From NCBI RefSeq assembly GCF_025751555.1, contig NZ_JAOWLB010000001.1, forward strand, positions 434,001 through 498,000: 64,000 nt of DNA, given 5' to 3'. This document shows positions 1 to 64,000 of the stretch, piece by piece. Numbering within the stretch: position 1 is the first letter of the stretch; each line of letters begins with the position of its first letter. The position numbers were made by a program, and so were the translations under genes. The notes below the pieces were generated by a model. The model was not told the origin of the DNA. It was given only the letters and a program-made list of their open reading frames with translations, and searched no databases. Source of the stretch: Ruegeria aquimaris (GTDB lineage: Bacteria > Pseudomonadota > Alphaproteobacteria > Rhodobacterales > Rhodobacteraceae).

Positions 1-277
1 TGCGATCCTGAAAGTCGCGAAAAAAGTCCTCGAAGGGCGAGCCTTCGGGAACGATCCCCTGCGGCCCCGACCGGCCTTCGATCAGGGTCGAGGTGGTGAT
101 ATTGACCACCGCCGGGCTGACCTTCTCGGCCAGCGGCGCCAGGCTTTCAGGCCGCGCCACGGCCATGAGCGTCTGCACCAGCACGAACAAGACAGTCAGC
201 AACGCAAGCGCCATCAGCCTTGCGTTGGTGATCCTGTTGTCCCGCGCCACGGAAATACTGCGTGCCTTTGGCTGCAC
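1..277 (-). CDS. degP: DegP/HtrA-type periplasmic serine protease, N-terminus only
   Basis: Only the first 92 codons lie in the window; the gene runs off the left edge. The protein begins with a basic stretch and one hydrophobic segment (about residues 21-41), which fits a signal peptide or anchor. It then reads PLAEKVSPAVVNITT, the opening of the HtrA/DegP/DegQ protease domain, and SPFEDFFRDF, the usual family run before the catalytic region. The catalytic triad and PDZ domains are not visible. The start is GTG at 277, chosen because AAGGAGG lies 7 bases upstream. It is the last gene of the hflK-hflC neighbourhood, consistent with envelope protein quality control. Confidence 0.85.
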   Translation of the reverse strand, partial: MQPKARSISVARDNRITNARLMALALLTVLFVLVQTLMAVARPESLAPLAEKVSPAVVNITTSTLIEGRSGPQGIVPEGSPFEDFFRDFQDR

Positions 278-413
278 TGGAGGCCTCCTTGTCACCAACC
301 TGCTTGTCGGCCCACGGGTCCGGGCCGATTGTTTCTCGCGCACAATGTAGTCGGTTTCAGACCGCCCGCAACTCGGGATCGCAGAGAAATGACCTCATAG
401 CTCCGGCAATCGG

Positions 414-611
414 TCAAAACCCGATCCGATAGGCGCCCCAGACGAGTATCAGCCCCAGAACCATGCTCAAGAGACCGGTCTGCCGCCGCGCCGCCAGCGG
501 CAGGCTCCGCAGGATCTCCAGCAGCCGTTCCACCATGCCCGGCGCCAGCGCATAGACCGCGCCCTCGGCGATCAGCACCAGACCCAGCGCCAACAGCACC
601 AATCCGCTCAT
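414..611 (-). CDS. DUF2065 small inner-membrane protein (YjeT-like)
   Basis: A 65-residue protein with two hydrophobic segments (about residues 3-22 and 44-62) separated by a short basic loop, which is the size and layout of DUF2065. This family sits beside hflK/hflC or degP in many proteobacteria; its role is not established. The ATG overlaps the TGA of the upstream secreted protein by four bases, so the two are probably translationally coupled. A 136-base gap, with no clear hairpin, separates it from the downstream degP start. Confidence 0.8.
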   Translation of the reverse strand: MSGLVLLALGLVLIAEGAVYALAPGMVERLLEILRSLPLAARRQTGLLSMVLGLILVWGAYRIGF

Positions 612-1837
612 CCCGTACCACCTTCATTGAGGCAGGTCTTGATGCCTCCCTTGCTCTGATATCGCATCACATAGGTCACCAGCAGTTCGGCTGCCGCCTG
701 CGACAGACGCCCATCCGCCGAGGTCAGGTGATCGAGCGCGGTGAAATACTCCCGGTCGCAGGAATACGAGGGGAACTTGCGGCTCTCGCTGACCCCCAGC
801 CCCAGCTGACGCGCCGATTCAGAGGTGATCTCGCCGCTTTCGCCGCCGCGTTCGGCATCGTCTGACCCGGTCAGCCGGGCCGAGATCACCCCCTTGCAGC
901 TCTCGTCCTCATGGTTCAGCCGCTCCCAGATCTCAAAGAAACGCGCGCCCTCGCCGTGCAGATCCTGCACATAGCGCAGCGCGCGCATCTGCGTTCCCTT
1001 GGGATAGCTGGTGCTTTTGGAATAAGACGCGGTGATCTGCAACTTGGCGTCAATGGCCGAAAGCATGCCCCCCACTTCCACCGCCAGTTCGGCACCGGCG
1101 GTCTGCTCCAGGGTGATCTCGTCGCTGCAATTCTTCTCCTCGACCAGCAGCCGCTCGAAGAAATCGCGCGCCTGGCTGAAGCTTTGCGCGTCGATATCCA
1201 GATCGATGATATCCTGCGCCAGCCGGGCCAGTGCATCGCCCCGGCTCAGCGGCCGGATCGGCGCATAGCTGGTGTCGCTGCGCAACTCGTCGGTATCGAC
1301 AAAGACAAAATCGCTGTCCTCGCGCGGAATCTCGACCGTGGTCGCGGCATCGAATCCCGGCTTCTGATTTTCCGGGCCGACGGCCAGCGTCACGGTATCC
1401 TCGCTGTAATCGACCACCTGATAGCGCTCCGAGCTGCTGTATATCAGCTGCCGCCCGTCGGTGGTTTCCACCACACCCTCGCGCAGCGCCACGGCGATGA
1501 ACCCTTCATAGGCGTCGGCATTGAAAAAGCCCGTGCCGTCGGTCCGCGCAAATACCGGCAGACCATCCTGGGTGACGGCAAAGCACCACTGATCGAGCGA
1601 TGGCTTGGCGCAAAGCGGGTTGCGCGCCACCAGCAGGATCTTGCCCGCCGGCAGATAGGCACGTGTGGCGCTCATGCTGGCGCGGTCGCCGGTGATCGTG
1701 GCCAGGCGCACGATACTGCTGACCGAGACCCGCTTGCCAAAGGTCTTGTAGGTGGTATCGCCCAGCACGATCACGGGTTCCGCCAGCGCAGGAGTACCGA
1801 GAGCAAGGATAGTCAAACAGGCAAAAATCAATCGCAT
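608..1837 (-). CDS. secreted protein of unknown function (409 aa)
   Basis: I do not recognise this family. The first 22 residues (MRLIFACLTILALGTPALAE) form a good Sec signal peptide with cleavage after ALA, so the mature protein is probably periplasmic or secreted. The mature part is mixed and acidic, has about seven cysteines and no obvious catalytic motif. An upstream in-frame TTG would add MGSE, but the ATG at 1837 places the signal peptide correctly and leaves a G-rich stretch as ribosome site. It lies between hflC, from which a terminator separates it, and DUF2065, with which it overlaps by four bases. Confidence 0.75.
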   Translation of the reverse strand: MRLIFACLTILALGTPALAEPVIVLGDTTYKTFGKRVSVSSIVRLATITGDRASMSATRAYLPAGKILLVARNPLCAKPSLDQWCFAVTQDGLPVFARTDGTGFFNADAYEGFIAVALREGVVETTDGRQLIYSSSERYQVVDYSEDTVTLAVGPENQKPGFDAATTVEIPREDSDFVFVDTDELRSDTSYAPIRPLSRGDALARLAQDIIDLDIDAQSFSQARDFFERLLVEEKNCSDEITLEQTAGAELAVEVGGMLSAIDAKLQITASYSKSTSYPKGTQMRALRYVQDLHGEGARFFEIWERLNHEDESCKGVISARLTGSDDAERGGESGEITSESARQLGLGVSESRKFPSYSCDREYFTALDHLTSADGRLSQAAAELLVTYVMRYQSKGGIKTCLNEGGTG

Positions 1838-1914
1838 TTCAGACCCCAAATTCCGGTTTCAGGGCATTTGACGGCATTCGCGCCTCTGGATCAAGACAAC
1901 TGTCGGGAGAATGC

Positions 1915-1946
1915 AAAAAGGGCCGATACATCGTACCGGCCCTTTC
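1915..1946 (-). terminator. rho-independent terminator after hflC
   Basis: Read on the minus strand, AAAGGGCCG pairs with CGGCCCTTT around a loop of about 13 bases and is followed by a short T run. It lies just after the hflC stop codon, so it should end the hflKC transcript before the secreted-protein gene. Confidence 0.7.
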
Positions 1947-1965
1947 CATGTCTATCCCTTGCGGC

Positions 1966-2841
1966 CTAGTTCGAGGCGCCCAAAGGCGAATTCAGATAGT
2001 TGAAGAACTCCGAATCCGGGCTCATCACCATCGAGCTGTTGCCACCCCGAAGCGCCTTTTCATAGGCCGACAGCGAGCGGTAGAACTCGAAGAACTCCGG
2101 GTCCTTGCCAAAGGCGTCGGCAAAGATCGCGTTCCGCTGCGCGTCGGCCTCGCCTCGGGCGATCTCGGCCTCGCGGCGTGCCTCTGACACCAGCTCGACC
2201 ACGGTCCGGTCGGCCTGCGCCCTGATCCGCTGCGCCGCCTCGTTCCCGCGCGCCACCTCGTCGGCGGCTTCGCGTTCACGTTCCGCCCGCATCCGGGCGA
2301 AGGTGGCGTTCAGGTTGGCCTCGGGCAGGTCGGTGCGTTTCAACCGCACGTCGATCACCTCGAGCCCCAGATCGCGCGCCTCGGCGATGGCGCCGTTGCG
2401 GATGCGCAGCATCAGCGCGGCGCGGTCCGAACTCAGGATGTCGTTCGAGCTGACCGAACCCAGGATCTCGCGCGTCTTGGCGCGCAGGATCGAATCGAGC
2501 CGCGTCTCGGCGGTGGCGATGCCACCGGCACCCACGGCCTGACGGAACTGCCGCACATCGGTGATGCGATAGCGGGCAAAGGCGTCGACCACCAGACGGC
2601 GGTCGTCCAGCGGGGTGACTTCCAGCGGCCCAACCTCACGGCTCAGGATGCGGTCGTCATAACGCACCACTTCCTGAATGAGCGGGATCTTGAAGGCCAG
2701 TCCCGGCTCTTCCTTGACGTCGATCACCCGGCCGAATTGCAGCACCAGCGCCTTTTCACGCTCGTCCACGATGAACAGCGACGACAGGCCCAGCGCGATC
2801 AGCACCACGACAACAGGCAGGAGAAAGGTCGATTTCCGCAT
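1966..2841 (-). CDS. hflC: HflC, modulator of FtsH protease (SPFH/band 7)
   Basis: 291 residues. An N-terminal membrane anchor (about residues 5-25) leads into FIVDEREKALVLQFGRV, the typical HflC start of the SPFH/prohibitin domain. The later part is an Ala/Glu/Arg-rich coiled coil (about 175-245). HflC forms a large periplasm-facing complex with HflK that surrounds and restrains the FtsH protease. Its ATG overlaps the hflK stop by one base (TGATG) and AAGGAG precedes it, so the pair is an operon. Length and layout are normal for the family. Confidence 0.95.
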   Translation of the reverse strand: MRKSTFLLPVVVVLIALGLSSLFIVDEREKALVLQFGRVIDVKEEPGLAFKIPLIQEVVRYDDRILSREVGPLEVTPLDDRRLVVDAFARYRITDVRQFRQAVGAGGIATAETRLDSILRAKTREILGSVSSNDILSSDRAALMLRIRNGAIAEARDLGLEVIDVRLKRTDLPEANLNATFARMRAEREREAADEVARGNEAAQRIRAQADRTVVELVSEARREAEIARGEADAQRNAIFADAFGKDPEFFEFYRSLSAYEKALRGGNSSMVMSPDSEFFNYLNSPLGASN

Positions 2842-3986
2842 CAGTTGTTCTCCTTGTCGCCGGATTTGCGCAGCTCGTTAAGCGGCAGATAGGGCACCAC
2901 GCCCTGACTGCCCGCACCGTCGCTATCCAGGATCACCTTGTCGATATCGCCCAGCACCTGTTCCATCCGCTCCAGATACAGACGTTTGCGAGTGACATCC
3001 GGCGCCTTGAGGTATTCCTCCAGAACCGCCGAGAAACGGCTGGCCTCACCCTGCGCTTCGTTCACCACGCGGGCGCGATAACCTTCGGCCTCTTCCAGCA
3101 CCTGCGCCGCTTCACCGCGCGCCCCGGCAAGAACCGTGTTGGCATAGGCATCGGCCTGTTTCTCCAGCCGGTCGCGTTCCTGACCCGCCGACTGCACCTC
3201 GCGGAAGGCATCCTTGACCGGCTCTGGCGGGTCGGCCCCGTCAAAGTTGACCCGGACGATGTTGATGCCCGAATTGTAGCTGTCCAGCGTCAGCTGGATT
3301 AGCTCTTCCAGCCGTTCGGCGATCACCGCACGGTCACGGTTGAGAATCGGCGCCAGCTCCGATTGCGCGATGATCTCGCGCATGGCCGATTCCGACACCG
3401 CCTGAATGGTCTGACGCGGGTCGCGCAGATTGAACAGGAAGTTGGCCGGATCGCTGATGTTCCACACCACTTGGAAGTCGATATCGACGATGTTCTCGTC
3501 CCCGGTCAACATCAGCCCGGCATCGCTGCCGCGCCCGCCCGAGCCGATGGTCTCGGTCTGCTCGACCTTGACCGGGATCACCTCGGCGGTGACCAGTGGC
3601 CAGGGGGCAAAGTTCAGACCCTCGGTACCGATGCCGGAAAACTCGCCCAGAAACAGTTCGACCGACTGTTCTTCGGGTTTGACGGTATAGAAGCTCGCCA
3701 TGCCCCAAAGGCCAAGCGCAACCACCAGGCCCAGGCCCACGGTACCCCGGGTAAAGGCCGGACCGCCACCGCCACCGGTGCCACGGCCATTGCCGCCCCG
3801 GCCGCTGCCGCCACGCCCGCCCATCAGCACGCGCAGCTGCTCCTGACCCTTTTTCATCAGTTCGTCGATCTCGGGGATCTGCGGGCCATCGCCGTCGGGC
3901 GGCCTCTTGCCGCCATTGTTTCCTCTGTCGCCGCCGCCGCCGGAAGAGCCTCCGCCCCCCCAGGGGCCACCTGAGTTGCCCGCCAT
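2841..3986 (-). CDS. hflK: HflK, modulator of FtsH protease (SPFH/band 7)
   Basis: 381 residues. The first 75 or so are low-complexity glycine-rich cytoplasmic sequence, followed by one membrane segment (about 80-98) and YTVKPEEQSVELFLG, the start of the SPFH domain. A coiled coil containing AYANTVLAGARGEAAQVLEEAEGY fragments follows. The Gly-rich N-terminus and sequence distinguish HflK from HflC. The ATG at 3986 has AAGGGG upstream. HflK and HflC form the FtsH-regulating membrane complex. The 74 bases to the next gene should carry the operon promoter, but I could not identify one clearly. Confidence 0.95.
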   Translation of the reverse strand: MAGNSGGPWGGGGSSGGGGDRGNNGGKRPPDGDGPQIPEIDELMKKGQEQLRVLMGGRGGSGRGGNGRGTGGGGGPAFTRGTVGLGLVVALGLWGMASFYTVKPEEQSVELFLGEFSGIGTEGLNFAPWPLVTAEVIPVKVEQTETIGSGGRGSDAGLMLTGDENIVDIDFQVVWNISDPANFLFNLRDPRQTIQAVSESAMREIIAQSELAPILNRDRAVIAERLEELIQLTLDSYNSGINIVRVNFDGADPPEPVKDAFREVQSAGQERDRLEKQADAYANTVLAGARGEAAQVLEEAEGYRARVVNEAQGEASRFSAVLEEYLKAPDVTRKRLYLERMEQVLGDIDKVILDSDGAGSQGVVPYLPLNELRKSGDKENN

Positions 3987-4060
3987 ATGTCGTTTTTCCC
4001 CTTGTTGTTCAAACTACCGTTACCGGCATTGCCCCTAACGTGAGCATTTTGCCCGTCAAT

Positions 4061-5419
4061 TCAAGCGCTGCGGACCGGTTGCCGCAGGGTGACCAGTTCT
4101 TCGGCCATTACCGGGTGAACCGCAACCGTCCGGTCGAAATCTTCCTTGGTCGCCCCCATTTTTACCGCGATACCGACCAACTGGATCATTTCGCCCGCGC
4201 CCGGCGCCACGATATGGCAGCCCAGAACGCGGCGGTTGGCCTTGGACACGATCAGTTTCATCAGCACCCGCTGGCTGCGACCGGCAAAGGCGGTCTGCAT
4301 CGGCTTGAACGAGGTCGCATAGATTTCGACCGGCTCTTGCGCCGCCGCTTCCTCCTCGCTCAAGCCCACCGTGCCCATCTCGGGCTGGGTAAAGATCGCG
4401 GTCGGGATCAGCGCGTGATCGACCGGCGTCGGCTTGCCTCGGAACACAGTATCGACAAAGGCCATGCCCTCGCGGATCGCCACCGGCGTCAGGTTGACCC
4501 GGTCGGTCACATCCCCGATGGCATAGATCGAGGGCACGGCGGTCTGGCTGTACTCATCCACCACGATCTGCCCCTTGCGGCCCAGCTCGACGCCCAGCCC
4601 CTCAAGCCCCAGATCGTCGGCATTGGGCACCCGGCCGGTGGCGAACATCACCTGGTCAAACAGCTCTTCGTCGCCATTGGTGGCCTTGACCCGGATCCGG
4701 TCACCCTCGCGTTCCATCTCCAGCACATTGGTGCCCAGATGCAGCTTGATGCCGTTCTGGCACATCTCCTCGCTGACCAGCCCGCGCGCCTCGTCATCGA
4801 AGCCGCGCAGGATCTGCGCGCCGCGATAATACTGGGTCACCTCGACGCCCATACCGTTCATGATGCCCGCGAATTCACAGGCGATATAACCGCCGCCGAC
4901 GATCAGCATCCGCTCGGGCAGCTTCTCCAGATGGAAGATCTCGTTCGAGGTGATGCCCAGCTCGGCGCCCTTGATCTCGGGCTTGACCGGACGGCCACCG
5001 GTGGCGATCAGGATGTGTTTCGCGCTCTTGCGGATGCCGTCGGACAGTTCGACCGTATGGGCATCGACCAGCCGCGCGCGGGTGTCGAAGGTCTCGACCC
5101 CGTTGTTCTTCAGGATGTTACGATAGACGCCTTCCAACCGGTCCAGCTCTTTGTACAGCTTGCCGCGAAACACGTCCCAGTCGAACGCGCCCGGCTGGAT
5201 GTCCCAGCCATAGGCCTGCGCATCCTCGACCATGCCGGCATATTCGCTGGCAAAGACCATCAGCTTTTTCGGCACGCAGCCCCGGATCACGCAGGTGCCG
5301 CCATAGCGGTCCTCTTCGGCCAGCGCCACCTTTGCCCCGGTCTCGCCCGCCGCCACGCGTGCCGCGCGCACGCCGCCCGAACCGCCGCCGATGACAAAAA
5401 GATCGTAATCAAAACTCAT
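4061..5419 (-). CDS. gor: glutathione-disulfide reductase
   Basis: 452 residues, a normal length for this class I flavoprotein disulfide reductase, which reduces oxidised glutathione with NADPH. The FAD dinucleotide motif GGGSGG is at about 11-16, and the redox pair is C43/C48 in GGTCVIRGCVPKK. The NADPH-domain motif GGGYIACEFAG is in the middle. The C-terminal VAVHPVMAEELVTL carries the catalytic His-Glu pair. The ATG at 5419 directly precedes MSFDYDLFVIGGGSGG; longer in-frame starts would add an Arg-rich tail absent from the family. It follows rpiA on the same strand, 133 bases away. Confidence 0.93.
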   Translation of the reverse strand: MSFDYDLFVIGGGSGGVRAARVAAGETGAKVALAEEDRYGGTCVIRGCVPKKLMVFASEYAGMVEDAQAYGWDIQPGAFDWDVFRGKLYKELDRLEGVYRNILKNNGVETFDTRARLVDAHTVELSDGIRKSAKHILIATGGRPVKPEIKGAELGITSNEIFHLEKLPERMLIVGGGYIACEFAGIMNGMGVEVTQYYRGAQILRGFDDEARGLVSEEMCQNGIKLHLGTNVLEMEREGDRIRVKATNGDEELFDQVMFATGRVPNADDLGLEGLGVELGRKGQIVVDEYSQTAVPSIYAIGDVTDRVNLTPVAIREGMAFVDTVFRGKPTPVDHALIPTAIFTQPEMGTVGLSEEEAAAQEPVEIYATSFKPMQTAFAGRSQRVLMKLIVSKANRRVLGCHIVAPGAGEMIQLVGIAVKMGATKEDFDRTVAVHPVMAEELVTLRQPVRSA

Positions 5420-5528
5420 GAGCCTGTCTCGCTTTCCTGCCGCCGCCTGTTCGCGGGGCCGCTTGTCTCTTGCGCGTCGCGGCGCGGTGAACCGTTCAGA
5501 TATGGCCCCTCGGCCCCAAAACAACATG

Positions 5529-5546
5529 GCTCACGTCCGCGTGAGC
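5529..5546 (-). terminator. stem-loop after rpiA
   Basis: GCTCACG and CGTGAGC form a perfect 7-bp stem with a 4-base loop directly downstream of the rpiA stop codon on the minus strand. There is only a weak T-rich tail (TGTTGTTTT), so termination or attenuation before gor is likely but not certain. Confidence 0.45.
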
Positions 5547-5552
5547 GCGTCT

Positions 5553-6341
5553 CTAGTCCGCCAGATCGGTGAACAGGTTGTCGCTTTCGACAAAATCCAG
5601 CCGGTCATGTTCCACCGTGCCCTGGTTGATGTCGCGGATTTCCACCCGCCCGTCGCCATGGCCCAACACCACGGTATCGCAAATGTCGATGAAGAGGCCG
5701 TTTTCCACCACGCCGGGGATCTGGTTCAGTACCAGCGCCACCTGACGGGCATTGCCGATCCGTTGCAGGTGCAGGTCCAGGATATGATTGCCCTCGTCGG
5801 TGATGAACGGCGTGTCGCCGTTCATCCGCAAGGTCGCCGTCCGCCCCAGCACATCCATCGAGATCAGCGTCTCCTCGATCAGCGCCTGGGTGGTCTGCCA
5901 GCCAAAGGGGATCACCTCGACCGGCAGGGGAAAGGCGCCCAGGCGGCTCACCTCCTTGCCGACATCGGCAATCACCACCATCTGGTCGGACGCGGTCGCC
6001 ACAATCTTTTCCTGAAGCAGCGCGCCGCCGCCACCCTTGATCAGGTTCAGGTCGCCATCGAACTCGTCCGCCCCGTCGATGGTGATATCCAGCCAGCGCG
6101 CCTCGTCCAGCGTGATGATCTCGATCCCCACCTCGCGCGCCAGCTGCGCCGTCCGGGTCGAGGTCGGAACCCCGCGCATCTTCAACCCTTCCTTGCGCAC
6201 CATGTCGCCCAGGCAGCGCACCAGCCAGGCCGCGGTCGAGCCGGTGCCCAGACCCACGCGCATCCCATCCTCGACCATGTCTGCCGCACGTTTAGCGGCA
6301 ACGAATTTCGCCTTGTCGATGGGCGAGAGTTCTCCGGTCAT
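5553..6341 (-). CDS. rpiA: ribose-5-phosphate isomerase A
   Basis: 262 residues. RpiA interconverts ribose 5-phosphate and ribulose 5-phosphate in the non-oxidative pentose phosphate pathway. Family motifs visible in order are VGLGTGSTAAWLV near the N-terminus (phosphate binding), DGADEFD (catalytic Asp region) and LIKGGGGALLQEKI (Lys-Gly-Gly-Gly loop). The length is slightly above the usual 220-235 because of a short C-terminal extension. The ATG at 6341 begins MTGELSPIDKAK, typical for alphaproteobacterial RpiA. It lies upstream of gor on the same strand; both support redox and pentose metabolism. Confidence 0.93.
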   Translation of the reverse strand: MTGELSPIDKAKFVAAKRAADMVEDGMRVGLGTGSTAAWLVRCLGDMVRKEGLKMRGVPTSTRTAQLAREVGIEIITLDEARWLDITIDGADEFDGDLNLIKGGGGALLQEKIVATASDQMVVIADVGKEVSRLGAFPLPVEVIPFGWQTTQALIEETLISMDVLGRTATLRMNGDTPFITDEGNHILDLHLQRIGNARQVALVLNQIPGVVENGLFIDICDTVVLGHGDGRVEIRDINQGTVEHDRLDFVESDNLFTDLAD

Positions 6342-6422
6342 GGCAGCATCCCCTGTCGATGATTGCCAGCGTTATACGCAACGCCCCGCCCGACTGCGAG
6401 ACCAAATCCGGCCCCCCGCGCC

Positions 6423-6854
6423 TCAGCCCCGCTGCATATTGCCGATCACCCGGCGCATCAGTGCGGTGAATGTCGCGCGCTCGGCCTCGTCCAGCCCCGC
6501 CAGCGCCAGCGCGTTCTGCGCCCCCGCCGCCGCCTTGGCCTCTGCCTCGAGCGCCCGAGCGCGGTCGGTCAGATGGATCAGCCGGGCGCGGCGATCCTCC
6601 TCGGATGGCAAGCGACGGATCAGCCCGTCCCGCTCCATCCGCTTGAGCGTATTGGCCATGGTCGCCTGTTCGACATCAAGCGCCGCCGTCAGGTCGGCCT
6701 GGGTGCGCCCGTCGCTGTGCCACAGTTCCAGCAGCACCATGAACTGTGCCGGGGCGAGCCCCATCGGCTGGATGCGCCGCGCCAGCCCCGCCGCAAAGAG
6801 CCGTGCCATGTGATTGGCCAGATACCCGGCCGAATTGTGCTGAAACTGATCCAT
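6423..6854 (-). CDS. MarR-family transcriptional regulator
   Basis: 143 residues with the MarR winged helix-turn-helix. LAPAQFMVLLELWHSDGRTQADLTAALDVEQATMANTLKRMERDGLI covers the recognition helices (in overlapping pieces, about residues 33-79), and the wing follows as RLPSEEDRRARLIHLT. It is divergent from the small membrane protein at 6930, and two matching palindromes fill the gap between them. By analogy with MarR proteins it probably represses both itself and that neighbour; the ligand cannot be read from the sequence. Confidence 0.88.
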   Translation of the reverse strand: MDQFQHNSAGYLANHMARLFAAGLARRIQPMGLAPAQFMVLLELWHSDGRTQADLTAALDVEQATMANTLKRMERDGLIRRLPSEEDRRARLIHLTDRARALEAEAKAAAGAQNALALAGLDEAERATFTALMRRVIGNMQRG

Positions 6855-6870
6855 GCCTGCGACCTACCTC

Positions 6871-6890
6871 TTGCATAGCGTGCTATGCAA
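6871..6890. promoter_or_regulatory. palindromic operator 1 for the MarR regulator
   Basis: TTGCATAGCGTGCTATGCAA is an inverted repeat with 9-bp arms and a 2-base centre, located 17 bases upstream of the MarR start. The half-site fits the size expected of MarR dimers. Confidence 0.7.
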
Positions 6891-6896
6891 CATTAT

Positions 6897-6916
6897 TTAC
6901 ATAGCACGCTATTTAA
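6897..6916. promoter_or_regulatory. palindromic operator 2 for the MarR regulator
   Basis: TTACATAGCACGCTATTTAA repeats the ATAGC-N2-GCTAT core of operator 1, centred 26 bp away and 14 bases before the divergent membrane-protein start. Two matching sites between divergent genes support regulation of both. Confidence 0.7.
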
Positions 6917-6929
6917 TTGGATACCCAGG

Positions 6930-7376
6930 ATGAAACTCAAACTGCACGCGCTCAGCGGTGCCATCGCCCTGCTCACCATCACCTGTTTCTGGACCTCGAC
7001 CGCGCTGGTCGAGCTGTTCGGAACGCATGCCCAGATCGCGCAGGTCAAGACGGCGATCCTTTACGGCATGGCGCTGCTGATCCCGGCCATGGCCACCGCT
7101 GGCGTCACCGGTGCCGCATTGGGCAAGGCCTGGCGCCTGCCCGAGGTCGCCGCCAAATCCGCCCGGATGAAGATGATCGCCGCCAACGGGTTGCTGATCC
7201 TGCTGCCCAGCGCCGTGTTCCTCGCGATCCGCGCCAATGCCGGTCAGTTCGACACGCTCTTCTATGTCGTGCAGGCGCTGGAACTTCTGGCGGGTGCCAC
7301 CAACATCACCCTGCTAACACTGAACCTGCGCGCCGGTCTGGCCTTGCGCCGCCGCCGCTCCGCGCGTGGCAGGTGA
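6930..7376 (+). CDS. small four-helix membrane protein, MarR-linked
   Basis: 148 residues with four predicted membrane segments (roughly 8-28, 40-60, 78-95 and 107-128) and an Arg-rich C-terminus. I do not recognise a named family. The start is taken at MKLKLHALSG (6930). An earlier in-frame ATG at 6885 would place the operators inside the coding region, so it is unlikely. The divergent MarR gene and shared palindromes suggest an inducible membrane function, but transport or another role is not shown by the sequence. Confidence 0.7.
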   Translation: MKLKLHALSGAIALLTITCFWTSTALVELFGTHAQIAQVKTAILYGMALLIPAMATAGVTGAALGKAWRLPEVAAKSARMKMIAANGLLILLPSAVFLAIRANAGQFDTLFYVVQALELLAGATNITLLTLNLRAGLALRRRRSARGR

Positions 7377-7457
7377 ACCTGTCGGAACACTCTCCGATTC
7401 CCGCCCCGCGCCCTTTCCATGCTATGATCGCACAGGACAGAAGCGGGGACAGGGCAC

Positions 7458-8234
7458 ATGCTGCAATTCGACGAAGACACAGCCCGCGTTCTGGAAGATG
7501 CCTATCAGGGCGCCGATATCACCCGCCGCCGCCGTGCCAGCTTCGACGCGCTGGCGCCATCGCCGGGCGACCGGCTGCTGGATCTGGGCTGCGGTACAGG
7601 GATGCTGACACTCGACCTGTCCCGCGCCGTGGGCGACACCGGCCATGTACTGGGCCTCGATCCCAGCGCCGACATGCTCGACCTCGCACGGACCCGCTGC
7701 GCGGGTCGCTCCAATGTCGAGGTCCTCAAGGGCCGTGCCGAGGCCCTGCCCTGCGCCGACGAGAGCCTTGACGGCGCGGTCTCGCTTCAGGTGTTCGAGT
7801 ATTTCGATGACATGCGCCCGCCGCTCGGCGCACTCTTTCGCGCGCTGAAACCCGGTGGACGGCTGGTGATCGGCGACATGCACTGGGATACGCTGACCTG
7901 GCACAGCGACCGACCCGCGCACATGGTCGAGATGTGCCGCATCTGGGACCGCCACATCGCCTGCCGCGATGTTCCGGCGCGCCTCCCGGCGCTGCTGGCC
8001 GAGGCCGGGTTTCGCGCGATCAGCACGACGCCGCTGGCCTTTTGCGACACGCAACTGCGCCCGGACGGGCTGGCCGCGATGATGATCCGCCTGATGACCG
8101 CCTATGCCGTCCAGACCGGTGCAATGCCAAAGGTCGAGGCAAACGCCTGGGCACAGGAGCAACAGGATCTGGCGCGCGCGGGGCGGTTCTTCTTTTCGCT
8201 TACCCATTTCGTCTGTCAGGCGCAAAAGCCCTGA
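7458..8234 (+). CDS. class I SAM-dependent methyltransferase
   Basis: 258 residues. The SAM-binding motif I is LLDLGCGTGMLTLDL (about residues 40-54), followed by motif II VLGLDPSADML and a motif IV-like region DGAVSLQVFEYFDD, then LKPGGRLVIGD. This is the Methyltransf_11/UbiE-type fold. The substrate cannot be predicted; UbiE/arsenite or small-molecule methylation are generic possibilities. A GGGGACAGGG stretch precedes the ATG. It stands on the same strand as the GST and sdaA genes, 82 bases before the GST start. Confidence 0.82.
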   Translation: MLQFDEDTARVLEDAYQGADITRRRRASFDALAPSPGDRLLDLGCGTGMLTLDLSRAVGDTGHVLGLDPSADMLDLARTRCAGRSNVEVLKGRAEALPCADESLDGAVSLQVFEYFDDMRPPLGALFRALKPGGRLVIGDMHWDTLTWHSDRPAHMVEMCRIWDRHIACRDVPARLPALLAEAGFRAISTTPLAFCDTQLRPDGLAAMMIRLMTAYAVQTGAMPKVEANAWAQEQQDLARAGRFFFSLTHFVCQAQKP

Positions 8235-8316
8235 CACCCGACAAGCTTACGCGTTTCCGATGGGAAACGTCGCAATCGGCGAATGCAGAATCGCCCGTGC
8301 ATCTTATATCGGGGGC

Positions 8317-9018
8317 ATGACCGCGCCCTATCGCCTGCATTACGCCCCCGACAACGCCTCGCTGGTGATCCGGCTGGCGCTGGAGGATATGGGTCTGCCC
8401 TATGAAACCATGCTGGTGGACCGCACCAGCCGGGCGCAGGACAGCGCCGCCTATCGCGCGCTCAACCCCGCCGGGCTGATCCCGGTGCTGGAAACCCCAC
8501 AGGGCCCGATCTTTGAAACCGCCGCCATCCTGCTCTGGCTTGCCGATACGCATGGCAAACTTGCCCCCGCGCCTGCTGACCCGGCGCGCGGTGCCTTCCT
8601 GAAATGGCTGTTCTTCGCCTCGAACACGCTGCATGCGGATATGCGGATGCTGTTCTATCCCGACAAATACATCGCCCAGGCGCAGACCGAGACCCTGCGC
8701 GCGGGCCTGCGCCCGCGCCTGCGCGCTCATCTGGCCCTGCTCGACGCGGTGGCCGCCGAGGCGCCGGATTGGCTGTCGCCCGCCACCCCATCCATTCTGA
8801 GCTGGTATCTGGCTTGCCTGATGCGCTGGCTGGCGCTCTATCCCCAGGACAGCGGCCGCTCCTGGTTCGCCGCCACCGACACGCCACATCTGCACCGCAT
8901 CCTTGCGACACTGGAAACCCGTCCCGCCACCCGTGCCGCGCAAGTGGCCGAGGGGCTGGGCGACACCCCCTTCACCGCACCCCGTCACGCAAACCCGCCA
9001 GAAGGTTCGGCTACCTGA
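8317..9018 (+). CDS. glutathione S-transferase family protein
   Basis: 233 residues. The N-terminal thioredoxin-like domain reads YRLHYAPDNASLVIRLALED, then NPAGLIPVLETPQGPIFETAAIL. The Pro-Val-Leu-Glu and Glu-Thr pieces form the glutathione-binding site. The helical C-terminal domain runs from about residue 90. The ATG at 8317 has only a G run next to it, so the start is less certain. The stop is one base from the sdaA start, so the two are likely co-translated. The specific substrate is unknown. Confidence 0.82.
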   Translation: MTAPYRLHYAPDNASLVIRLALEDMGLPYETMLVDRTSRAQDSAAYRALNPAGLIPVLETPQGPIFETAAILLWLADTHGKLAPAPADPARGAFLKWLFFASNTLHADMRMLFYPDKYIAQAQTETLRAGLRPRLRAHLALLDAVAAEAPDWLSPATPSILSWYLACLMRWLALYPQDSGRSWFAATDTPHLHRILATLETRPATRAAQVAEGLGDTPFTAPRHANPPEGSAT

Positions 9019-9019
9019 T

Positions 9020-10393
9020 ATGTTCCTCTCCGTCTTCGACATGTTCAAAGTGGGCATCGGCCCGTCCTCGTCGCACACCATGGGGCCGATGGTGGCCGCC
9101 GCGCGCTTTCTCGACATGATGCGCGCGTCGCCCTTCGCCTTCCACGGGGTCAAGGGCTCGCTGCATGGCTCGCTGGCCTTTACGGGTGTGGGTCACGCCA
9201 CCGACCGCGCCACCATCCTCGGCCTCGCGGGTTTTGTCCCCGACAGCTATGACAACGACAAGGCCGAAGCGGCGCTGGCCGCGATCCACGCCACCCATAC
9301 GGTGACGCCCGAGGGGCTGCCGGTGCTGGCCTTCGATCCCAAGCGCGACCTGGTCTTCGACTACGACCACGCCCTGCCGGGCCATGCCAACGGCATGATC
9401 CTGATGGCCACCGACGCACAGGGCGACGTGATCCTGCGGCAGGTGTTCTATTCGGTCGGCGGCGGCTTTGTCCTGACCGAAGAAGAACTGGCCCAAGGAA
9501 AGGACAGCAATGACGGCCCGCCGGTGCCCTATCCGTTCAAATCCGCCGCCGAGATGCTGGAGATGGCCGCCGCCTCGGGCAAATCCATCGCCCAGATGAA
9601 ACGCGCCAACGAGATTGCGCGCGGTTGCGAGACCTCCTTCGCCAAGGGCACCGCGCGGCTCTGGGAAGTGATGAACAACTGTATCGAACGTGGGCTGGCC
9701 ACCGACGGTATCCTGCCCGGCGGCCTCAACGTGCGCCGCCGTGCCAAGGGCATCCATGACTCACTCTTGGCCGAACGCGGCATGAACCTGAACGCGCCGC
9801 ACACTATCAACGATTGGATGAGCGTCTATGCCATGGCGGTGAACGAGGAAAACGCCGCCGGTGGCCAGGTGGTGACCGCCCCCACCAACGGCGCGGCGGG
9901 CACCTTGCCCGCGGTGCTGCGCTATTATCTCGACCACGTGCCGGGTGCCTCGCCCAGCCATGTCGAGGATTTCCTGCTGACCGCCGCCGCCATCGGCGGG
10001 CTGGTCAAGTACAACGCCTCGATCTCGGGCGCCGAGGCTGGATGTCAGGCCGAGGTCGGCAGCGCCGCCGCCATGGCGGCGGCGGGTCTCTGCGCGGTGA
10101 TGGGCGGCACGCCCGAACAGGTGGAAAACGCGGCCGAGATCGCGCTGGAACATCACCTCGGCATGACCTGCGATCCGGTCAAGGGTCTGGTGCAGGTGCC
10201 CTGTATCGAACGCAACGGTCTGGCCGCGATCAAGGCGGTGTCAGCCGCCAGCCTTGCCCTGCGCGGCGACGGCAAGCATTTCGTGCCGCTCGATGCGGTG
10301 ATCGAGACCATGCGCCAGACCGGCGCCGACATGCACGAGAAATACAAGGAAACCTCTCTGGGCGGACTGGCGGTCAACGTGCCCAACTGCTGA
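9020..10393 (+). CDS. sdaA: L-serine ammonia-lyase, iron-sulfur dependent
   Basis: 457 residues, matching the single-chain type (SdaA/SdaB) that converts L-serine to pyruvate and ammonia. The N-terminal domain opens with [20 protein letters not shown]. Conserved cysteines that hold the 4Fe-4S cluster are in [20 protein letters not shown] and [19 protein letters not shown]. The ATG lies one base after the GST stop. A triple-hairpin repeat follows the gene and may act as terminator or mRNA stabiliser. Confidence 0.93.
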
Positions 10394-10402
10394 GCCGGGC
10401 AC

Positions 10403-10472
10403 CATTTTCTGGAACAGAAAATGTCTCAGAAAATCTGAGATTTTCTGTTGCGGAATTTTGCAAAAATTCCGC
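10403..10472. repeat. triple-hairpin intergenic repeat, copy 1
   Basis: Three consecutive perfect stem-loops separated by 2-3 bases. CATTTTCTG pairs with CAGAAAATG (10403-10423), CAGAAAATCT with AGATTTTCTG (10427-10447), and GCGGAATTTT with AAAATTCCGC (10450-10472). The same three-stem arrangement occurs in reverse order at 62304-62373. It sits between sdaA and the EamA gene and probably works at the RNA level as terminator or stabiliser. Confidence 0.8.
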
Positions 10473-10528
10473 TTCCTGTGAGAAACGTTGCGCTTGTATC
10501 CCCCGGACCGGGAAACTAGCGTCGCACA

Positions 10529-11443
10529 ATGACCGCCGACCGCCCCCTTCTGGGCATCGTCCTGATGCTTGGCTTCTGCGTGCTCGCCCCGATGGGCGAT
10601 GCGCTGGCCAAACTGTTGGGCGGCACCATGCCCACCATGCAGCTGTTGCTGGTGCGCTTTGCCATTCAGGCGCTGGTCCTGATCCCGCTGGTCCAGGCCA
10701 CCGGGCGGCCCTGGCAGTTGCGCGGGCGACTCCTGCGCCTGACCGCCCTGCGCACCGCGCTGCATATCACCGGCATCTGGGCGATGTTCACCGCCTTGCG
10801 CTATCTGCCACTCGCCGATGCCATCGCCATCGCCTTTGTCATGCCCTTCATCATGCTTCTGCTGGGCAAATACGTTCTGGGCGAAGAGGTCGGCCCCCGC
10901 CGCCTTGGCGCCTGTATCGTGGGCTTTGTCGGCACGCTTCTGGTGATCCAGCCCAGCTTTGCCGAGGTCGGCCTGCCCGCCCTGCTGCCGCTTGTAGTGG
11001 CGGTGGTCTTTGCCCTTTTCATGCTGGTCACACGGCAACTGGCCAAGGACACCGACCCGATCGCGCTTCAGGCGGTCTCGGGCGTCATGGCCTGCGTGGT
11101 GCTGACGCCGGTGCTGCTGATCGGTCACGCCGCCGGGGTCGAGGCGCTGACCCTGGTAACAGCCTCGGGCACGACACTCTGGCTGCTTCTGGCCATCGGC
11201 GTACTCGGCACGGCGGCGCATCTCCTGATGACCTGGTCGCTGCGCTATGCGCCCTCGGCCACGCTGGCACCGATGCAATATCTGGAAATCCCGGTTGCCA
11301 CCGCCATCGGCTGGCTGATCTTCCGTGACCTGCCCAACGGGCTGGCGGCGCTCGGCATCCTGATCACCATGGCGGCGGGCCTCTATGTCATTCTGCGCGA
11401 ACAGGCCACCGCCCGCAGCGCGGCGACAGGAACCAGCGGATAA
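10529..11443 (+). CDS. EamA/DMT-family transporter
   Basis: 304 residues with about ten hydrophobic helices in two EamA repeats, the usual drug/metabolite transporter layout. The second repeat ends with [23 protein letters not shown], a signature region of these exporters. The substrate is unknown. The 3' end overlaps the 3' end of the convergent thiN gene by 56 bases. The C-terminal tail ([14 protein letters not shown]) is coded inside that overlap and is hydrophilic. Confidence 0.85.
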
Positions 11444-12080
11444 CCCCGTCCAGCGCGCCGCGCGGCACCATCGCCAGCAATCCCGGCCCGTCCGCCTCGA
11501 TCACCACCGGCCCGGTCGCCCGGTTCGAGGTGCCGATCTGGCCGTCGGGCGCCATCCTCAGCCCTTCCAGCGGCCAGAACAGTCCCGCGGACCGCGCCGT
11601 CACCGGCGCCAGCGGAAACAAGGACACAACATCGCCGGGCACCAGGTCCAGCTCCAGCCGGGGCGGCAGATGAAAGACCACCTCGACCGCGCCGATCAGC
11701 ACGCAAGGCCGATCCGCATGCCGCACCAGCGCATTGAACGTCGCCAGCTGGTGATCCACGCGTCCCCCCAGAAACCCCACGCCCAGCACCAGCGGCGCCG
11801 CGATATGGCGCAGGGCCTTGTCGAAATCGGTGCTGTCCTGTTCGGCCACCCGGTGCAGACGCTCCTCGGGGATATGCACCCGGTGCAGCGCCGGCAGGCT
11901 GTCCATGTCCCCGATCACCGCGTCGGGCATCCGCCCTTGCGCCAGTGCCGCCAGCGCACCACTATCGGCCGCGACCAGCGTGCTGGCGCGCTCCAGCGCC
12001 AGTTCCAGGTCGCCAGCGCCGACCTCACCGCCGCCCACCAGGGTTACTGGTTCCGATGCCTCAACAATCACGAGTTTCAT
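11388..12080 (-). CDS. thiN: thiamine diphosphokinase
   Basis: 230 residues. The enzyme transfers a pyrophosphate from ATP to thiamine, giving the active cofactor. Family motifs are visible: [34 protein letters not shown] and [11 protein letters not shown]. The start is taken at the ATG for [11 protein letters not shown] (12080), where the family usually begins; a GTG 45 bases upstream is possible. No thiamine transporter genes or TPP riboswitch are visible next to it. It converges on and overlaps the EamA transporter gene by 56 bases. Confidence 0.88.
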
Positions 12081-12219
12081 GGCGGGATTGTCGCCCTCTA
12101 TGGAAACAGGACATATTGTAGTCACAAAATGATACGCTCATTTGCACAGAATCGGGCCGAAATTGACGCCCAAGGGATGGTAAACGCTTAGGCACAACTA
12201 TGTAGAGGACGAGCATCCC

Positions 12220-14145
12220 ATGGTACAGAACAACAAGGTCTTGACCGTCTCCTATGGGACGTTCTCCTGCACGCTCGAAGGGTTCGACGACTCCTTCGAC
12301 ACGATGAAGGCCATTGCCGAGTACTTCAGGGACCTGGCCGCCGACGACCGCTATTTCGGCGCTGAGCCGCCGCAACCCGATGCCGAGATGCTGGCCCGCA
12401 TCGCCCAGCGCGAGATCGCCCGCCAGGTCGAGGCGCGGCGCGACGCAACCGGCATTGTCCTGCGCGCGGCTGATCCTGTCGCCGCTGCCGTGGCCCCCGC
12501 CGCCGCCGTGGACCCCGCCCCCAAGGCCGAAGTCGAAGCCCCCGCCGAGCCGGTGGTCGAGGAGGCAGCGGTCGCGGAGGCCGAAGTCCAACCCGCGCCC
12601 CAAGCGGAAGCCACCGTGGAAGAGGCCGTCACCGAAGCGCCCGCCGCCCAACCGGACGAGGCCGAGGCCGCCGCGGCCGTTGAAGATGACGCGGCCGATA
12701 TCCTGGCCAGCGTCGCTGCCCACGTCATCGACGAGGATGAGCCGCAGGACACCGCCACGGAAGAGGCCGAAATCGCCGAATGGGCCGAGCCCGAGACCTT
12801 CGAGACCGAGCCGGTCGAGGCAGAGGCATTCGAAGCCGAGCCGGTGGAACCGACCCCGCCCGCCGCCGATTCGATTGCCGCCAAGCTGCAGCGCATCCGC
12901 GCCGTGGTCTCGCGCAACGAACAGGCCGCCCATATCGAAGAGGCCTTCTCCGAAGACGAGCATGCCGATGCCGTTTCGGCCGAGGCCACGGTGTCCGATG
13001 CGGTTGCGGATATCACCGCCGCGCTCGAGGCCGATGCCGACTATGATGAGATCTATGACGAGGATCAGGACGAGGCCGTCACCCCCGCCCCCGTCGCCCC
13101 CGCCGACGAGCATGACGAAGACGAGGCCATCGTCGCCGAACCGGTTGCCGCCCCGGCGCCCAGCGCGACCATCCGCGTGGCCAAGGTCAGACGGGCCGAA
13201 ATCGAACAGCCCAAGGCCCCGGAGCAGCCCCAGACCACCGGCACGCTGTCCGCCGAGGACGAAGAAGACCTGCTGCGCGAGCTTGCGGCGGTCGAAGCGG
13301 AATATTTCGCGGAACAAGACAGCGACGACGAACAGGATGGCGACGACCGCGATTCGATCTTTGCCGAGACCGACGAAGCCGACGACGATGCAAGGTTCGA
13401 AGCGGACGATGCCTCGATCTTTGGCGGTAACGACGAAGAGGAACTCACCGCCGAGGTCGCCGACGAAGACGACGACACCGACGAGGATGACGTCTCGCGC
13501 CTGATGGCCCGCGCCGACGAAAAGCTGGGCGATCCCGAATTGTCGAGCGGCCGCGAAACCTATTCGCAGATGCGCGGCGCCGTAGCCGCCGCCAAGGCAG
13601 AGAAATCCGCTGGCGGCACCTTTGGCACCCAGACCGACGACAACGCCTATCGCACCGATCTGGCCGAGGTCGTGCGCCCGCGCCGCCCGGTGGCGACGGC
13701 GCAGACCCCGCGCAGCCGCGAAGAGGCACGCCCGGCACCGCTGAAACTGGTGGCCGAACAGCGCATCGACACGCCCCGCGCAGCCGCGACACGTGGTCCG
13801 GTCCTGCCGCGCCGCGTCGCCAGCCTGGTGACCGAGGACACCCCCGCCGCGGCGGTCGAAGGCAGCTTTGCCGATTTCGTCGCCGAGACCGGGGCCAGCG
13901 GGTTGCACGAACTGCTCGAAGCGGCCGCCGCCTATATGTCCTTTGTCGAGAACCGCGACCATTTCTCGCGCCCGCAGCTGATGAACAAGGTGCGCCAGCT
14001 CGACGATCAGGAGTTCAACCGCGAGGACGGGCTGCGCTCCTTCGGCCAGCTTCTGCGCGAAGGCAAGCTGAAGAAGACCGCCAACGGCCTGTTCACCGCC
14101 TCCGGCCAGATCGGCTTCCGCCCCGACAAACGCGCCGCCGGATAA
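12220..14145 (+). CDS. large acidic Ala/Glu-rich protein of unknown function (641 aa)
   Basis: An unrecognised protein in three parts. Residues 1-80 look folded (MVQNNKVLTVSYGTFSCTL and SFDTMKAIAEYFRDLAADDR). Residues 85-440 are low-complexity sequence dominated by Ala, Glu, Asp and Pro, with strongly acidic blocks. The last 100 residues are again ordered and include FSRPQLMNKVRQLDDQEF followed by FGQLLREGKLKKT, which could be a winged-helix-like fold. There is no signal peptide or membrane segment, so it should be cytoplasmic. GAGGACGAG precedes the ATG and a strong terminator follows. I believe similar proteins are conserved in roseobacters. Confidence 0.75.
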   Translation: MVQNNKVLTVSYGTFSCTLEGFDDSFDTMKAIAEYFRDLAADDRYFGAEPPQPDAEMLARIAQREIARQVEARRDATGIVLRAADPVAAAVAPAAAVDPAPKAEVEAPAEPVVEEAAVAEAEVQPAPQAEATVEEAVTEAPAAQPDEAEAAAAVEDDAADILASVAAHVIDEDEPQDTATEEAEIAEWAEPETFETEPVEAEAFEAEPVEPTPPAADSIAAKLQRIRAVVSRNEQAAHIEEAFSEDEHADAVSAEATVSDAVADITAALEADADYDEIYDEDQDEAVTPAPVAPADEHDEDEAIVAEPVAAPAPSATIRVAKVRRAEIEQPKAPEQPQTTGTLSAEDEEDLLRELAAVEAEYFAEQDSDDEQDGDDRDSIFAETDEADDDARFEADDASIFGGNDEEELTAEVADEDDDTDEDDVSRLMARADEKLGDPELSSGRETYSQMRGAVAAAKAEKSAGGTFGTQTDDNAYRTDLAEVVRPRRPVATAQTPRSREEARPAPLKLVAEQRIDTPRAAATRGPVLPRRVASLVTEDTPAAAVEGSFADFVAETGASGLHELLEAAAAYMSFVENRDHFSRPQLMNKVRQLDDQEFNREDGLRSFGQLLREGKLKKTANGLFTASGQIGFRPDKRAAG

Positions 14146-14167
14146 TCGCCCCGGCAAGAACGCAAAG

Positions 14168-14195
14168 CGGCGCCCTTCGGGCGCCGTTTCTTATT
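14168..14195 (+). terminator. rho-independent terminator after the acidic protein
   Basis: CGGCGCCC pairs with GGGCGCCG around a TTC loop and is followed by TTTCTTATT, 20 bases after the stop codon. Confidence 0.85.
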
Positions 14196-14249
14196 GCATA
14201 AACTCCAGGATGTGTGCCTCACCTTTGCGGGAACGCCAGAGCAACACCC

Positions 14250-14645
14250 CTATTCGTCGACGTCATCCACATCCGCCTGCCCCGCCAGCGCCCGACGCAC
14301 ATGGCTCCAGTTCAGGCCGACACCCAGCACGATGGACAGCGCCAGAATGCCCAGCCAGACATTTGCGGTGTTGTTGTCCAGGTGCAGCAGGCCGAAATCG
14401 AACAGCACCCATAGCAGTGACGCCACCAGCGACAGCACCAGCGCCATGCCGAACGGCCCGATCGACCGTAGCGTGGCGCGGATATAGATGATATAGCCAA
14501 TTGCAAGCACCAGCCCCATGAACACGGCCACCGAAAGATGGGTCTGATAATGCTCGTAAGTCCAATGCACGAAGTTGAGTTCCGTCGGGTTGTAGGTCAG
14601 AGCCAGCAACGCGAAGGCAAACAACCACCTCAGCAAAACGCCCAT
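14250..14645 (-). CDS. DUF6524-type membrane protein
   Basis: 131 residues with four hydrophobic helices (about 2-18, 35-55, 65-85 and 92-110) and an acidic end (QADVDDVDE). The sequence MGVLLRWLFAFALLALTYNP is characteristic of a small alphaproteobacterial membrane family that I know as DUF6524; its function is unknown. I chose the ATG at 14645, with AAGGCGG nine bases upstream. An upstream start at 14690 would add an Arg-rich leader. It is convergent with the acidic protein and divergent from purA. Confidence 0.75.
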   Translation of the reverse strand: MGVLLRWLFAFALLALTYNPTELNFVHWTYEHYQTHLSVAVFMGLVLAIGYIIYIRATLRSIGPFGMALVLSLVASLLWVLFDFGLLHLDNNTANVWLGILALSIVLGVGLNWSHVRRALAGQADVDDVDE

Positions 14646-14801
14646 ATGTCCATACCGCCTTCTTCTTTTTTGCCGCAAAGAATCGCTCAAATGCGCGAAT
14701 CTGTCCAGTGATTCAGATCACATGCGTCGAAAATGCGGTTTCCCTGCCGCGCGCGCACCGGTATATGGGCGCGGGTTTGTAACACCAGCAAAGGACCAAA
14801 T

Positions 14802-16094
14802 ATGGCCAATGTCGTCGTTGTCGGCGCCCAGTGGGGCGACGAGGGAAAGGGCAAGATCGTGGACTGGCTCAGCGAGCGCGCCGATGTGATCGCGCGCTTT
14901 CAGGGCGGCCATAACGCCGGCCATACGCTGGTGATCGACGGCCAGGTCTACAAGCTGCACGCGCTGCCCTCGGGCGTGGTGCGCGGTGGCAAGCTTTCGG
15001 TGATCGGCAACGGCGTGGTGCTGGATCCCTGGCATCTGGTCAAGGAAATCGCAACCATCCGCGAACAGGGCATCGAGATCACCCCCGAAACCCTGATGAT
15101 CGCCGAGAACACGCCGCTGATCCTGCCCTTCCACGGCGAGCTTGACCGCGCCCGCGAAAGCCAGAACTCGGTGGCCAAGATCGGCACCACCGGGCGCGGT
15201 ATCGGCCCCGCTTACGAGGACAAGGTCGGCCGCCGCGTCATCCGCGTCGCCGATCTGGCCGACGCGGCAACGCTGGAACTGCGCGTCGACCGGGCTCTGG
15301 TGCATCACAATGCGCTGCGCTCGGGTCTGGGTCTGGACCCGATCGACCGCGACGCGCTACTGGCCGCGCTGCGCGAGATCGCACCGCAGATCCTGCCCTT
15401 TGCCGCCCCGGTCTGGAAGGTGCTGAACGAAAAGCGCAAGGCGGGCAAACGGATCCTGTTCGAAGGCGCCCAGGGCGCGCTTCTCGATATCGATTTCGGC
15501 ACCTATCCCTTTGTCACCTCCTCGAACGTGATCGCGGGACAGGCCGCAACCGGTGTCGGCATCGGCCCCGGCGCGATCAACTACGTTCTGGGCATCGTCA
15601 AGGCCTATACCACCCGCGTGGGCGAAGGCCCCTTCCCGACCGAACTGCATGACGCCGATGGCGAGCGGCTGGGCACACGTGGCCATGAATTCGGCACCAC
15701 CACCGGGCGCAAGCGGCGCTGCGGCTGGTTCGATGCCGCGCTGCTGCGCCAGACCTGCGCCACCAGCGGCATCAACGGCATCGCCCTGACCAAGCTTGAC
15801 GTGCTCGACGGGTTCGAGACGCTGAGAATCTGCGTCGGCTACGATCTGGACGGCACCCGGCTCGACTACCTGCCCACCGCCGCCGACCAACAGGCGCGCT
15901 GCACGCCGATCTACGAGGAAATGCCCGGCTGGTCCGAATCCACCGAAGGCGCCCGCAGCTGGGCCGACCTGCCCGCAAACGCGATCAAATACGTCCGCCG
16001 CGTCGAGGAACTGATCGACTGCCCGGTCGCCATGGTCTCGACCAGCCCGGAGCGGGAGGACACCATCCTGGTGACCGACCCGTTCGCCGACTGA
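14802..16094 (+). CDS. purA: adenylosuccinate synthetase
   Basis: 430 residues, the usual length. It joins IMP and aspartate using GTP, the first committed step to AMP. The N-terminus carries [20 protein letters not shown], with the GDEGKGK GTP loop and catalytic Asp. HNAGHTLV provides the catalytic His, and [17 protein letters not shown] is the IMP-binding loop. The ATG at 14802 has AAAGGA upstream. The TGA overlaps the next ATG by one base, coupling it to a DUF2842 gene. Confidence 0.96.
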
Positions 16095-16327
16095 TGGCGC
16101 TGAGCTACAAGGCCCGCCGCCGCTGGGCGCTGGTGATTCTGCTCGTGGGGCTGCCGCTCTACGTGGTGGTGGCGGTGACCCTGACCGACTGGCTGCGCGC
16201 CCGGTTCGACGGGTTGCCGATGCTGGTCGAACTGGCGGTGTTCGTGGGCCTCGGCATCCTCTGGGCGCTGCCGTTCAAGGCCGTGTTTCGCGGGGTCGGT
16301 CAGGCCGACCCCGACGACAAGGGCTGA
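16094..16327 (+). CDS. DUF2842 small membrane protein
   Basis: 77 residues with two membrane helices (about 11-31 and 43-63) and an acidic C-terminus. The N-terminal [19 protein letters not shown] fits DUF2842, a small alphaproteobacterial family without known function. Its ATG overlaps the purA stop by one base. Its own stop abuts the stop of the convergent nitrile hydratase accessory gene with no gap, so the two transcripts share an end region. Confidence 0.8.
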   Translation: MALSYKARRRWALVILLVGLPLYVVVAVTLTDWLRARFDGLPMLVELAVFVGLGILWALPFKAVFRGVGQADPDDKG

Positions 16328-16660
16328 TCACTCGGCCAGCCGCACCGGCTGGCCATGCGGCGTCGACAGATAGGCACGCTCCCAGGCGGCGCGCATCCGC
16401 GCGCGCTCCTCGGGCACGGCCTCGCCCGCCTCGCTCAAGAGCGTCTCCAGCGTCTCCAGCCAGGCGTTGAAGTAATCCTCGCCTCCGTCCAGGTCGCGCG
16501 ACACTCCATGTCGCGCCAGCGTGGCCGAGAACCGGTCCACCCACTCGGCCCAGGTGAACCGCCCCGCCTCGTTCAGATGCACCGTCAGGGCAAAGACCTG
16601 CGCATGCCAGGGCTCGGCAAAGACCGGCTCGGGGGCCGCGATATCGGGGCACTCACTCAT
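16328..16660 (-). CDS. nitrile hydratase accessory protein
   Basis: 110 residues. FAEPWHAQVFALTVHLNEAG followed by FTWAEWVDRFSATLARHG and DYFNAWLETLETLL is the characteristic sequence of the nitrile hydratase activator family, which resembles the beta-subunit N-terminus and helps load cobalt and insert the alpha subunit. It is shorter than many activators. The ATG overlaps the beta-subunit stop by four bases, so it is the last gene of a three-gene operon in the order alpha, beta, activator. Confidence 0.88.
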   Translation of the reverse strand: MSECPDIAAPEPVFAEPWHAQVFALTVHLNEAGRFTWAEWVDRFSATLARHGVSRDLDGGEDYFNAWLETLETLLSEAGEAVPEERARMRAAWERAYLSTPHGQPVRLAE

Positions 16661-17331
16661 GCTGGCTCCAGGTAACTTTGCCAGAGATCCAGCACCACCT
16701 CATCCCCCGGCGCCTCCGGATCGGCCCACAGCTCCGAAGCAGGAAAGGCCACCGCATAAAGCGGCTCGGGGGCCTCGCCCAGCCGGTGCGCATTGCTGTC
16801 CGGCAACACATGGCTGCCGTGTTTCAGCACGATCCGCCCGCGCGCGCCCGCCGCATAGGCGGGCAGCCGGGTATGGCCGCCATCGACCAGCCGGTTCGCC
16901 GCAGGCCGCAGGGTGCGCACCATCTGTCCCACCTCGAACCGCGCCGCCACGTTCGACGGGCGATCCGCCGGACCGCCGCGCGCCAGCACAGCCGCCACCG
17001 CCTCGGCCTTCATCGCGCGTTCGGCCAGCGGGTGAACCCCTGCCGCGCCACCTCCGCGCAGGTCATCCTCGGTCAGCACCCCGGTCTCGACCAGCAGATC
17101 GGCCAGCGCCGCGATCCATTTCTCGAAATAGCTGAAGCGGCCATAGTCCGCCGGGGACAGCCGCTCGCGCGCATGGCGCGAGATGTCGATGTTCCACTGT
17201 CCCAGCGCCCCCGCCGCCAGGGTCAGCGCCAGCGCCCGCGCCTGCCAGTCGCCCAGCTGCGGGATACCATCGGCTTCGGGCGCGATAGCACCATCGCCGA
17301 ACCGCCCGCCCATGTCATGCACCCGCGTCAT
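16657..17331 (-). CDS. nthB: nitrile hydratase, beta subunit
   Basis: 224 residues. [16 protein letters not shown] is the conserved beta-subunit start. The helical N-terminal half includes [20 protein letters not shown], and the C-terminal SH3-like half contains [13 protein letters not shown] and [23 protein letters not shown] (in pieces), the usual metal-site lid region. With the alpha subunit it hydrates nitriles to amides. The ATG at 17331 overlaps the alpha stop by four bases (ATGA), and its own stop overlaps the activator start, which suggests tightly balanced translation. Confidence 0.92.
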
Positions 17332-17942
17332 GCGGGCACCCGCGCCAGCCCGGTGCCGATCATGCTGTCGCGCGTCACCAGTTCGGCCAGCGCCTCCTCG
17401 TCCAGACCCTCGCTCCCCTCGGGCCGCATCGGCAGCACCAGATAGCGGATCTCGGCCGTCGAATCCCACACCCGCACGGCGGTCCCCTCGGGCAGGCTCA
17501 CCCCGAACTCGGCCAGCACCTTGCGCGGCTCGCGCACCGCGCGCGAGCGGTAGGCATCGGATTTGTACCAGCCCGGCGGAATGCCAAGCAAAGGCCATGG
17601 ATAGCAACTGCACAGGGTACAGACGACCATGTTATGGGTCTCGGGCGTATTCTCGACCACCACCATATGCTCGCCTTGCCGCCCGTAATATCCCAACTCG
17701 GTCAACAGCGGCATCGGATCGGCCAACAGCGCCGCCTTGAACGCCGGATCGGCCCAGGCGCGCGCCACCACACGCGCCCCGTTTTGCGGCCCGATGCGAT
17801 TCTGATAGGTGTCGATGATCTCGTCCAGCGCGGCGGGGTCGATCAGCCCCTTGCGGGTCAGGATCGTCTCGAGCGCCTTGACGCGCAGCGCCGGGTCCGG
17901 AGGAAGAAGGGAATGCGGGTGGTCGTGATGGTCATGTGGCAT
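17328..17942 (-). CDS. nthA: nitrile hydratase, alpha subunit, cobalt type
   Basis: 204 residues. The metal centre is the VCTLCSC claw with C108, C111 and C113. Thr at position 109 marks the cobalt-type enzyme, whereas iron enzymes usually have Ser. Two of these cysteines are normally oxidised to sulfinic and sulfenic acids. The first ten residues include five histidines, which could help bind metal. It should be cytoplasmic. No amidase is adjacent, so the amide product must be handled elsewhere. The gene starts an operon divergent from secG. Confidence 0.93.
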
Positions 17943-18092
17943 GGCGCAAAGACTGCCGCGCCGCCCCGACCCTGTCCAGCCTCTTTACCGTGATGAGCGG
18001 CATTCCCAAAGGTGATCCAAACTCGCGGCTTGCCCCTGCGGGCAAACTTGCATAGATACCACGCGATACTCGCCACCGGCCGCAGGAACACC

Positions 18093-18455
18093 ATGGAAAA
18101 CGTCGTCCTCATCATTCACCTTCTCCTGGCTCTGGGCCTGATCGCCGTCGTCCTGATGCAGCGGTCCGAAGGTGGCGGCCTGGGCATGGGTGGCGGCGGC
18201 GGCGCTATGACCGGCCGCGCGGCCGCAACCGCGCTCAGCAAGGTAACATGGGTTCTGGCCATCGCGTTCATCGTGACCTCGATCACCCTGACCGTGATCG
18301 CGGCGCAAAAGGCATCGGGCACCTCGGTCATCGACCGTCTGGGCGTTCCCGCGCCCGCGGCATCCGAACCGGCCACGCCCAACGTTCCGGCAGGCAGCGA
18401 CCTGTTGCCGCCCAGTGCGGGCGACAACGCACCCTTGGTGCCCAAGGCCGACTGA
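18093..18455 (+). CDS. secG: SecG, protein-export membrane subunit
   Basis: 120 residues. Two membrane helices (about 3-21 and 51-72) flank the conserved cytoplasmic loop LMQRSEGGGLGMGGGG, typical of SecG. It assists SecYE in protein translocation. The C-terminal 45 residues are Pro/Ala-rich and variable, as is common. The ATG at 18093 was chosen over an earlier in-frame ATG because MENVVLIIHLLLAL is the usual start. A terminator-like hairpin separates it from pyrG. Confidence 0.93.
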   Translation: MENVVLIIHLLLALGLIAVVLMQRSEGGGLGMGGGGGAMTGRAAATALSKVTWVLAIAFIVTSITLTVIAAQKASGTSVIDRLGVPAPAASEPATPNVPAGSDLLPPSAGDNAPLVPKAD

Positions 18456-18479
18456 TCTACAACAGTTTGCATTCCTGGT

Positions 18480-18510
18480 GAGAGCCGCAACAGCATCTTG
18501 CGGTTCTCTT
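18480..18510 (+). terminator. hairpin after secG
   Basis: GAGAGCCGCAA pairs with TTGCGGTTCTC, one G-T pair included, around a 7-base loop, and ends in TT. It lies 24 bases after the secG stop and ahead of pyrG. Confidence 0.65.
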
Positions 18511-18617
18511 GCGCAATTGGCGCGAATCCTTTATACGTGAAGTCCCGTGATGCTGCGGTTTTTCCGAAACCGCCGGGCAGCTGAATTATGACTTCTCACG
18601 GGGGCAGCCGAACACTC

Positions 18618-20261
18618 ATGGCGCGTTTCATCTTCATCACCGGCGGTGTCGTTTCTTCGCTTGGCAAGGGTCTGGCCTCAGCCGCATTGGGCGCGCTGCT
18701 GCAAGCGCGCGGCTTCTCGGTCCGCCTGCGCAAGCTCGACCCCTATCTGAACGTCGATCCGGGCACCATGTCGCCCTTTGAACACGGCGAGGTCTTTGTC
18801 ACCGATGACGGCGCCGAGACCGATCTGGACCTCGGCCATTACGAACGCTTCACCGGGGTGGCGGCGCGCAAGACGGACTCGGTCAGCTCGGGCAGGATCT
18901 ATTCCAACGTGCTGGAGAAGGAACGCCGCGGCGACTACCTCGGCAAGACCATCCAGGTCATTCCCCACGTCACCAACGAGATCAAGGATTTCATCTCGAT
19001 CGGCGAGGACGAGGTCGATTTCATGCTCTGCGAGATCGGCGGCACCGTCGGCGATATCGAGGGCCTGCCCTTCTTCGAAGCGATCCGCCAGTTTTCCCAG
19101 GACAAGCCGCGCGGCCAGTGCATCTTCATGCACCTGACCCTGCTGCCCTATATCAAGGCGTCCGGCGAACTCAAAACCAAGCCCACCCAGCACTCGGTCA
19201 AGGAGCTGCGCTCGATCGGTATCGCCCCCGATATCCTGGTCTGCCGCTCCGAAGGTCCGATTCCGCAGAAGGAACGCGAGAAACTGGCGCTTTTCTGCAA
19301 CGTCCGCCCCGAAGCGGTGATCGCCGCGCAGGATCTCTCGACCATCTACGACGCGCCGCTGGCCTATCACGCCGAGGGGCTCGATCAGGCGGTGCTGGAC
19401 GCGTTCCAGATCAGCCCGGCGCCCAAGCCGGATCTGACGAAATGGGAAGACGTCAGCGACCGCATCCACAACCCCGAGGGCGAGGTCAAGGTCGCCATCG
19501 TCGGCAAGTACACCCAGCTGGAAGACGCCTATAAATCCATCGCCGAGGCGCTGACCCATGGCGGTATGGCCAACCGGGTCAAGGTCAGGATCGAATGGGT
19601 CGATGCCGAGATCTTCGACCGCGAGGACCCCGCGCCCTATCTCGAAGGCTTCCATGCCATCCTGGTACCTGGCGGCTTTGGCGAACGCGGCACCGAGGGC
19701 AAGATCAAGGCGGCGCAATATGCCCGCGAACACCAGGTGCCCTATCTGGGCATCTGCCTCGGCATGCAGATGGCGGTGATCGAGGCGGCGCGCAATGTCG
19801 CGGGCATGGCCAGCGCCGGATCCGAGGAGTTCGACCACGAGGCCGGCGCCAAACGGTTCGAGCCGGTGGTCTATCACCTCAAGGAATGGGTGCAGGGCAA
19901 CTACAAGGTCAGCCGCAAGGTCGACGACGACAAGGGCGGCACCATGCGGCTCGGCGCTTACGACGCGGTGCTGGCCGAAGGTTCGAAAGTGGCCGAGGTC
20001 TATGGCGCTTGCAACATCGAGGAACGCCACCGCCACCGCTACGAGGTGGATATCAAGTACCGCGACAAGCTGGAAAAGGCGGGGCTGCGGTTCTCCGGCA
20101 TGTCGCCCGACGGTCGCCTGCCCGAAATCGTGGAATGGACCGATCACCCCTGGTTCATCGGAGTGCAATATCACCCCGAGCTGAAATCGAAACCCTTCGC
20201 GCCGCATCCGCTCTTTGCCGATTTCGTGCGCGCCGCCAAGGAAAGCTCGCGCCTGGTTTAG
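18618..20261 (+). CDS. pyrG: CTP synthase
   Basis: 547 residues, the full two-domain enzyme that makes CTP from UTP, ATP and glutamine. The N-terminal synthase domain starts [18 protein letters not shown], containing the ATP-binding loop. The C-terminal class I glutamine amidotransferase domain has its nucleophile in [14 protein letters not shown] and the His-Glu pair in the terminal [11 protein letters not shown]. The ATG at 18618 starts the family-conserved N-terminus; an ATG 30 bases upstream would add a short leader. The intergenic repeat region that follows may end transcription. Confidence 0.96.
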
Positions 20262-20447
20262 GCGAAAGATGGGGGCTCTGCCCCCGTCGCCTTCGGCGCC
20301 TCCCCCGGGATATTTTCAGCAAGAGGAAAGTACAGGGCGCAATCCTGTTTCTTTCTGGTTCGAAATACTCCGGAGCGCGAGGCAGCGCCTCGCATCCCGC
20401 GCCGCAGGCGCGAAAACAGGCGAGCGCGCCGCAGACGCACCTTGTTG
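20262..20447. repeat. GC-rich hairpin-containing intergenic repeat region
   Basis: No gene seen. The stretch contains a GGGGGCTCTGCCCCC hairpin, then GGCGCCTCCCCCGGGATATT and GCGAGGCAGCGCCTCGC, another hairpin. The wording of this block resembles extragenic palindromic sequences I associate with many Rhodobacterales gene ends. It lies between convergent pyrG and the M19 dipeptidase, where a bidirectional terminator is expected. Confidence 0.5.
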
Positions 20448-21491
20448 TCAGGGCCGGGTTTCGCGCCAGACCTCCGACAGCACCCGCATCCAGTTGCCCC
20501 AGCAGAGCCGCTCGATCAGGGCTGGCGGATAGCCGTGCCGCTCCATCGCCTGGACCAGCGCCGGCAGCTTGTCGACCGTGTTCAGCCATTTGGGCGGCGT
20601 GCAGCCGTCGAAATCCGAACCCAGTCCGACGCCTTCCTCGCCCAGCTGGTCGATCAGGTGATCGAGCTGCGCCAGCAGAAAAGAAGGCGGGATATCGTCA
20701 TCCGGCCGCCCGTCCGGCCGCAGGAAGGTGGATTCATAGTTCAGCCCCGCCAACCCACCGCTCTCGGCCATGATCCGCAGCTGTTCATCGGTCAGGTTGC
20801 GGGCATGCGGCACCAGGGCATGGGCGTTGGAATGGGTCGCCACCAGCGGCCGTTTCGAGATCGCTGCCACATCCCGGAACCCGGCCAGGTTCAGGTGGCT
20901 GAGATCGACGAGAACACCCAACTCCTCGCAGCGCGTGACCAGCGCCCGGCCCCGTTCGGTCAGCCCCGGGCCGATATCGGGGCCCGAAGGATAGCGGAAC
21001 GGCACCCCGTGGCCAAAGGCGTTGGGCCGGCTCCAGACCGGCCCGAGCGAGCGCAGGCCCAGCGCATAGAGTTCTTCCAATTCGTAGAAATCCGGCCCGA
21101 TCCCCTCGGCCCCCTCCAGATGCAGGATCGCCGCGACCACGCCATCGGCCCGGGCGCGGGCGATCTGGGCGGTGCTGGTGCAGATGCGCAGCGCGCCCAG
21201 CTCCTCCAGCGCCACCAGCGTGTCCGCCTGCGCCCGGATCATCTCCCAGGCCTGCGTATCCGGCACCGGATCGGGCAGCGGCACGTCATATTCGACGCCA
21301 AGCCCGCTGAAATCGGTCAGCCCGTCCGACCGCGACCAAAGCGCAAAGAACCCGCCGCCAAAGCCGCCCGCCTGCGCCCGCGGCAGGTCCATCTGGCCGG
21401 GCAACCCGGTCAGGAACCCCGGCGCCGCGGCCCGCCCGCCGACCCGGCTCAGCTCGGTGAGCACGTCGTTATGTCCGTCGAATATCAGCAT
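20448..21491 (-). CDS. membrane dipeptidase family (peptidase M19)
   Basis: 347 residues. The first zinc ligands are H7 and D9 in FDGHND, the bridging Glu is E126 in LHLEGAEG, and later His ligands lie in VDLSHLN and VATHSNAHAL. A substrate-facing GLGSDFDG and the C-terminal WGNWMRVL are also typical. M19 enzymes hydrolyse dipeptides, some with D-amino acids. There is no signal peptide, so this member is probably cytoplasmic. The ATG at 21491 begins MLIFDGHND; earlier starts add unrelated residues. Confidence 0.9.
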   Translation of the reverse strand: MLIFDGHNDVLTELSRVGGRAAAPGFLTGLPGQMDLPRAQAGGFGGGFFALWSRSDGLTDFSGLGVEYDVPLPDPVPDTQAWEMIRAQADTLVALEELGALRICTSTAQIARARADGVVAAILHLEGAEGIGPDFYELEELYALGLRSLGPVWSRPNAFGHGVPFRYPSGPDIGPGLTERGRALVTRCEELGVLVDLSHLNLAGFRDVAAISKRPLVATHSNAHALVPHARNLTDEQLRIMAESGGLAGLNYESTFLRPDGRPDDDIPPSFLLAQLDHLIDQLGEEGVGLGSDFDGCTPPKWLNTVDKLPALVQAMERHGYPPALIERLCWGNWMRVLSEVWRETRP

Positions 21492-21586
21492 CTCGTCCCA
21501 CTTTGCCGAATTCGCCGCACCGCACAAGCGGGATTGCACAGCCGCGCGTTCCCCGGCAGGTTGACCGCACAATGAAGGAGCGAAAG

Positions 21587-21880
21587 ATGACCAAGGGATA
21601 CTGGGTTGCCCATGTGGATGTGGACGACATCGAAACCTACAAGACCTATATCGCCGCCAATGCCGCCCCCTTTGCCGAATATGGCGCCCGCTTCCTGGTG
21701 CGCGGCGGCGCCTATGAACAGACCGAAGGCCATTGCCGCGCCCGCACCGTGGTGATCGAGTTTCCCAGTTACGAGGCCGCGCTCGCCTGTTACCACAGCC
21801 CCGGCTACCAGGCCGCCAAGGCGCTGCGCGATCCGGTCTCGACCGGCGATATGGTGATCATCCAGGGCTATGACGGGTAG
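21587..21880 (+). CDS. DUF1330 protein
   Basis: 97 residues with a dimeric alpha/beta-barrel-like pattern: MTKGYWVAHVDVDDIETYK, then FLVRGGAYEQTEG and VIEFPSYEAALACYHSPGYQ. This is DUF1330, small stand-alone proteins of unknown activity related to the ABM fold. AAGGAG sits 6 bases before the ATG, fixing the start. It is divergent from the dipeptidase gene. Confidence 0.85.
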   Translation: MTKGYWVAHVDVDDIETYKTYIAANAAPFAEYGARFLVRGGAYEQTEGHCRARTVVIEFPSYEAALACYHSPGYQAAKALRDPVSTGDMVIIQGYDG

Positions 21881-21922
21881 TTCGCGCTTGGCGACCCGCT
21901 AGATATGGGGTAAATTCCCGCC

Positions 21923-22369
21923 ATGCTTAAAAAGTTGTTCCAGGCTTTCCGCCCGCCCGCGCCCACACAACTGCCCGATCCCGACGCCGAACTGGCGCTC
22001 GGCGCGCTGCTGGTGCGCGTGGCCAAGGCCGACCGCGACTATCAGGTCGAAGAGATCAGCCTGATCGACCGCATCCTGGCGCGCCTCTACCAGCATAACG
22101 CGATCGAGGCCGCCAAGGTCCGCGCCACCTGCGAGAAACTGCATGCCGCAGCCCCCGAAACCGACACGTTCGGTCGGCTGATCCGCGAGACCACCGGGCT
22201 CGAAGAACGCCTGGCCGCGCTCGACGCGCTGTGGGAGGTGGTCCTGGCCGACAACGAGGAACGTGAAGGCGAGGTCAAGATCGTCGAGGAGGCGCGCATC
22301 GCCATGGGGCTCAGCCGCAAGGACAGCGATCAGGCGCGCGCCCGGATTCTCGCCCGCCGCGACGGCTGA
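21923..22369 (+). CDS. TerB-like protein, copy 1
   Basis: 148 residues. After a short N-terminal leader, the all-helical domain contains LALGALLVRVAKADRDYQ and ISLIDRILARLY, with the acidic positions typical of TerB-like (tellurite resistance B) domains. The second half has ALWEVVLADNEEREGEVKI. TerB domains are linked to membrane stress and metal or tellurite responses, but the function of these stand-alone proteins is unclear. It is the first of three plus-strand genes with a related paralogue directly downstream. Confidence 0.78.
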   Translation: MLKKLFQAFRPPAPTQLPDPDAELALGALLVRVAKADRDYQVEEISLIDRILARLYQHNAIEAAKVRATCEKLHAAAPETDTFGRLIRETTGLEERLAALDALWEVVLADNEEREGEVKIVEEARIAMGLSRKDSDQARARILARRDG

Positions 22370-22406
22370 TCTTGGCGCGGCCCGCTTCCCGCCCTATAGC
22401 TTGACC

Positions 22407-22844
22407 ATGTTTCGCGATTTCCTGAACCGGCTGTCCCAGCCGCAGCCCGACCCCCTGACCGAGGACGACGCCCGCCTGGCGCTGACCGCGCTTCTGGTCC
22501 GCATCGCCCGGTCCGACAACGATTATGCCCCGGCCGAGGTGGCCCGCATCGACCGGATCACCGCCCGGCGCTATGGCCTGTCGCCGTTCGAGGCCACCGC
22601 CCTGCGCAGCCGCGCCGAAACGCTCGAATCCGAGGCCCCCGATACCGTCCGCTTTACCCGCGCCATCAAGGATGCGGTCCCCTACGAGGACCGCCGCGCG
22701 GTGGTCGAGGCCGCCTGGTCGGTGGCGCTGGCCGACGGCCAGCGCAGCGGCGAGGAGGATGCGCTGATGCGGCTGGTGGCCAGCCTGCTGGGTGTCAACG
22801 ACCGCGATTCGGCGCTCGCCCGGCAAAAGGCGGCGCAGCAATGA
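22407..22844 (+). CDS. TerB-like protein, copy 2
   Basis: 145 residues, clearly paralogous to the preceding gene: LALTALLVRIARSDNDYAPA, then RIDRITARRYGLSPFEA, and AAWSVALADGQRSGEED align with copy 1 along the whole length. The start ATG at 22407 lies 37 bases after the first TerB stop. The TGA overlaps the ATG of the PhnD-like gene by four bases. Tandem duplication is likely; sequence divergence suggests it is old. Confidence 0.78.
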   Translation: MFRDFLNRLSQPQPDPLTEDDARLALTALLVRIARSDNDYAPAEVARIDRITARRYGLSPFEATALRSRAETLESEAPDTVRFTRAIKDAVPYEDRRAVVEAAWSVALADGQRSGEEDALMRLVASLLGVNDRDSALARQKAAQQ

Positions 22845-23593
22845 CCGCGATGCTCGGCATGTATGACATGCCCGCCCTCCAGGCCGCCAACGACCGGTTC
22901 TGGTCGCTGATTCGCACCGAACTGGGCACCGGCCCGGACCGGCTCGACCGCGACCGGGATGTCTGGGAGATCTGGCAGGACCCGACGCTGGTGCTGGCGC
23001 AGACCTGCGGCATGCCCTTTCGCACCCGCCTGCACGGGACCGTGCAACTGGTGGGAACCCCGGATTACGGCCTGCCCGGCTGCCCGGCCGGGCATTACTG
23101 TTCGGTCTTCGTGGCGCGTGCCGGGGATGACCGCGATCTGGCGGCGCTGGCCGGGGGGAGTTTCGCCTATAACGAGGCGCTGTCGCAATCTGGCTGGGCC
23201 GCGCCCCTCAACCACCTGCTGGCGCTTGGCCTGCGCCCCGGACATCTGCACCAGACCGGCGCCCACGCCCTGTCGGCCCGGGCGGTGGCGGACGGGTCCG
23301 CCGATCTCGCAGCACTCGACGCGCTGACCTGGGAACTGCTGCGGGAACATACCGACCTGGGCGGTCTGCTGCGCGAGGTGGCCCGCACCGCGCCCACGCC
23401 GACCCTGCCCTATATCACCGCGCCCGGACGCGACGCCGCCGCAATCGCCCGCGCGGTACGTGCCGCAATCGCGAATCTGGCGCCCGCCGACCGGGCCACC
23501 CTGCACCTCAGGGGGCTGGTGGACATCCCCGCGGGTGCCTATCTGGCGGTCCCCAATCCGCCCGCACCGGAGGCATTTCGCCCGCGCGACTGA
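22841..23593 (+). CDS. cytosolic PhnD-like phosphate/phosphonate binding-fold protein
   Basis: 250 residues with the PhnD-type periplasmic-binding fold: LGMYDMPALQAANDRFWSLI, DPTLVLAQTCGMPF and ALTWELLREHTDL are typical. There is no signal peptide or lipobox; the fold begins at residue 5, so unlike true ABC binding proteins it should stay in the cytoplasm. No permease or ATPase is attached. The ATG overlaps the preceding TerB stop by four bases. The ligand cannot be told from sequence. Confidence 0.78.
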   Translation: MTAMLGMYDMPALQAANDRFWSLIRTELGTGPDRLDRDRDVWEIWQDPTLVLAQTCGMPFRTRLHGTVQLVGTPDYGLPGCPAGHYCSVFVARAGDDRDLAALAGGSFAYNEALSQSGWAAPLNHLLALGLRPGHLHQTGAHALSARAVADGSADLAALDALTWELLREHTDLGGLLREVARTAPTPTLPYITAPGRDAAAIARAVRAAIANLAPADRATLHLRGLVDIPAGAYLAVPNPPAPEAFRPRD

Positions 23594-23703
23594 TCATTTC
23601 GTCAGGTTATCTGATACAAACCGTCGTTTTGAACGTTGCAATATACCAAAAATTCGGACCTAGTTACGCCCTAACAAAGAGAACAAAAGCACCGGGACAC
23701 CAC
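23594..23703 (+). promoter_or_regulatory. upstream region of the PAAT transporter
   Basis: 110 bases, AT-richer than the surroundings. It contains GATACAAACCGTCGTTTTG, a partial match to the 18-bp repeat found before the first glutamine-synthetase-like gene, and CAAAC-N4-GTTTTG, an imperfect inverted repeat. This is probably the promoter/operator of the transporter operon; exact -35/-10 boxes are not clear. Confidence 0.4.
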
Positions 23704-24480
23704 GTGACAGACAATCCCCCCGTCATCCAGATCAAGGATCTTCACAAGGCATTTGGCCAGCTCGAAGTACTCAAGGGCGTCGACATCACCGCCCATCGCG
23801 GCGACGTGGTGTCGCTGATCGGATCGTCGGGGTCGGGGAAATCCACGTTGCTGCGCTGCTGCAACCTGCTCGAAGACAGCCAGCAGGGCGAGATTATCTT
23901 CAACGGCGAACCGGTCGCCTGGACCGGCCAGGGCTCCAACCGGCGCCCCGCCGACCCCAAGCAGGTGCTGCGCATCCGCACCAACCTCAGCATGGTGTTC
24001 CAGCAGTTCAACCTCTGGGCCCATATGACCATCCTGCAAAACGTGATGGAGGCGCCGCTGCACGTGCTGGGCCGCGACCGGCGCGAGGTCGAGGACAGCG
24101 CCCGCCGCTATCTCGACAAGGTCGGCATCGGCGACAAATGCGATAATTACCCGGCACAGCTTTCGGGCGGCCAGCAACAGCGTGCCGCCATCGCGCGCGG
24201 CCTGTGCATGGAGCCGCAGGCGCTCTTGTTCGACGAACCGACCTCGGCACTCGACCCCGAGCTGGAGCAGGAGGTGATCCGCGTGATCAAGGACCTCGCC
24301 GCCGAGGGCCGAACCATGATCATCGTCACCCATGACATGAAGATGGCCGCCGATATCTCGTCCCACGTGGTCTTCCTTCACCAGGGGCTGATCGAGGAAG
24401 AAGGCTCTGCCGAAGATATTTTCGGCGCGGCCCGTTCCGAACGCCTGCGGGGCTTCCTTTCCGCCACCCAGGCCGCATAA
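23704..24480 (+). CDS. PAAT-family amino acid ABC transporter ATPase
   Basis: 258 residues with Walker A GSSGSGKST, signature LSGGQQQRAAIARGL, Walker B ALLFDEPTSALDPE and switch His in IVTHDM. The sequence around VMEAPLHVLGRDRREVEDSA fits HisP/OccP-type ATPases of the polar amino acid/opine class. I chose GTG at 23704 (VTDNPPVIQI); an ATG at 23629 would add 25 residues that do not resemble the family. It is the first gene of a transporter operon with the binding protein and two permeases. Confidence 0.9.
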   Translation: MTDNPPVIQIKDLHKAFGQLEVLKGVDITAHRGDVVSLIGSSGSGKSTLLRCCNLLEDSQQGEIIFNGEPVAWTGQGSNRRPADPKQVLRIRTNLSMVFQQFNLWAHMTILQNVMEAPLHVLGRDRREVEDSARRYLDKVGIGDKCDNYPAQLSGGQQQRAAIARGLCMEPQALLFDEPTSALDPELEQEVIRVIKDLAAEGRTMIIVTHDMKMAADISSHVVFLHQGLIEEEGSAEDIFGAARSERLRGFLSATQAA

Positions 24481-24517
24481 ACTCAAAAACACCAAACTCT
24501 AAGGGGAGTGTCTCACA

Positions 24518-25240
24518 ATGAAAAAACTGATTCTGACCGCTGCCGCCCTGGCGCTGACTGCGGGCATGGGCATGGCCCAGACCGTGCGCATGGGGACCGA
24601 GGGCGCCTACCCTCCGTACAACTTCATCAACGACAAGGGCGAAGTTGACGGCTTCGAGCGCGAACTGGGCGACGAGCTCTGCAAGCGCGCCGAACTGACC
24701 TGCGAATGGGTCAAGAACGATTGGGATTCGATCATCCCGAACCTAGTGTCGGGCAACTACGACACCATCATCGCCGGCATGTCGATCACCGACGAGCGCG
24801 ATGAGGTGATCGACTTCACCCAGAACTACCTGCCGCCGACCGCCTCGGCCTATGTCGCCACCTCCGAAGGCGCTGACCTGTCGGGCGTCGTCTCGGCCCA
24901 GACCGCCACCATCCAGGCCGGTTACATCGCCGAAAGCGGCGCCACCCTGGTCGAGTTCGCAACGCCCGAGGAAACCATCGCCGCCGTCCGCAACGGCGAG
25001 GCCGATGCCGTGTTCGCCGACAAGGACTATCTGGTGCCGCTGGTCGAGGAATCGGGCGGCGAGCTGATGTTCGTGGGCGATGACGTGCCGCTGGGCGGCG
25101 GCGTCGGCATGGGCCTGCGCGAAAGCGACGGCGAGCTGCGCGGCAAGTTCGACGCGGCCATCACCTCGATGAAAGAGGACGGCACGCTGAACGCGATGAT
25201 CAAGAAGTGGTTCGGCGAAAACGCCGCCATCTACGAATAA
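24518..25240 (+). CDS. PAAT periplasmic substrate-binding protein
   Basis: 240 residues. A Sec signal peptide (MKKLILTAAALALTAGMGMA) is followed by VRMGTEGAYPPYNFINDKGE, the usual start of HisJ/ArgT-type binding proteins. DWDSIIPNLVSGNYDTIIAG and MSITDERDEVIDFT are the conserved ligand-site strings, including the R that contacts the carboxylate. The ligand is probably an amino acid, opine or related amine, but it cannot be fixed. A large stem-loop follows the gene and probably raises its level over the permeases. Confidence 0.92.
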   Translation: MKKLILTAAALALTAGMGMAQTVRMGTEGAYPPYNFINDKGEVDGFERELGDELCKRAELTCEWVKNDWDSIIPNLVSGNYDTIIAGMSITDERDEVIDFTQNYLPPTASAYVATSEGADLSGVVSAQTATIQAGYIAESGATLVEFATPEETIAAVRNGEADAVFADKDYLVPLVEESGGELMFVGDDVPLGGGVGMGLRESDGELRGKFDAAITSMKEDGTLNAMIKKWFGENAAIYE

Positions 25241-25249
25241 TCGTGACAC

Positions 25250-25284
25250 GGGCGTGGCGGCCTTCGACGAAGGCCGCCACGCCC
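25250..25284 (+). terminator. strong stem-loop between binding protein and permeases
   Basis: GGGCGTGGCGGCC pairs perfectly with GGCCGCCACGCCC, and TTCG/CGAA can extend it to 17 bp. There is no T run, so it is more likely a partial terminator or a barrier to 3'-exonucleases that stabilises the binding-protein mRNA, as known for other binding-protein operons. Confidence 0.7.
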
Positions 25285-25327
25285 CCCGCGCCGCCATTGC
25301 CGCGCCACGCCCCGCAAAGGCTCTCCG

Positions 25328-26215
25328 ATGTTTTCCTACTGCGCCGATCCCGACACGCTTGGCACCTTCCGCTGGTTCTCCTGCTACCTGACCAACGGCG
25401 TGCACCTGTCGTTCTACATGTCCTTCATCAAGGTGCTGTTGCTCCTCTTCATCACCGCGCCGGTGGCGCTGGCGGTGGGCTTTGGCGGCGCCATGGCCAC
25501 CCGGGCGCACCTGGCCCCGGTCCGCTGGCTGGGCGAGGGCTATATCGCGATCATGCGCGGCGTCCCCGATATCGCCTTCTTCCTGTTCTTCGTGATCGCG
25601 CTCGACCAGGCCTTTGAATGGACCCGCCACCAGGTCCTGTGTCCCGACTGGGACGCGCCGATCCGCCAGGGCAACGACTTCCTCGTCTGCCCCGCCGCCA
25701 AGCTGCCGCTCAGCACAGCGCGGGAATCCATACACCAAGCCTATTCCTTCTTCCTCGCCGTCATCACCTTTGCCATCGTGTTCGGCGCCTTTGCCGCCAA
25801 CGTGCTGCGCGGCGGCATGCGCGCCGTGCCGCATGCCCAGCTGGAAACCGCTGCCGCCTATGGCATGTCCCGGCGGCAGACCTTCTGGCGCATCCTCGTC
25901 CCGCAGATGTGGATCTATGCCCTGCCGGGCCTGTCGAACCTCTGGCTCATCCTGATCAAGGCAACACCGCTGCTGTTCCTGCTGGGGATCGAGGACATCG
26001 TCTATTGGGCGCGCGAGATCGGCGGAACCAAGACCTCGCGCTTTACCGACTATCCGCACGAGGACTGGCGCATGTGGTACTTCCTGTTCCTGCTGGTCTT
26101 CTACCTCAGCTTCACCCGCGTCTCCGAAATCCTGCTGGAGAAACTGACCCTGCGCCTCAGCCACGGCCAGGCCACCACCGGCGGCGAGGCCCTGCGCAAG
26201 GAGGCCGCGGCATGA
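25328..26215 (+). CDS. PAAT transporter permease, HisQ-like
   Basis: 295 residues with about five membrane helices. The EAA loop that meets the ATPase appears as LETAAAYGMSRRQTFWRILVPQM (in two pieces), and MRGVPDIAFFLFF matches the FRGxPxxxQ-type motif of the family. A polar 45-residue insertion between helices (about 95-140, containing two cysteines) makes it longer than typical 230-residue permeases. It starts 87 bases after the binding protein and overlaps the second permease by four bases. Confidence 0.9.
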   Translation: MFSYCADPDTLGTFRWFSCYLTNGVHLSFYMSFIKVLLLLFITAPVALAVGFGGAMATRAHLAPVRWLGEGYIAIMRGVPDIAFFLFFVIALDQAFEWTRHQVLCPDWDAPIRQGNDFLVCPAAKLPLSTARESIHQAYSFFLAVITFAIVFGAFAANVLRGGMRAVPHAQLETAAAYGMSRRQTFWRILVPQMWIYALPGLSNLWLILIKATPLLFLLGIEDIVYWAREIGGTKTSRFTDYPHEDWRMWYFLFLLVFYLSFTRVSEILLEKLTLRLSHGQATTGGEALRKEAAA

Positions 26216-27021
26216 AATCCTGCATCGACACCATCCAGGACTATGGCCTGCGCTCGATCGGTATCGGCGAACGGCTCCTGCCGAAATCCGACTTCACGCT
26301 CTGCGAACAGTTCACCCTGATCGGCTCGGGCATGATCTGGAACATCTATTTCGGCCTGATGGCGCTGGTCACCGGCTATTTCCTGGCCGTCACCCTGGCG
26401 CTGGGCAAAAGCGCGTCCAACCCCTGGGCGCGCAAACCGGCGGAATGGTTCATCTTCATCTTCCGCGGCTCGCCCCTCTTCATCCAGTTCTTCTTTGCCT
26501 ATTTCTTCTTCCTGTCGCTGAAGAAGAGCTATCCGATGTTCGACATGCTGACCTCGGCCTGGGCCGGGGCGCTGATCGTGCTGTTCATGAATACCGCCGC
26601 CTATTCGGCCGAGATCTTCTATGGCGCGCTGCGCACGATCCCCAAGGGCGATGTCGAGGCCGCCGATGCCTATGGCATGAGCGGCTGGCCCCGCTTCCGC
26701 CGCATCGTCTGGCCCACCATGATGCGGCTGGCCTGGCCCGCCTACACGAACGAGGCGATCTTTCTCTTTCACGCCACAACGCTGGTCTTCTTCTCGGCCT
26801 TCCCGGCCTGGCAACAGCGCGGCGATGCGCTCTATTACGCCAGCTATTTCGCCGACAAGACCTTCAACCCGTTCATCCCCTACCCGATCCTGGCCTTCTA
26901 CTTCATCCTGCTGACACTGACCGTGGTGGGTGTCTTCGGGGTGATCAACACCAGGCTCAACCGTCACCTGCCGGCGGAACGGCGCGCCAAGATGCGCTTC
27001 CGCCTCAACCTCGCCCGCTGA
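26212..27021 (+). CDS. PAAT transporter permease, HisM-like
   Basis: 269 residues with about five membrane helices. FRGSPLFIQFFFAYFFFLSL is the conserved permease motif, and GDVEAADAYGMSGWPRFRRI is the EAA loop. The start ATG at 26212 overlaps the stop of the first permease by four bases, typical of a heteromeric permease pair. The gene ends nine bases before the FAD-oxidoreductase start, so that enzyme is probably in the same operon and acts on the imported compound. Confidence 0.9.
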   Translation: MKSCIDTIQDYGLRSIGIGERLLPKSDFTLCEQFTLIGSGMIWNIYFGLMALVTGYFLAVTLALGKSASNPWARKPAEWFIFIFRGSPLFIQFFFAYFFFLSLKKSYPMFDMLTSAWAGALIVLFMNTAAYSAEIFYGALRTIPKGDVEAADAYGMSGWPRFRRIVWPTMMRLAWPAYTNEAIFLFHATTLVFFSAFPAWQQRGDALYYASYFADKTFNPFIPYPILAFYFILLTLTVVGVFGVINTRLNRHLPAERRAKMRFRLNLAR

Positions 27022-27030
27022 GGAGCCCAC

Positions 27031-28089
27031 ATGCATGTCGTGGTGATCGGCGCCGGGATCGTCGGCGCCTCCATTGCCGATCAACTGGCCGCGCGCGGCG
27101 CGCGCGTCACCGTGATCGACCGTTCGGGCCCCGGTGCCGGGGCCTCGGGCATGTCATTCGGCTGGATCAACGCCGCCGCGTCAGAAAGCGACAGCTACTT
27201 CCGTTTCCGTCTCGCCGCCGTGGCGCGCTTTCGCGCGCTCTGCGACACGCTCGACCTTTCGGACGCGGTCACCTGGAACGGCTGCATCTGGTGGGAGGAC
27301 GAAGGCGAGGCGTTCGAGACCCATCTCGACGCCATGGCGCGCTGGGGCTACGACGTCTCGCTGATCGGCCCGGACGCGTTCGCCCGGCTGGAACCCAATG
27401 TCGCCAACCCGCCCGAGCGGGCGATCTGGTGCCCTTCCGAAGGGGCGGCCGAACCCGACAAGGTGGCACGCGCCCTGCTGCGCCGGGCAACCGCTAATGG
27501 CGCCCGCCTGATCCTGGGGCGCGAGGTGACCGGGCTCACCCGCACCGGCGACCGGGTCACCGGGGTCGAAACCGACCTCGGCCCGATGTCAGCTGATCTG
27601 GTGGTCGCCGCCGCGGGCATCGGCTCGGGCGCGCTGACCGGCCTGCCGATGAGCAACCGGCCCGGCCTGATTCTGCGCACCGCGCCCGTCGCCCCGGTGA
27701 TCAGTCGCATCGTCATGTCCTCGGACATTCATTTCCGCCAGGCCAGCGACGGCCGCCTCTACCTGGGCGAAATCTTCTCGGGCGGCATCGCCACCGAGAC
27801 GCTCGACTTTGCCAGCGGCCTGATCGACGAGCTGATGACCCGTCTGCGCCGCCGCCTGCCGGGCGTCACGGATCTGCATCTGGAACAGGCCGCCCTGGGC
27901 ACCCGCCCGGTCCCCGCCGATGGCTTTCCCGCCATCGGATCGGTGCCGGGCCAAGATGGGCTCTACCTTGCCACCATGCACAGCGGCGTCACCCTCGGCC
28001 CGCTGGTGGGCGAGCTTGTCGCGCGCGAGGTGGTGGAACAGGACAGCGATCCTTTGCTTACCCCCTACCGCCCGGAACGGCTCTTCTGA
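27031..28089 (+). CDS. DadA-like FAD-dependent oxidoreductase
   Basis: 352 residues. The N-terminal MHVVVIGAGIVGASIADQLA is the FAD dinucleotide-binding motif of the DAO family (GXGXXG). The C-terminal DGFPAIGSVPGQDGLYLAT is the usual second FAD contact of D-amino-acid/sarcosine oxidase-type enzymes. It likely oxidises an amine or amino acid carried in by the PAAT transporter whose operon it ends. Short (352 residues) compared with DadA (about 430). The exact substrate is unknown. Confidence 0.85.
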   Translation: MHVVVIGAGIVGASIADQLAARGARVTVIDRSGPGAGASGMSFGWINAAASESDSYFRFRLAAVARFRALCDTLDLSDAVTWNGCIWWEDEGEAFETHLDAMARWGYDVSLIGPDAFARLEPNVANPPERAIWCPSEGAAEPDKVARALLRRATANGARLILGREVTGLTRTGDRVTGVETDLGPMSADLVVAAAGIGSGALTGLPMSNRPGLILRTAPVAPVISRIVMSSDIHFRQASDGRLYLGEIFSGGIATETLDFASGLIDELMTRLRRRLPGVTDLHLEQAALGTRPVPADGFPAIGSVPGQDGLYLATMHSGVTLGPLVGELVAREVVEQDSDPLLTPYRPERLF

Positions 28090-28103
28090 GCCGCTGAAAT
28101 CCT

Positions 28104-28121
28104 GGTACAAAACGGTCAATT
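28104..28121 (+). promoter_or_regulatory. 18-bp direct repeat, unit 1 (probable operator)
   Basis: GGTACAAAACGGTCAATT; an identical copy begins 32 bp downstream at 28136, about three helical turns away. Both lie in the 189-base gap before the first glutamine-synthetase-like gene. Exact repeat, phase and location suggest a regulator binding site. Confidence 0.65.
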
Positions 28122-28135
28122 CCCCCCTGGAAGGC

Positions 28136-28153
28136 GGTACAAAACGGTCAATT
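28136..28153 (+). promoter_or_regulatory. 18-bp direct repeat, unit 2 (probable operator)
   Basis: Second exact copy of the GGTACAAAACGGTCAATT element. Reverse complement TTGACCG-N3-TGTACC has the look of a TetR- or GntR-type half-palindrome, but the regulator is not encoded within this window region. Confidence 0.65.
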
Positions 28154-28278
28154 TCGATGTGTCCGACGCTCCGTCAGTCACGGCCAAATCAACGAGCCGG
28201 GAAATAGAGCTTGCCAGACCCCCCGGACTGGTAGTAGGAATTTGATCAAATCTAACAGACATCGCATGAGAAGGTCCC

Positions 28279-29619
28279 ATGCAAGCCAAGAACTGGCTGC
28301 GGAAGAACCCGCAGGTAAGAACAATTCGTGTGGCCGCCGCCGATCTGAATGGTCAGCCGCGCGGCAAGCGCGTGCCCGGCCGGTTCGCCGAAAAGGCAAT
28401 CGAGGGCGGCACCCGCTTTCCCATGTCGGTGATGAACCTCGACATCTGGGGCGAGGATATCGAAGACAGCCCCCTGGTGCTGGCCTCGGGCGACCGCGAC
28501 GGCGTGTTGCAGCCGACGGAACGCGGTTTCATGCCAATGCCTTGGCTCGACACGCCCACCGGCCTGTTGCCGATCTGGATGTTCCACGAGGACGGCCGCC
28601 CCTACGAGGGTGACCCGCGCCATGCGCTGAGCACGGTGGTCAAACGCTACAAGGCGCACGGCCTGAAACCGGTCGTTGCGGTCGAGCTGGAGTTTTTCCT
28701 GATCGACGACAGCGGCCGTCACCTGCAAATCCCGCAATCACCGCGCTCGGGTAAGCGGCGCAAGGCGGGCGAGATCCTGTCGGTGCGCGCGCTCGACCAG
28801 TTTGATCACTTTTTCACCGAGCTTTACGACGCGTGCGAAGTGATGGACATCCCGGCCGATACCGCCATCTCCGAGGCGGGCGTAGGCCAGTTCGAAATCA
28901 ATCTGATGCACCAGGACGACGCCCTGCGCGCCGCCGATGATGCGTGGCTTTTCAAGATGTTAGTCAAAGGTCTGGCCCGCAAGCACGGCTTCGCCGCCAG
29001 CTTCATGGCCAAGCCTTACGAAGACTACGCGGGTTCGGGCATGCACATGCATTTCTCGGTTCTGGACGAGGACGGCAACAACGTCTTCGACGACGGCACC
29101 GAGCGCGGCAGCGATACGTTGCTGCACGCCGTGCGCGGCTGTCTCGACGCGATGAGCGGCAGCACTTTGATCTTCGCACCGCATGACAACAGCTATGCCA
29201 GGCTGGTGCCCAACGCCCATGCGCCGACCGGGGTCGGCTGGGCCTACGAGAACCGGACGGCGGCTATTCGTATCCCCTCGGGCAGCCCTGCTGCACGCCG
29301 GATCGAACACCGGGTTGCCGGTGGCGACGTCAATCCCTATCTGATGGTCGCGGCGGTTCTTGGGGCCGCGATCAACGGGATCGAAGACGGTCAGATGCCT
29401 CCTGCGGCCGTATCGGGCAACGCCTATAACGCCGATCTGCCACAGATCCCCGACAGTTGGGACGCCGCGATCACGGCATTTGAAACTGATCCGGCAGTCG
29501 CCCGGATCTTTGCCCCCGAACTGATCCGCAACTATGTCATGACCAAGCGGCAGGAGTACCGCTACATTCAGGAGTTGACGGAGCAGGAAAAGATCGAAGT
29601 CTATCTCGATACGGTCTGA
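28279..29619 (+). CDS. glutamine-synthetase-family ligase, gamma-glutamylpolyamine synthetase-like (1)
   Basis: 446 residues. The catalytic strings of the GS fold are present: VELEFFLID, SEAGVGQFEINL, FMAKPYEDYAGSGMHMHFS, and YENRTAAIRIPSG. Overall it resembles PuuA/GlnA-like enzymes that attach glutamate to an amine, rather than the true nitrogen-assimilating GlnA. Candidate substrates are putrescine, other polyamines or small amines; sequence alone cannot decide. It follows the 18-bp repeat operator and precedes a class I amidotransferase and a second ligase, making a three-gene operon. Confidence 0.86.
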   Translation: MQAKNWLRKNPQVRTIRVAAADLNGQPRGKRVPGRFAEKAIEGGTRFPMSVMNLDIWGEDIEDSPLVLASGDRDGVLQPTERGFMPMPWLDTPTGLLPIWMFHEDGRPYEGDPRHALSTVVKRYKAHGLKPVVAVELEFFLIDDSGRHLQIPQSPRSGKRRKAGEILSVRALDQFDHFFTELYDACEVMDIPADTAISEAGVGQFEINLMHQDDALRAADDAWLFKMLVKGLARKHGFAASFMAKPYEDYAGSGMHMHFSVLDEDGNNVFDDGTERGSDTLLHAVRGCLDAMSGSTLIFAPHDNSYARLVPNAHAPTGVGWAYENRTAAIRIPSGSPAARRIEHRVAGGDVNPYLMVAAVLGAAINGIEDGQMPPAAVSGNAYNADLPQIPDSWDAAITAFETDPAVARIFAPELIRNYVMTKRQEYRYIQELTEQEKIEVYLDTV

Positions 29620-29680
29620 CGCGATCAGGCGGCGGGCACTGCCGGGGCCCCGATCCGGCAAAACGTACAATTGGTGATAC

Positions 29681-30361
29681 ATGAAAATTGGCATCCTTCT
29701 GACCGGCCACGCTCCCGACGCCCTAATCGGCGAAACCGGAGATTATGACAGGTTTTTCAAGAACTTGCTTGGCCCTCAGAATTTCGAATTCGCAACCTAT
29801 GCGGTGGTGGACGGGCAGTTCCCGGACTGCGCCGACGCGGCCGATGGCTGGCTGATCACCGGCTCGCGCCACGGGGTTTACGAAGACCACCCCTGGATCC
29901 CCCCGCTCGAAGCGCTGATCCGCGAGATCCGCGACCAAGGCCAGCCCCTGATCGGCGTGTGTTTCGGCCATCAGATCATTGCCCAGGCTCTGGGCGGCAA
30001 GGTGGAGAAGTTCAAGGGCGGCTGGGCCGTCGGCCCCACCAAATACGACCTTGGAGGCCAAAGCGTTACCGTGAACGCCTGGCATCAGGATCAGGTGGTG
30101 GCCCTTCCCGAAGGAGCCCGGGTCCTGGGCTCCAACGCGTTCTGCCAGAACGCGATGGTCGCCTATGGCGACAATATCTGGACCATTCAGGCACATCCTG
30201 AATACGACAATACCTTTATCGACGGGCTGATCCGCACGCGCGGACGCGGCGTGGTGCCGGACACGGTGCTGGACGATGCGACCCGCCGGCTGGACACGGC
30301 ACTGGACAGCCCCGCCATCGGTCAACAGATGGTGGACTTCTACAAGAAAGCGAGGGCCTGA
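29681..30361 (+). CDS. class I glutamine amidotransferase
   Basis: 226 residues, single GATase1 domain. The nucleophile is C94 in LIGVCFGHQIIAQALGG and the His-Glu pair is H172/E174 in QAHPEYDN, so the triad is complete. It resembles GMP-synthase-type amidotransferase domains but stands alone. Between two gamma-glutamyl-amine ligases it may cleave gamma-glutamylated intermediates, a role that PuuD plays in the Puu pathway, though PuuD is a different C26 type. The stop is two bases before the next start. Confidence 0.85.
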   Translation: MKIGILLTGHAPDALIGETGDYDRFFKNLLGPQNFEFATYAVVDGQFPDCADAADGWLITGSRHGVYEDHPWIPPLEALIREIRDQGQPLIGVCFGHQIIAQALGGKVEKFKGGWAVGPTKYDLGGQSVTVNAWHQDQVVALPEGARVLGSNAFCQNAMVAYGDNIWTIQAHPEYDNTFIDGLIRTRGRGVVPDTVLDDATRRLDTALDSPAIGQQMVDFYKKARA

Positions 30362-30363
30362 AC

Positions 30364-31722
30364 ATGGCCGACTGGACTGACAATCTCCCCGATGCCGCAA
30401 AGGCATACCTGGAAAACCGCCGCCTGGACGAGGTGGAATGCATCATCTCGGACCTGCCCGGCATTGCCCGTGGCAAGGCGGTTCCCGCCAGCAAATTCGC
30501 GCGGCAGGACTATTTCCACCTGCCCGACAGCATCTTTTACCAGACCATCACCGGCGACTGGGGCGACGCCGCAGGCGAAGAGGGCTTTATCGAGCGCGAC
30601 ATGATCCTGCGCCCCGATTACTCGACCGCCACCGCCGCCCCCTGGACCGGCGACTGGACGCTTCAGGTGATCCATGACGCCTATGACCGCGACGGCGACC
30701 CGATCCCGTTCAGCCCGCGCAACGTGCTGAAACATGTGGTCTCGCTCTATCACGCGCAGGGCTGGAAACCGGTCGTGGCGCCCGAGATGGAATTCTATCT
30801 GGTGGCCCGCAACCTGGACCCGGCCAAAGAGATCGAGCCGATGATGGGCCGCTCGGGGCGCCCGGCGGCGGCACGGCAGGCCTATTCGATGACTGCGGTC
30901 GACGAATTCGGCCCGGTGATCGACGACATCTATGACTTTGCCGAGGCGCAGGGATTCGAGATCGACGGCATCACCCAGGAAGGCGGCGCCGGTCAGCTGG
31001 AAATCAACCTGCGCCACGGCAGCCCGGTCAAGCTGGCCGACGAAGTGTTCTACTTCAAACGGCTGATCCGCGAGGCGGCACTGCGCCACAATTGTTTCGC
31101 CACCTTCATGGCCAAGCCGATCGAGGACGAACCCGGCAGCGCCATGCATATCCACCATTCGATCGTGGACATGGAAACCGGCGAGAACATCTTCTCGGGT
31201 CCGCAGGGCGGCGAAACCGACGCCTTCTATCACTTCATCGCGGGTCTTCAGAACTACATGCCCTCGGGCCTGGCGGTGATGGCGCCCTATGTGAACTCGT
31301 ACCGCCGCTATGTGAAGGACCACGCAGCCCCCATCAACCTGGAATGGGGCCGTGACAACCGCACCACCGGCATTCGCGTGCCGCTGTCCGGCCCATCCGC
31401 GCGCCGGATCGAGAACCGGCTGGCGGGCATGGACTGTAACCCATACCTGGGCATCGCGGTCTCGCTGGCCTGCGGTTATCTCGGCCTGATGGAAGAGAAA
31501 CGCCCGCGCAAGCAGTTCCGGGGCGACGCCTATGACGGCGAGGGCGATATCCCGCAGGTGATGGGCGATGCGCTCGACATGTTCGACGAGGCCAAGGACC
31601 TGCACGATGTACTCGGGCCGGAGTTCGCCCGCGTCTACAGCATCGTCAAACGCGCCGAATACAATGAGTTCCTTCAGGTGATTTCACCTTGGGAACGCGA
31701 ACACCTGCTGCTGAACGTCTGA
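30364..31722 (+). CDS. glutamine-synthetase-family ligase, gamma-glutamylpolyamine synthetase-like (2)
   Basis: 452 residues. GS-family strings are VAPEMEFYLV, EGGAGQLEINLRHG, FMAKPIEDEPGSAMHIHHS and GRDNRTTGIRVPLSG. It is distinct from the first ligase (roughly one third identical by eye) and closer to PuuA-type enzymes. The N-terminal half lacks the class I GlnA adenylylation context. Two different ligases in one operon suggest two amines or two steps. A strong terminator follows directly. Confidence 0.86.
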   Translation: MADWTDNLPDAAKAYLENRRLDEVECIISDLPGIARGKAVPASKFARQDYFHLPDSIFYQTITGDWGDAAGEEGFIERDMILRPDYSTATAAPWTGDWTLQVIHDAYDRDGDPIPFSPRNVLKHVVSLYHAQGWKPVVAPEMEFYLVARNLDPAKEIEPMMGRSGRPAAARQAYSMTAVDEFGPVIDDIYDFAEAQGFEIDGITQEGGAGQLEINLRHGSPVKLADEVFYFKRLIREAALRHNCFATFMAKPIEDEPGSAMHIHHSIVDMETGENIFSGPQGGETDAFYHFIAGLQNYMPSGLAVMAPYVNSYRRYVKDHAAPINLEWGRDNRTTGIRVPLSGPSARRIENRLAGMDCNPYLGIAVSLACGYLGLMEEKRPRKQFRGDAYDGEGDIPQVMGDALDMFDEAKDLHDVLGPEFARVYSIVKRAEYNEFLQVISPWEREHLLLNV

Positions 31723-31750
31723 TCAGCGACAGATTGTTCTCCCTGTGATG

Positions 31751-31780
31751 CGGGAAGGGCTTGCCCTTCCCGTTTTTTTT
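31751..31780 (+). terminator. strong rho-independent terminator
   Basis: CGGGAAGGGC pairs with GCCCTTCCCG around a TT loop and is followed by eight T residues. It closes the gamma-glutamyl ligase operon. Confidence 0.95.
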
Positions 31781-31852
31781 GCAGCGTCCGCGCATCGTGT
31801 TTGTCCGATTTGAACCCAAATCAGACGCCCGCATAAAATTTTTTCGAACCGA

Positions 31853-32269
31853 CTAGCTCAAAACTTCAAACGCAAACATGCGCGATACCATGTTGCCACC
31901 GTAGAATAGGGTCTCGTAGCGACCATCTCCGAGGTCTTGGACAGTGAAACAATTTTCACGCTCACCGACAGATTCACCCCACCAACCGAGTTCATAGCAG
32001 ACGACGTTTCCGGTAACTTTCCACTCGCCGGTGTCCGCGCAATCTCCAGCCATGTCCCCGATCCTCAGGCAAACGGTGCCGTCCTTGTCCCAACTCCAAT
32101 AGCCATACTCTTCATGCTCGGCATCCCATATGCCCCGGAACATGAGTTCGCGAAGCGGATCGCCTTGGAGTTCACTGGATTGAGCGGTCAATTGAACTAC
32201 CGAGGCGATGAACACGGCACATCCAAGCACGACCGACAAAATAAGGCTCCGGATAGCTGAAATCCGCAT
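31853..32269 (-). CDS. small secreted protein of unknown function
   Basis: 138 residues. An N-terminal hydrophobic segment (about 9-29, ending VVQLTAQSS) looks like a signal peptide. The mature part is rich in aromatic and acidic residues and has four cysteines (in GTVCLRIGDMAGDCA, NVVCYELGWW and RENCFTV), suggesting two disulfides. The pattern WSWDKDGTVCLR then GDCADTGEWKV resembles small secreted lipocalin-like folds, but I cannot assign a family. Base composition is noticeably more AT-rich than neighbours, hinting at acquisition. Confidence 0.65.
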   Translation of the reverse strand: MRISAIRSLILSVVLGCAVFIASVVQLTAQSSELQGDPLRELMFRGIWDAEHEEYGYWSWDKDGTVCLRIGDMAGDCADTGEWKVTGNVVCYELGWWGESVGERENCFTVQDLGDGRYETLFYGGNMVSRMFAFEVLS

Positions 32270-32471
32270 TTCGTCCTCCCGTCATTATCGATCAGCGGCA
32301 ACCATACAACTTTAGGCCGCTAAAGTCAGCTTGTCCGCATTGCGGACCAACACGACTTGCGGAACCCACATTTACCGCGCGGCGGATTTCTGTATGTCCG
32401 TTCAGGATTTTCTTGGCTCTGTTACGCAACTGATTTAGAATTTTGAAAGGTTGAATTCAGGAATCTCAAAT
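32270..32471. other. AT-richer intergenic stretch
   Basis: 202 bases between divergent genes. GTCCGCA-T-TGCGGAC near 32334 is a perfect short inverted repeat that could be an operator. No gene, clear promoter or terminator is seen. Confidence 0.4.
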
Positions 32472-33686
32472 ATGACGCTGCCACCCAACGTTCACGACGC
32501 CGAACCCATTCCCGCCGCCGCGCGCGAAGCCATCGACGCGCTGATGCAATCGGGCGACCTGTTTCGCTATACCGCGCCACAGGATGCGCCGGTCGCGTTG
32601 CTGGAGGCGGAGTTCGCCGAACTTCTGGGGTCGAAATACGCGCTGGCGGTGTCCTCCTGTTCGGCCGCCCTCTTCCTGTCGCTCAAGGCGCTTGGCCTGC
32701 CCCGCGACGCGCGGGTGCTGATCCCCGGTTTCACCTTTGCCGCCGTGCCCTCGTCGGTCGTGCATGCCGATTGCGTGCCGGTCCTGTGCGAGGTCGGCGC
32801 CAACTATCGCATCGACATGGCCGATTTCGAGGCCAGGCTGGACGGCGTGCAGGCGGTGATCATCAGCCATATGCGCGGCCATACCTCGGACATGGACAGG
32901 GTCATGGCGCTCTGCGACGCGCGCGGCATTCCGGTGATCGAGGACGCGGCGCATTCGCTCGGCACCACCTGGCATGGCCGCAATATCGGCACCATCGGCC
33001 GGGTCGGCTGTTTCTCGTTCCAGTCCTACAAGATGATCAACGCGGGCGAAGGCGGCATCCTGGTCACCGACGATGCCGATCTGGTGGCGCGCGCGGTGAT
33101 CATGTCGGGCGCGTATGAGCATAACTGGAAGAAACACAAGGGGCCGCAGGGGCAGAACTCGCCGGAACTGGCCGAGGCCTTTGCCCGCTGGCAGAACAAG
33201 CTGCCGCTTTACAATCTGCGCATGTCGAACCTGAGCGCGGCGGTGATCCGACCGCAAATCCCCGAACTGGCACGCCGGGTGCGCGACGGGCTGGTCAATC
33301 ACGACTATGTGGCGGGTCGCCTGAACACGTCCCCCTTCATCGACGTCCCTGCCCCGCTGGCGCCGGAACGGCGCGCCCCGGATTCGATCCAGTTCAACCT
33401 GATCGGGCTGGACGAGGCGGAAACCCGCGCCTTTGCCGCAGCCGCCGAGCGGCGCGGCGTCAAGGTGCAGGTGTTTGGCCTGGGCGAGGATAATGCCCGC
33501 GCCTTCTGGAACTGGCAGTTCCTGGGCGATGTGCCGGACCTGCCGCAGACCCGCGCCATGCTGATGCGCGCCTGCGACGTGCGCCTGCCGGTGCGGCTGA
33601 GCCGGGCGGAACTGGACGTGATCGCCGATATCCTGCTGGCAGCAATGACCGAGGTGACCGGCCCTGCCCGCGCCTATGGCACCTGA
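32472..33686 (+). CDS. DegT/DnrJ/EryC1-family PLP aminotransferase
   Basis: 404 residues. The fold type I strings of sugar aminotransferases are visible: SSCSAALFLSLKALGL (cofactor phosphate), VIEDAAHSLGTTWHG with the cofactor-contacting Asp158, and FSFQSYKMINAGEGG with the Schiff-base Lys187. The family transfers amino groups to keto-sugars or similar ketones. No sugar or polysaccharide genes are adjacent, so the substrate is open. I use ATG 32472, with AGGAA nine bases upstream; a TTG 21 bases earlier is the only longer start. Confidence 0.86.
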   Translation: MTLPPNVHDAEPIPAAAREAIDALMQSGDLFRYTAPQDAPVALLEAEFAELLGSKYALAVSSCSAALFLSLKALGLPRDARVLIPGFTFAAVPSSVVHADCVPVLCEVGANYRIDMADFEARLDGVQAVIISHMRGHTSDMDRVMALCDARGIPVIEDAAHSLGTTWHGRNIGTIGRVGCFSFQSYKMINAGEGGILVTDDADLVARAVIMSGAYEHNWKKHKGPQGQNSPELAEAFARWQNKLPLYNLRMSNLSAAVIRPQIPELARRVRDGLVNHDYVAGRLNTSPFIDVPAPLAPERRAPDSIQFNLIGLDEAETRAFAAAAERRGVKVQVFGLGEDNARAFWNWQFLGDVPDLPQTRAMLMRACDVRLPVRLSRAELDVIADILLAAMTEVTGPARAYGT

Positions 33687-33692
33687 GGCATA

Positions 33693-33748
33693 GATTTTCC
33701 TAGGAAAATCGCCGCCGTTTTGTTGGAATGGGCTTGCCCGTTCCAACA
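33693..33748. promoter_or_regulatory. two palindromes before the adenylate cyclase gene
   Basis: GATTTTCC-TA-GGAAAATC (33693-33710) is a perfect palindrome. TGTTGGAATGGGC pairs with GCCCGTTCCAACA around TT (33721-33748, one G-T pair). The second ends 11 bases before the cyclase ATG. They may end the DegT transcript, or control cyclase translation by hiding its start. Confidence 0.6.
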
Positions 33749-33759
33749 GAGCCGCCACC

Positions 33760-35475
33760 ATGACCCGACGCCTGACCGCTATCCTTGCCGCCGATGTCGT
33801 CGGGTTTTCCGCGATGATGGGCCGCGACGAGGCGGGCACGCTGGCCCGCCTGATCGACATGCGCAAGACAGTGTTCGACCCGGAAGTGGCGCGCACCGGC
33901 GGCCGCATCGTCAAGCTGATGGGCGACGGCGCTCTGGTCGAATTTGCCAGCGTCGCCAATGCGGTGTCCTGCGCCATCGCGGTGCAGGAACGTCTCGCCG
34001 CGGACCCAACGCTGAAACTGCGGATCGGGATCAACCTTGGCGACGTGATCCAACAAGGGAGCGACCTTTACGGCGACGGTGTCAACATCGCCGCCCGCCT
34101 TGAGGCGCTGGCCGAACCCGGCGGCATCTGCGTTTCTGGCCCGGTTGCCGACAGCCTGGGCAGCAGGCTGGACCCGCGCTTTGCCGATACCGGGTTGCAG
34201 CCGCTCAAGAACATCGAAAAACCTGTCCGCGTGCTGCGCTGGTTGGCAAACATGGAACCCGCAATAGCCTTGGCCGAACCAGGGTTCGACCGGCCGGGCA
34301 TCGCCGTACTGGCCTTTGACAACATGTCCGCCGACCCCGAGCAGGAATACTTCTCGGACGGGATCGCCGAGGACATCATCACCGCCCTGTCGCATTTTCG
34401 CGAATTCAAGGTCATAGCGCGCAACACCACCTTCACCTACAAGGGCAAGGCGGTTCGCGTCGACCAGGTCTGCCGGGATCTCGGCGTGCGCTATCTGCTC
34501 GAAGGCAGCGTGCGCAAGGCGGGCAACAAGGCCCGCGTCACGGCCCAGCTGATCGACGGCGAGACCGGTGCCCACCTCTGGGCGAACCGCTATGACCGCT
34601 CGATCGACGACATTTTTGCGGTGCAGGACGAGATCACCCAGGCCATTGTCGAGGCGGTGGCGCCCGAGACCATGAACGCCGAGTTCAAACGCGCCCGCAA
34701 CCGGCCCGAAAGCCTGTCCTCGTGGGACAAGGTGCTGCGCGCGCGCTGGTATTTGGGCAAGTTCTCGCAGCCTGACAATGAAGAGGCGCGCGCCCTGCTG
34801 AGCCAGATCGTCGCCAGCGATCCGAACATGAGCGAAGCCCATGCCGGGATCGCGCTCTGCGATCTGATGGCCATGCTGCATGTCTGGCGGTCCGACACGG
34901 GGGCGGCGATCCAGTCGGCAAAATCGGCGGCGCGCAAAGCAGTGGAGCAAGACGACAACAGCGCCAATGCGCATGCTATTCTGGGCATGGCTTGTATCTT
35001 TGCCCGCGACTTCGAAGAGGGGGAAACCCACCTCATGCGCGCGATCCGGCTCAACCCCAACCTTGCGGTCGGATACGGGAACTGTGCCGCGCTTTACGGC
35101 GTTTCCGGCCAATACCCCGAGGCGAAAGCCGCCTATGAACGGGCCGCCGCGCTCAGCCCGCGTGACCCGCTAAAGCCCTTTTGGCGGGGCGGTTTCGGCA
35201 TCGGTGCCTATGTCGCGGCGGATTTTGAGACCTGCCTGAACAATGCACGGGCGGGCCTGCGGGAAACACCGGGATATGCCTCGCTGATGCGGCAGGAGGC
35301 CGCCGCACTGGCCATGCTTGGCAGGCTGGACGAGGCACGATCCTCGGTCGGCAGGCTGGTGGAAAAGATGCCCGGTCTGACCGTCACCCGCGTCCGCGCG
35401 ATGGTGCCGGTGCGGCACGAGGCCGATTGGGAGCTTTGGCTGGAAGGGCTGCGCCGGGCGGGTTTGCCGGAATAG
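33760..35475 (+). CDS. class III adenylate cyclase fused to TolB-like and TPR domains
   Basis: 571 residues in three parts. Residues 1-165 are a class III cyclase catalytic domain: metal Asp12 in ILAADVVGFS and Asp56 in KLMGDG, Lys52 and Asp106 as ATP-selecting positions, and N109/R113 in GDGVNIAARLEAL, so all key residues are present. Residues 180-310 resemble the TolB N-terminal/FlgO-like domain (IAVLAFDNMSADPEQEYFSD, then LLEGSVRK). The rest is helical TPR repeats. No membrane segment is seen. It probably makes cAMP under control of the C-terminal sensor/TPR region. Confidence 0.88.
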   Translation: MTRRLTAILAADVVGFSAMMGRDEAGTLARLIDMRKTVFDPEVARTGGRIVKLMGDGALVEFASVANAVSCAIAVQERLAADPTLKLRIGINLGDVIQQGSDLYGDGVNIAARLEALAEPGGICVSGPVADSLGSRLDPRFADTGLQPLKNIEKPVRVLRWLANMEPAIALAEPGFDRPGIAVLAFDNMSADPEQEYFSDGIAEDIITALSHFREFKVIARNTTFTYKGKAVRVDQVCRDLGVRYLLEGSVRKAGNKARVTAQLIDGETGAHLWANRYDRSIDDIFAVQDEITQAIVEAVAPETMNAEFKRARNRPESLSSWDKVLRARWYLGKFSQPDNEEARALLSQIVASDPNMSEAHAGIALCDLMAMLHVWRSDTGAAIQSAKSAARKAVEQDDNSANAHAILGMACIFARDFEEGETHLMRAIRLNPNLAVGYGNCAALYGVSGQYPEAKAAYERAAALSPRDPLKPFWRGGFGIGAYVAADFETCLNNARAGLRETPGYASLMRQEAAALAMLGRLDEARSSVGRLVEKMPGLTVTRVRAMVPVRHEADWELWLEGLRRAGLPE

Positions 35476-35513
35476 CCACTCGGGCAAGCGCTCTCCGCTC
35501 CGCGCGGCGGCAT

Positions 35514-36284
35514 TCACTCCCCTGTCAGGTCAAACAGCGTCACCGGCAGGAACAGCGCCGAAACGCCCTCGGGTGTTGGCGTGACGCGGGACAGGATCGC
35601 CACCACGCCGGGCTGCTTGTCCGGGCCGGACAACAGCGGCGCACCGGAATCCCCGCGCATCACCGGACAGAGTCCACGCAGCAGCCCGTCCGCCGCCGGG
35701 CGGACCGGACACTCGCCCGTCACGCTCAGCACATGCGGACGCAATCCGCTGTATCCCGCAACGAAACCGGATTTTCCAGCAAGGGAAACCGGCAACGTCC
35801 TGATCGACTGGCCCAAGGGCTGCGCCAGTTCCAGCACCGCCCAATCCAGCGCTGGATCAGGGTGAAACCTGCCGCCGACCCCCTGTTTCGGATCGAGCCG
35901 ATAGCGGCGCACGGGCGAATTCGCCGTTGCCTCGCCCCGCTGGTACCCCGCCACGAATTGCATCGCGCCCGGCGGAACCCATCGCTTGCGCGCCTGATCG
36001 TACAGGCAATGCGCCGCCGTCAGCACCAGCCGTTCGGCGACCAGAACACCGCTACAATGAAACCTTGCATCCGGCCCGGCGAAGTTCACGCGCCCCATGG
36101 CGCTCCACGGGGGTTGCGCCGCGTCTACGATCCGGCGCGCCCGGATGTCCGCGCATCCGGTTTCGGATTGGCGCCCCAGCCCGCAGATCTCGTCATAGTC
36201 GGGTGTCACCACGCCCTGCGCCTGCGCCGCAGCACAGGCCAGTAAAGCCAACAAGGCCAGCGGCAAGAGCCGCGCCAAGATCAA
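35514..36284 (-). CDS. secreted trypsin-like serine protease (S1 family)
   Basis: 256 residues. An N-terminal signal peptide (to about AQAQG) is followed by the S1 fold with a complete triad: His92 in VLTAAHC, Asp147 in ALDWAVLEL and Ser213 in MRGDSGAPLLSG. Cysteine pairs fit disulfides. The S1 pocket residue and target are not clear; bacterial single-domain trypsins of this kind are often exported. The likely TTG start at 36284 overlaps the phaR stop. A TTG six bases later is equally possible. Confidence 0.85.
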   Translation of the reverse strand: MILARLLPLALLALLACAAAQAQGVVTPDYDEICGLGRQSETGCADIRARRIVDAAQPPWSAMGRVNFAGPDARFHCSGVLVAERLVLTAAHCLYDQARKRWVPPGAMQFVAGYQRGEATANSPVRRYRLDPKQGVGGRFHPDPALDWAVLELAQPLGQSIRTLPVSLAGKSGFVAGYSGLRPHVLSVTGECPVRPAADGLLRGLCPVMRGDSGAPLLSGPDKQPGVVAILSRVTPTPEGVSALFLPVTLFDLTGE

Positions 36285-36841
36285 CTCAGCTTGGAAAGCT
36301 TGCGCTGCAACTCGGCCAGTTGTTTCTTGATATCGTCCAGATCCTCGCCCGAGTCCACCGAACCGGCCTCGTCCCCTTTGCGGCCCTGCCCGCTCCAGTT
36401 GGAACCAAGACCGCCGGTCATGGCACGGATGAACGCTTCTTGCTGGGCCTTGAGCGCCTCGAAGCCCGGCATCTGTGACATCGGGTTCATCGCGTTCATG
36501 TTCTCCATCAGCTTGGACTGGCTGTCGCGCAGCATGTCGAACGAACTTTGCAGGAACTGGGGCATCATGCCGCCGCCCGGCAACATATAGCTGCGCACGA
36601 GGTCGTTGAGCACGTTCACCGGCAGCACGTTTTCACCGCGGCTTTCATGCTCGGCAATGATCTGAAGCAGGTACTGCCGGGTCAGGTCATCGCCGGTTTT
36701 CAGATCGACGATCTGAACTTCGCGCCCGGCGCGGATGAACCCCGCGATGTCTTCCAGCGTCACGTAATCACTGGTCTCGGTGTTATAAAGGCGCCGGCTG
36801 GCGTAACGCTTGATCAGTAGCGGCTTGTCTCCATCGCCCAC
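36281..36841 (-). CDS. phaR: PHA synthesis repressor PhaR
   Basis: 186 residues. KPLLIKRYASRRLYNTETSD then VTLEDIAGFIRAGREVQIVD is the PhaR DNA-binding domain, followed by the PHB-binding region (LVRSYMLPGGGMMPQFLQ) and a helical C-terminus. PhaR senses polyhydroxybutyrate and represses phaP and its own regulon. I chose GTG at 36841, with GGGGAG eight bases upstream, over a GTG nine bases earlier. Three sequences in this window match its known CTGC-N3-GCAG target. It overlaps the downstream protease gene by the TTGA junction. Confidence 0.93.
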   Translation of the reverse strand: MGDGDKPLLIKRYASRRLYNTETSDYVTLEDIAGFIRAGREVQIVDLKTGDDLTRQYLLQIIAEHESRGENVLPVNVLNDLVRSYMLPGGGMMPQFLQSSFDMLRDSQSKLMENMNAMNPMSQMPGFEALKAQQEAFIRAMTGGLGSNWSGQGRKGDEAGSVDSGEDLDDIKKQLAELQRKLSKLS

Positions 36842-36894
36842 GGCGAGCACTCCCCATTTTTATCGCGCTGCGGCAAAGCCTATGCGAGCGCAGC

Positions 36895-36933
36895 ACAAAA
36901 GAAAAGAGAAAGGGCAGGTCTTTCGACCTGCCC
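36895..36933 (-). terminator. terminator after phaP
   Basis: On the minus strand GGGCAGGTC pairs with GACCTGCCC around GAAA, followed by a T-rich tail (TTTCTCTTTTCTTTT). It ends the phaP transcript before phaR. Confidence 0.85.
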
Positions 36934-36986
36934 AGCGGGTTCGCACTAAAGGGGGGAGGAGAGAGAGTGCGCCCCCGCGCTTTCGC

Positions 36987-37433
36987 TTATTTTGCAGCTG
37001 CGGCTTTCTTGGCAGCGGCGGTCACGTCGTTGGTGGCCTTTTTCACGGCTGCGGTCGCATCTTCGGTGATGTCCTTGCCAGCGGCCATCAGCAGCTCGAC
37101 GGTGTCCATCTGCACTTTCTTGGCGATCTCGGCGAAGGCGGCCATGTTCTCGGCGGCAACTTCGGCCGATGCGCTGGCGAAATCGGTCATCGCCTTGGCA
37201 TAGTCTGCCGGCTCTGCCTTTGCTTTCGACATGTCGCTCAGCTTGGCCAGGGTTTCCTTGGTCCACTTGCTGGAGATCTCGGCCGATTTCTCGGCGGCTT
37301 CCAGAGCGACGCCCGACAGTTTCTCGTTCAGGGCTGCGGTCGACTTGAACGCGTCTTCCATTGCCTTGGTGTCAACCGGGAATGCACCCATCATGTCTTT
37401 CATGACGGCGGAAAAATCTTGGGTCTTTGCCAT
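36987..37433 (-). CDS. phaP: phasin PhaP, PHA granule-coating protein
   Basis: 148 residues, almost entirely helical and rich in Ala and Lys, as phasins are: SGVALEAAEKSAEISSKWTK and ATAAVKKATNDVTAAAKKAA. It should cover the surface of polyhydroxyalkanoate granules and limit their size. The ATG at 37433 has GAGGATTGAG upstream; a longer in-frame start adds MGPDPAKRIET and is unlikely. Two PhaR-type sites lie 67-106 bases upstream, so repression by PhaR until polymer is present is probable. Confidence 0.93.
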   Translation of the reverse strand: MAKTQDFSAVMKDMMGAFPVDTKAMEDAFKSTAALNEKLSGVALEAAEKSAEISSKWTKETLAKLSDMSKAKAEPADYAKAMTDFASASAEVAAENMAAFAEIAKKVQMDTVELLMAAGKDITEDATAAVKKATNDVTAAAKKAAAAK

Positions 37434-37499
37434 TGTCTCAATCCTCTTTGCCGGGTCCGGGCCCACCCCGTTTCCTTCGGCTTGAGAGGAATATGCTTT

Positions 37500-37510
37500 C
37501 TGCGATGCAG
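37500..37510. promoter_or_regulatory. PhaR operator-like site 1 (CTGC-N3-GCAG)
   Basis: CTGCGATGCAG fits the CTGC-N3/4-GCAG palindrome described for PhaR of Paracoccus denitrificans. It lies upstream of phaP, 19 bp from site 2. Confidence 0.8.
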
Positions 37511-37528
37511 CATTTCAAGTTTTTTTTG

Positions 37529-37539
37529 CTGCACCGCAG
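37529..37539. promoter_or_regulatory. PhaR operator-like site 2 (CTGC-N3-GCAG)
   Basis: CTGCACCGCAG, same pattern as site 1, on the other side of a T tract. Together they would repress phaP. Confidence 0.8.
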
Positions 37540-37564
37540 AATTTTTTCATCTAAGCACAAGAAA

Positions 37565-39367
37565 TCAATGACTTGCCTTGGCAACCACATAGGTGCCGGG
37601 CGCCGGGCACAGGCGGGGGTGATCCGAATCACCGGTATCCCGGGCGGGAACCTGCTTGCCCGCGCGCTTTTGCATCCAGGCATCCCACATCGGCCACCAG
37701 GAGCCTTCGTTGAAATCGGCCTCGGCCATCCAGGCATCGGCATCCAGCTTCAGGTCGGGATTGGTGTAATGGCCGTATTTCTTCTTGGACGGCGGGTTCA
37801 CGATCCCGGCAATGTGACCGGATTCCGAGACCACAAAGGTCTTCGACTTAGACCCCATCTGCTGCACGCCGCGATAGCAATCCTTCCAGGCCGCGATGTG
37901 GTCTGTCTCGCAGGTAATCGCCATCAGCGGCACGTCCACGTCGCGCACATGCAGGGTGTGGCCCATCAGGTCGAACCCTTCTCCGGCGAACTGGTTGCCC
38001 TGACAGAGGCCGCGCAGATACTGCTTGGCCATTTTGCCAGGCAGGTTCGCCCCGTCGCCGTTCCAGTACAGCAGGTCGAAGGCCGGCGGCGTCTCTCCCA
38101 TCATGTAGCTGCGGATCGCCGGGGAATAGACTAGGTCGTTTGACCGCAGGTAAGAGAAGGTGCGCGCCATGATCCAGGACCGCAGCACGCCATCCTTGTC
38201 GATCTGGTCTTCGATCCCGTCGATAAAATCGTCCTGAAGGAACGGGGTGAACTCGCCCTGATCCGAGAAATCGGTGAGCGCGGTAAAGAAGGTCGCCGAT
38301 TTCACCGACTTGTCGCCGGTCTGTTTCATCAGCGACAGCGTCAGGCTCAGCGTGGTGCCCGCGATGCAATAGCCCACCGCATTGACCTGCTTGACCTTGC
38401 AGATCTTCTTGACCTCGTCGATGGCGGTCAGGAAACCGTCCTGAACGTAGTCCTCCATCCCCACATCGGCATAGCTGGCATCCGGGTTGATCCAGCTGAC
38501 GACAAAGATGGTGTAACCCTGCTCGGTCACCCATTTGATGAAACTGTTCTGCGCCTTCAGGTCCAGGATATAGAACTTGTTGATCCAGGGCGGGAACAGC
38601 ACGATCGGCGTTTCATAGACCGTATCGGTCACCGGTTTGTACTGGATCAGCTCCATCATCCGGTTGCGATAGACCACGTCGCCCGGCGTGGTGGCAATGT
38701 TGCCGCCAACCTCAAAGGCGCTCTCGTCGGCCAGCTTGACCACCAGCTCGCCGCCATTGGCCTCGAGATCCTTGATCAGGTTCTCCAGCCCCTGCAACAG
38801 CGACCGCCCCTCGGTTTCAACCGCCCGTTCCAGCGCGTCGGGGTTGGTGCCCAGGAAATTGGTCGGCGCCATCAGGTCGATGATCTGCTGCGAGAAATAC
38901 TTGAGCCGCTTGCGGTCCTTGTCGGGCAGATCATCGACCGAGGCGACCGCCTGCGCCAGCGCGGCGGCATTGGTCTGGTACTGCTGCTTGACGAAGCGGA
39001 AATAGGGGTTGGTTTCCCAAAGCGGGTTGGCAAAGCGACGATCCTTGGAGGCGTCCTCGCCGTCCTCGACTTCACCGGTCAGCAGGGCCTGTTGCGCTTC
39101 GGCGAAATTCATCACCGACTTGCCCCAGAACTCCAGCTGCTGCTCCAGCAGCTTGGCGGGGTTTTGCCAGGCCTCGGTCCAATAGGCCGTTGCTGCCTTT
39201 GCAAAAAGCTCTTGATTCGGACCGTCCAGCGCCGGGGTGTGAGGTTTCCGTCCGGCCATCAACTCGACCAGCCGTTTGGACAATCCCTCGACTTTCGCCA
39301 TATTTTCCTTGAGCTGTTCAAAGTGTTCGCCGGTCAATTCCGGCGTTTGCCCGTCACTTGTTGTCAT
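37565..39367 (-). CDS. phaC: class I poly(3-hydroxyalkanoate) synthase
   Basis: 600 residues, the usual class I length. It polymerises (R)-3-hydroxyacyl-CoA into granule polyester. The catalytic triad is visible: Cys334 in the lipase-like box VGYCIAGTT, Asp489 in CETDHIAAW and His518 in SESGHIAG. The N-terminal 200 residues are the variable helical domain. It is divergent from phaZ; the gap has one PhaR-type site. The distance to the downstream phaP start is 131 bases. Confidence 0.95.
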   Translation of the reverse strand: MTTSDGQTPELTGEHFEQLKENMAKVEGLSKRLVELMAGRKPHTPALDGPNQELFAKAATAYWTEAWQNPAKLLEQQLEFWGKSVMNFAEAQQALLTGEVEDGEDASKDRRFANPLWETNPYFRFVKQQYQTNAAALAQAVASVDDLPDKDRKRLKYFSQQIIDLMAPTNFLGTNPDALERAVETEGRSLLQGLENLIKDLEANGGELVVKLADESAFEVGGNIATTPGDVVYRNRMMELIQYKPVTDTVYETPIVLFPPWINKFYILDLKAQNSFIKWVTEQGYTIFVVSWINPDASYADVGMEDYVQDGFLTAIDEVKKICKVKQVNAVGYCIAGTTLSLTLSLMKQTGDKSVKSATFFTALTDFSDQGEFTPFLQDDFIDGIEDQIDKDGVLRSWIMARTFSYLRSNDLVYSPAIRSYMMGETPPAFDLLYWNGDGANLPGKMAKQYLRGLCQGNQFAGEGFDLMGHTLHVRDVDVPLMAITCETDHIAAWKDCYRGVQQMGSKSKTFVVSESGHIAGIVNPPSKKKYGHYTNPDLKLDADAWMAEADFNEGSWWPMWDAWMQKRAGKQVPARDTGDSDHPRLCPAPGTYVVAKASH

Positions 39368-39391
39368 TTTAAGGAATCCCCCTTAACGTCG

Positions 39392-39402
39392 CTGCTATGC
39401 AG
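39392..39402. promoter_or_regulatory. PhaR operator-like site 3 between phaC and phaZ
   Basis: CTGCTATGCAG in the 111-base gap between divergent phaC and phaZ, 25 bases before phaC and 77 before phaZ. Same pattern as the two sites before phaP. Confidence 0.75.
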
Positions 39403-39478
39403 AATACCGTCGTGGGCGTCGGGGGGCAAAGCGACGAATGGTCCAAACTCTATGGGTGTGGCTTAGGAGGCCCATTTC

Positions 39479-40753
39479 ATGCGCTACATGATGACCTACG
39501 ACATGATGGAAACCGTTCGGAACACCAACCAGTGGCTTGGGGCGACTGCCAGCGCGATGGCATCCTACCCGGCGTTTTCGATGGTTCCCAACCCCCTTTT
39601 CAACTGGATGGCCGCCTGGGGCGAGGTGACCGAGCGCACCTTCCAGCGGATGATCGTCAAACCGGACTGGGGCATCCGCACCTTTACCTGTGAGGACGGC
39701 AAGGATCACCTGGTCGAGATCACCACCGTGGTCGAGCGGGACTTCGGCGACCTCGTTCACTTCAACGTCGCAGGCCGCGAGACCCAGCCGCGCAAGGTGC
39801 TGATCGTGGCCCCGATGTCGGGACACTATGCAACGCTGTTGCGTTCGACCGTGAAAAGCCTTCTGGTCAATTGCGAGGTCTATATCACCGACTGGCACAA
39901 CGCCCGCGATATCCCGGTCTCGGCGGGCAAGTTCGATGTCGAGGATTATACACTCTACCTCGTTGATTTCATGCGCAAGCTCGGCCCCGACACCCATGTC
40001 GTGGCGGTGTGTCAACCCGCACCTCTGACGCTGGCCGCGACCGCCTATCTGGCGGAACTGGATCCCAAGGCACAGCCCAGTACGCTGACCCTGATCGGCG
40101 GCCCCGTCGACCCCGATGCAACGCCGACCGAAGTCACCGATTTCGGCCGTCGCGTCACCATGGGCCAGCTCGAACAGTCGATGATCCAGCGGGTCGGTTT
40201 CAAGTACAAGGGCGTGGGCCGGATGGTCTATCCCGGCCTGCTGCAACTGGCCTCGTTCATGTCGATGAACGGCGACCGCCACTCCAAGGCGTTCGTGGAC
40301 CAGATCTATCGTGTGATGCGCGACGAGGCATCGGATCACGACGCGCACAACCGGTTCTACGACGAGTATCTGGCGGTCATGGACATGACGGCCGAATTCT
40401 ACCTGTCGACGGTCGAGCGGGTGTTCAAGGAATGCGAGATCGCCAAGAACAAGTTCGTGGTCGATGGCCACAAGGTGGATATCTCGAAAATCACCGATGT
40501 TGCGGTGATGACCGTCGAAGGCGCGAATGACGATATCTCGGCCCCGGGCCAGTGCATCGCCGCTCTCGACCTGTGCACCAGCCTGCCCGACAGCAAGAAG
40601 GCCAGCCATCTTGAACCCGGCGCCGGGCACTATGGCATCTTTGCGGGCCGCAGCTGGCGCGACAATATTCGCCCGCTGGTGATCGAGTTCATGAACAACA
40701 ACGCCCGCAAGGACAAGAAGATCAAGGTCGCCAACACGAACTCGGCGGCCTGA
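39479..40753 (+). CDS. phaZ: intracellular PHA depolymerase
   Basis: 424 residues. The depolymerase nucleophile is Cys178 in VVAVCQPAPL, where intracellular PhaZ enzymes use Cys instead of the usual lipase Ser. NCEVYITDWHNARDIPVSAG and GAGHYGIFAGRSWRDNI with the C-terminal catalytic His are further family marks. It hydrolyses stored polymer. The start ATG is preceded by AGGAGG eight bases away. It is divergent from phaC and shares a PhaR-type site with it; a DUF6151 gene follows two bases after the stop. Confidence 0.94.
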   Translation: MRYMMTYDMMETVRNTNQWLGATASAMASYPAFSMVPNPLFNWMAAWGEVTERTFQRMIVKPDWGIRTFTCEDGKDHLVEITTVVERDFGDLVHFNVAGRETQPRKVLIVAPMSGHYATLLRSTVKSLLVNCEVYITDWHNARDIPVSAGKFDVEDYTLYLVDFMRKLGPDTHVVAVCQPAPLTLAATAYLAELDPKAQPSTLTLIGGPVDPDATPTEVTDFGRRVTMGQLEQSMIQRVGFKYKGVGRMVYPGLLQLASFMSMNGDRHSKAFVDQIYRVMRDEASDHDAHNRFYDEYLAVMDMTAEFYLSTVERVFKECEIAKNKFVVDGHKVDISKITDVAVMTVEGANDDISAPGQCIAALDLCTSLPDSKKASHLEPGAGHYGIFAGRSWRDNIRPLVIEFMNNNARKDKKIKVANTNSAA

Positions 40754-40755
40754 CC

Positions 40756-41340
40756 ATGCCAAAGCGTCCCGCCGGGCCGTTGGCGTTTGCCTGCGCCTGC
40801 GGGGCGCTCTCTGGCCACCTGACCCCGGCGGCGGTGCAATCCGGGACCCATGTGGTCTGTTATTGCGCCGATTGCCGGGCGGGGGAGCTTTATTTCAAGC
40901 AACCGGATCCGGCCCCGGGTCCGGTGGACATTTTCCAGCTCAGCCCCGATGGAATCGTCATCGAAAAGGGGCGCGAGCACCTAGCGCTGATGCGCCTGTC
41001 ACCCAAGGGTTTGTTCCGCTGGTACGCCAAGTGCTGCAACACCCCGATCGCAACCACGCTGAAATCGGCCAGGACCCCCTTTGCCGGGTTCAACACGCGG
41101 CGACTGGCCGATACGACTGCCTTGGGGCCGGTGCGCACACAGGGCTTTGTGCCCCAGCCCAGCGGCGGCACCAAGCATATCAACGCCATCCCGGCGGTTT
41201 ACGGATTGTTGTCCCGGATGCTCTCGGCACGGCTGTCGGGGCGCTGGCGGGAAACCCCGTTCTTTGATCCGGCCACCGGCGATCCGGTGGCGGAACCCCA
41301 TATCCTGACCAGGGAAGAACGCCAGGCGCTCTACCCCTGA
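40756..41340 (+). CDS. DUF6151/GFA-like cysteine-containing protein
   Basis: 194 residues. Cysteine clusters in FACACGALSG and VCYCADCRAG, plus WYAKCCNTP, resemble the zinc sites of GFA (glutathione-dependent formaldehyde-activating) folds; I know this subgroup as DUF6151. Function is unknown. It starts two bases after phaZ, so probably co-transcribed, though a link with PHA is not evident. Its stop is three bases from that of the convergent hydrolase. Confidence 0.75.
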   Translation: MPKRPAGPLAFACACGALSGHLTPAAVQSGTHVVCYCADCRAGELYFKQPDPAPGPVDIFQLSPDGIVIEKGREHLALMRLSPKGLFRWYAKCCNTPIATTLKSARTPFAGFNTRRLADTTALGPVRTQGFVPQPSGGTKHINAIPAVYGLLSRMLSARLSGRWRETPFFDPATGDPVAEPHILTREERQALYP

Positions 41341-41343
41341 CGC

Positions 41344-42039
41344 TCAGCCCACCAGCCAGCCGCGCAGATATTCTGTCACTGTCTCAGGTGTCTCCAGCGT
41401 CGGCAAATGGCCCGCATCCTCTATCACCTTCAACTCGGCCCCACTGATCAGCTCCGCCAGGAACGTATGCCGCCGGACCGAGGTCATCCGGTCATGCGCG
41501 CCGCAAAGGATGAGGGTCGGCACCTTGATCTTGCGCAGGGTGCCCTGCTGATCGGGGCGCCGTTGCAGCGCCTTCATCTGCCGCACAAAGACATCCGGGC
41601 CCAGCCCCACCCCCATGTCGCGCACCAGATCCAGCAGCGCCATCCGCCCCGGCCCCGGCGCCAGCGTCTCGGGCCGCGTCATCTGGGCCAGGGCCTGGTC
41701 CAGCTTGCCCACCCGTGCGCTGATCATCAGCGGTTCGCGCGCGGCGGCGATCTGCGGCGTGTCGGTGGTCGCGTCGGTAGACATCAGGCATAGCCGCGTG
41801 ATCCGCTCGGGCGCCCGCCGCATCAGCTCCATCGCCACGATCCCGCCCATGCTGAGCCCCGCCAGCGCAAACCGCGCCGGAAGCTGTGGCAGGATCTCCC
41901 GCACGATATCCTCAATGCGCTCGGCCTGCGTGATCGGACAAAACATGACCGCCCGGTCCTGTGACAGCTGTTGGATCTGGTGCTCGAAAAGCCGCACGTC
42001 ACAGGCCATGCCCGGCAACAAAACCAGGGGTTCGGTCAT
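41344..42039 (-). CDS. alpha/beta hydrolase
   Basis: 231 residues. The nucleophile is in ALAGLSMGGIVAMELM, the acid in LILCGAHDRMTSV and the His in VIEDAGHLPTLETPE. This is the Ser-type alpha/beta hydrolase fold with an intact triad. The oxyanion region LVLLPGMACD is typical. Substrate unknown. ATG at 42039 was chosen because GGAAGGG is six bases upstream; the ATG six bases earlier is too close to it. No signal peptide is present. Confidence 0.82.
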   Translation of the reverse strand: MTEPLVLLPGMACDVRLFEHQIQQLSQDRAVMFCPITQAERIEDIVREILPQLPARFALAGLSMGGIVAMELMRRAPERITRLCLMSTDATTDTPQIAAAREPLMISARVGKLDQALAQMTRPETLAPGPGRMALLDLVRDMGVGLGPDVFVRQMKALQRRPDQQGTLRKIKVPTLILCGAHDRMTSVRRHTFLAELISGAELKVIEDAGHLPTLETPETVTEYLRGWLVG

Positions 42040-42109
42040 TGTCATCCCTTCCGCCACTCACCTCAACTGACGGTAGAATGGGCATTTTCGGACGACCGGA
42101 CAAGCCCTG

Positions 42110-42742
42110 TCAGGGATATCGGATGCCAGGGAAGGGTGGAAAATCGGCATAGGCCGCCTGCCGCTTGTCCAGCGGCACCGACGGCTCCTGCCCTTCCACC
42201 ACCAGCCGCCCGCGCGGCGCGATATAGCTGTCGATCCGGCGCAGCGGCACCGGCCGCCACACCAGGTTGAAGGCGCAGAGTTTGGGAAAGAACCAGATCT
42301 CGGAATAATCCAGGTGATCGTGCAGCCACCAGGCCAGATCGCGCCAGTCGCGCCCCTGCGCATAGCGATCGGCAAACCAGGGGATCACCACCGAGGCCCC
42401 GGCAATCCGCGCCTCTCCCCGCCCCCGGTCCCAGATATGACACTCCAGCGGATGATCGTTGCGGGCGCAATTGAGCCGGTTTTCATTGCCGAACCGGTTG
42501 AGCGCCGCCGAGCGATAGCCCGAGCGCACCGCGATACGGCCAAAAGTCTCCTCCAACGGGTCCAACAGCGTCTCGCAAAAGGCCCGCCCGGTCTCTATCG
42601 CCAGATCGGGATCGTCGGGAATGTTCTGCCGCGCATGGAAATTGCCGATCTCTGAATAAAGAAAATCGCGCATGAAAAAGTGGCGCGACAGGCGCACACG
42701 GCCCAGCGTCTCCAGGCTCCACATGCTGCCCGGGCGGCGCAT
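42110..42742 (-). CDS. peptidase M15-like protein
   Basis: 210 residues. FFMRDFLYSEIGNFHARQNI then PLEETFGRIAVRSGYRSAAL matches the N-terminal half of M15/VanY-type fold (the RSGYRS loop). The zinc-site region is altered: instead of SxHxxGxAxD one sees ECHIWDRGRGEARIAG, so activity is uncertain. It could be a degenerate peptidoglycan carboxypeptidase. There is no signal peptide, so a periplasmic role is doubtful. The start overlaps the VOC stop by one base (TGATG). Confidence 0.65.
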   Translation of the reverse strand: MRRPGSMWSLETLGRVRLSRHFFMRDFLYSEIGNFHARQNIPDDPDLAIETGRAFCETLLDPLEETFGRIAVRSGYRSAALNRFGNENRLNCARNDHPLECHIWDRGRGEARIAGASVVIPWFADRYAQGRDWRDLAWWLHDHLDYSEIWFFPKLCAFNLVWRPVPLRRIDSYIAPRGRLVVEGQEPSVPLDKRQAAYADFPPFPGIRYP

Positions 42743-43170
42743 CAGCCGTACCCGTTCCAGCGAAACTCTCCATTGGGTCCCAGCGCAGAAAACGGGTTGT
42801 GGGCGATTTCCCAGATGCTGCCATCCGGGGCGCGGAAATAGCCGTGATAGCCACCCCAGAACACCTCGGACCCGGGTTTGAGGATCTCGGCCCCCGCTTC
42901 GCCCGCACGCTTCAGCAGCGCATCAACCGTTTCCCGGTCGCGGCAGTTATGGCTCAGCGTCATCGCCCCCTGCCCCAGTTCTCCCACCGGCAGCCCGATA
43001 TCCTCGGCCAGCGCCGCCAGCGGGTATAGGCCCAGCACCTGCCCGATCAGGTCAAAGGCGATCACCCCATCCGGGGTGTCGACCCGGCGCCAGCCCAGCG
43101 TCTCATAAAAGGATGCCGCCGCCGCGATATCCTCGGCACCGATAGTGATCAGGCTCACCCGTTGCTCCAT
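42742..43170 (-). CDS. VOC/glyoxalase superfamily protein
   Basis: 142 residues with the paired beta-alpha-beta-beta-beta modules of the VOC fold: VSLITIGAEDIAAAASFYET, LGWRRVDTPDGVIAFDL and GGYHGYFRAPDGSIWEIAHN. Members include glyoxalase I, dioxygenases and antibiotic-binding proteins. The metal positions are not obvious, so function is open. The ATG overlaps the stop of the upstream hydrolase gene by one base; the next gene's start overlaps its own stop in the same manner, showing a coupled operon. Confidence 0.8.
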   Translation of the reverse strand: MEQRVSLITIGAEDIAAAASFYETLGWRRVDTPDGVIAFDLIGQVLGLYPLAALAEDIGLPVGELGQGAMTLSHNCRDRETVDALLKRAGEAGAEILKPGSEVFWGGYHGYFRAPDGSIWEIAHNPFSALGPNGEFRWNGYG

Positions 43171-44162
43171 CACTCTATTCCCTGTTCCCGCAGCCAGGCG
43201 AGCATGCCCGCGACCGCGATATCGGTCTGCCCCGGCGACATGATATCGCCCGCGATCACATGCGAGGACGGATCATCGCCCGACCCCATGGTAACCGTGC
43301 GCATCTCGGCCGGACCGCCCCAGCGCCTGACCACCTCGCCGGTCAAATCGGGGCGCACCACCTTGTCGTCGGGCGAAAACCAGAACAGCGTCGGCACCCT
43401 GGCCTGTCCAAAATCAAGCGAAACCACCTTCTTGACCAAGGCCGCCATCGGCACCAGCGCCGACCAACTGTAACGAGTAGTCCAATAGGTGTTCTTGTCC
43501 GGATCAGGGCTGCTGGCATCCCGCTCGCCGCCCATGACCAGCGGCAACCAATACCGCGCGCCCGGCAGGGTCGGCACAAAGGCCAGCGGGTCGTTTACCC
43601 CGAAATTGGGCGAGACAAGGATCATCGCCACCACATCGCGCGACAGTTCGGGGTCCAGCGCCGCCGCCGCCGCCAGCGTACCGCCGGTCGAGGTGGACAG
43701 GACAATCACCTTTTCGCCAACGGCGCGGCCCGCCGCCAAAGCCTCGGCCGCATCCCGCATCCAGCCCGACGCCGTGCCTTCGGTCATTGCCGCGCTGCCG
43801 CGCCCATGGCCCTGCAACCGGGTATAGACCAGATTGGCGCCCAGCGCCGCGGCGATGCGGTCGGGAACCGGGCGGAGTTCCTCGGACGTGGCCGAAAACC
43901 CGTGCAGGTAGACCAACGAATAGGGCGTACGCCGCTCATATCCGTCCGCAGTCCATTCCACCCGCTTTTCAACACCAGGAACCATGTCGGCAAAGCCCGA
44001 CTCGACACTTTCGAAATAGACCTGAACCCCTTCGCCAAACTTGCGCGGATCGAAATCGGCAGCCAGATCGACCTCCTCATAAGGCCCAAACCACCAGGCC
44101 AGCCCCCACGCCAACGCAAGCACCGCAAGGGCACGCCCCAGAAACTTCCCGAGCCACCGCAT
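43170..44162 (-). CDS. membrane-anchored alpha/beta hydrolase
   Basis: 330 residues. A single N-terminal hydrophobic segment (about residues 8-25) probably anchors it to the inner membrane, facing the periplasm. The hydrolase region has YLHGFSATSEELRPVPDRIA, the nucleophile in VIVLSTSTGGTLAAAAA (Ser-Thr-Ser-Thr-Gly-Gly, an unusual elbow), the acid in FWFSPDDKVV and His in SSHVIAGD. It lies in a run of four minus-strand genes joined by 1-base overlaps. Substrate unknown. Confidence 0.78.
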   Translation of the reverse strand: MRWLGKFLGRALAVLALAWGLAWWFGPYEEVDLAADFDPRKFGEGVQVYFESVESGFADMVPGVEKRVEWTADGYERRTPYSLVYLHGFSATSEELRPVPDRIAAALGANLVYTRLQGHGRGSAAMTEGTASGWMRDAAEALAAGRAVGEKVIVLSTSTGGTLAAAAALDPELSRDVVAMILVSPNFGVNDPLAFVPTLPGARYWLPLVMGGERDASSPDPDKNTYWTTRYSWSALVPMAALVKKVVSLDFGQARVPTLFWFSPDDKVVRPDLTGEVVRRWGGPAEMRTVTMGSGDDPSSHVIAGDIMSPGQTDIAVAGMLAWLREQGIE

Positions 44163-44905
44163 CAGCCACAACCCCGAACGTCGTTCACCGCGTCCTCGAT
44201 GATCTTCAGACAGGTCTCGTCCGAGAACCGGTGATCGGCGTCCTTGACCAGCAACAGGCGCATGTCCGGCCCGGTGGCATGTTGCAAAAGCCGCACCGCC
44301 GTATCGACCGACACCGCCGTATCGGCGGTGCCTTGCAGGAAACGCACCGGAAACGGCAGATGCAGCGGCGCGCGCAGCACCAGATGGTTCCTCCCGTCCT
44401 CGATCATGCGGCGGGTGACGATATAGGGTTCCATATAGTCCGAGGGCAGTTCCACCCGGCCCTCGGCCGCCAGCTGCGCCTTTTGCCCCGCGTCGAACCC
44501 GGCCCACCAGCCGTCCTCGGTGAAATCCGGCGCGGCGGCGATGGTCACCATGCCCGCCATGCGGTCTGCCCGCGCCCGCGCCAGCAGAAGCGCCTGCCAG
44601 CCGCCCATCGACGAGCCGACCACGATCAGCGGCCCCTCGGTCAGGCTATCGACAACGGCCAGCGTGTCCTCATGCCAGTCCCCGATCGCGCCCTCGTCGA
44701 ATATGCCTGAGCTTTCGCCATGTCCCGAGTAGTCGAACCGCAGAAATGCATGCCCCCGCGCCCGCGCCCAGGCCTCCAGATGCACGGCCTTGGTGCCTTC
44801 CATGTCCGATTTCAGCCCGCCCAGGAACACGATGCAGGGACCGTCGCCCGGGGTGAGATGATAGGCGAGGCTGCGCCCCTGGTCGGTTGTCAGAGTATCG
44901 CTCAC
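44162..44905 (-). CDS. alpha/beta hydrolase (carboxylesterase-like)
   Basis: 247 residues. The nucleophile elbow is LIVVGSSMGGWQALL, acid in QGTADTAVSVDTAV and His in KDADHRFSD. FLGGLKSDMEGTKAVHLEAW and FLRFDYSGHGES are typical of the serine-hydrolase group close to mammalian ABHD10/palmitoyl-thioesterase-like enzymes. I chose GTG at 44905, with AAGGA eight bases upstream; an ATG at 44971 would add 22 residues. It starts the minus-strand run and is divergent from the ArsR-fusion regulator. Confidence 0.78.
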   Translation of the reverse strand: MSDTLTTDQGRSLAYHLTPGDGPCIVFLGGLKSDMEGTKAVHLEAWARARGHAFLRFDYSGHGESSGIFDEGAIGDWHEDTLAVVDSLTEGPLIVVGSSMGGWQALLLARARADRMAGMVTIAAAPDFTEDGWWAGFDAGQKAQLAAEGRVELPSDYMEPYIVTRRMIEDGRNHLVLRAPLHLPFPVRFLQGTADTAVSVDTAVRLLQHATGPDMRLLLVKDADHRFSDETCLKIIEDAVNDVRGCG

Positions 44906-44979
44906 CGGGCTTTTCCTTTGCTGGTCGTTTTCCCAAGCCTCCATCGCTTTGCAGGCGGGTGCAAGGCTCATTAAGTTAC

Positions 44980-45017
44980 CATATTGTCACGTGACTATCG
45001 AATCACATATAGTCGCA
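44980..45017. promoter_or_regulatory. operator-like repeats before the ArsR-AHSA1 gene
   Basis: CATATTGTCACG (44980-44991) and CATATAGTCGCA (45006-45017) are direct repeats at 26-bp spacing; the first overlaps the palindrome GTCACGTGAC (44986-44995). They lie between divergent genes, the second just two bases before the regulator ATG, fitting autoregulation by the ArsR-type protein. Confidence 0.55.
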
Positions 45018-45019
45018 AC

Positions 45020-45763
45020 ATGGACATTCTTTTCAAAGCTCTCAACGACCCCGCCCGCCGCGCCATTCTGGACCAGTTGCGCCAGAAGGACGGGCAAAGC
45101 CTGAGCGAGCTGGAAAGCAAGTTCGACATGACCCGGTTCGGGGTCATGAAACACCTCAAGCTGCTGGAGGAAGCGCATCTTGTCCTCACCCGGCGCGAGG
45201 GGCGGTTCAAATACCATTACCTCAACCCCCTGCCCTTGCAGGACATGATCAACCGCTGGGTGGTGCCCTTCCTGCAACCGCAGGCACAGGGGCTGGCCGC
45301 GCTGAAAGAGAAATTGGAAACGGAGAACAGAATGGGAAAGCCCGATTTCATGATGCAGACATTCATCCGCTGCACACAGGATGCGCTCTGGGCGGCGCTG
45401 ACCGAGACCGAACAGATGGCGGCCTATCACTTCCTCTGCAACGAGGTGCAGGGCAAGGTCTCGCCCGGCGAGACGGTCGAGTTCATCACCCCCGCCGGCG
45501 GCGCGATGCTGCGGCAGGTGACCCGGAAGCTTGACCCGAAATCGCGGATCGAGATGAGCTTCGAGCCGCTTTTCATGGGGCCGGGCGCCGTGGCCTCGGA
45601 AATGGTCTATCTGATCGAACCGCAGGGCGAGATCTGCAAGCTGACCATCGAACACTACAACCTCGCCGTCGGGCAAGAGGGCATCGGCGAAGGTTGGGCG
45701 CGTCTGGCCGCTTCGCTCAAGAGCTATCTGGAAACCGGAACCGCGTTGAAAGGGGCCGCATGA
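45020..45763 (+). CDS. ArsR-family HTH fused to AHSA1/SRPBCC domain
   Basis: 247 residues. Residues 1-95 are an ArsR winged helix (LFKALNDPARRAILDQLRQK, then FDMTRFGVMKHLKLLEEAHL), without the metal-binding CxC pair of arsenic sensors. Residues 105-240 are an AHSA1/SRPBCC ligand-binding domain (MMQTFIRCTQDALWAALTET and FEPLFMGPG). The fusion suggests direct sensing of a hydrophobic ligand and regulation of itself and a divergent hydrolase operon. The ATG at 45020 is the start; the MAPEG gene overlaps its stop. Confidence 0.85.
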   Translation: MDILFKALNDPARRAILDQLRQKDGQSLSELESKFDMTRFGVMKHLKLLEEAHLVLTRREGRFKYHYLNPLPLQDMINRWVVPFLQPQAQGLAALKEKLETENRMGKPDFMMQTFIRCTQDALWAALTETEQMAAYHFLCNEVQGKVSPGETVEFITPAGGAMLRQVTRKLDPKSRIEMSFEPLFMGPGAVASEMVYLIEPQGEICKLTIEHYNLAVGQEGIGEGWARLAASLKSYLETGTALKGAA

Positions 45764-46173
45764 TGGACAGCTTTCCCACCGAACTGGGCATCCTCACCTG
45801 CCTGATGATCCTCGCTGCATCGCTCTGGATACCCTACGTCGTCGGCATCGCAACCGACCCCTCGCACGAAGAGGCCTTCGCCCGGCCCGCGCAGATTGCC
45901 AATCTGCGCCCCTGGGTGCAACGCTCGCATCGGGCGCATCTGAACCTCTTGGAACAGGCGATGCCCTTTGCGGTACTGGTGCTGATCCTGGCGCTGATGA
46001 ACGGGTTCTCGACGCTGACCTACTGGACCGCCATCGCCTTCTTCTGGATCCGGGTGTTGCATGCAGCGGGCATGATCTCGGGCTTCGCCCGGATGCCGCT
46101 GCGCCCGATCCTGTTCAGCGCGGGTTGGGTCTGCACCCTGCTGATGGCCTATGCCATCTTTGCCGCACGCTAA
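45763..46173 (+). CDS. MAPEG-family membrane protein
   Basis: 136 residues with four membrane helices. LRPWVQRSHRAHLNLLEQAM is the MAPEG signature (Arg, His, Asn and Glu residues around the glutathione site), followed by FWIRVLHAAGMIS. MAPEG proteins include microsomal glutathione S-transferases. Start could be either ATG of the ATGATG at 45760/45763, both overlapping the regulator stop. Co-transcription with the ArsR-AHSA1 gene is likely. Confidence 0.82.
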   Translation: MDSFPTELGILTCLMILAASLWIPYVVGIATDPSHEEAFARPAQIANLRPWVQRSHRAHLNLLEQAMPFAVLVLILALMNGFSTLTYWTAIAFFWIRVLHAAGMISGFARMPLRPILFSAGWVCTLLMAYAIFAAR

Positions 46174-46185
46174 GCGCGAGGCCTG

Positions 46186-46232
46186 CCCAAAGTTTCACGA
46201 AACTTTGGGTACAGACTTTCTGCGAAAGTCTG
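46186..46232. repeat. paired perfect hairpins after the MAPEG gene
   Basis: CCCAAAGTTT-CACG-AAACTTTGGG (46186-46209) and CAGACTTTC-TGC-GAAAGTCTG (46212-46232), only two bases apart, in front of thrS. The layout recalls the triple-hairpin repeats at 10403 and 62304, though the stems differ in sequence. Confidence 0.7.
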
Positions 46233-46331
46233 CTGCCTTGACTTCGTCTGCGGCCCCTGCCAAATCGGGCGGACACCATAACCCGCAACCGGGCGTTCAG
46301 TGGGCGCCAAACCGACGAGGAGCCGCCAGAT

Positions 46332-48278
46332 ATGGCCCAGATCTCTCTCACCTTTCCCGATGGCAATGCACGATCCTATGACGCAGGCGTAACGCCCGCG
46401 CAGGTCGCCGCCGACATCTCCACCTCGCTGGCGAAAAAGGCCATCTCCGCCACTGTTGACGGCAAGCATTGGGACCTGCAATGGCCGATCGCGGCCGATG
46501 CGCGGATCGCCATTCACACCATGGCCGACGAGGCACAGGCCAACGAGCTGGTGCGCCACGACCTGGCCCATATCATGGCCCGCGCGGTGCAGGAGATCTG
46601 GCCCGCCACCAAGGTCACCATCGGCCCCGTCATCGAGAACGGCTGGTATTACGACTTCGACCGCGCCGAACCCTTCACCCCAGAAGATCTCGGCCTGATC
46701 GAGAAAAAGATGAAGGAAATCATCAACAAGCGCGAGCCCGTGACCACCGAGGTCTGGGAACGCGCCCGCGCGATCGAGTTCTACAAGGCCAACAACGAAC
46801 CCTACAAGGTCGAGCTGATCGAGGCCATTCCCGGCTCCGAACCGATCCGCATGTACTGGCACGGCCACTGGCAGGACCTCTGCCGTGGCCCGCACCTGCA
46901 ACATACCGGCCAGGTCCCCGGCGACGCGTTCAAGCTGATGTCCATCGCCGGCGCCTATTGGCGCGGCGACAGCAATCGCCCGATGCTGCAACGCATCTAC
47001 GGCGTCGCCTTCACCGGCAAGGAAAAGCTCAAGGCGCATCTCACCATGCTGGAAGAGGCCGCCAAGCGCGACCACCGCAAGCTGGGCCGCGAGATGGACC
47101 TGTTCCACATGCAGGAAGAGGCCCCGGGCCAGGTGTTCTGGCACCCCAACGGCTGGACCGTCTATACAACGTTGCAGGACTACATGCGCCGCCAGCAGCG
47201 TCGCGGCGGCTATGTCGAGGTGAACACGCCCCAGGTCGTCGACCGCAAGCTCTGGGTGGCCTCGGGCCATTGGGAGAAATACCAGGAGAACATGTTCATC
47301 GTCGAAGTGGACGAGGAACATGCCCGGGAGAAGGCGGTCAACGCGCTCAAGCCGATGAACTGCCCCTGCCATGTGCAGATCTTCAACCAGGGCCTCAAAT
47401 CCTATCGCGACCTGCCGCTGCGCATGGCCGAATTCGGCTCATGCAACCGCTATGAGCCCTCGGGCGCGCTGCACGGTATCATGCGGGTGCGCGGCTTTAC
47501 CCAGGATGACGGCCATATCTTCTGTGCCGAGGATCAGATCGAATCCGAGACCGCCGAGTTCATCAACTTCCTGTCGATGATCTACAAGGATCTGGGCTTC
47601 GAGAAGTTCTCGGTCAAATTCTCCGACCGCCCCGAGACCCGCGCGGGTTCGGATGAGGTCTGGGACAAGGCCGAAGCCGCCCTGCTGTCGGCCACCCGCG
47701 CCGCCGGGATCGAGCCGGAACTGAACCCCGGCGAAGGCGCCTTTTATGGCCCCAAGCTGGAGTTCGTCCTGACCGACGCCATCGGACGCGACTGGCAATG
47801 CGGCACCCATCAGGTGGATTTCGTTCTGCCCGAACGGCTCGATGCTACCTATATCGGCGCCGACGGGGCCAAGCATCGCCCGGTCATGCTGCATCGGGCG
47901 ACGCTGGGCTCGTTCGAGCGCTTCATCGGCATCCTGATCGAGGAACACGCGGGTAAACTGCCCTTCTGGCTGGCGCCGCGCCAGGTGGTGGTCGCCTCGA
48001 TCACGTCCGATGCCGACGCCTATGTACAAGAGGTCGTGGCAGAGCTGAAAAAGGCGGGTGTCCGGGCCGAAGCCGACACCCGCAACGAAAAGATCAACTA
48101 CAAGGTCCGCGAGCATTCTGTGGGCAAGGTACCGGTGATCCTGGCCGTCGGTCAGCGCGAGGTCGAGGAACGCACCGTCAGCGTTCGTCGCCTGGGCGAA
48201 AAGGAAACCCGCGTGCAGCCGCTCGCGAATGTTACAAAAGAGCTGGCGCGCGCCGCGACACCGCCCGACCTGCTGTAA
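46332..48278 (+). CDS. thrS: threonyl-tRNA synthetase
   Basis: 648 residues, full length. In order: TGS domain ([20 protein letters not shown]), SAD editing domain with [13 protein letters not shown] and [15 protein letters not shown], class II catalytic core (motif 2 [21 protein letters not shown] in two pieces, motif 3 near APRQVV), with zinc ligand Cys in MNCPCH, and the anticodon-binding domain at the end ([19 protein letters not shown]). It charges tRNA-Thr. AGGAG is nine bases before the ATG. Confidence 0.96.
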
Positions 48279-48298
48279 CAATTCTCACAAAAGACGTG

Positions 48299-48329
48299 CA
48301 GGCCAGCCTCCTCACCGGGGGCCGGCCTG
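48299..48329 (+). terminator. hairpin after thrS
   Basis: CAGGCC pairs with GGCCTG, and inner GC pairs extend the stem with one mismatch. It is 20 bases past the thrS stop. The T tail is weak. Confidence 0.55.
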
Positions 48330-48374
48330 TAACATTTCGCGCATTTGCCAAAAGAATCCCTTTGTTTACCGCGT

Positions 48375-48387
48375 GACTTGCCCAAGA
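48375..48387 (+). promoter_or_regulatory. bufferin upstream element, copy 1
   Basis: GACTTGCCCAAGA, repeated exactly at 48452-48464. The core CTTG-CC-CAAG is a near-palindrome. Both copies flank the presumed buf promoter. Confidence 0.6.
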
Positions 48388-48451
48388 ATTCTGACAGGAA
48401 TGTGAGACACGGGGTCGTGAATTCAAACACGTATCCAGCCACACTACCTTA

Positions 48452-48464
48452 GACTTGCCCAAGA
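48452..48464 (+). promoter_or_regulatory. bufferin upstream element, copy 2
   Basis: Second exact copy of GACTTGCCCAAGA, 36 bases before the bufA1 start and 77 bp from copy 1. Confidence 0.6.
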
Positions 48465-48499
48465 CGAAAACATCACACGATCATGAAGGGATGAACGAG

Positions 48500-48805
48500 A
48501 TGTCGAAAACCACCAAGACCCTGGCCATCGCGGGCGCTGTTGCTGCCGCGCTTTCCGCAACCACTGTCACCACTGCCAGCGCCCAGGCCAAGGAAAAGTG
48601 CTATGGCGTATCGCTGGCCGGCAAGAACGACTGCGCCGCCGGCCCCGGCACCACCTGCGCCGGCACTTCGACCGTGGATTACCAGGGCAACGCCTGGACG
48701 CTGGTAGACGCGGGCACCTGCGCGACCATCGAACTGCCCGCACAGGCCGACGGTTCGGCACGCAAAGGCTCGCTCGAAGCGCTGACCCGCGACCTGCCCG
48801 CATAA
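48500..48805 (+). CDS. bufA1: bufferin-1 precursor, DUF2282 (BufA1)
   Basis: 101 residues. A signal peptide (about to ASA at residue 28) precedes four cysteines: C34 in KCYGV, C45 in NDCAAGPG, C53 in TTCAGTS and C74 in GTCATI. This is the DUF2282/BufA1 layout. In the characterised Caulobacter bufferins the cysteines are oxidised by the MNIO enzyme and the product binds copper in the periplasm. Start at 48500 with AAGGG upstream; an ATG nine bases earlier overlaps it. It heads the four-gene buf operon. Confidence 0.88.
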
Positions 48806-48886
48806 GGCACAGCACCTTCAGGGGGAGGGCCGCCCACCGGCCCTCCCCTTTTCCTGCCTCGCCGGGATTGCCGAAAGGACCATGTC

Positions 48887-49744
48887 ATGCTGGATGCTTC
48901 CCGCGCCCCAAGCGGCCTTCCGTCCCTGCCCGGTGTGGGCTACAAGCCGCAACATTTCTCCGAGATCCTCGATGCGCCCGGCCCGGTCGGCTGGCTCGAA
49001 ATCCATGCCGAGAACTACATGGGCGATGGTGGCCGTCCGCTGGCGCAACTGCGCCACCTGTCCGAACGCTTTCCGATCTCGGTGCATGGTGTCGGCCTGT
49101 CCATTGGTGGGGCGGGTGCGCTCGACCCTGATCATCTGGCCCGGCTGAAACACCTCACAGGCTGGCTGAACCCGGCCAGTTTCTCGGAACATCTGGCCTG
49201 GTCCACCCATGACAGCCATTTTCTCAATGACCTGCTGCCGCTGCCCTATACCGATGCCACGCTGACCCGCGTCTGCGACCACATCGATCAGGTGCAGGAT
49301 GTGGTTGGCCGCCGGATGCTGCTGGAAAACCCCTCCTCCTACCTCGCATTCGCCGAAAGCACCTGGTCCGAGCCCGATTTCCTGCGCGAAATCACCCGGC
49401 GCACGGGTTGTGGCTTGCTGCTCGACGTCAACAACGTCTTTGTCTCGGCCACCAATCTCGATTTCTCGCCGCAGGGTTATATCGACGCCTATCCGCTGGA
49501 AAAGGTGGGCGAAATCCATCTGGGCGGCCATGACGAGGATCACGACGACCACGGTAGACCGCTCTTGATCGACAGCCACGGGCGCGAGGTGGTGGACCCT
49601 GTCTGGTCCCTGCTCGACTATGTGCTCGACCGGTCAGGCCCGAAACCGATCCTGATCGAGTGGGACACCGACGTGCCCGACTGGCCCGTTCTGCGGGCCG
49701 AGGCCGCGCGCGCCCAAACCGCGCTGGAGCGCTTACCGGCATGA
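48887..49744 (+). CDS. bufB1: MNIO-family (DUF692) iron enzyme, bufferin maturase BufB1
   Basis: 285 residues. The DUF692/MNIO TIM-barrel motifs are all visible: [14 protein letters not shown] (His40, Glu42, Asn43), [10 protein letters not shown] (His67), SEHLAW (Glu101-His102), LLENPSSY (Glu147-Asn148), [10 protein letters not shown] (Asp180, Asn183) and EIHLGGH (Glu209, His211, His215). These include the ligands of the multinuclear iron site. The enzyme should oxidise cysteines of BufA1 in the cytoplasm before export. It is cytosolic, lies 81 bases after bufA1 and overlaps bufC1. Confidence 0.92.
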
Positions 49745-50523
49745 CCGTGACACAGGATGATTTCCATGCCGCTCTGCTCGATCCGGGCCGGGCGATCCCG
49801 GAGGGTCTATGCGATGCCCGGACGCATCCGCCGGGCCGCCGGTTCAACGTCTATCGCAACAATGTGGCGGTGTCGCTGACCGAGGCGATGCACCAGGCCT
49901 TTCCGGTCATCGCCAAGCTGCTCGGCGCGCAGAACATGGACGGGCTCGCGGGCCTCTTCCTGCGCCGCCACCCGCCCTCGACGCCGCTGATGATGTTCTA
50001 CGGCGAGGCGTTTCCCGACTTCCTCGCCGGGATGGAACAGCTGTCGCACCTGGGCTACCTGCCCGATGTGGCGCGGCTCGAACTGGCGATACGCCAGTCC
50101 TACCATGCCGCCGACAGCACCCCGCTCGACCCAAAGGCGCTGTCCATCGACCCCGAGGCGCTGATGGCCGCCCGGCTCGACTTCGCCCCGGCCATGCGGC
50201 TGATCCGGTCGCCCTGGCCGATTCATGCGATCTGGCGGTTCAATACCGAGGACGGCGCGCCGAAACCGCAACCGGGCGGTCAGGATGTGTTGATCACCCG
50301 GCCCGAATACGACCCGATCCCACAGCCGCTGCCCACCGGCGGCGGCGACTGGATCGAAGCCCTGCAAGCCGGTGCGACGATCGGCGCGGCCTATGAGACT
50401 GCCGCCGAAACGACACCTGATTTCGACCTGGGCGCCACATTGGCCCTGCTCCTCCAGGGGGGCGCCCTCACCTCACTCACAGAGGAAGGACAAGAGCATG
50501 AACCCACTCATCTCGATCCATGA
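49741..50523 (+). CDS. bufC1: BufC1/HvfC-like partner protein (DUF2063)
   Basis: 260 residues. The N-terminal DUF2063 domain is recognisable: [15 protein letters not shown], then [24 protein letters not shown] in two pieces and a middle [15 protein letters not shown]. It is thought to help present the precursor to the MNIO enzyme, as BufC does in the bufferin system. The ATG overlaps the bufB1 stop by four bases and its end overlaps the DoxX gene by 26 bases, so the three are strongly coupled. Confidence 0.9.
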
Positions 50524-51064
50524 CAAGGTCTTTGGCCTTGTTGAAACCGCCGGAACCTGGCTCTTGCCGCTGCTGGCCCGGTTCACCTTTGCCGCCGTGC
50601 TACTGGTCTATTACTGGAACTCGGGCCTGACCAAGCTGGGCGACGGCATCCTTGGTCTCTTCAGCCCCTCGATCGGTGCCTACAGCCAGATCTTTCCCAA
50701 ACAGCTCGAAGCGGTCGGGTATGACGTGTCGCAACTGGGCTTCTACCACTGGGCCGTGGTGATGGCGGGCACCTATGCCGAATTCATCCTGCCTCTCCTG
50801 ATCGTGATCGGCCTCTTCACCCGGCTGGCGGCGCTCGGCATGATCGGCTTTGTGGTGGTGCAGTCACTGACCGATGTCTATGGCCATGGCGCCACCGATC
50901 TGGCCACGCTGGGCGCGTGGTTCGACAATCAGGCCAGCGGCGTGATCATGGACCAGCGGCTGTTCTGGGTCTTCACCCTCGGTATCCTGGTGATCCGCGG
51001 GGCGGGCGCCCTGTCGCTTGACGCGCTGTTGCGCAACCGCGCCCAAAGCGCCGCCATGGCCTGA
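50498..51064 (+). CDS. DoxX-family membrane protein of the bufferin operon (BufD/HvfX)
   Basis: 188 residues with four membrane helices (about 22-45, 82-104, 110-130 and 148-168). FTFAAVLLVYYWNSGLTKLG and FILPLLIVIGLFTRLAALG are DoxX-type. DoxX proteins often end MNIO operons and are thought to act with the exported product at the membrane, but the exact function is unknown. The ATG lies inside the end of bufC1, 26 bases before its stop. Confidence 0.88.
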   Translation: MNPLISIHDKVFGLVETAGTWLLPLLARFTFAAVLLVYYWNSGLTKLGDGILGLFSPSIGAYSQIFPKQLEAVGYDVSQLGFYHWAVVMAGTYAEFILPLLIVIGLFTRLAALGMIGFVVVQSLTDVYGHGATDLATLGAWFDNQASGVIMDQRLFWVFTLGILVIRGAGALSLDALLRNRAQSAAMA

Positions 51065-51076
51065 GCCACAAGGATC

Positions 51077-51095
51077 GGCCCGCGCATTGCGGGCC
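51077..51095. terminator. hairpin between buf operon and the convergent membrane gene
   Basis: GGCCCGC-GCATT-GCGGGCC, a perfect 7-bp stem between convergent genes; likely bidirectional, although without long T runs. Confidence 0.6.
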
Positions 51096-51104
51096 CTTCC
51101 CCGC

Positions 51105-51473
51105 TCAGAAATGCGCCTTTTCCTCGTCCGGCTTACCCGCTGCCACCGCCAGCACGCCAGCGACCCCGGCAAAGGCGATCGGGAACATGGTGAACACGTT
51201 GAAGCCAAAGGCATGGTACATGCCCGCCGCCGAGATCAGCAGCAGCACACCGCCCCACAGCGCCCGCGCCCGCGCCATCGCGCCGCCCGCAATCGCCAGC
51301 ATCGGCGCGATGACCGAAGTCATCTGCACCAGATCGGTATTGGCCACCTGCTCGGCCACCCCCTCGATCTCGCCGAAATACGCCACCGCCTCGACATAGC
51401 CAAAGCTGACGAAGCCGACGAGCATACCGATCAATCCGGCAATGATACCAAGGACAAGCGCCGCATTGCGCAT
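51105..51473 (-). CDS. four-helix membrane protein of unknown function
   Basis: 122 residues with four hydrophobic segments (about 5-28, 52-66, 68-88 and 90-112). Short hydrophilic loops and a charged tail (KPDEEKAHF). No known family recognised with confidence; a DUF4064-like small membrane protein is possible. It is convergent with the buf operon. Confidence 0.65.
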   Translation of the reverse strand: MRNAALVLGIIAGLIGMLVGFVSFGYVEAVAYFGEIEGVAEQVANTDLVQMTSVIAPMLAIAGGAMARARALWGGVLLLISAAGMYHAFGFNVFTMFPIAFAGVAGVLAVAAGKPDEEKAHF

Positions 51474-51517
51474 GGGGTGACCTCCAATTCAGATACCGGC
51501 TTCACATAAGACCCGGT

Positions 51518-51835
51518 TCAGCCCGCGCCAAGGGCACGCCGAGTGTCAGGGGTCCAGCCGAGGTAAAATTCCCCCTCCGCCTCGATCAGCGGCCGCTTCA
51601 TCAGTGCCGGGTGCGCAGCGAGCAGGTCCAGCGGATCGCGCGCCCGCTCTGCCTCGTCCAGACCCCGCCATGTGGTCGAGCGGGTGTTGAGCAGCGCCGC
51701 GCCGAATTCCGCCCATGCGCGTGCCAGCACGTCCTGACTGATCCCGTCGTCGCGTACATCCACCAGCCGCGCATTCGGCAGTGCCTTCAAGGCCTTGCGA
51801 CACGTGTCGCAGTTCTTCAACCCGTAGATCAGCAT
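51518..51835 (-). CDS. ArsC/Spx-family protein
   Basis: 105 residues. The thioredoxin-like N-terminus is MLIYGLKNCDTCRKALKALP with a CDTC redox motif, then NTRSTTWRGL and LMKRPLIEAEGEFYLGW, the ArsC/Spx substrate loop. Single-domain members may be arsenate reductases or YffB-type proteins. The catalytic Arg of true ArsC (Arg in MKRPL) is present. ATG at 51835 is 78 bases inside a longer frame whose N-terminus is unrelated. Confidence 0.83.
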   Translation of the reverse strand: MLIYGLKNCDTCRKALKALPNARLVDVRDDGISQDVLARAWAEFGAALLNTRSTTWRGLDEAERARDPLDLLAAHPALMKRPLIEAEGEFYLGWTPDTRRALGAG

Positions 51836-52048
51836 GAAACCTCCGTCCTTTCCGCCCAAATATCGCGCAAAATGATCCGGGCACAGTCCCTTTTTCTTGA
51901 TTTTTGCCCGCACCGTGCAATCTTGAGGCCGGAACCGGTGTCAGTCGCCTTCTAACCCTGACCGGGAGAGGCGCAGGATTGCCGCCGGCCACCCGCCCAT
52001 GCCCCGCATATTCGGGGAGGATTTGAACGTCAGAAGGAGACACGGGAC

Positions 52049-52255
52049 ATGCCTACCGGCACCGTGAAATGGTTTAACGCAACTAAAGGTTATGGCTTTA
52101 TTGCCCCCGACGGCGGCGGCAAGGATGTTTTTGTCCACATTTCGGCTGTCGAACGGTCCGGTTTGACCGGTCTGGCCGACAATCAGAAAGTGTCGTTCGA
52201 ACTGCAAGACGGCCGCGACGGTCGCCAGATGGCCGCCGACATCAAGCCGTTGTAA
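52049..52255 (+). CDS. cspA: cold shock domain protein
   Basis: 68 residues. A single cold-shock OB fold with RNP1 KGYGFI and RNP2 DVFVHI, starting MPTGTVKWFNATKGYGFIAP. It binds single-stranded RNA or DNA. AGAAGGAGA precedes the ATG. A 135-base leader with GC-rich segments stands upstream, as is common for csp genes. A perfect hairpin follows. Confidence 0.94.
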   Translation: MPTGTVKWFNATKGYGFIAPDGGGKDVFVHISAVERSGLTGLADNQKVSFELQDGRDGRQMAADIKPL

Positions 52256-52282
52256 ATCCACGGCAGAGCCACATCAGGCGTT

Positions 52283-52301
52283 CGGCGGCCTTTGGCCGCC
52301 G
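52283..52301. terminator. bidirectional terminator-like hairpin
   Basis: CGGCGGCC-TTT-GGCCGCCG between convergent cspA and thyX; 8-bp perfect stem. Confidence 0.7.
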
Positions 52302-52337
52302 ACCCGCTTCTGCGACCGGAAACCGGCCCGCCCGAGA

Positions 52338-53249
52338 TCAAGATCTGCCGATAACGTCCTGAAACTCGCGCCATTCGCGCGCCGACAGGCCCGAGTTTTC
52401 CTGCGTCACCGTTTCGCCCGCCAGCATCCGGCGCAGGCTGTCGACCATCTGCGCCGACAGGTTCACCGCGCCCAGCCGGTAATCCTCGAACGCCTTGTAG
52501 GCGAACGGCACCCACTCGGCGACGATCCGGCACATGGCGTCCGCATAGACCCGGATCTCGTATTGCGCATGTGCGTCGGCACGCAGCCGCAGGAAATGGA
52601 ACAGGTTGTGCAAGTCCACCTTCCAGTACCACTGGGTATAGATGTTCGCCGGCAGGTTCATCCGCGCCAGTTCGCGCGCCAGCCCCTGCTGGCCATCCTG
52701 TCCGATCATAGCCTCGTAATTGTCATAGCAGCGCGCGCTGTCAGCCTTGAGAATCTCCAGTACCCGCGCAGCCTCGGCCCCTTCCAGCGTGTCGCCACGC
52801 CCCTGATTGTTGACCGCAGATTGCGCCGCCACATGTTCGGGCGCAGGAATATAGAACTCGCGGTCCAGGATCGAATAGCGGGCCGAATACTCGTTCACAT
52901 TGGCGGTCCGGTGCCGGATCCACTGCCGCGCGACAAACACCGGCAGCTTCACATGCAGCTTGATCTCACACATCTCGAACGGGGTCGAATGCCAGTGCCG
53001 CATCAGATAGCGGATCAGCCCCTCGTCGTTCTGCACCGATTTGGTGCCCTTGCCATAGCTCACCCGCGCCGCCTGACAGATCGCCGCATCGTCGCCCATA
53101 TAGTCGATCACCCGGACAAAGCCATGGTCCAGCACCGGATGCGCCGTATACAGGTGCTCTTCCATGCCTGGCGAAACCACCCGGCGCGTCAACGCGGTCT
53201 GCGCCCGCTGGGCATCGATCTCGGCCAATTGCTCAGGCGATAGCGGCAT
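52338..53249 (-). CDS. thyX: FAD-dependent thymidylate synthase ThyX
   Basis: 303 residues. The ThyX motif RHRX7S appears as R112-H113-R114 to S122 in [14 protein letters not shown]. Other marks are [20 protein letters not shown]. The enzyme makes dTMP from dUMP with FAD and methylenetetrahydrofolate. The ATG at 53249 was chosen ([15 protein letters not shown]); upstream in-frame starts add unrelated sequence. The divergent lipoprotein gene is 199 bases away. Confidence 0.93.
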
Positions 53250-53378
53250 CGGGGGTCCTTTCACTAGATGAGTCGCCACGATACTATATCTTGCATTTAT
53301 GGCCACCGAAACCGCGACATAAGGTATGGCTTTTTGGGCACCCTCCACCGGCAAACCCATGCCCCGTTCTCGAAGCAT

Positions 53379-53407
53379 TTGACTTTCCACAACCAAAGCC
53401 AGACTAT
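53379..53407 (+). promoter_or_regulatory. candidate promoter of the lipoprotein-Slam pair
   Basis: TTGACT (53379-53384) and GACTAT (53402-53407), 17 bases apart, 42 bases before the lipoprotein ATG. The -35 box is good, the -10 weak. Confidence 0.35.
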
Positions 53408-53448
53408 GGCTGAAAAATCTCTCTAACAAAGAGCAGAGGCAGGCAGTG

Positions 53449-54501
53449 ATGAGACCCTATTTCGTTGCGCTGGCAACGTGCGTTGCGTTGTCGGCATGTG
53501 GCGGATCGGATGCCGTTTTTGGAACCGATGGCGGCACCGATGGCGGAACCGGCACCGGTGGTGGCACCGACACCGGAAACCCGATCAACAGCGACCGGAC
53601 CGTACCGCCAGGCACGGCATCGCCCTCGCCCGCCGTCGGTATCTTTCGCACCGAGGCCACTAGCACTGACTCCACCTATGATGGAAACGGCTTCGCCAGC
53701 GACATCAGCTATAATTCGACCAACGACACCTTCACCGTCGACAACCTCGGTTTTGATGGTGACAACACCTATTCCCGCGGCTCTACTGTCGGCAGCCTCG
53801 GACCCTTCGCCGTGTACGAGGCCGACGCTCAGTATCTCGACAGTTTCGATGGCGCGCCGATCAACCAGTTCACCCATCGCGCGGTCTATGGCGTGTCCAC
53901 ATCGGGCAACACTCAGTTTGCCATCGTCCGCACCGGTGCCTATGTCGGCTACGGGTTCGGCGGTTTCATCTACCAGCGAGACAACAGCGTGACGCTGCCC
54001 ACCACCGGGCAGGCACAGTTCTCCGGACAACTTGCCGGTCTGCGCGACTACAATGGAACCGGCGGCCTTGAATACACCACCGGCGACGTGGTGATTGCCA
54101 TCGACTTCGACGATTTCAACGACGCGACCGGAACGCGGGGCGATGCAGTGCGCGGTTCGATCAGCAACCGGCGCATCTATGACATTAACGGCAATGATGT
54201 GACAGCCAACGTCATTTCCCGCGTCAATGCCGAGAACAATACCACGCTGTCACGCATCCCGACTGCGACCTTTACCGTTGGTCCGGGTGCAATGGACGAC
54301 AACGGCGAGATCATCGGAACGCTGCAGAGCTATTACACCGACTCGAACGGTCAGACCCAGATTTTCGAGGAAGGCAACTACTACGCCATCGTCTCCGGCG
54401 ACAACGTCGACGAAATCGTTGGCGTAGTCGTGCTGGAAACCACGAAAGATCCGATGGCGTCTTCCGTTCGCGAAACCAGCGGCTTCATCGTCTACAACTG
54501 A
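53449..54501 (+). CDS. surface-lipoprotein candidate with TbpB-like barrel
   Basis: 350 residues. The signal peptide ends in the lipobox LSAC with Cys17 as the lipidated residue and Gly at +2 (outer membrane). A Gly/Thr/Asp-rich flexible linker (about 20-45) follows, then a beta-rich region with many Asp, Asn and Thr, ending [13 protein letters not shown]. The C-terminal half has the alternation of an 8-stranded barrel, like TbpB/HpuA-type surface lipoproteins. It is eight bases upstream of a Slam-like gene, which supports surface display. Ligand unknown. Confidence 0.72.
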
Positions 54502-54509
54502 GGCGCACC

Positions 54510-55898
54510 ATGCGGGTCCGCCTCGGGACAGTGCTGAGCGCCCTGCCAACAGCCTTGATGCTGTTGGCGGGACAACCTGTGGTCGGCGAACAGCTCACCC
54601 CGGACGAGTTGCGCGCCACCGCCCACCAGGCGCTGCGCATCGGCGCGCCGGAGCAGGCCTATGCCTATTCGCGGGCCCTGCTACAGCGCGATCCCAACGA
54701 CCGGCAGGCGCATCTGATCCACTCGCGCGCGGCCCGCACGCTGGGCCGGTTCGACGAGGCAAAATCGGCGGCGAAATCGGCCTGGGCGCTTTCCACCACC
54801 GACGAACAGAAGTTTGCCAGTTCCATGGTGATGGCGCAGGCCCTCTCCTCTTCCGGTCAGCGCACCATGGCGCAATGGTGGTTGAGACGCGCCGTCGAGC
54901 ATGCCCCGAACGACGACTTGTCCCGCCTTGCCATCCGTGATTTCAAATATGTCCGCGCCCGCAATCCATGGCTGACACGCCTGTCGTTTTCGGTCACCCC
55001 GGACAGCAACATCAACAACGGCTCTTCCCAGCGATCCTCGTTCCTGAACTATCGCCTGTCCGAGGCGATCTATGGCCAGCCGGTCGAATACCAGCTGGGC
55101 GGCACCGCGCTGGCGCTTTCTGGCGTCGAATACTCACTTGGCCTGACGACACGCTACCGGTTCCGCGAAACGCCCACCCGCGCGCATGACGTGATCTTCA
55201 CCACCGATCTGCGCGCCTATACGCTCTCGTCCGAGGCCAAGTCCCTTGCCCCCACGGCCAAGGCCAGCGATTTTGCCTTTGCCTCCTATACCCTCGGCTA
55301 TGGTCAGCGCGGCATGAATTTCGAACGCCGCGGCGAATACCGGTTCGTCGTCGACCTGGGGCAGAGCTGGTATGGCGGCAATGAGTACGCCCGGTTTGCC
55401 CGGCTCAGTCTGGGCCAGACCTATCAGCTCCAACGGGGCCGACAGATCAACGCCCGGATCGCAGGCGAACGGCAGTGGGGCGTGACCCGCAGCGATCAGG
55501 ACACCGTGCGCGCCGACCTGTCCTATACCCTGCCGCTGAGCGGGGGAACCATCCTGTGGACCAACCTGACCGGCGCAGTCGGCACCTCGAACGTGGCCGC
55601 CGACGAATTCACCGAGATTGGCCTGCGCGCCCAGCTTGTCTTTGCCAAACCCGTATTCGGCGCCACCGCGCAGCTGGGGCTCTGGGCGCGCAACCGCGAC
55701 TATGACGTGTCGCCACACAGCCGCGACGGCCGTCAGGAGGACAAGTTCGAGGCCGATTTCACGCTCATTTTCAACCAGATAGACTATTACGGTTTCAACC
55801 CGACCATGCGCGTTTCCGCCTCGCGCACCGACAGCAACATCGCGCTTTATGACGCCAAGCGGTTTGGCGTGAACTTCGGCATTCAGTCCGCTTTCTGA
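54510..55898 (+). CDS. Slam-like surface lipoprotein assembly modifier (TPR + DUF560 barrel)
   Basis: 462 residues. A signal peptide (to about residue 26) precedes an N-terminal helical TPR-like domain (about 30-150, with AYAYSRALLQRDPNDRQAHL). From about residue 150 the sequence becomes beta-rich, starting NPWLTRLSFSVTPDSNINNG (the SNIN motif of Slams) and ending with alternating strands up to a terminal FGIQSAF, which fits an outer-membrane barrel insertion signal. Slam proteins move TbpB-type lipoproteins to the cell surface in Neisseria. Its gene directly follows a matching lipoprotein. Confidence 0.75.
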   Translation: MRVRLGTVLSALPTALMLLAGQPVVGEQLTPDELRATAHQALRIGAPEQAYAYSRALLQRDPNDRQAHLIHSRAARTLGRFDEAKSAAKSAWALSTTDEQKFASSMVMAQALSSSGQRTMAQWWLRRAVEHAPNDDLSRLAIRDFKYVRARNPWLTRLSFSVTPDSNINNGSSQRSSFLNYRLSEAIYGQPVEYQLGGTALALSGVEYSLGLTTRYRFRETPTRAHDVIFTTDLRAYTLSSEAKSLAPTAKASDFAFASYTLGYGQRGMNFERRGEYRFVVDLGQSWYGGNEYARFARLSLGQTYQLQRGRQINARIAGERQWGVTRSDQDTVRADLSYTLPLSGGTILWTNLTGAVGTSNVAADEFTEIGLRAQLVFAKPVFGATAQLGLWARNRDYDVSPHSRDGRQEDKFEADFTLIFNQIDYYGFNPTMRVSASRTDSNIALYDAKRFGVNFGIQSAF

Positions 55899-55965
55899 TC
55901 GCGCTCTCGACATCGCCGCCCACTGCGCTAGGCTCCGTCGCGGAACAATCTGAGGATGGCACGCG

Positions 55966-56394
55966 ATGGCGCTGAAATATCTCCATGTCATGGTCCGGGT
56001 GAAGGACCTTGAGAAATCCATGGCCTTTTACGAACTGCTCGGCCTGCGCGAAATCCGCCGCTATGAAAGCGAGCAGGGCCGGTTCACGCTGGTCTACCTG
56101 GCCGCGCCGGGGCAGGACGAAACGCCGCTGGAACTGACGTACAACTGGGACGGCGACGAGGGGCTGCCTTCGGACAGCCGCCATTTCGGCCACCTCGCCT
56201 ATGGTGTCGATAACATCTACGAGATGTGCGCCATGCTGCAAGATAACGGGGTCACCATCAACCGGCCGCCACGCGACGGGCGCATGGCATTTGTCCGCTC
56301 GCCCGACAACATCTCGATCGAGCTGTTGCAGAACGGCGAGGCGCTGGCACCGGCAGAACCCTGGGTCAGCATGGAAAGCACCGGCCACTGGTGA
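55966..56394 (+). CDS. gloA: lactoylglutathione lyase (glyoxalase I)
   Basis: 142 residues. Glyoxalase I turns the methylglyoxal-glutathione adduct into lactoylglutathione. MALKYLHVMVRVKDLEKSMAFYELLGL has the metal His7, and HFGHLAYGVDNIYEMCAML carries the second-half metal ligand. DGDEGLPSDSRHFGHLAYGV and SPDNISIELLQNGE are typical. The stop overlaps the following DUF1194 GTG by four bases, so an operon is likely. Confidence 0.88.
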   Translation: MALKYLHVMVRVKDLEKSMAFYELLGLREIRRYESEQGRFTLVYLAAPGQDETPLELTYNWDGDEGLPSDSRHFGHLAYGVDNIYEMCAMLQDNGVTINRPPRDGRMAFVRSPDNISIELLQNGEALAPAEPWVSMESTGHW

Positions 56395-57095
56395 CCGGGG
56401 CGGCACGGGCGGCGTTCTGCGCCGCGATCCTGCCGTGGGGGTCGGGTGCGACAGAGGCAGCCGAGTGTCGGCTGGCGCTGGCGCTGGCGCTCGATGTCTC
56501 GCGCTCGGTCGATGCGCGCGAACACGCGCTTCAGCGCGGCGGGCTGATCGCAGCCCTAGGCGCCCCCGAGGTGCGCCGCGCGTTTTTCGCAGCCCCGCTG
56601 CCGGTGGCTCTGGCCGTCTATGAATGGAGCGGGCCGGCAGAACAGCACCTGTTGCTGGACTGGGTTCTGATCCGGGCGCCCGACGATCTGGATCGTGTGG
56701 CAGACCGGATCGGCCAGGCTCCCCGCAACGGCACCGAAGCGCCCACCGCCATGGGACAGGCCCTGCTCTATGGCGCGGCGCTGATGGCGCGCGGCCCCGA
56801 CTGCCTGTTCCACACCATAGACATCTCGGGCGATGGTGAGAACAACGAAGGGCCCGGACCGCAAGATGTCTACGCCCTTCCCGGGTTCGCCGCGATCACG
56901 GTCAATGGCCTGCCGATCAACGGTGCGGAATATGAGACCGAGATCCAGCTCATCCCCTGGTTTCTGGACAATGTGCGCCACGGTCCCGGTGCTTTTATCG
57001 AGGTTGCCCAAGGGTTTGCCGATTTCGAACGCGCCATGGCCGCCAAGCTGGAGCGCGAGCTGTCGGGCCTGGTGATCGGCGCGGTCCTGCCATGA
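56391..57095 (+). CDS. DUF1194 vWA-like exported protein, copy 1
   Basis: 234 residues. A hydrophobic N-terminus (to about ATEAAEC) is probably a signal peptide. The DUF1194 domain follows with the MIDAS-like LALALDVSRSVDAREH (DxSxS) and IDISGDGENNEGPG, features of von Willebrand A folds that bind a metal. GTG at 56391 (GTGA overlap) is the start. Function unknown. Its own stop overlaps the next paralogue by four bases. Confidence 0.82.
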   Translation: MTGAARAAFCAAILPWGSGATEAAECRLALALALDVSRSVDAREHALQRGGLIAALGAPEVRRAFFAAPLPVALAVYEWSGPAEQHLLLDWVLIRAPDDLDRVADRIGQAPRNGTEAPTAMGQALLYGAALMARGPDCLFHTIDISGDGENNEGPGPQDVYALPGFAAITVNGLPINGAEYETEIQLIPWFLDNVRHGPGAFIEVAQGFADFERAMAAKLERELSGLVIGAVLP

Positions 57096-57976
57096 TCCGG
57101 CTGTGCGCCCTTCTCCTCTGCTTGAGCGCCGCACCCGTCCACGCCGCCTGCCGCCAGGCGCTGGCGCTGGGGCTCGACGTGTCCGGCTCGGTCGACGCTA
57201 CCGAATACCGCCTGCAACTTGATGGACTGGCGGCAGCGCTGCTGGCGCCCCAGGTGCAGGACAGGCTGCTTGCCATGCCCTCGGCACCTCTGCGGCTGGC
57301 CGTCTTCGAATGGAGCGAGCCGGGGCATCAGCGCCTGATCCTCACCTGGCGCGAGATCCGCACCGCCGCCGATATCGCCGCGATCGCCGCCCAGCTCACC
57401 CGGACCCGCCGTGCCCCCGCCCCGCCCGGCACCGCCATCGGCCCGGCAATGGCGCATGGCGCGGCATTGCTCGGACAACAGGCCGACTGCTGGAAACGCA
57501 CCCTCGACCTGTCAGGCGACGGCAAGCACAACATGGGTCCGCATCCCCGCGACATGCGCGCGGCGCTGTCCGATCGGGGGGTGACCATCAACGGGCTGGT
57601 GATCGGGGCAGACAGCACCAACGCCACCGACCACCGCCAGGTGCAGATCGGCGAGCTCTCCGCCTATTACCGGGCCTGGGTGCTGACCGGACCCGATGCC
57701 TTTGTCGAGGTTGCGCTGGGATATACCGACTATCAGCGCGCGATGGAGCGCAAGCTGCTGCGCGAACTCGAAGGGCTTGTCCTGTCCGCGCTGCCCGTAG
57801 ACACGACAAACGGGGCCGCACCCGATAAGCCCGAAGTCCGCCCGGATGTTGCGCTTTACCGGGGCGGCGCCGTCCGCGCCCGCCCCGGCCTGCCCGAAAC
57901 GCAGCCATGCCTGCTTAATAGATGTACCGAATCTGGTCGGTCCAATAGCGCTCGACCCGCTTCAGCGCGCTGGTGA
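57092..57976 (+). CDS. DUF1194 vWA-like exported protein, copy 2, with unusual tail
   Basis: 294 residues. Signal peptide MIRLCALLLCLSAAPVHA, then DUF1194 with ALGLDVSGSVDATEY (DxSxS intact) and LDLSGDGKHNMGP. It is a clear paralogue of the preceding gene. The conserved domain ends near residue 230; the last 60 residues (starting TTNGAAPDKPEVRPD and ending SARPASARW) look unrelated, and the end overlaps the convergent MarR gene by 62 bases. The tail may be real or the result of a lost stop codon. Confidence 0.8.
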   Translation: MIRLCALLLCLSAAPVHAACRQALALGLDVSGSVDATEYRLQLDGLAAALLAPQVQDRLLAMPSAPLRLAVFEWSEPGHQRLILTWREIRTAADIAAIAAQLTRTRRAPAPPGTAIGPAMAHGAALLGQQADCWKRTLDLSGDGKHNMGPHPRDMRAALSDRGVTINGLVIGADSTNATDHRQVQIGELSAYYRAWVLTGPDAFVEVALGYTDYQRAMERKLLRELEGLVLSALPVDTTNGAAPDKPEVRPDVALYRGGAVRARPGLPETQPCLLNRCTESGRSNSARPASARW

Positions 57977-58412
57977 TCTCCATCACGCCTTCCGGCCCCA
58001 GCACGCCGCGGCCCTGCAACCCCTCGGCATGGCGCTGGAACAGATCGGTGACCACATCCCTGATGTCGCGCCCCTTCTGGGTCAGCCGCACCCGGACCGA
58101 GCGCCGGTCGATCTCGCAGCGCTGGTGGTGCATATATCCCATGTCCACCAGCTTCTTCAGGTTGTAGCTGACATTGCTGCCCTGATAGTACCCGCGGCTC
58201 TTCAACTCGCCTGCCGTCACCTCGTTGTCGCCGATATTGAACAACAACAGCGCCTGAACCGCGTTGATCTCCAGAACACCGACCCGCTCGAACTCATCCT
58301 TGATCACGTCGAGCAGCAACCGGTGCAACCGCTCGACCAGCGACAGGGCCTCCAGATAGCCCGACATGAAGCTTTTGCCGCCGGCCGTCGTAACCTGCAT
58401 TTCCATACTCAT
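57915..58412 (-). CDS. MarR/LdtR-type winged-helix regulator
   Basis: 165 residues. After a helical N-terminus (SGYLEALSLVERLHRLLLDV) comes a winged helix with YYQGSNVSYNLKKLVDMGYM as recognition helix and HHQRCEIDRRSVRVRLTQKG as wing. This fits MarR-like regulators of the LdtR type, which respond to envelope stress in alphaproteobacteria. I am sure of the fold, less of the subfamily. An inverted repeat AGATTC-N10-GAATCT lies 53 bases upstream of its start. It follows sdhE on the same strand. Confidence 0.82.
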   Translation of the reverse strand: MSMEMQVTTAGGKSFMSGYLEALSLVERLHRLLLDVIKDEFERVGVLEINAVQALLLFNIGDNEVTAGELKSRGYYQGSNVSYNLKKLVDMGYMHHQRCEIDRRSVRVRLTQKGRDIRDVVTDLFQRHAEGLQGRGVLGPEGVMEITSALKRVERYWTDQIRYIY

Positions 58413-58464
58413 CCGTCTCTCCGACTCGCCAGTGCCTGCAAGACACTCTGGGCAGAAAAGCCAA

Positions 58465-58486
58465 AGATTCAGTTAAGTCGGAATCT
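58465..58486. promoter_or_regulatory. inverted repeat before the MarR/LdtR-type gene
   Basis: AGATTC-N10-GAATCT, a possible operator in the 77-base gap between sdhE and the regulator gene. Confidence 0.4.
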
Positions 58487-58489
58487 GTG

Positions 58490-58747
58490 TTATTTTTGAA
58501 ACGTTTGCGAGATATCCTGGATCAGATCGCGAAACCGCTCTGGCGTCGCGACCTGCCCGGTGACCCATTGATACAGGTCCTGATCGTTCTCATGCAGCAG
58601 CGCGTCATACAAATCCAGCGCCGCGACATCCATCTCGCCCAGATTACGCTCAGCATAGGCCGACAGGATCAGGTCCATCTCCTTGATCCCCCGGCGCATC
58701 GACCGCATCTGCATCCGCTTGATCCGGTTTTCCCGGCTTTCGGTCAC
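58490..58747 (-). CDS. sdhE: succinate dehydrogenase assembly factor SdhE (SDHAF2)
   Basis: 85 residues. RMQMRSMRRGIKEMDLILSAY then NLGEMDVAALDLYDALLHEN is the SdhE (DUF339) motif, including the RGxxE signature (RRGIKE) for covalent FAD attachment to succinate dehydrogenase. The GTG start overlaps the XRE stop by four bases (GTGA), so the regulator and SdhE are translated together. It is in a different reading frame of a longer stretch; the GTG at 58747 is the proper start. Confidence 0.93.
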   Translation of the reverse strand: MTESRENRIKRMQMRSMRRGIKEMDLILSAYAERNLGEMDVAALDLYDALLHENDQDLYQWVTGQVATPERFRDLIQDISQTFQK

Positions 58748-59136
58748 GCCTCGGCCTCCATCCGGCGCCGCACCGCCTTTTCCAGCTTGGCCACCCGCCC
58801 TGTCGAGGCCTGCAACTGGGTCCGCAATTCGCGCAGTTCCGCCAGCAGCGTCGTCATGTCCCGCCCCAGATCGTCGTCCTCGGATGCCATGTCCATGCCC
58901 GGTCCCTCGCCGGTGATCAGCCACATGATCGACACGTTCAGCATGCCTGCCAGCATCTGCAACCGGTTGGCACGCGGTTCGGCCAGATCCTCTTCCCAAC
59001 TGGCGATGGTCGACTTCTTCACCCCCAGCCTGCGGGCCAGCTGCGCCTGCGTCATGTCCGCCGCTTCGCGCGCCGCCGCCATCCGGTCGCCAAAGGTTGC
59101 CGAGTCTTGTCCGTAATAGTCGGTCATGTCGCTCAT
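58744..59136 (-). CDS. XRE-family HTH regulator with coiled-coil tail
   Basis: 130 residues. The helix-turn-helix is MTQAQLARRLGVKKSTIASWE (in pieces) within residues 24-80. A C-terminal Leu/Arg/Glu-rich segment (TLLAELRELRTQLQASTG and VAKLEKAVRRR) should form a coiled coil for dimerisation. ATG at 59136 is preceded by GGAAGGA; the ATG three bases earlier is also possible. It overlaps sdhE and is 91 bases from the divergent aspartate aminotransferase, which it might regulate. Confidence 0.85.
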   Translation of the reverse strand: MSDMTDYYGQDSATFGDRMAAAREAADMTQAQLARRLGVKKSTIASWEEDLAEPRANRLQMLAGMLNVSIMWLITGEGPGMDMASEDDDLGRDMTTLLAELRELRTQLQASTGRVAKLEKAVRRRMEAEA

Positions 59137-59194
59137 CATCGTGGTCCTTCCGGGTCTGCATACGGCTTGATCGCCGCTCGGGCGCACCCTATGA

Positions 59195-60430
<1,236 letters not shown>

Positions 60431-60457
60431 ACGGAAACCAAGAAGGAGAGGCCGGGC

Positions 60458-60859
60458 ATGGGCGCCGAGTTGCCAGACTATTACTTCCGGATCCGCGAAA
60501 ACGGCGCCTTTGTCTTTCGCGTCGACACCGAGAACCGCCAGCGCCGGATCGAGATGGACCAGATCGCCATGGTCAACATCAAGAATGGCGAGGTGAAACC
60601 CCATGGCGGCCGCGACCTGACGCCCGAGGACATGAAGGCCATCAAGCGCTGGATGGCCGAGCGGACCGAGCTGCTGGCCCGCCGCGACATCGACGATATC
60701 CTGCGCGCGGTGGACTATCTGAACCTGACGACCCACTGGGTTCAGTCCAAGGCCAGCGATGCGCAGCTGGAAGAGGTTACCGACTCGCTGCTGCTGGCCA
60801 TGCACGATCTGCGCTCGATCCTGGTGCGCAAGAAGGCCGACCGCCTGACCAAGGGCTAA
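60458..60859 (+). CDS. conserved small protein of unknown function (133 aa)
   Basis: 133 residues. YYFRIRENGAFVFRVDTENR begins with a beta-rich part, then a Lys/Arg/Asp-rich helical part (EDMKAIKRWMAERTELLARR), and VDYLNLTTHWVQSKASDAQL. No signal peptide or membrane helix. I do not recognise a named family. AAGGAGAGG lies 10 bases upstream of the ATG, so it is clearly translated. It starts 28 bases after aspC. Confidence 0.75.
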   Translation: MGAELPDYYFRIRENGAFVFRVDTENRQRRIEMDQIAMVNIKNGEVKPHGGRDLTPEDMKAIKRWMAERTELLARRDIDDILRAVDYLNLTTHWVQSKASDAQLEEVTDSLLLAMHDLRSILVRKKADRLTKG

Positions 60860-60926
60860 GCCCGGCCCTTGCCAGCCCCCGCGATTGCCGTACTGTCCCC
60901 ACAAGGCTTGTTGGAGGAGACAGGAC

Positions 60927-62297
60927 ATGGACTGGCAGGACTATCTCGACACGAACCAAACCCGCTTCGAACAGGAGCTTCTGGAGTTTGTCGCCATCCC
61001 CTCGGTCTCGGCCAAGCCCGACCATATGGCGGATGTCGAACGCGCCGCCCAATGGGTCGCCGCGCGCCTGGAGAAGGCGGGCATCGAGAATACCGCCGTT
61101 CTGCCCACCTCCGGCCACCCTGCGGTGTACGGCGACTGGCTGCATGCCGGACCGGACAAGCCCACGGTGCTGATCTACGGCCATTTCGACGTGCAGCCTG
61201 CCGAGCCCTTCGACCTCTGGCTGAGCCCGCCCTTCCAGCCCGAGATCCGCGAGGGCCGCGTCTGGGGACGCGGCGCCTCGGACGACAAGGGCGGCATGTT
61301 CATCCCGATCCTTGCCACCGAGGCGCTGCTCGCCACCACCGGCCGCCTGCCGGTCAACATCAAGTTCCTGTTCGAAGGGCAGGAAGAAATCGGCTCGCCC
61401 GACATGCCGCCCTTCATAGCGGCCGAGGCACGCCGCCTCTCCTGCGACATGATCTTCTCCGCCGACGGCCTGCAATGGACGGCGGACGAGGCGCAGCTGG
61501 TGATGGGCCTCAAGGGGCTGGTTGGTGTCGAACTGATCGTCGAAGGCGCCCAGGCGGATCAGCATTCCGGCCTGCATGGCGGCGGCATCAACAACCCGTT
61601 GATGGCGCTCAGCCAGATCCTCGCCTCGATGAAGGACGCACAAACCGGCCGGATCACCATCGACGGCTTCTATGACGACGTGGTCGAGCTGACGGTGGAG
61701 GATAAAGAGGACATCGCCCGCGTCCCCTTTGACGAGGCGGAATATTGCGCCGAACTGGGCGTGACCGAGGCGTTTGGCGAAGAAGGCTACACCGTGCGCG
61801 AACGGCTCTGGGCCCGGCCCACGCTGGAGCTGAACGGGTTGACCGGCGGCTATCAGGGGGCCGGCAGCAAGACCGTGCTGCCCGCCCGCGCCAGCGCCAA
61901 GATCACCTGCCGGCTGGTCGCCAACCAGCGCCCCGAACGCATCGCCGAGCTGATCGCCGCCCATGTCGCGGCCTATACTCCGCCCGGGGTGACAGCCCGC
62001 ATCGAACATCTGGCAGGCGATGCCGACCCCTTCCTCGTGCCACGCGGCCACAACGCCAGCCAGGCGGCGGGCGAGGTGCTGCGCGAGGTCTATGGCGCCG
62101 ACCCCTATGTCACCCGCGTCGGCGGCTCGATCCCGATCATGACGCTGTTCCTGCGCGCGCTCGGCGTACATGGGGTGATGTTCGGCTTTTCCATCGCCGA
62201 CGAGAATCTGCACGCGCCCAACGAGTTCTTCCGCCTGGAGAATTTCCGCCGCGGCCAGACCGCCTATTGCCGCCTGCTGGAACGGCTGGGCCAATAG
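60927..62297 (+). CDS. M20-family metallopeptidase
   Basis: 456 residues. VLIYGHFDVQPAEPFDLW is the zinc His-Asp motif, ASDDKGGMFIP the bridging Asp, FEGQEEIGSPDMP the catalytic Glu pair and HSGLHGG the later ligand region; the C-terminal LHAPNEFFRLENFRRG supplies the last His. This is the M20 dipeptidase/carnosinase-like group, acting on dipeptides. The lid domain lies between. ATG at 60927 is preceded by GGAGGAGACAGG. Confidence 0.92.
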   Translation: MDWQDYLDTNQTRFEQELLEFVAIPSVSAKPDHMADVERAAQWVAARLEKAGIENTAVLPTSGHPAVYGDWLHAGPDKPTVLIYGHFDVQPAEPFDLWLSPPFQPEIREGRVWGRGASDDKGGMFIPILATEALLATTGRLPVNIKFLFEGQEEIGSPDMPPFIAAEARRLSCDMIFSADGLQWTADEAQLVMGLKGLVGVELIVEGAQADQHSGLHGGGINNPLMALSQILASMKDAQTGRITIDGFYDDVVELTVEDKEDIARVPFDEAEYCAELGVTEAFGEEGYTVRERLWARPTLELNGLTGGYQGAGSKTVLPARASAKITCRLVANQRPERIAELIAAHVAAYTPPGVTARIEHLAGDADPFLVPRGHNASQAAGEVLREVYGADPYVTRVGGSIPIMTLFLRALGVHGVMFGFSIADENLHAPNEFFRLENFRRGQTAYCRLLERLGQ

Positions 62298-62303
62298 CGC
62301 AAC

Positions 62304-62373
62304 CAGAATTTTGAAAAAATTCTGACCCAGAAAATTTCAAATTTTCTGAACCATTTTCTTTCCAAGAAAATGG
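62304..62373. repeat. triple-hairpin intergenic repeat, copy 2 (inverted)
   Basis: CAGAATTTT-GAA-AAAATTCTG (62304-62324), CAGAAAATTT-C-AAATTTTCTG (62328-62348) and CCATTTTCTT-TCC-AAGAAAATGG (62351-62373), each perfect. It is the 10403 repeat in opposite order and orientation, between the convergent M20 and MATE genes. Confidence 0.8.
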
Positions 62374-62383
62374 GCGCCCGGAC

Positions 62384-63736
62384 CTAGGGCACCGCCTTGA
62401 TCGACCGGCCCCAGAACCGTGCCATCAGCAGCGTTCCGGCAAAGAAGAGCCCCAGCACCAGCCCGGCCCAGACGCCGATCCCCTCCCAGCCCCAGACAAA
62501 GCCCATCACGTAAGAGGCAGGAATGCCAACGACCCAGTAACTGACCGCCGCCATCACCATCGGCACGGTGGTATCCTGCACCCCGCGCAACAGGCCCAGC
62601 GCCATTACCTGCGCGCCATCGACCAACTGGAACAGCGCCGCCATCGCCAGAAGGCCTGTCCCGATCACCAGAATCTCGGGCCGGTTCGGATCGTCCGGCT
62701 CTATGAAGAGCGAGATCAGCGGCTCGGCCCAGGTCAGGAACAACGCAATCGTCGCCAGCGACATCATCAGCGACATCGCGATCACCACCTTGCCGCCGCG
62801 CGCCATATGCTCTCTGTCACGCCGACCATAGGCATTGCCTGCCCGGATGGTCGCGGCATTCGACAGGCCCAGATGCACCATGAACGTCGCCGAGGCCAGC
62901 TGGATCGCAATCCCATGCGCCGCCAGCGGCACCGCCCCCAGCCAGCCCATCATCACGGCAGAGGCGGAAAACAGGCTCACCTCGGCCAGATTGGTCAGGG
63001 CAATCGGCACCCCCAACCGCACCACCCGGCGGAACATCTCGCTATCCGGCCGCCAGAACCGCCGGAACAGCGTATGCTGCGGCAGAACCCAGAGCGCATA
63101 GGCCACAACCGCCACCAGCGACACAATCTGGGTGCAGATCGAGGCGATCGCCGCCCCGGTGATCCCCAGTTCAGGCGCGCCCCAGTTGCCGAAGATCAGC
63201 GCATAATTCGCCCCCGCATTGACAAGAACCGCCAGGACCGTGATCCAGAACACCACCTGCGTCCGCTCCAGCGCTGCCAGATAGGATTTCAGCACCATCA
63301 CCATCAGCGCCGGGATCATGCCCCAGCCCGCGATGCGCAGATACTCCGCCGCCATGGCGGCGATCCCGGCCTCCTGCCCCAGTGCCAGCAGGATCGGCTG
63401 TGACCAGATCAGCAGCGGCATCGCCAGCATGGCAAAGATCAACGAGGCCCAAATCCCCATCCGCGTCGCCCGCCGGATGCTGGTCTGGTCCCGCTCGGCC
63501 GCGGCCGCCGCCACCATCGGCATCACCGCCCAGCCAAAGCCCGCTCCCATCAGGAACAGCACGAAGAAATAGCTGCTGCCCAGCGTCACCGCCGCCAACG
63601 CCTCGACCCCGTACCAGCCCAGCATGACCGTGTCGGTCAGGCCGATGGCGAATTGCGCCAGATGCCCGCCGATCAACGGCAGGCCCAGAACTGCAATCGC
63701 GCGGGCATGGCCGCCATATGTCATTCTCTCCGTCAT
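62384..63736 (-). CDS. MATE-family efflux transporter
   Basis: 450 residues with twelve membrane helices in two halves. YGGHARAIAVLGLPLIGGHL, FAIGLTDTVMLGWYGVEALA and GLSNAATIRAGNAYGRRD are MatE/NorM-type. It exports cationic drugs or metabolites using a Na+ or H+ gradient. The start could be the ATG at 63736 or 63724; GGAG lies just before the latter. It is divergent from the DUF2461 gene. Confidence 0.92.
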   Translation of the reverse strand: MTERMTYGGHARAIAVLGLPLIGGHLAQFAIGLTDTVMLGWYGVEALAAVTLGSSYFFVLFLMGAGFGWAVMPMVAAAAAERDQTSIRRATRMGIWASLIFAMLAMPLLIWSQPILLALGQEAGIAAMAAEYLRIAGWGMIPALMVMVLKSYLAALERTQVVFWITVLAVLVNAGANYALIFGNWGAPELGITGAAIASICTQIVSLVAVVAYALWVLPQHTLFRRFWRPDSEMFRRVVRLGVPIALTNLAEVSLFSASAVMMGWLGAVPLAAHGIAIQLASATFMVHLGLSNAATIRAGNAYGRRDREHMARGGKVVIAMSLMMSLATIALFLTWAEPLISLFIEPDDPNRPEILVIGTGLLAMAALFQLVDGAQVMALGLLRGVQDTTVPMVMAAVSYWVVGIPASYVMGFVWGWEGIGVWAGLVLGLFFAGTLLMARFWGRSIKAVP

Positions 63737-63836
63737 CCGGTCAGGCTTAGGCGGCACCCGCGACAAGGGCAAGCGTGATCTTTCCCCTTCCCGTTGACCT
63801 CCCCCGTGCTAGGCTCGCCCCCAGACGGAGGCCAAT

Positions 63837-64000
63837 ATGACCGATCCCCTTGCCCGACTGATCCCCGAGGCGCGCGCCTTTCTGACCGAGCTTGCCGCCA
63901 ATAACAGCCGCGACTGGTTCACCCTGCACAAGGCGCGCTACGACGCCGGGCTGAAGGCCCCTGCGCTGATCCTGCTCGACCAGATCGCCGCGCATCTGGG
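63837..64000 (+). CDS. DUF2461 protein, N-terminus only
   Basis: The gene runs off the right edge after 54 codons. FLTELAANNSRDWFTLHKARY is the DUF2461 (TIGR02453) opening. The function of this widespread family is unknown. The ATG is preceded by GGAGG seven bases upstream. Confidence 0.8.
   Translation, partial: MTDPLARLIPEARAFLTELAANNSRDWFTLHKARYDAGLKAPALILLDQIAAHL

Follow-up and report, generated by a model that had tools for sequence, protein, structure and literature searches.

A paired lipoprotein and Slam-type exporter gene in Ruegeria aquimaris: a predicted surface-display cassette

Gene content of the locus

The window analysed here, a stretch of 64,000 nucleotides from Ruegeria aquimaris (contig NZ_JAOWLB010000001.1, positions 434,001 to 498,000), carries on its plus strand a lipoprotein gene of 350 aa, delimited by its open reading frame and translation (53449..54501; ATG at 53449, stop ending at 54501), and, separated from its stop by only eight bases (54502-54509), the gene of a Slam/T11SS outer-membrane protein of 462 aa with a DUF560 (SlipAM) domain (54510..55898, ATG at 54510). 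The order of genes in the window, as assigned with Pfam, is thyX (minus strand), cargo, exporter, gloA, two copies of DUF1194, a MarR-type regulator (minus strand) and an aminotransferase. A candidate sigma-70-type promoter of the pair, in which TTGACT and GACTAT are spaced by 17 bases, lies at 53379..53407 (plus strand).

The intergenic stretches between thyX and cargo contain recurrent motifs: the 8-mer TTGACTTT is present on either strand in 38 of 75 such stretches, a count taken outside the window's own stretch, while in a control with one shuffle per stretch no 8-mer occurred in more than five. Upstream of thyX, the window possesses ACTATATCTTG (53283-53293), and ACTATATC recurs in 20 of the 75 intergenic stretches. 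This ACTATATCTTG/ACTATATC element resembles an NrdR-type box, and it more likely belongs to thyX than to the pair.

The exporter

An earlier note on this DNA had read the second gene as a Slam-like protein with a TPR N-terminus, a SNIN string at the start of the barrel and a Phe at its end, and all of this is borne out. PF04575 (SlipAM/DUF560), the check named beforehand, reaches 25.7 bits (cut-off 22) over exporter residues 154-450, which delimit the beta-barrel domain (54969..55859, plus strand). The predicted periplasmic TPR domain precedes it (residues ~31-135; 54600..54914, plus strand): TPR_14 scores 27.6 bits (cut-off 23.5) over residues 31-69, other TPR models extend to residue 136 at scores under their own cut-offs, and the profile of the exporter family matches solved TPR proteins. 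The protein contains PDSNINNGSS, and both N of SNIN (N167, N169) are invariant among 45 aligned exporters, the literal string [DSTNE]NIN being found in only 31 of 96 long exporters. It terminates in QSAF with Phe462 as its last residue, and a final Phe is shared by 93 of the 96 long exporters.

At E 0.001, PF04575 matches a single gene in the host genome, in which one cargo is likewise detectable. The model is a poor detector in the host's family, where it finds 67 of 198 genomes, partly through another kind of gene, compared to 105 when the exporter protein of the window is the query. In some relatives (G086:C3, G001:C12, G156:C18 and others) a further type of gene, located away from the studied locus, matches PF04575 more strongly, with scores of up to 117 bits; it is perhaps the animal-type T11SS.

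The cargo lipoprotein

The product of the first gene is predicted to be a surface lipoprotein of the fHbp/TbpB-barrel superfamily, a "class A" cargo. Its lipobox LSAC (53488..53499, plus strand), with the lipidated Cys17 and Gly at +2, can be read directly, and an alignment of 48 class A proteins, themselves chosen by a lipobox rule, shows Cys17 without exception. The Gly/Thr linker recognised earlier is a Gly/Thr/Asp-rich stretch that reaches to about residue 57 (residues 17-57; 53497..53619, plus strand), as delimited by sequence, conservation and pLDDT. It is the least conserved part of the mature cargo and probably disordered; its AF2 pLDDT is very low, as it is across most of the N-terminal half of the protein. 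A handle-like N-terminal domain (residues ~58-183; 53620..53997, plus strand; boundaries approximate) is suggested by the alignment of the class A profile with class B over most of its length, in a region where the model is without confidence. The C-terminal barrel domain (residues ~184-350; 53998..54498, plus strand) is placed by a chain of homologues and a model. The mature cargo of 334 aa, which provides space for one handle-barrel unit, is an acidic chain with a net charge of -26 that contains 9.3% Asp, 12.3% Thr and 0.3% Lys.

In 59 of 89 cargos (class A/B, L002-L164) the lipidated Cys has a [NQ]P[FL] motif no more than 15 residues away, compared to one of the 45 remaining ORFs of these loci for which a lipobox was called mechanically; the post-Cys region of the window cargo itself (53497-53540) is without it. 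The motif is a possible routing tag.

The fold of the cargo had been described as TbpB-like, with a search for PF01298 and a structure prediction proposed as checks. For the window cargo alone Pfam returned zero matches at E 1, and the Pfam barrel models are too insensitive to decide on it, because most class A relatives also score poorly, mostly falling short of E 0.01. Homologues do match: FHBP_C was recovered in 8 of 48 class A cargos, and profile links lead from cargo homologues to FHBP_C/TbpB_B_D. The class A profile had no match among solved chains at E 5. The class B profile found no match in the host genome, and the hhalign link between A and B is therefore too weak for such a search. 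The full-length AF2 model (six sequences; mean pLDDT 40.7) was discarded as unusable as a fold by itself; its Foldseek matches include GFPs alongside TbpB, hemophilin and fHbp (the latter three at probability 0.82-0.98), and none reaches E 0.001. GFPs also came first for the barrel model, again with none reaching E 0.001, and a VIA second look at this model ranks fHbp top. Taken through the homologue chain and the model, the C-terminal domain is predicted to be an eight-stranded barrel of TbpB/fHbp type, for which the fHbp C-terminal barrel is the best structural and profile match (~20% identity across ~100 residues). The barrel homology of the TbpB-like description thus stands through relatives, but instead of the two lobes of TbpB the cargo looks like a single handle-barrel unit that is nearest to fHbp.

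Pairing of cargo and exporter

A search with the window protein detected the exporter in 105 of 198 genomes of the host's family, five weak matches (E > 1e-8) included, and a cargo was detectable by tblastn in 49 of the 198, of which 48 are within the 105. With leave-one-out profiles (E < 1e-3), a cargo homologue was found just upstream of the exporter at 93 of 103 loci, compared to 0 of 14,089 control segments, all of which lay either on the other strand or downstream of the exporter. Each locus was scored by a profile without itself and without rows at least 60% identical; the profile set comprised 86 sequences, with L005, L097, L120, L131 and L151 outside it, and the cargo profile passed a positive check. 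The loci are 100 regions, L002-L006 and the window (106 altogether), minus L166, which has no exporter, and L005 and L070, which duplicate L067 and L006. As the truncated cargo in genome G176 had escaped detection under default filters, the control and the exporter-less loci were rerun with filters off, whereupon the best control segment had E 0.083. The lipobox caller passes 89 of 94 class A/B loci; it misses L006, L068, L076, L089 and L118, some of them at contig edges. The "class B" label of L151 stems only from its presence in the class B alignment, and this locus failed leave-one-out.

In 85 of 86 cases the cargo stop and the first in-frame exporter start are at most 50 bases apart, and the direct succession of both frames that had been noted for the window is found as described. 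G176 is the sole genome with a cargo match and without an exporter match: its cargo is located between thyX and gloA, and the frame stops inside the barrel. In G184 both genes have breaks. Three exporters (L093, L147, L162) lie too near thyX for any cargo to fit, that of L162 being also without the TPR part, and the exporter of L165 is split. The arrangement of cargo and exporter is not due to chance.

On the exporter tree, from which rows shorter than 300 aa (4 of 103) were excluded, the cargo class (A or B) requires four changes, while single-label shuffles average 30-33. This clustering is weak evidence for a matching of partners, because labels would also group together through common descent and the presence of near-copies. 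Three loci (L120, L151, L156) form a separate exporter clade in a quick tree (SH-aLRT 100); their nearby lipoproteins, of which one is encoded on the other strand, match neither cargo class and are a possible third cargo type.

A probable surface-display cassette and its alternatives

Given the two gene families, the homology of the barrel as traced via relatives, the tightness of the pairing and its behaviour as a cassette, we consider it highly probable that the pair is a cassette dedicated to surface display in the manner of Slam/type 11 secretion, with one cargo and one translocon. Judging from its signal, the lipoprotein would leave the cytoplasm by Sec, receive its lipid at Cys17 and travel on to the outer membrane. 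If the route resembles that of Slam1 and TbpB, the DUF560 protein would reside in the outer membrane and extend its TPR domain into the periplasm. It would recognise the lipoprotein before folding, by the C-terminal eight-stranded barrel and probably with the assistance of Skp; the lipoprotein would then pass through, fold outside and remain attached via its lipid and the flexible linker. The Slam1 route is described as Skp-assisted (PMC9090332, in its accessible text), and an OmpH/Skp-family gene in the host genome fits such a route. The likeliest role of the cargo, at roughly even chances, would be lipid-anchored ligand binding or adhesion at the surface that needs no TonB-dependent receptor.

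The neighbourhood of the pair offers a different reading, in which the exporter serves the adjacent DUF1194 (vWA/MIDAS) proteins or shares one process with ThyX and GloA, a link suggested by co-occurrence statistics in the discussion of PMC12282271. The gene order of the window agrees with it, and so do the counts across loci: 96 of the 103 loci have enough DNA to show the nearest upstream gene, which is thyX in 79; the nearest downstream gene is gloA in 88 of 97, 72 of 93 have both neighbours, and DUF1194 was detected in 65 of 94. However, DUF1194 is absent from view in the remaining 29 of 94 exporter loci, and the two DUF1194 proteins of the window have DUF1194 as their sole Pfam match. Moreover, the neighbours persist at a similar rate where the exporter is missing. 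Among 20 sampled genomes of the 93 without an exporter match (G014, G015, G026 and G035 of this sample carry another PF04575 gene elsewhere), 15 possess thyX and five are without a thyX match; gloA is found beside thyX in 14 of the 15, in 11 with a gap of at most 255 bases, and DUF1194 is kept in nine. Cargo and exporter profiles, run with filters off over 2,849 segments of these 15 loci, gave no match at E 1. As the neighbours stay without the pair, their co-occurrence with the exporter is weak evidence for a shared function, which leaves this reading very unlikely, and the neighbours form a conserved block that gains or loses the pair as a unit. The two DUF1194 (vWA-like) genes of the window (56391-57976) overlap and are paralogous, in tandem.

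Two further readings accept the pair and differ on what it does. The lipoprotein might take an iron carrier and pass it to a TonB-dependent receptor, in the manner of the iron or haem piracy of TbpB and HpuA: 120 of the 185 Slam clusters of an earlier survey hold a gene for such a receptor (PMC5449769, in its accessible text), and hemophilin and TbpB are among the Foldseek matches of the weak full-length model. However, neither PF00593 nor PF07715 has a match at E 0.001 in the host genome (G000; 5.04 Mb, 99.97%-complete), although 3 of 14 control genomes match in each search, and PF00593 has no match in the sister species G031. In the family, a PF00593 match is absent in 87 of 198 genomes, among them 49 of the 105 with an exporter, and exporter and PF00593 show no association. 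The lack of receptor matches in the host genome supports the doubt, voiced in the earlier note, that the cargo is a known iron-protein receptor, and piracy is very improbable. TbpB proper, as a candidate identity, was dropped with the same searches of the host genome, which revealed no receptor partner. Alternatively, the lipoprotein might remain at the outer membrane but face the periplasm, while the exporter does something else. In favour of this, all verified exporters, and so the localisations known to date, are from the animal-associated cluster 1 (PMC12282271, as far as its accessible text goes). Yet the tight pairing fits the relation of a translocon to its substrate, as does the truncated barrel of the sole exporter-less cargo, and we regard a periplasmic location as quite improbable.

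Significance

The pair is real and was read correctly in the earlier note, but such a pairing in roseobacters had already been described. Grossman et al. 2025 (PMC12282271), in the accessible text, present the same syntenic locus with predicted cargo from 11 Rhodobacteraceae/Roseobacteriaceae strains, R. pomeroyi included, whose locus tags serve as reference; the predicted cargo lipoproteins have 282-375 aa, and an eight-stranded barrel in 10 of 11. Among the openly accessible papers listed by our literature searches, no other deals with T11SS or Slam in roseobacters. To the published locus the present analysis adds the tight coupling of cargo and exporter, the behaviour of the pair as a cassette, the division of the cargos into two classes and a host in which no TonB receptor is detectable.

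Somewhat short of even odds, in our estimate, is a broader proposal: the roseobacter Slam route would be a lineage-wide, TonB-independent display system, in which a cassette of exporter and dedicated fHbp-fold lipoprotein has been repeatedly gained or lost. Its cargos would fall into two diverged classes that follow the clades of the exporter, and most members would bear a short [NQ]P[FL] tag after the Cys, possibly an aid in routing the cargo to its exporter. The tight pairing supplies numerous marine pairs of cargo and exporter that can be tested, and it sets the pair apart from neighbours that had been taken as functional hints. A host without a detectable TonB-dependent receptor could reveal a use of Slam display beyond iron piracy.

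Comparison with known systems

Among the closest systems is the marine cluster 3 locus of PMC12282271, within the T11SS as defined by Grossman et al. 2021 (PMC8406197). In the accessible text it shares with the window the side-by-side arrangement of thyX, cargo lipoprotein, T11SS outer-membrane protein, gloA and at least one DUF1194, the bacterial families, the R. pomeroyi reference and the cargo size, some of its cargos having a helix in a barrel loop. It differs in the yield of cargo: 0.21 predicted cargo per exporter is reported there for 145 cluster 3 genes, whereas an adjacent cargo was found at 93 of 103 exporters here, in a set of loci that is not identical. For this scarcity PMC12282271 suggests a distant location, undetected similarity or the loss of partners; our count favours undetected similarity and suggests that the scarcity is largely a detection limit. 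The neighbours are also read there as functional hints, whereas in our data they persist without the pair.

With Slam1 and Slam2 of Neisseria and their cargos TbpB, LbpB, HpuA and fHbp, the pair shares an exporter with TPR and DUF560 domains and a lipobox, and with fHbp and HpuA in particular the single handle-barrel unit. In contrast, the sequences are very distant, the host genome is without a detected TonB-dependent receptor (present in most clusters of the earlier Slam survey cited above), and the named relatives are marine; there is no reason to expect factor H, the ligand of fHbp, as that of the window cargo. Hemophilin/HrpC, the T11SS-1B cargo, likewise combines one handle with one barrel; it is described as soluble in the accessible text of PMC8406197, whereas the window cargo has a lipobox.
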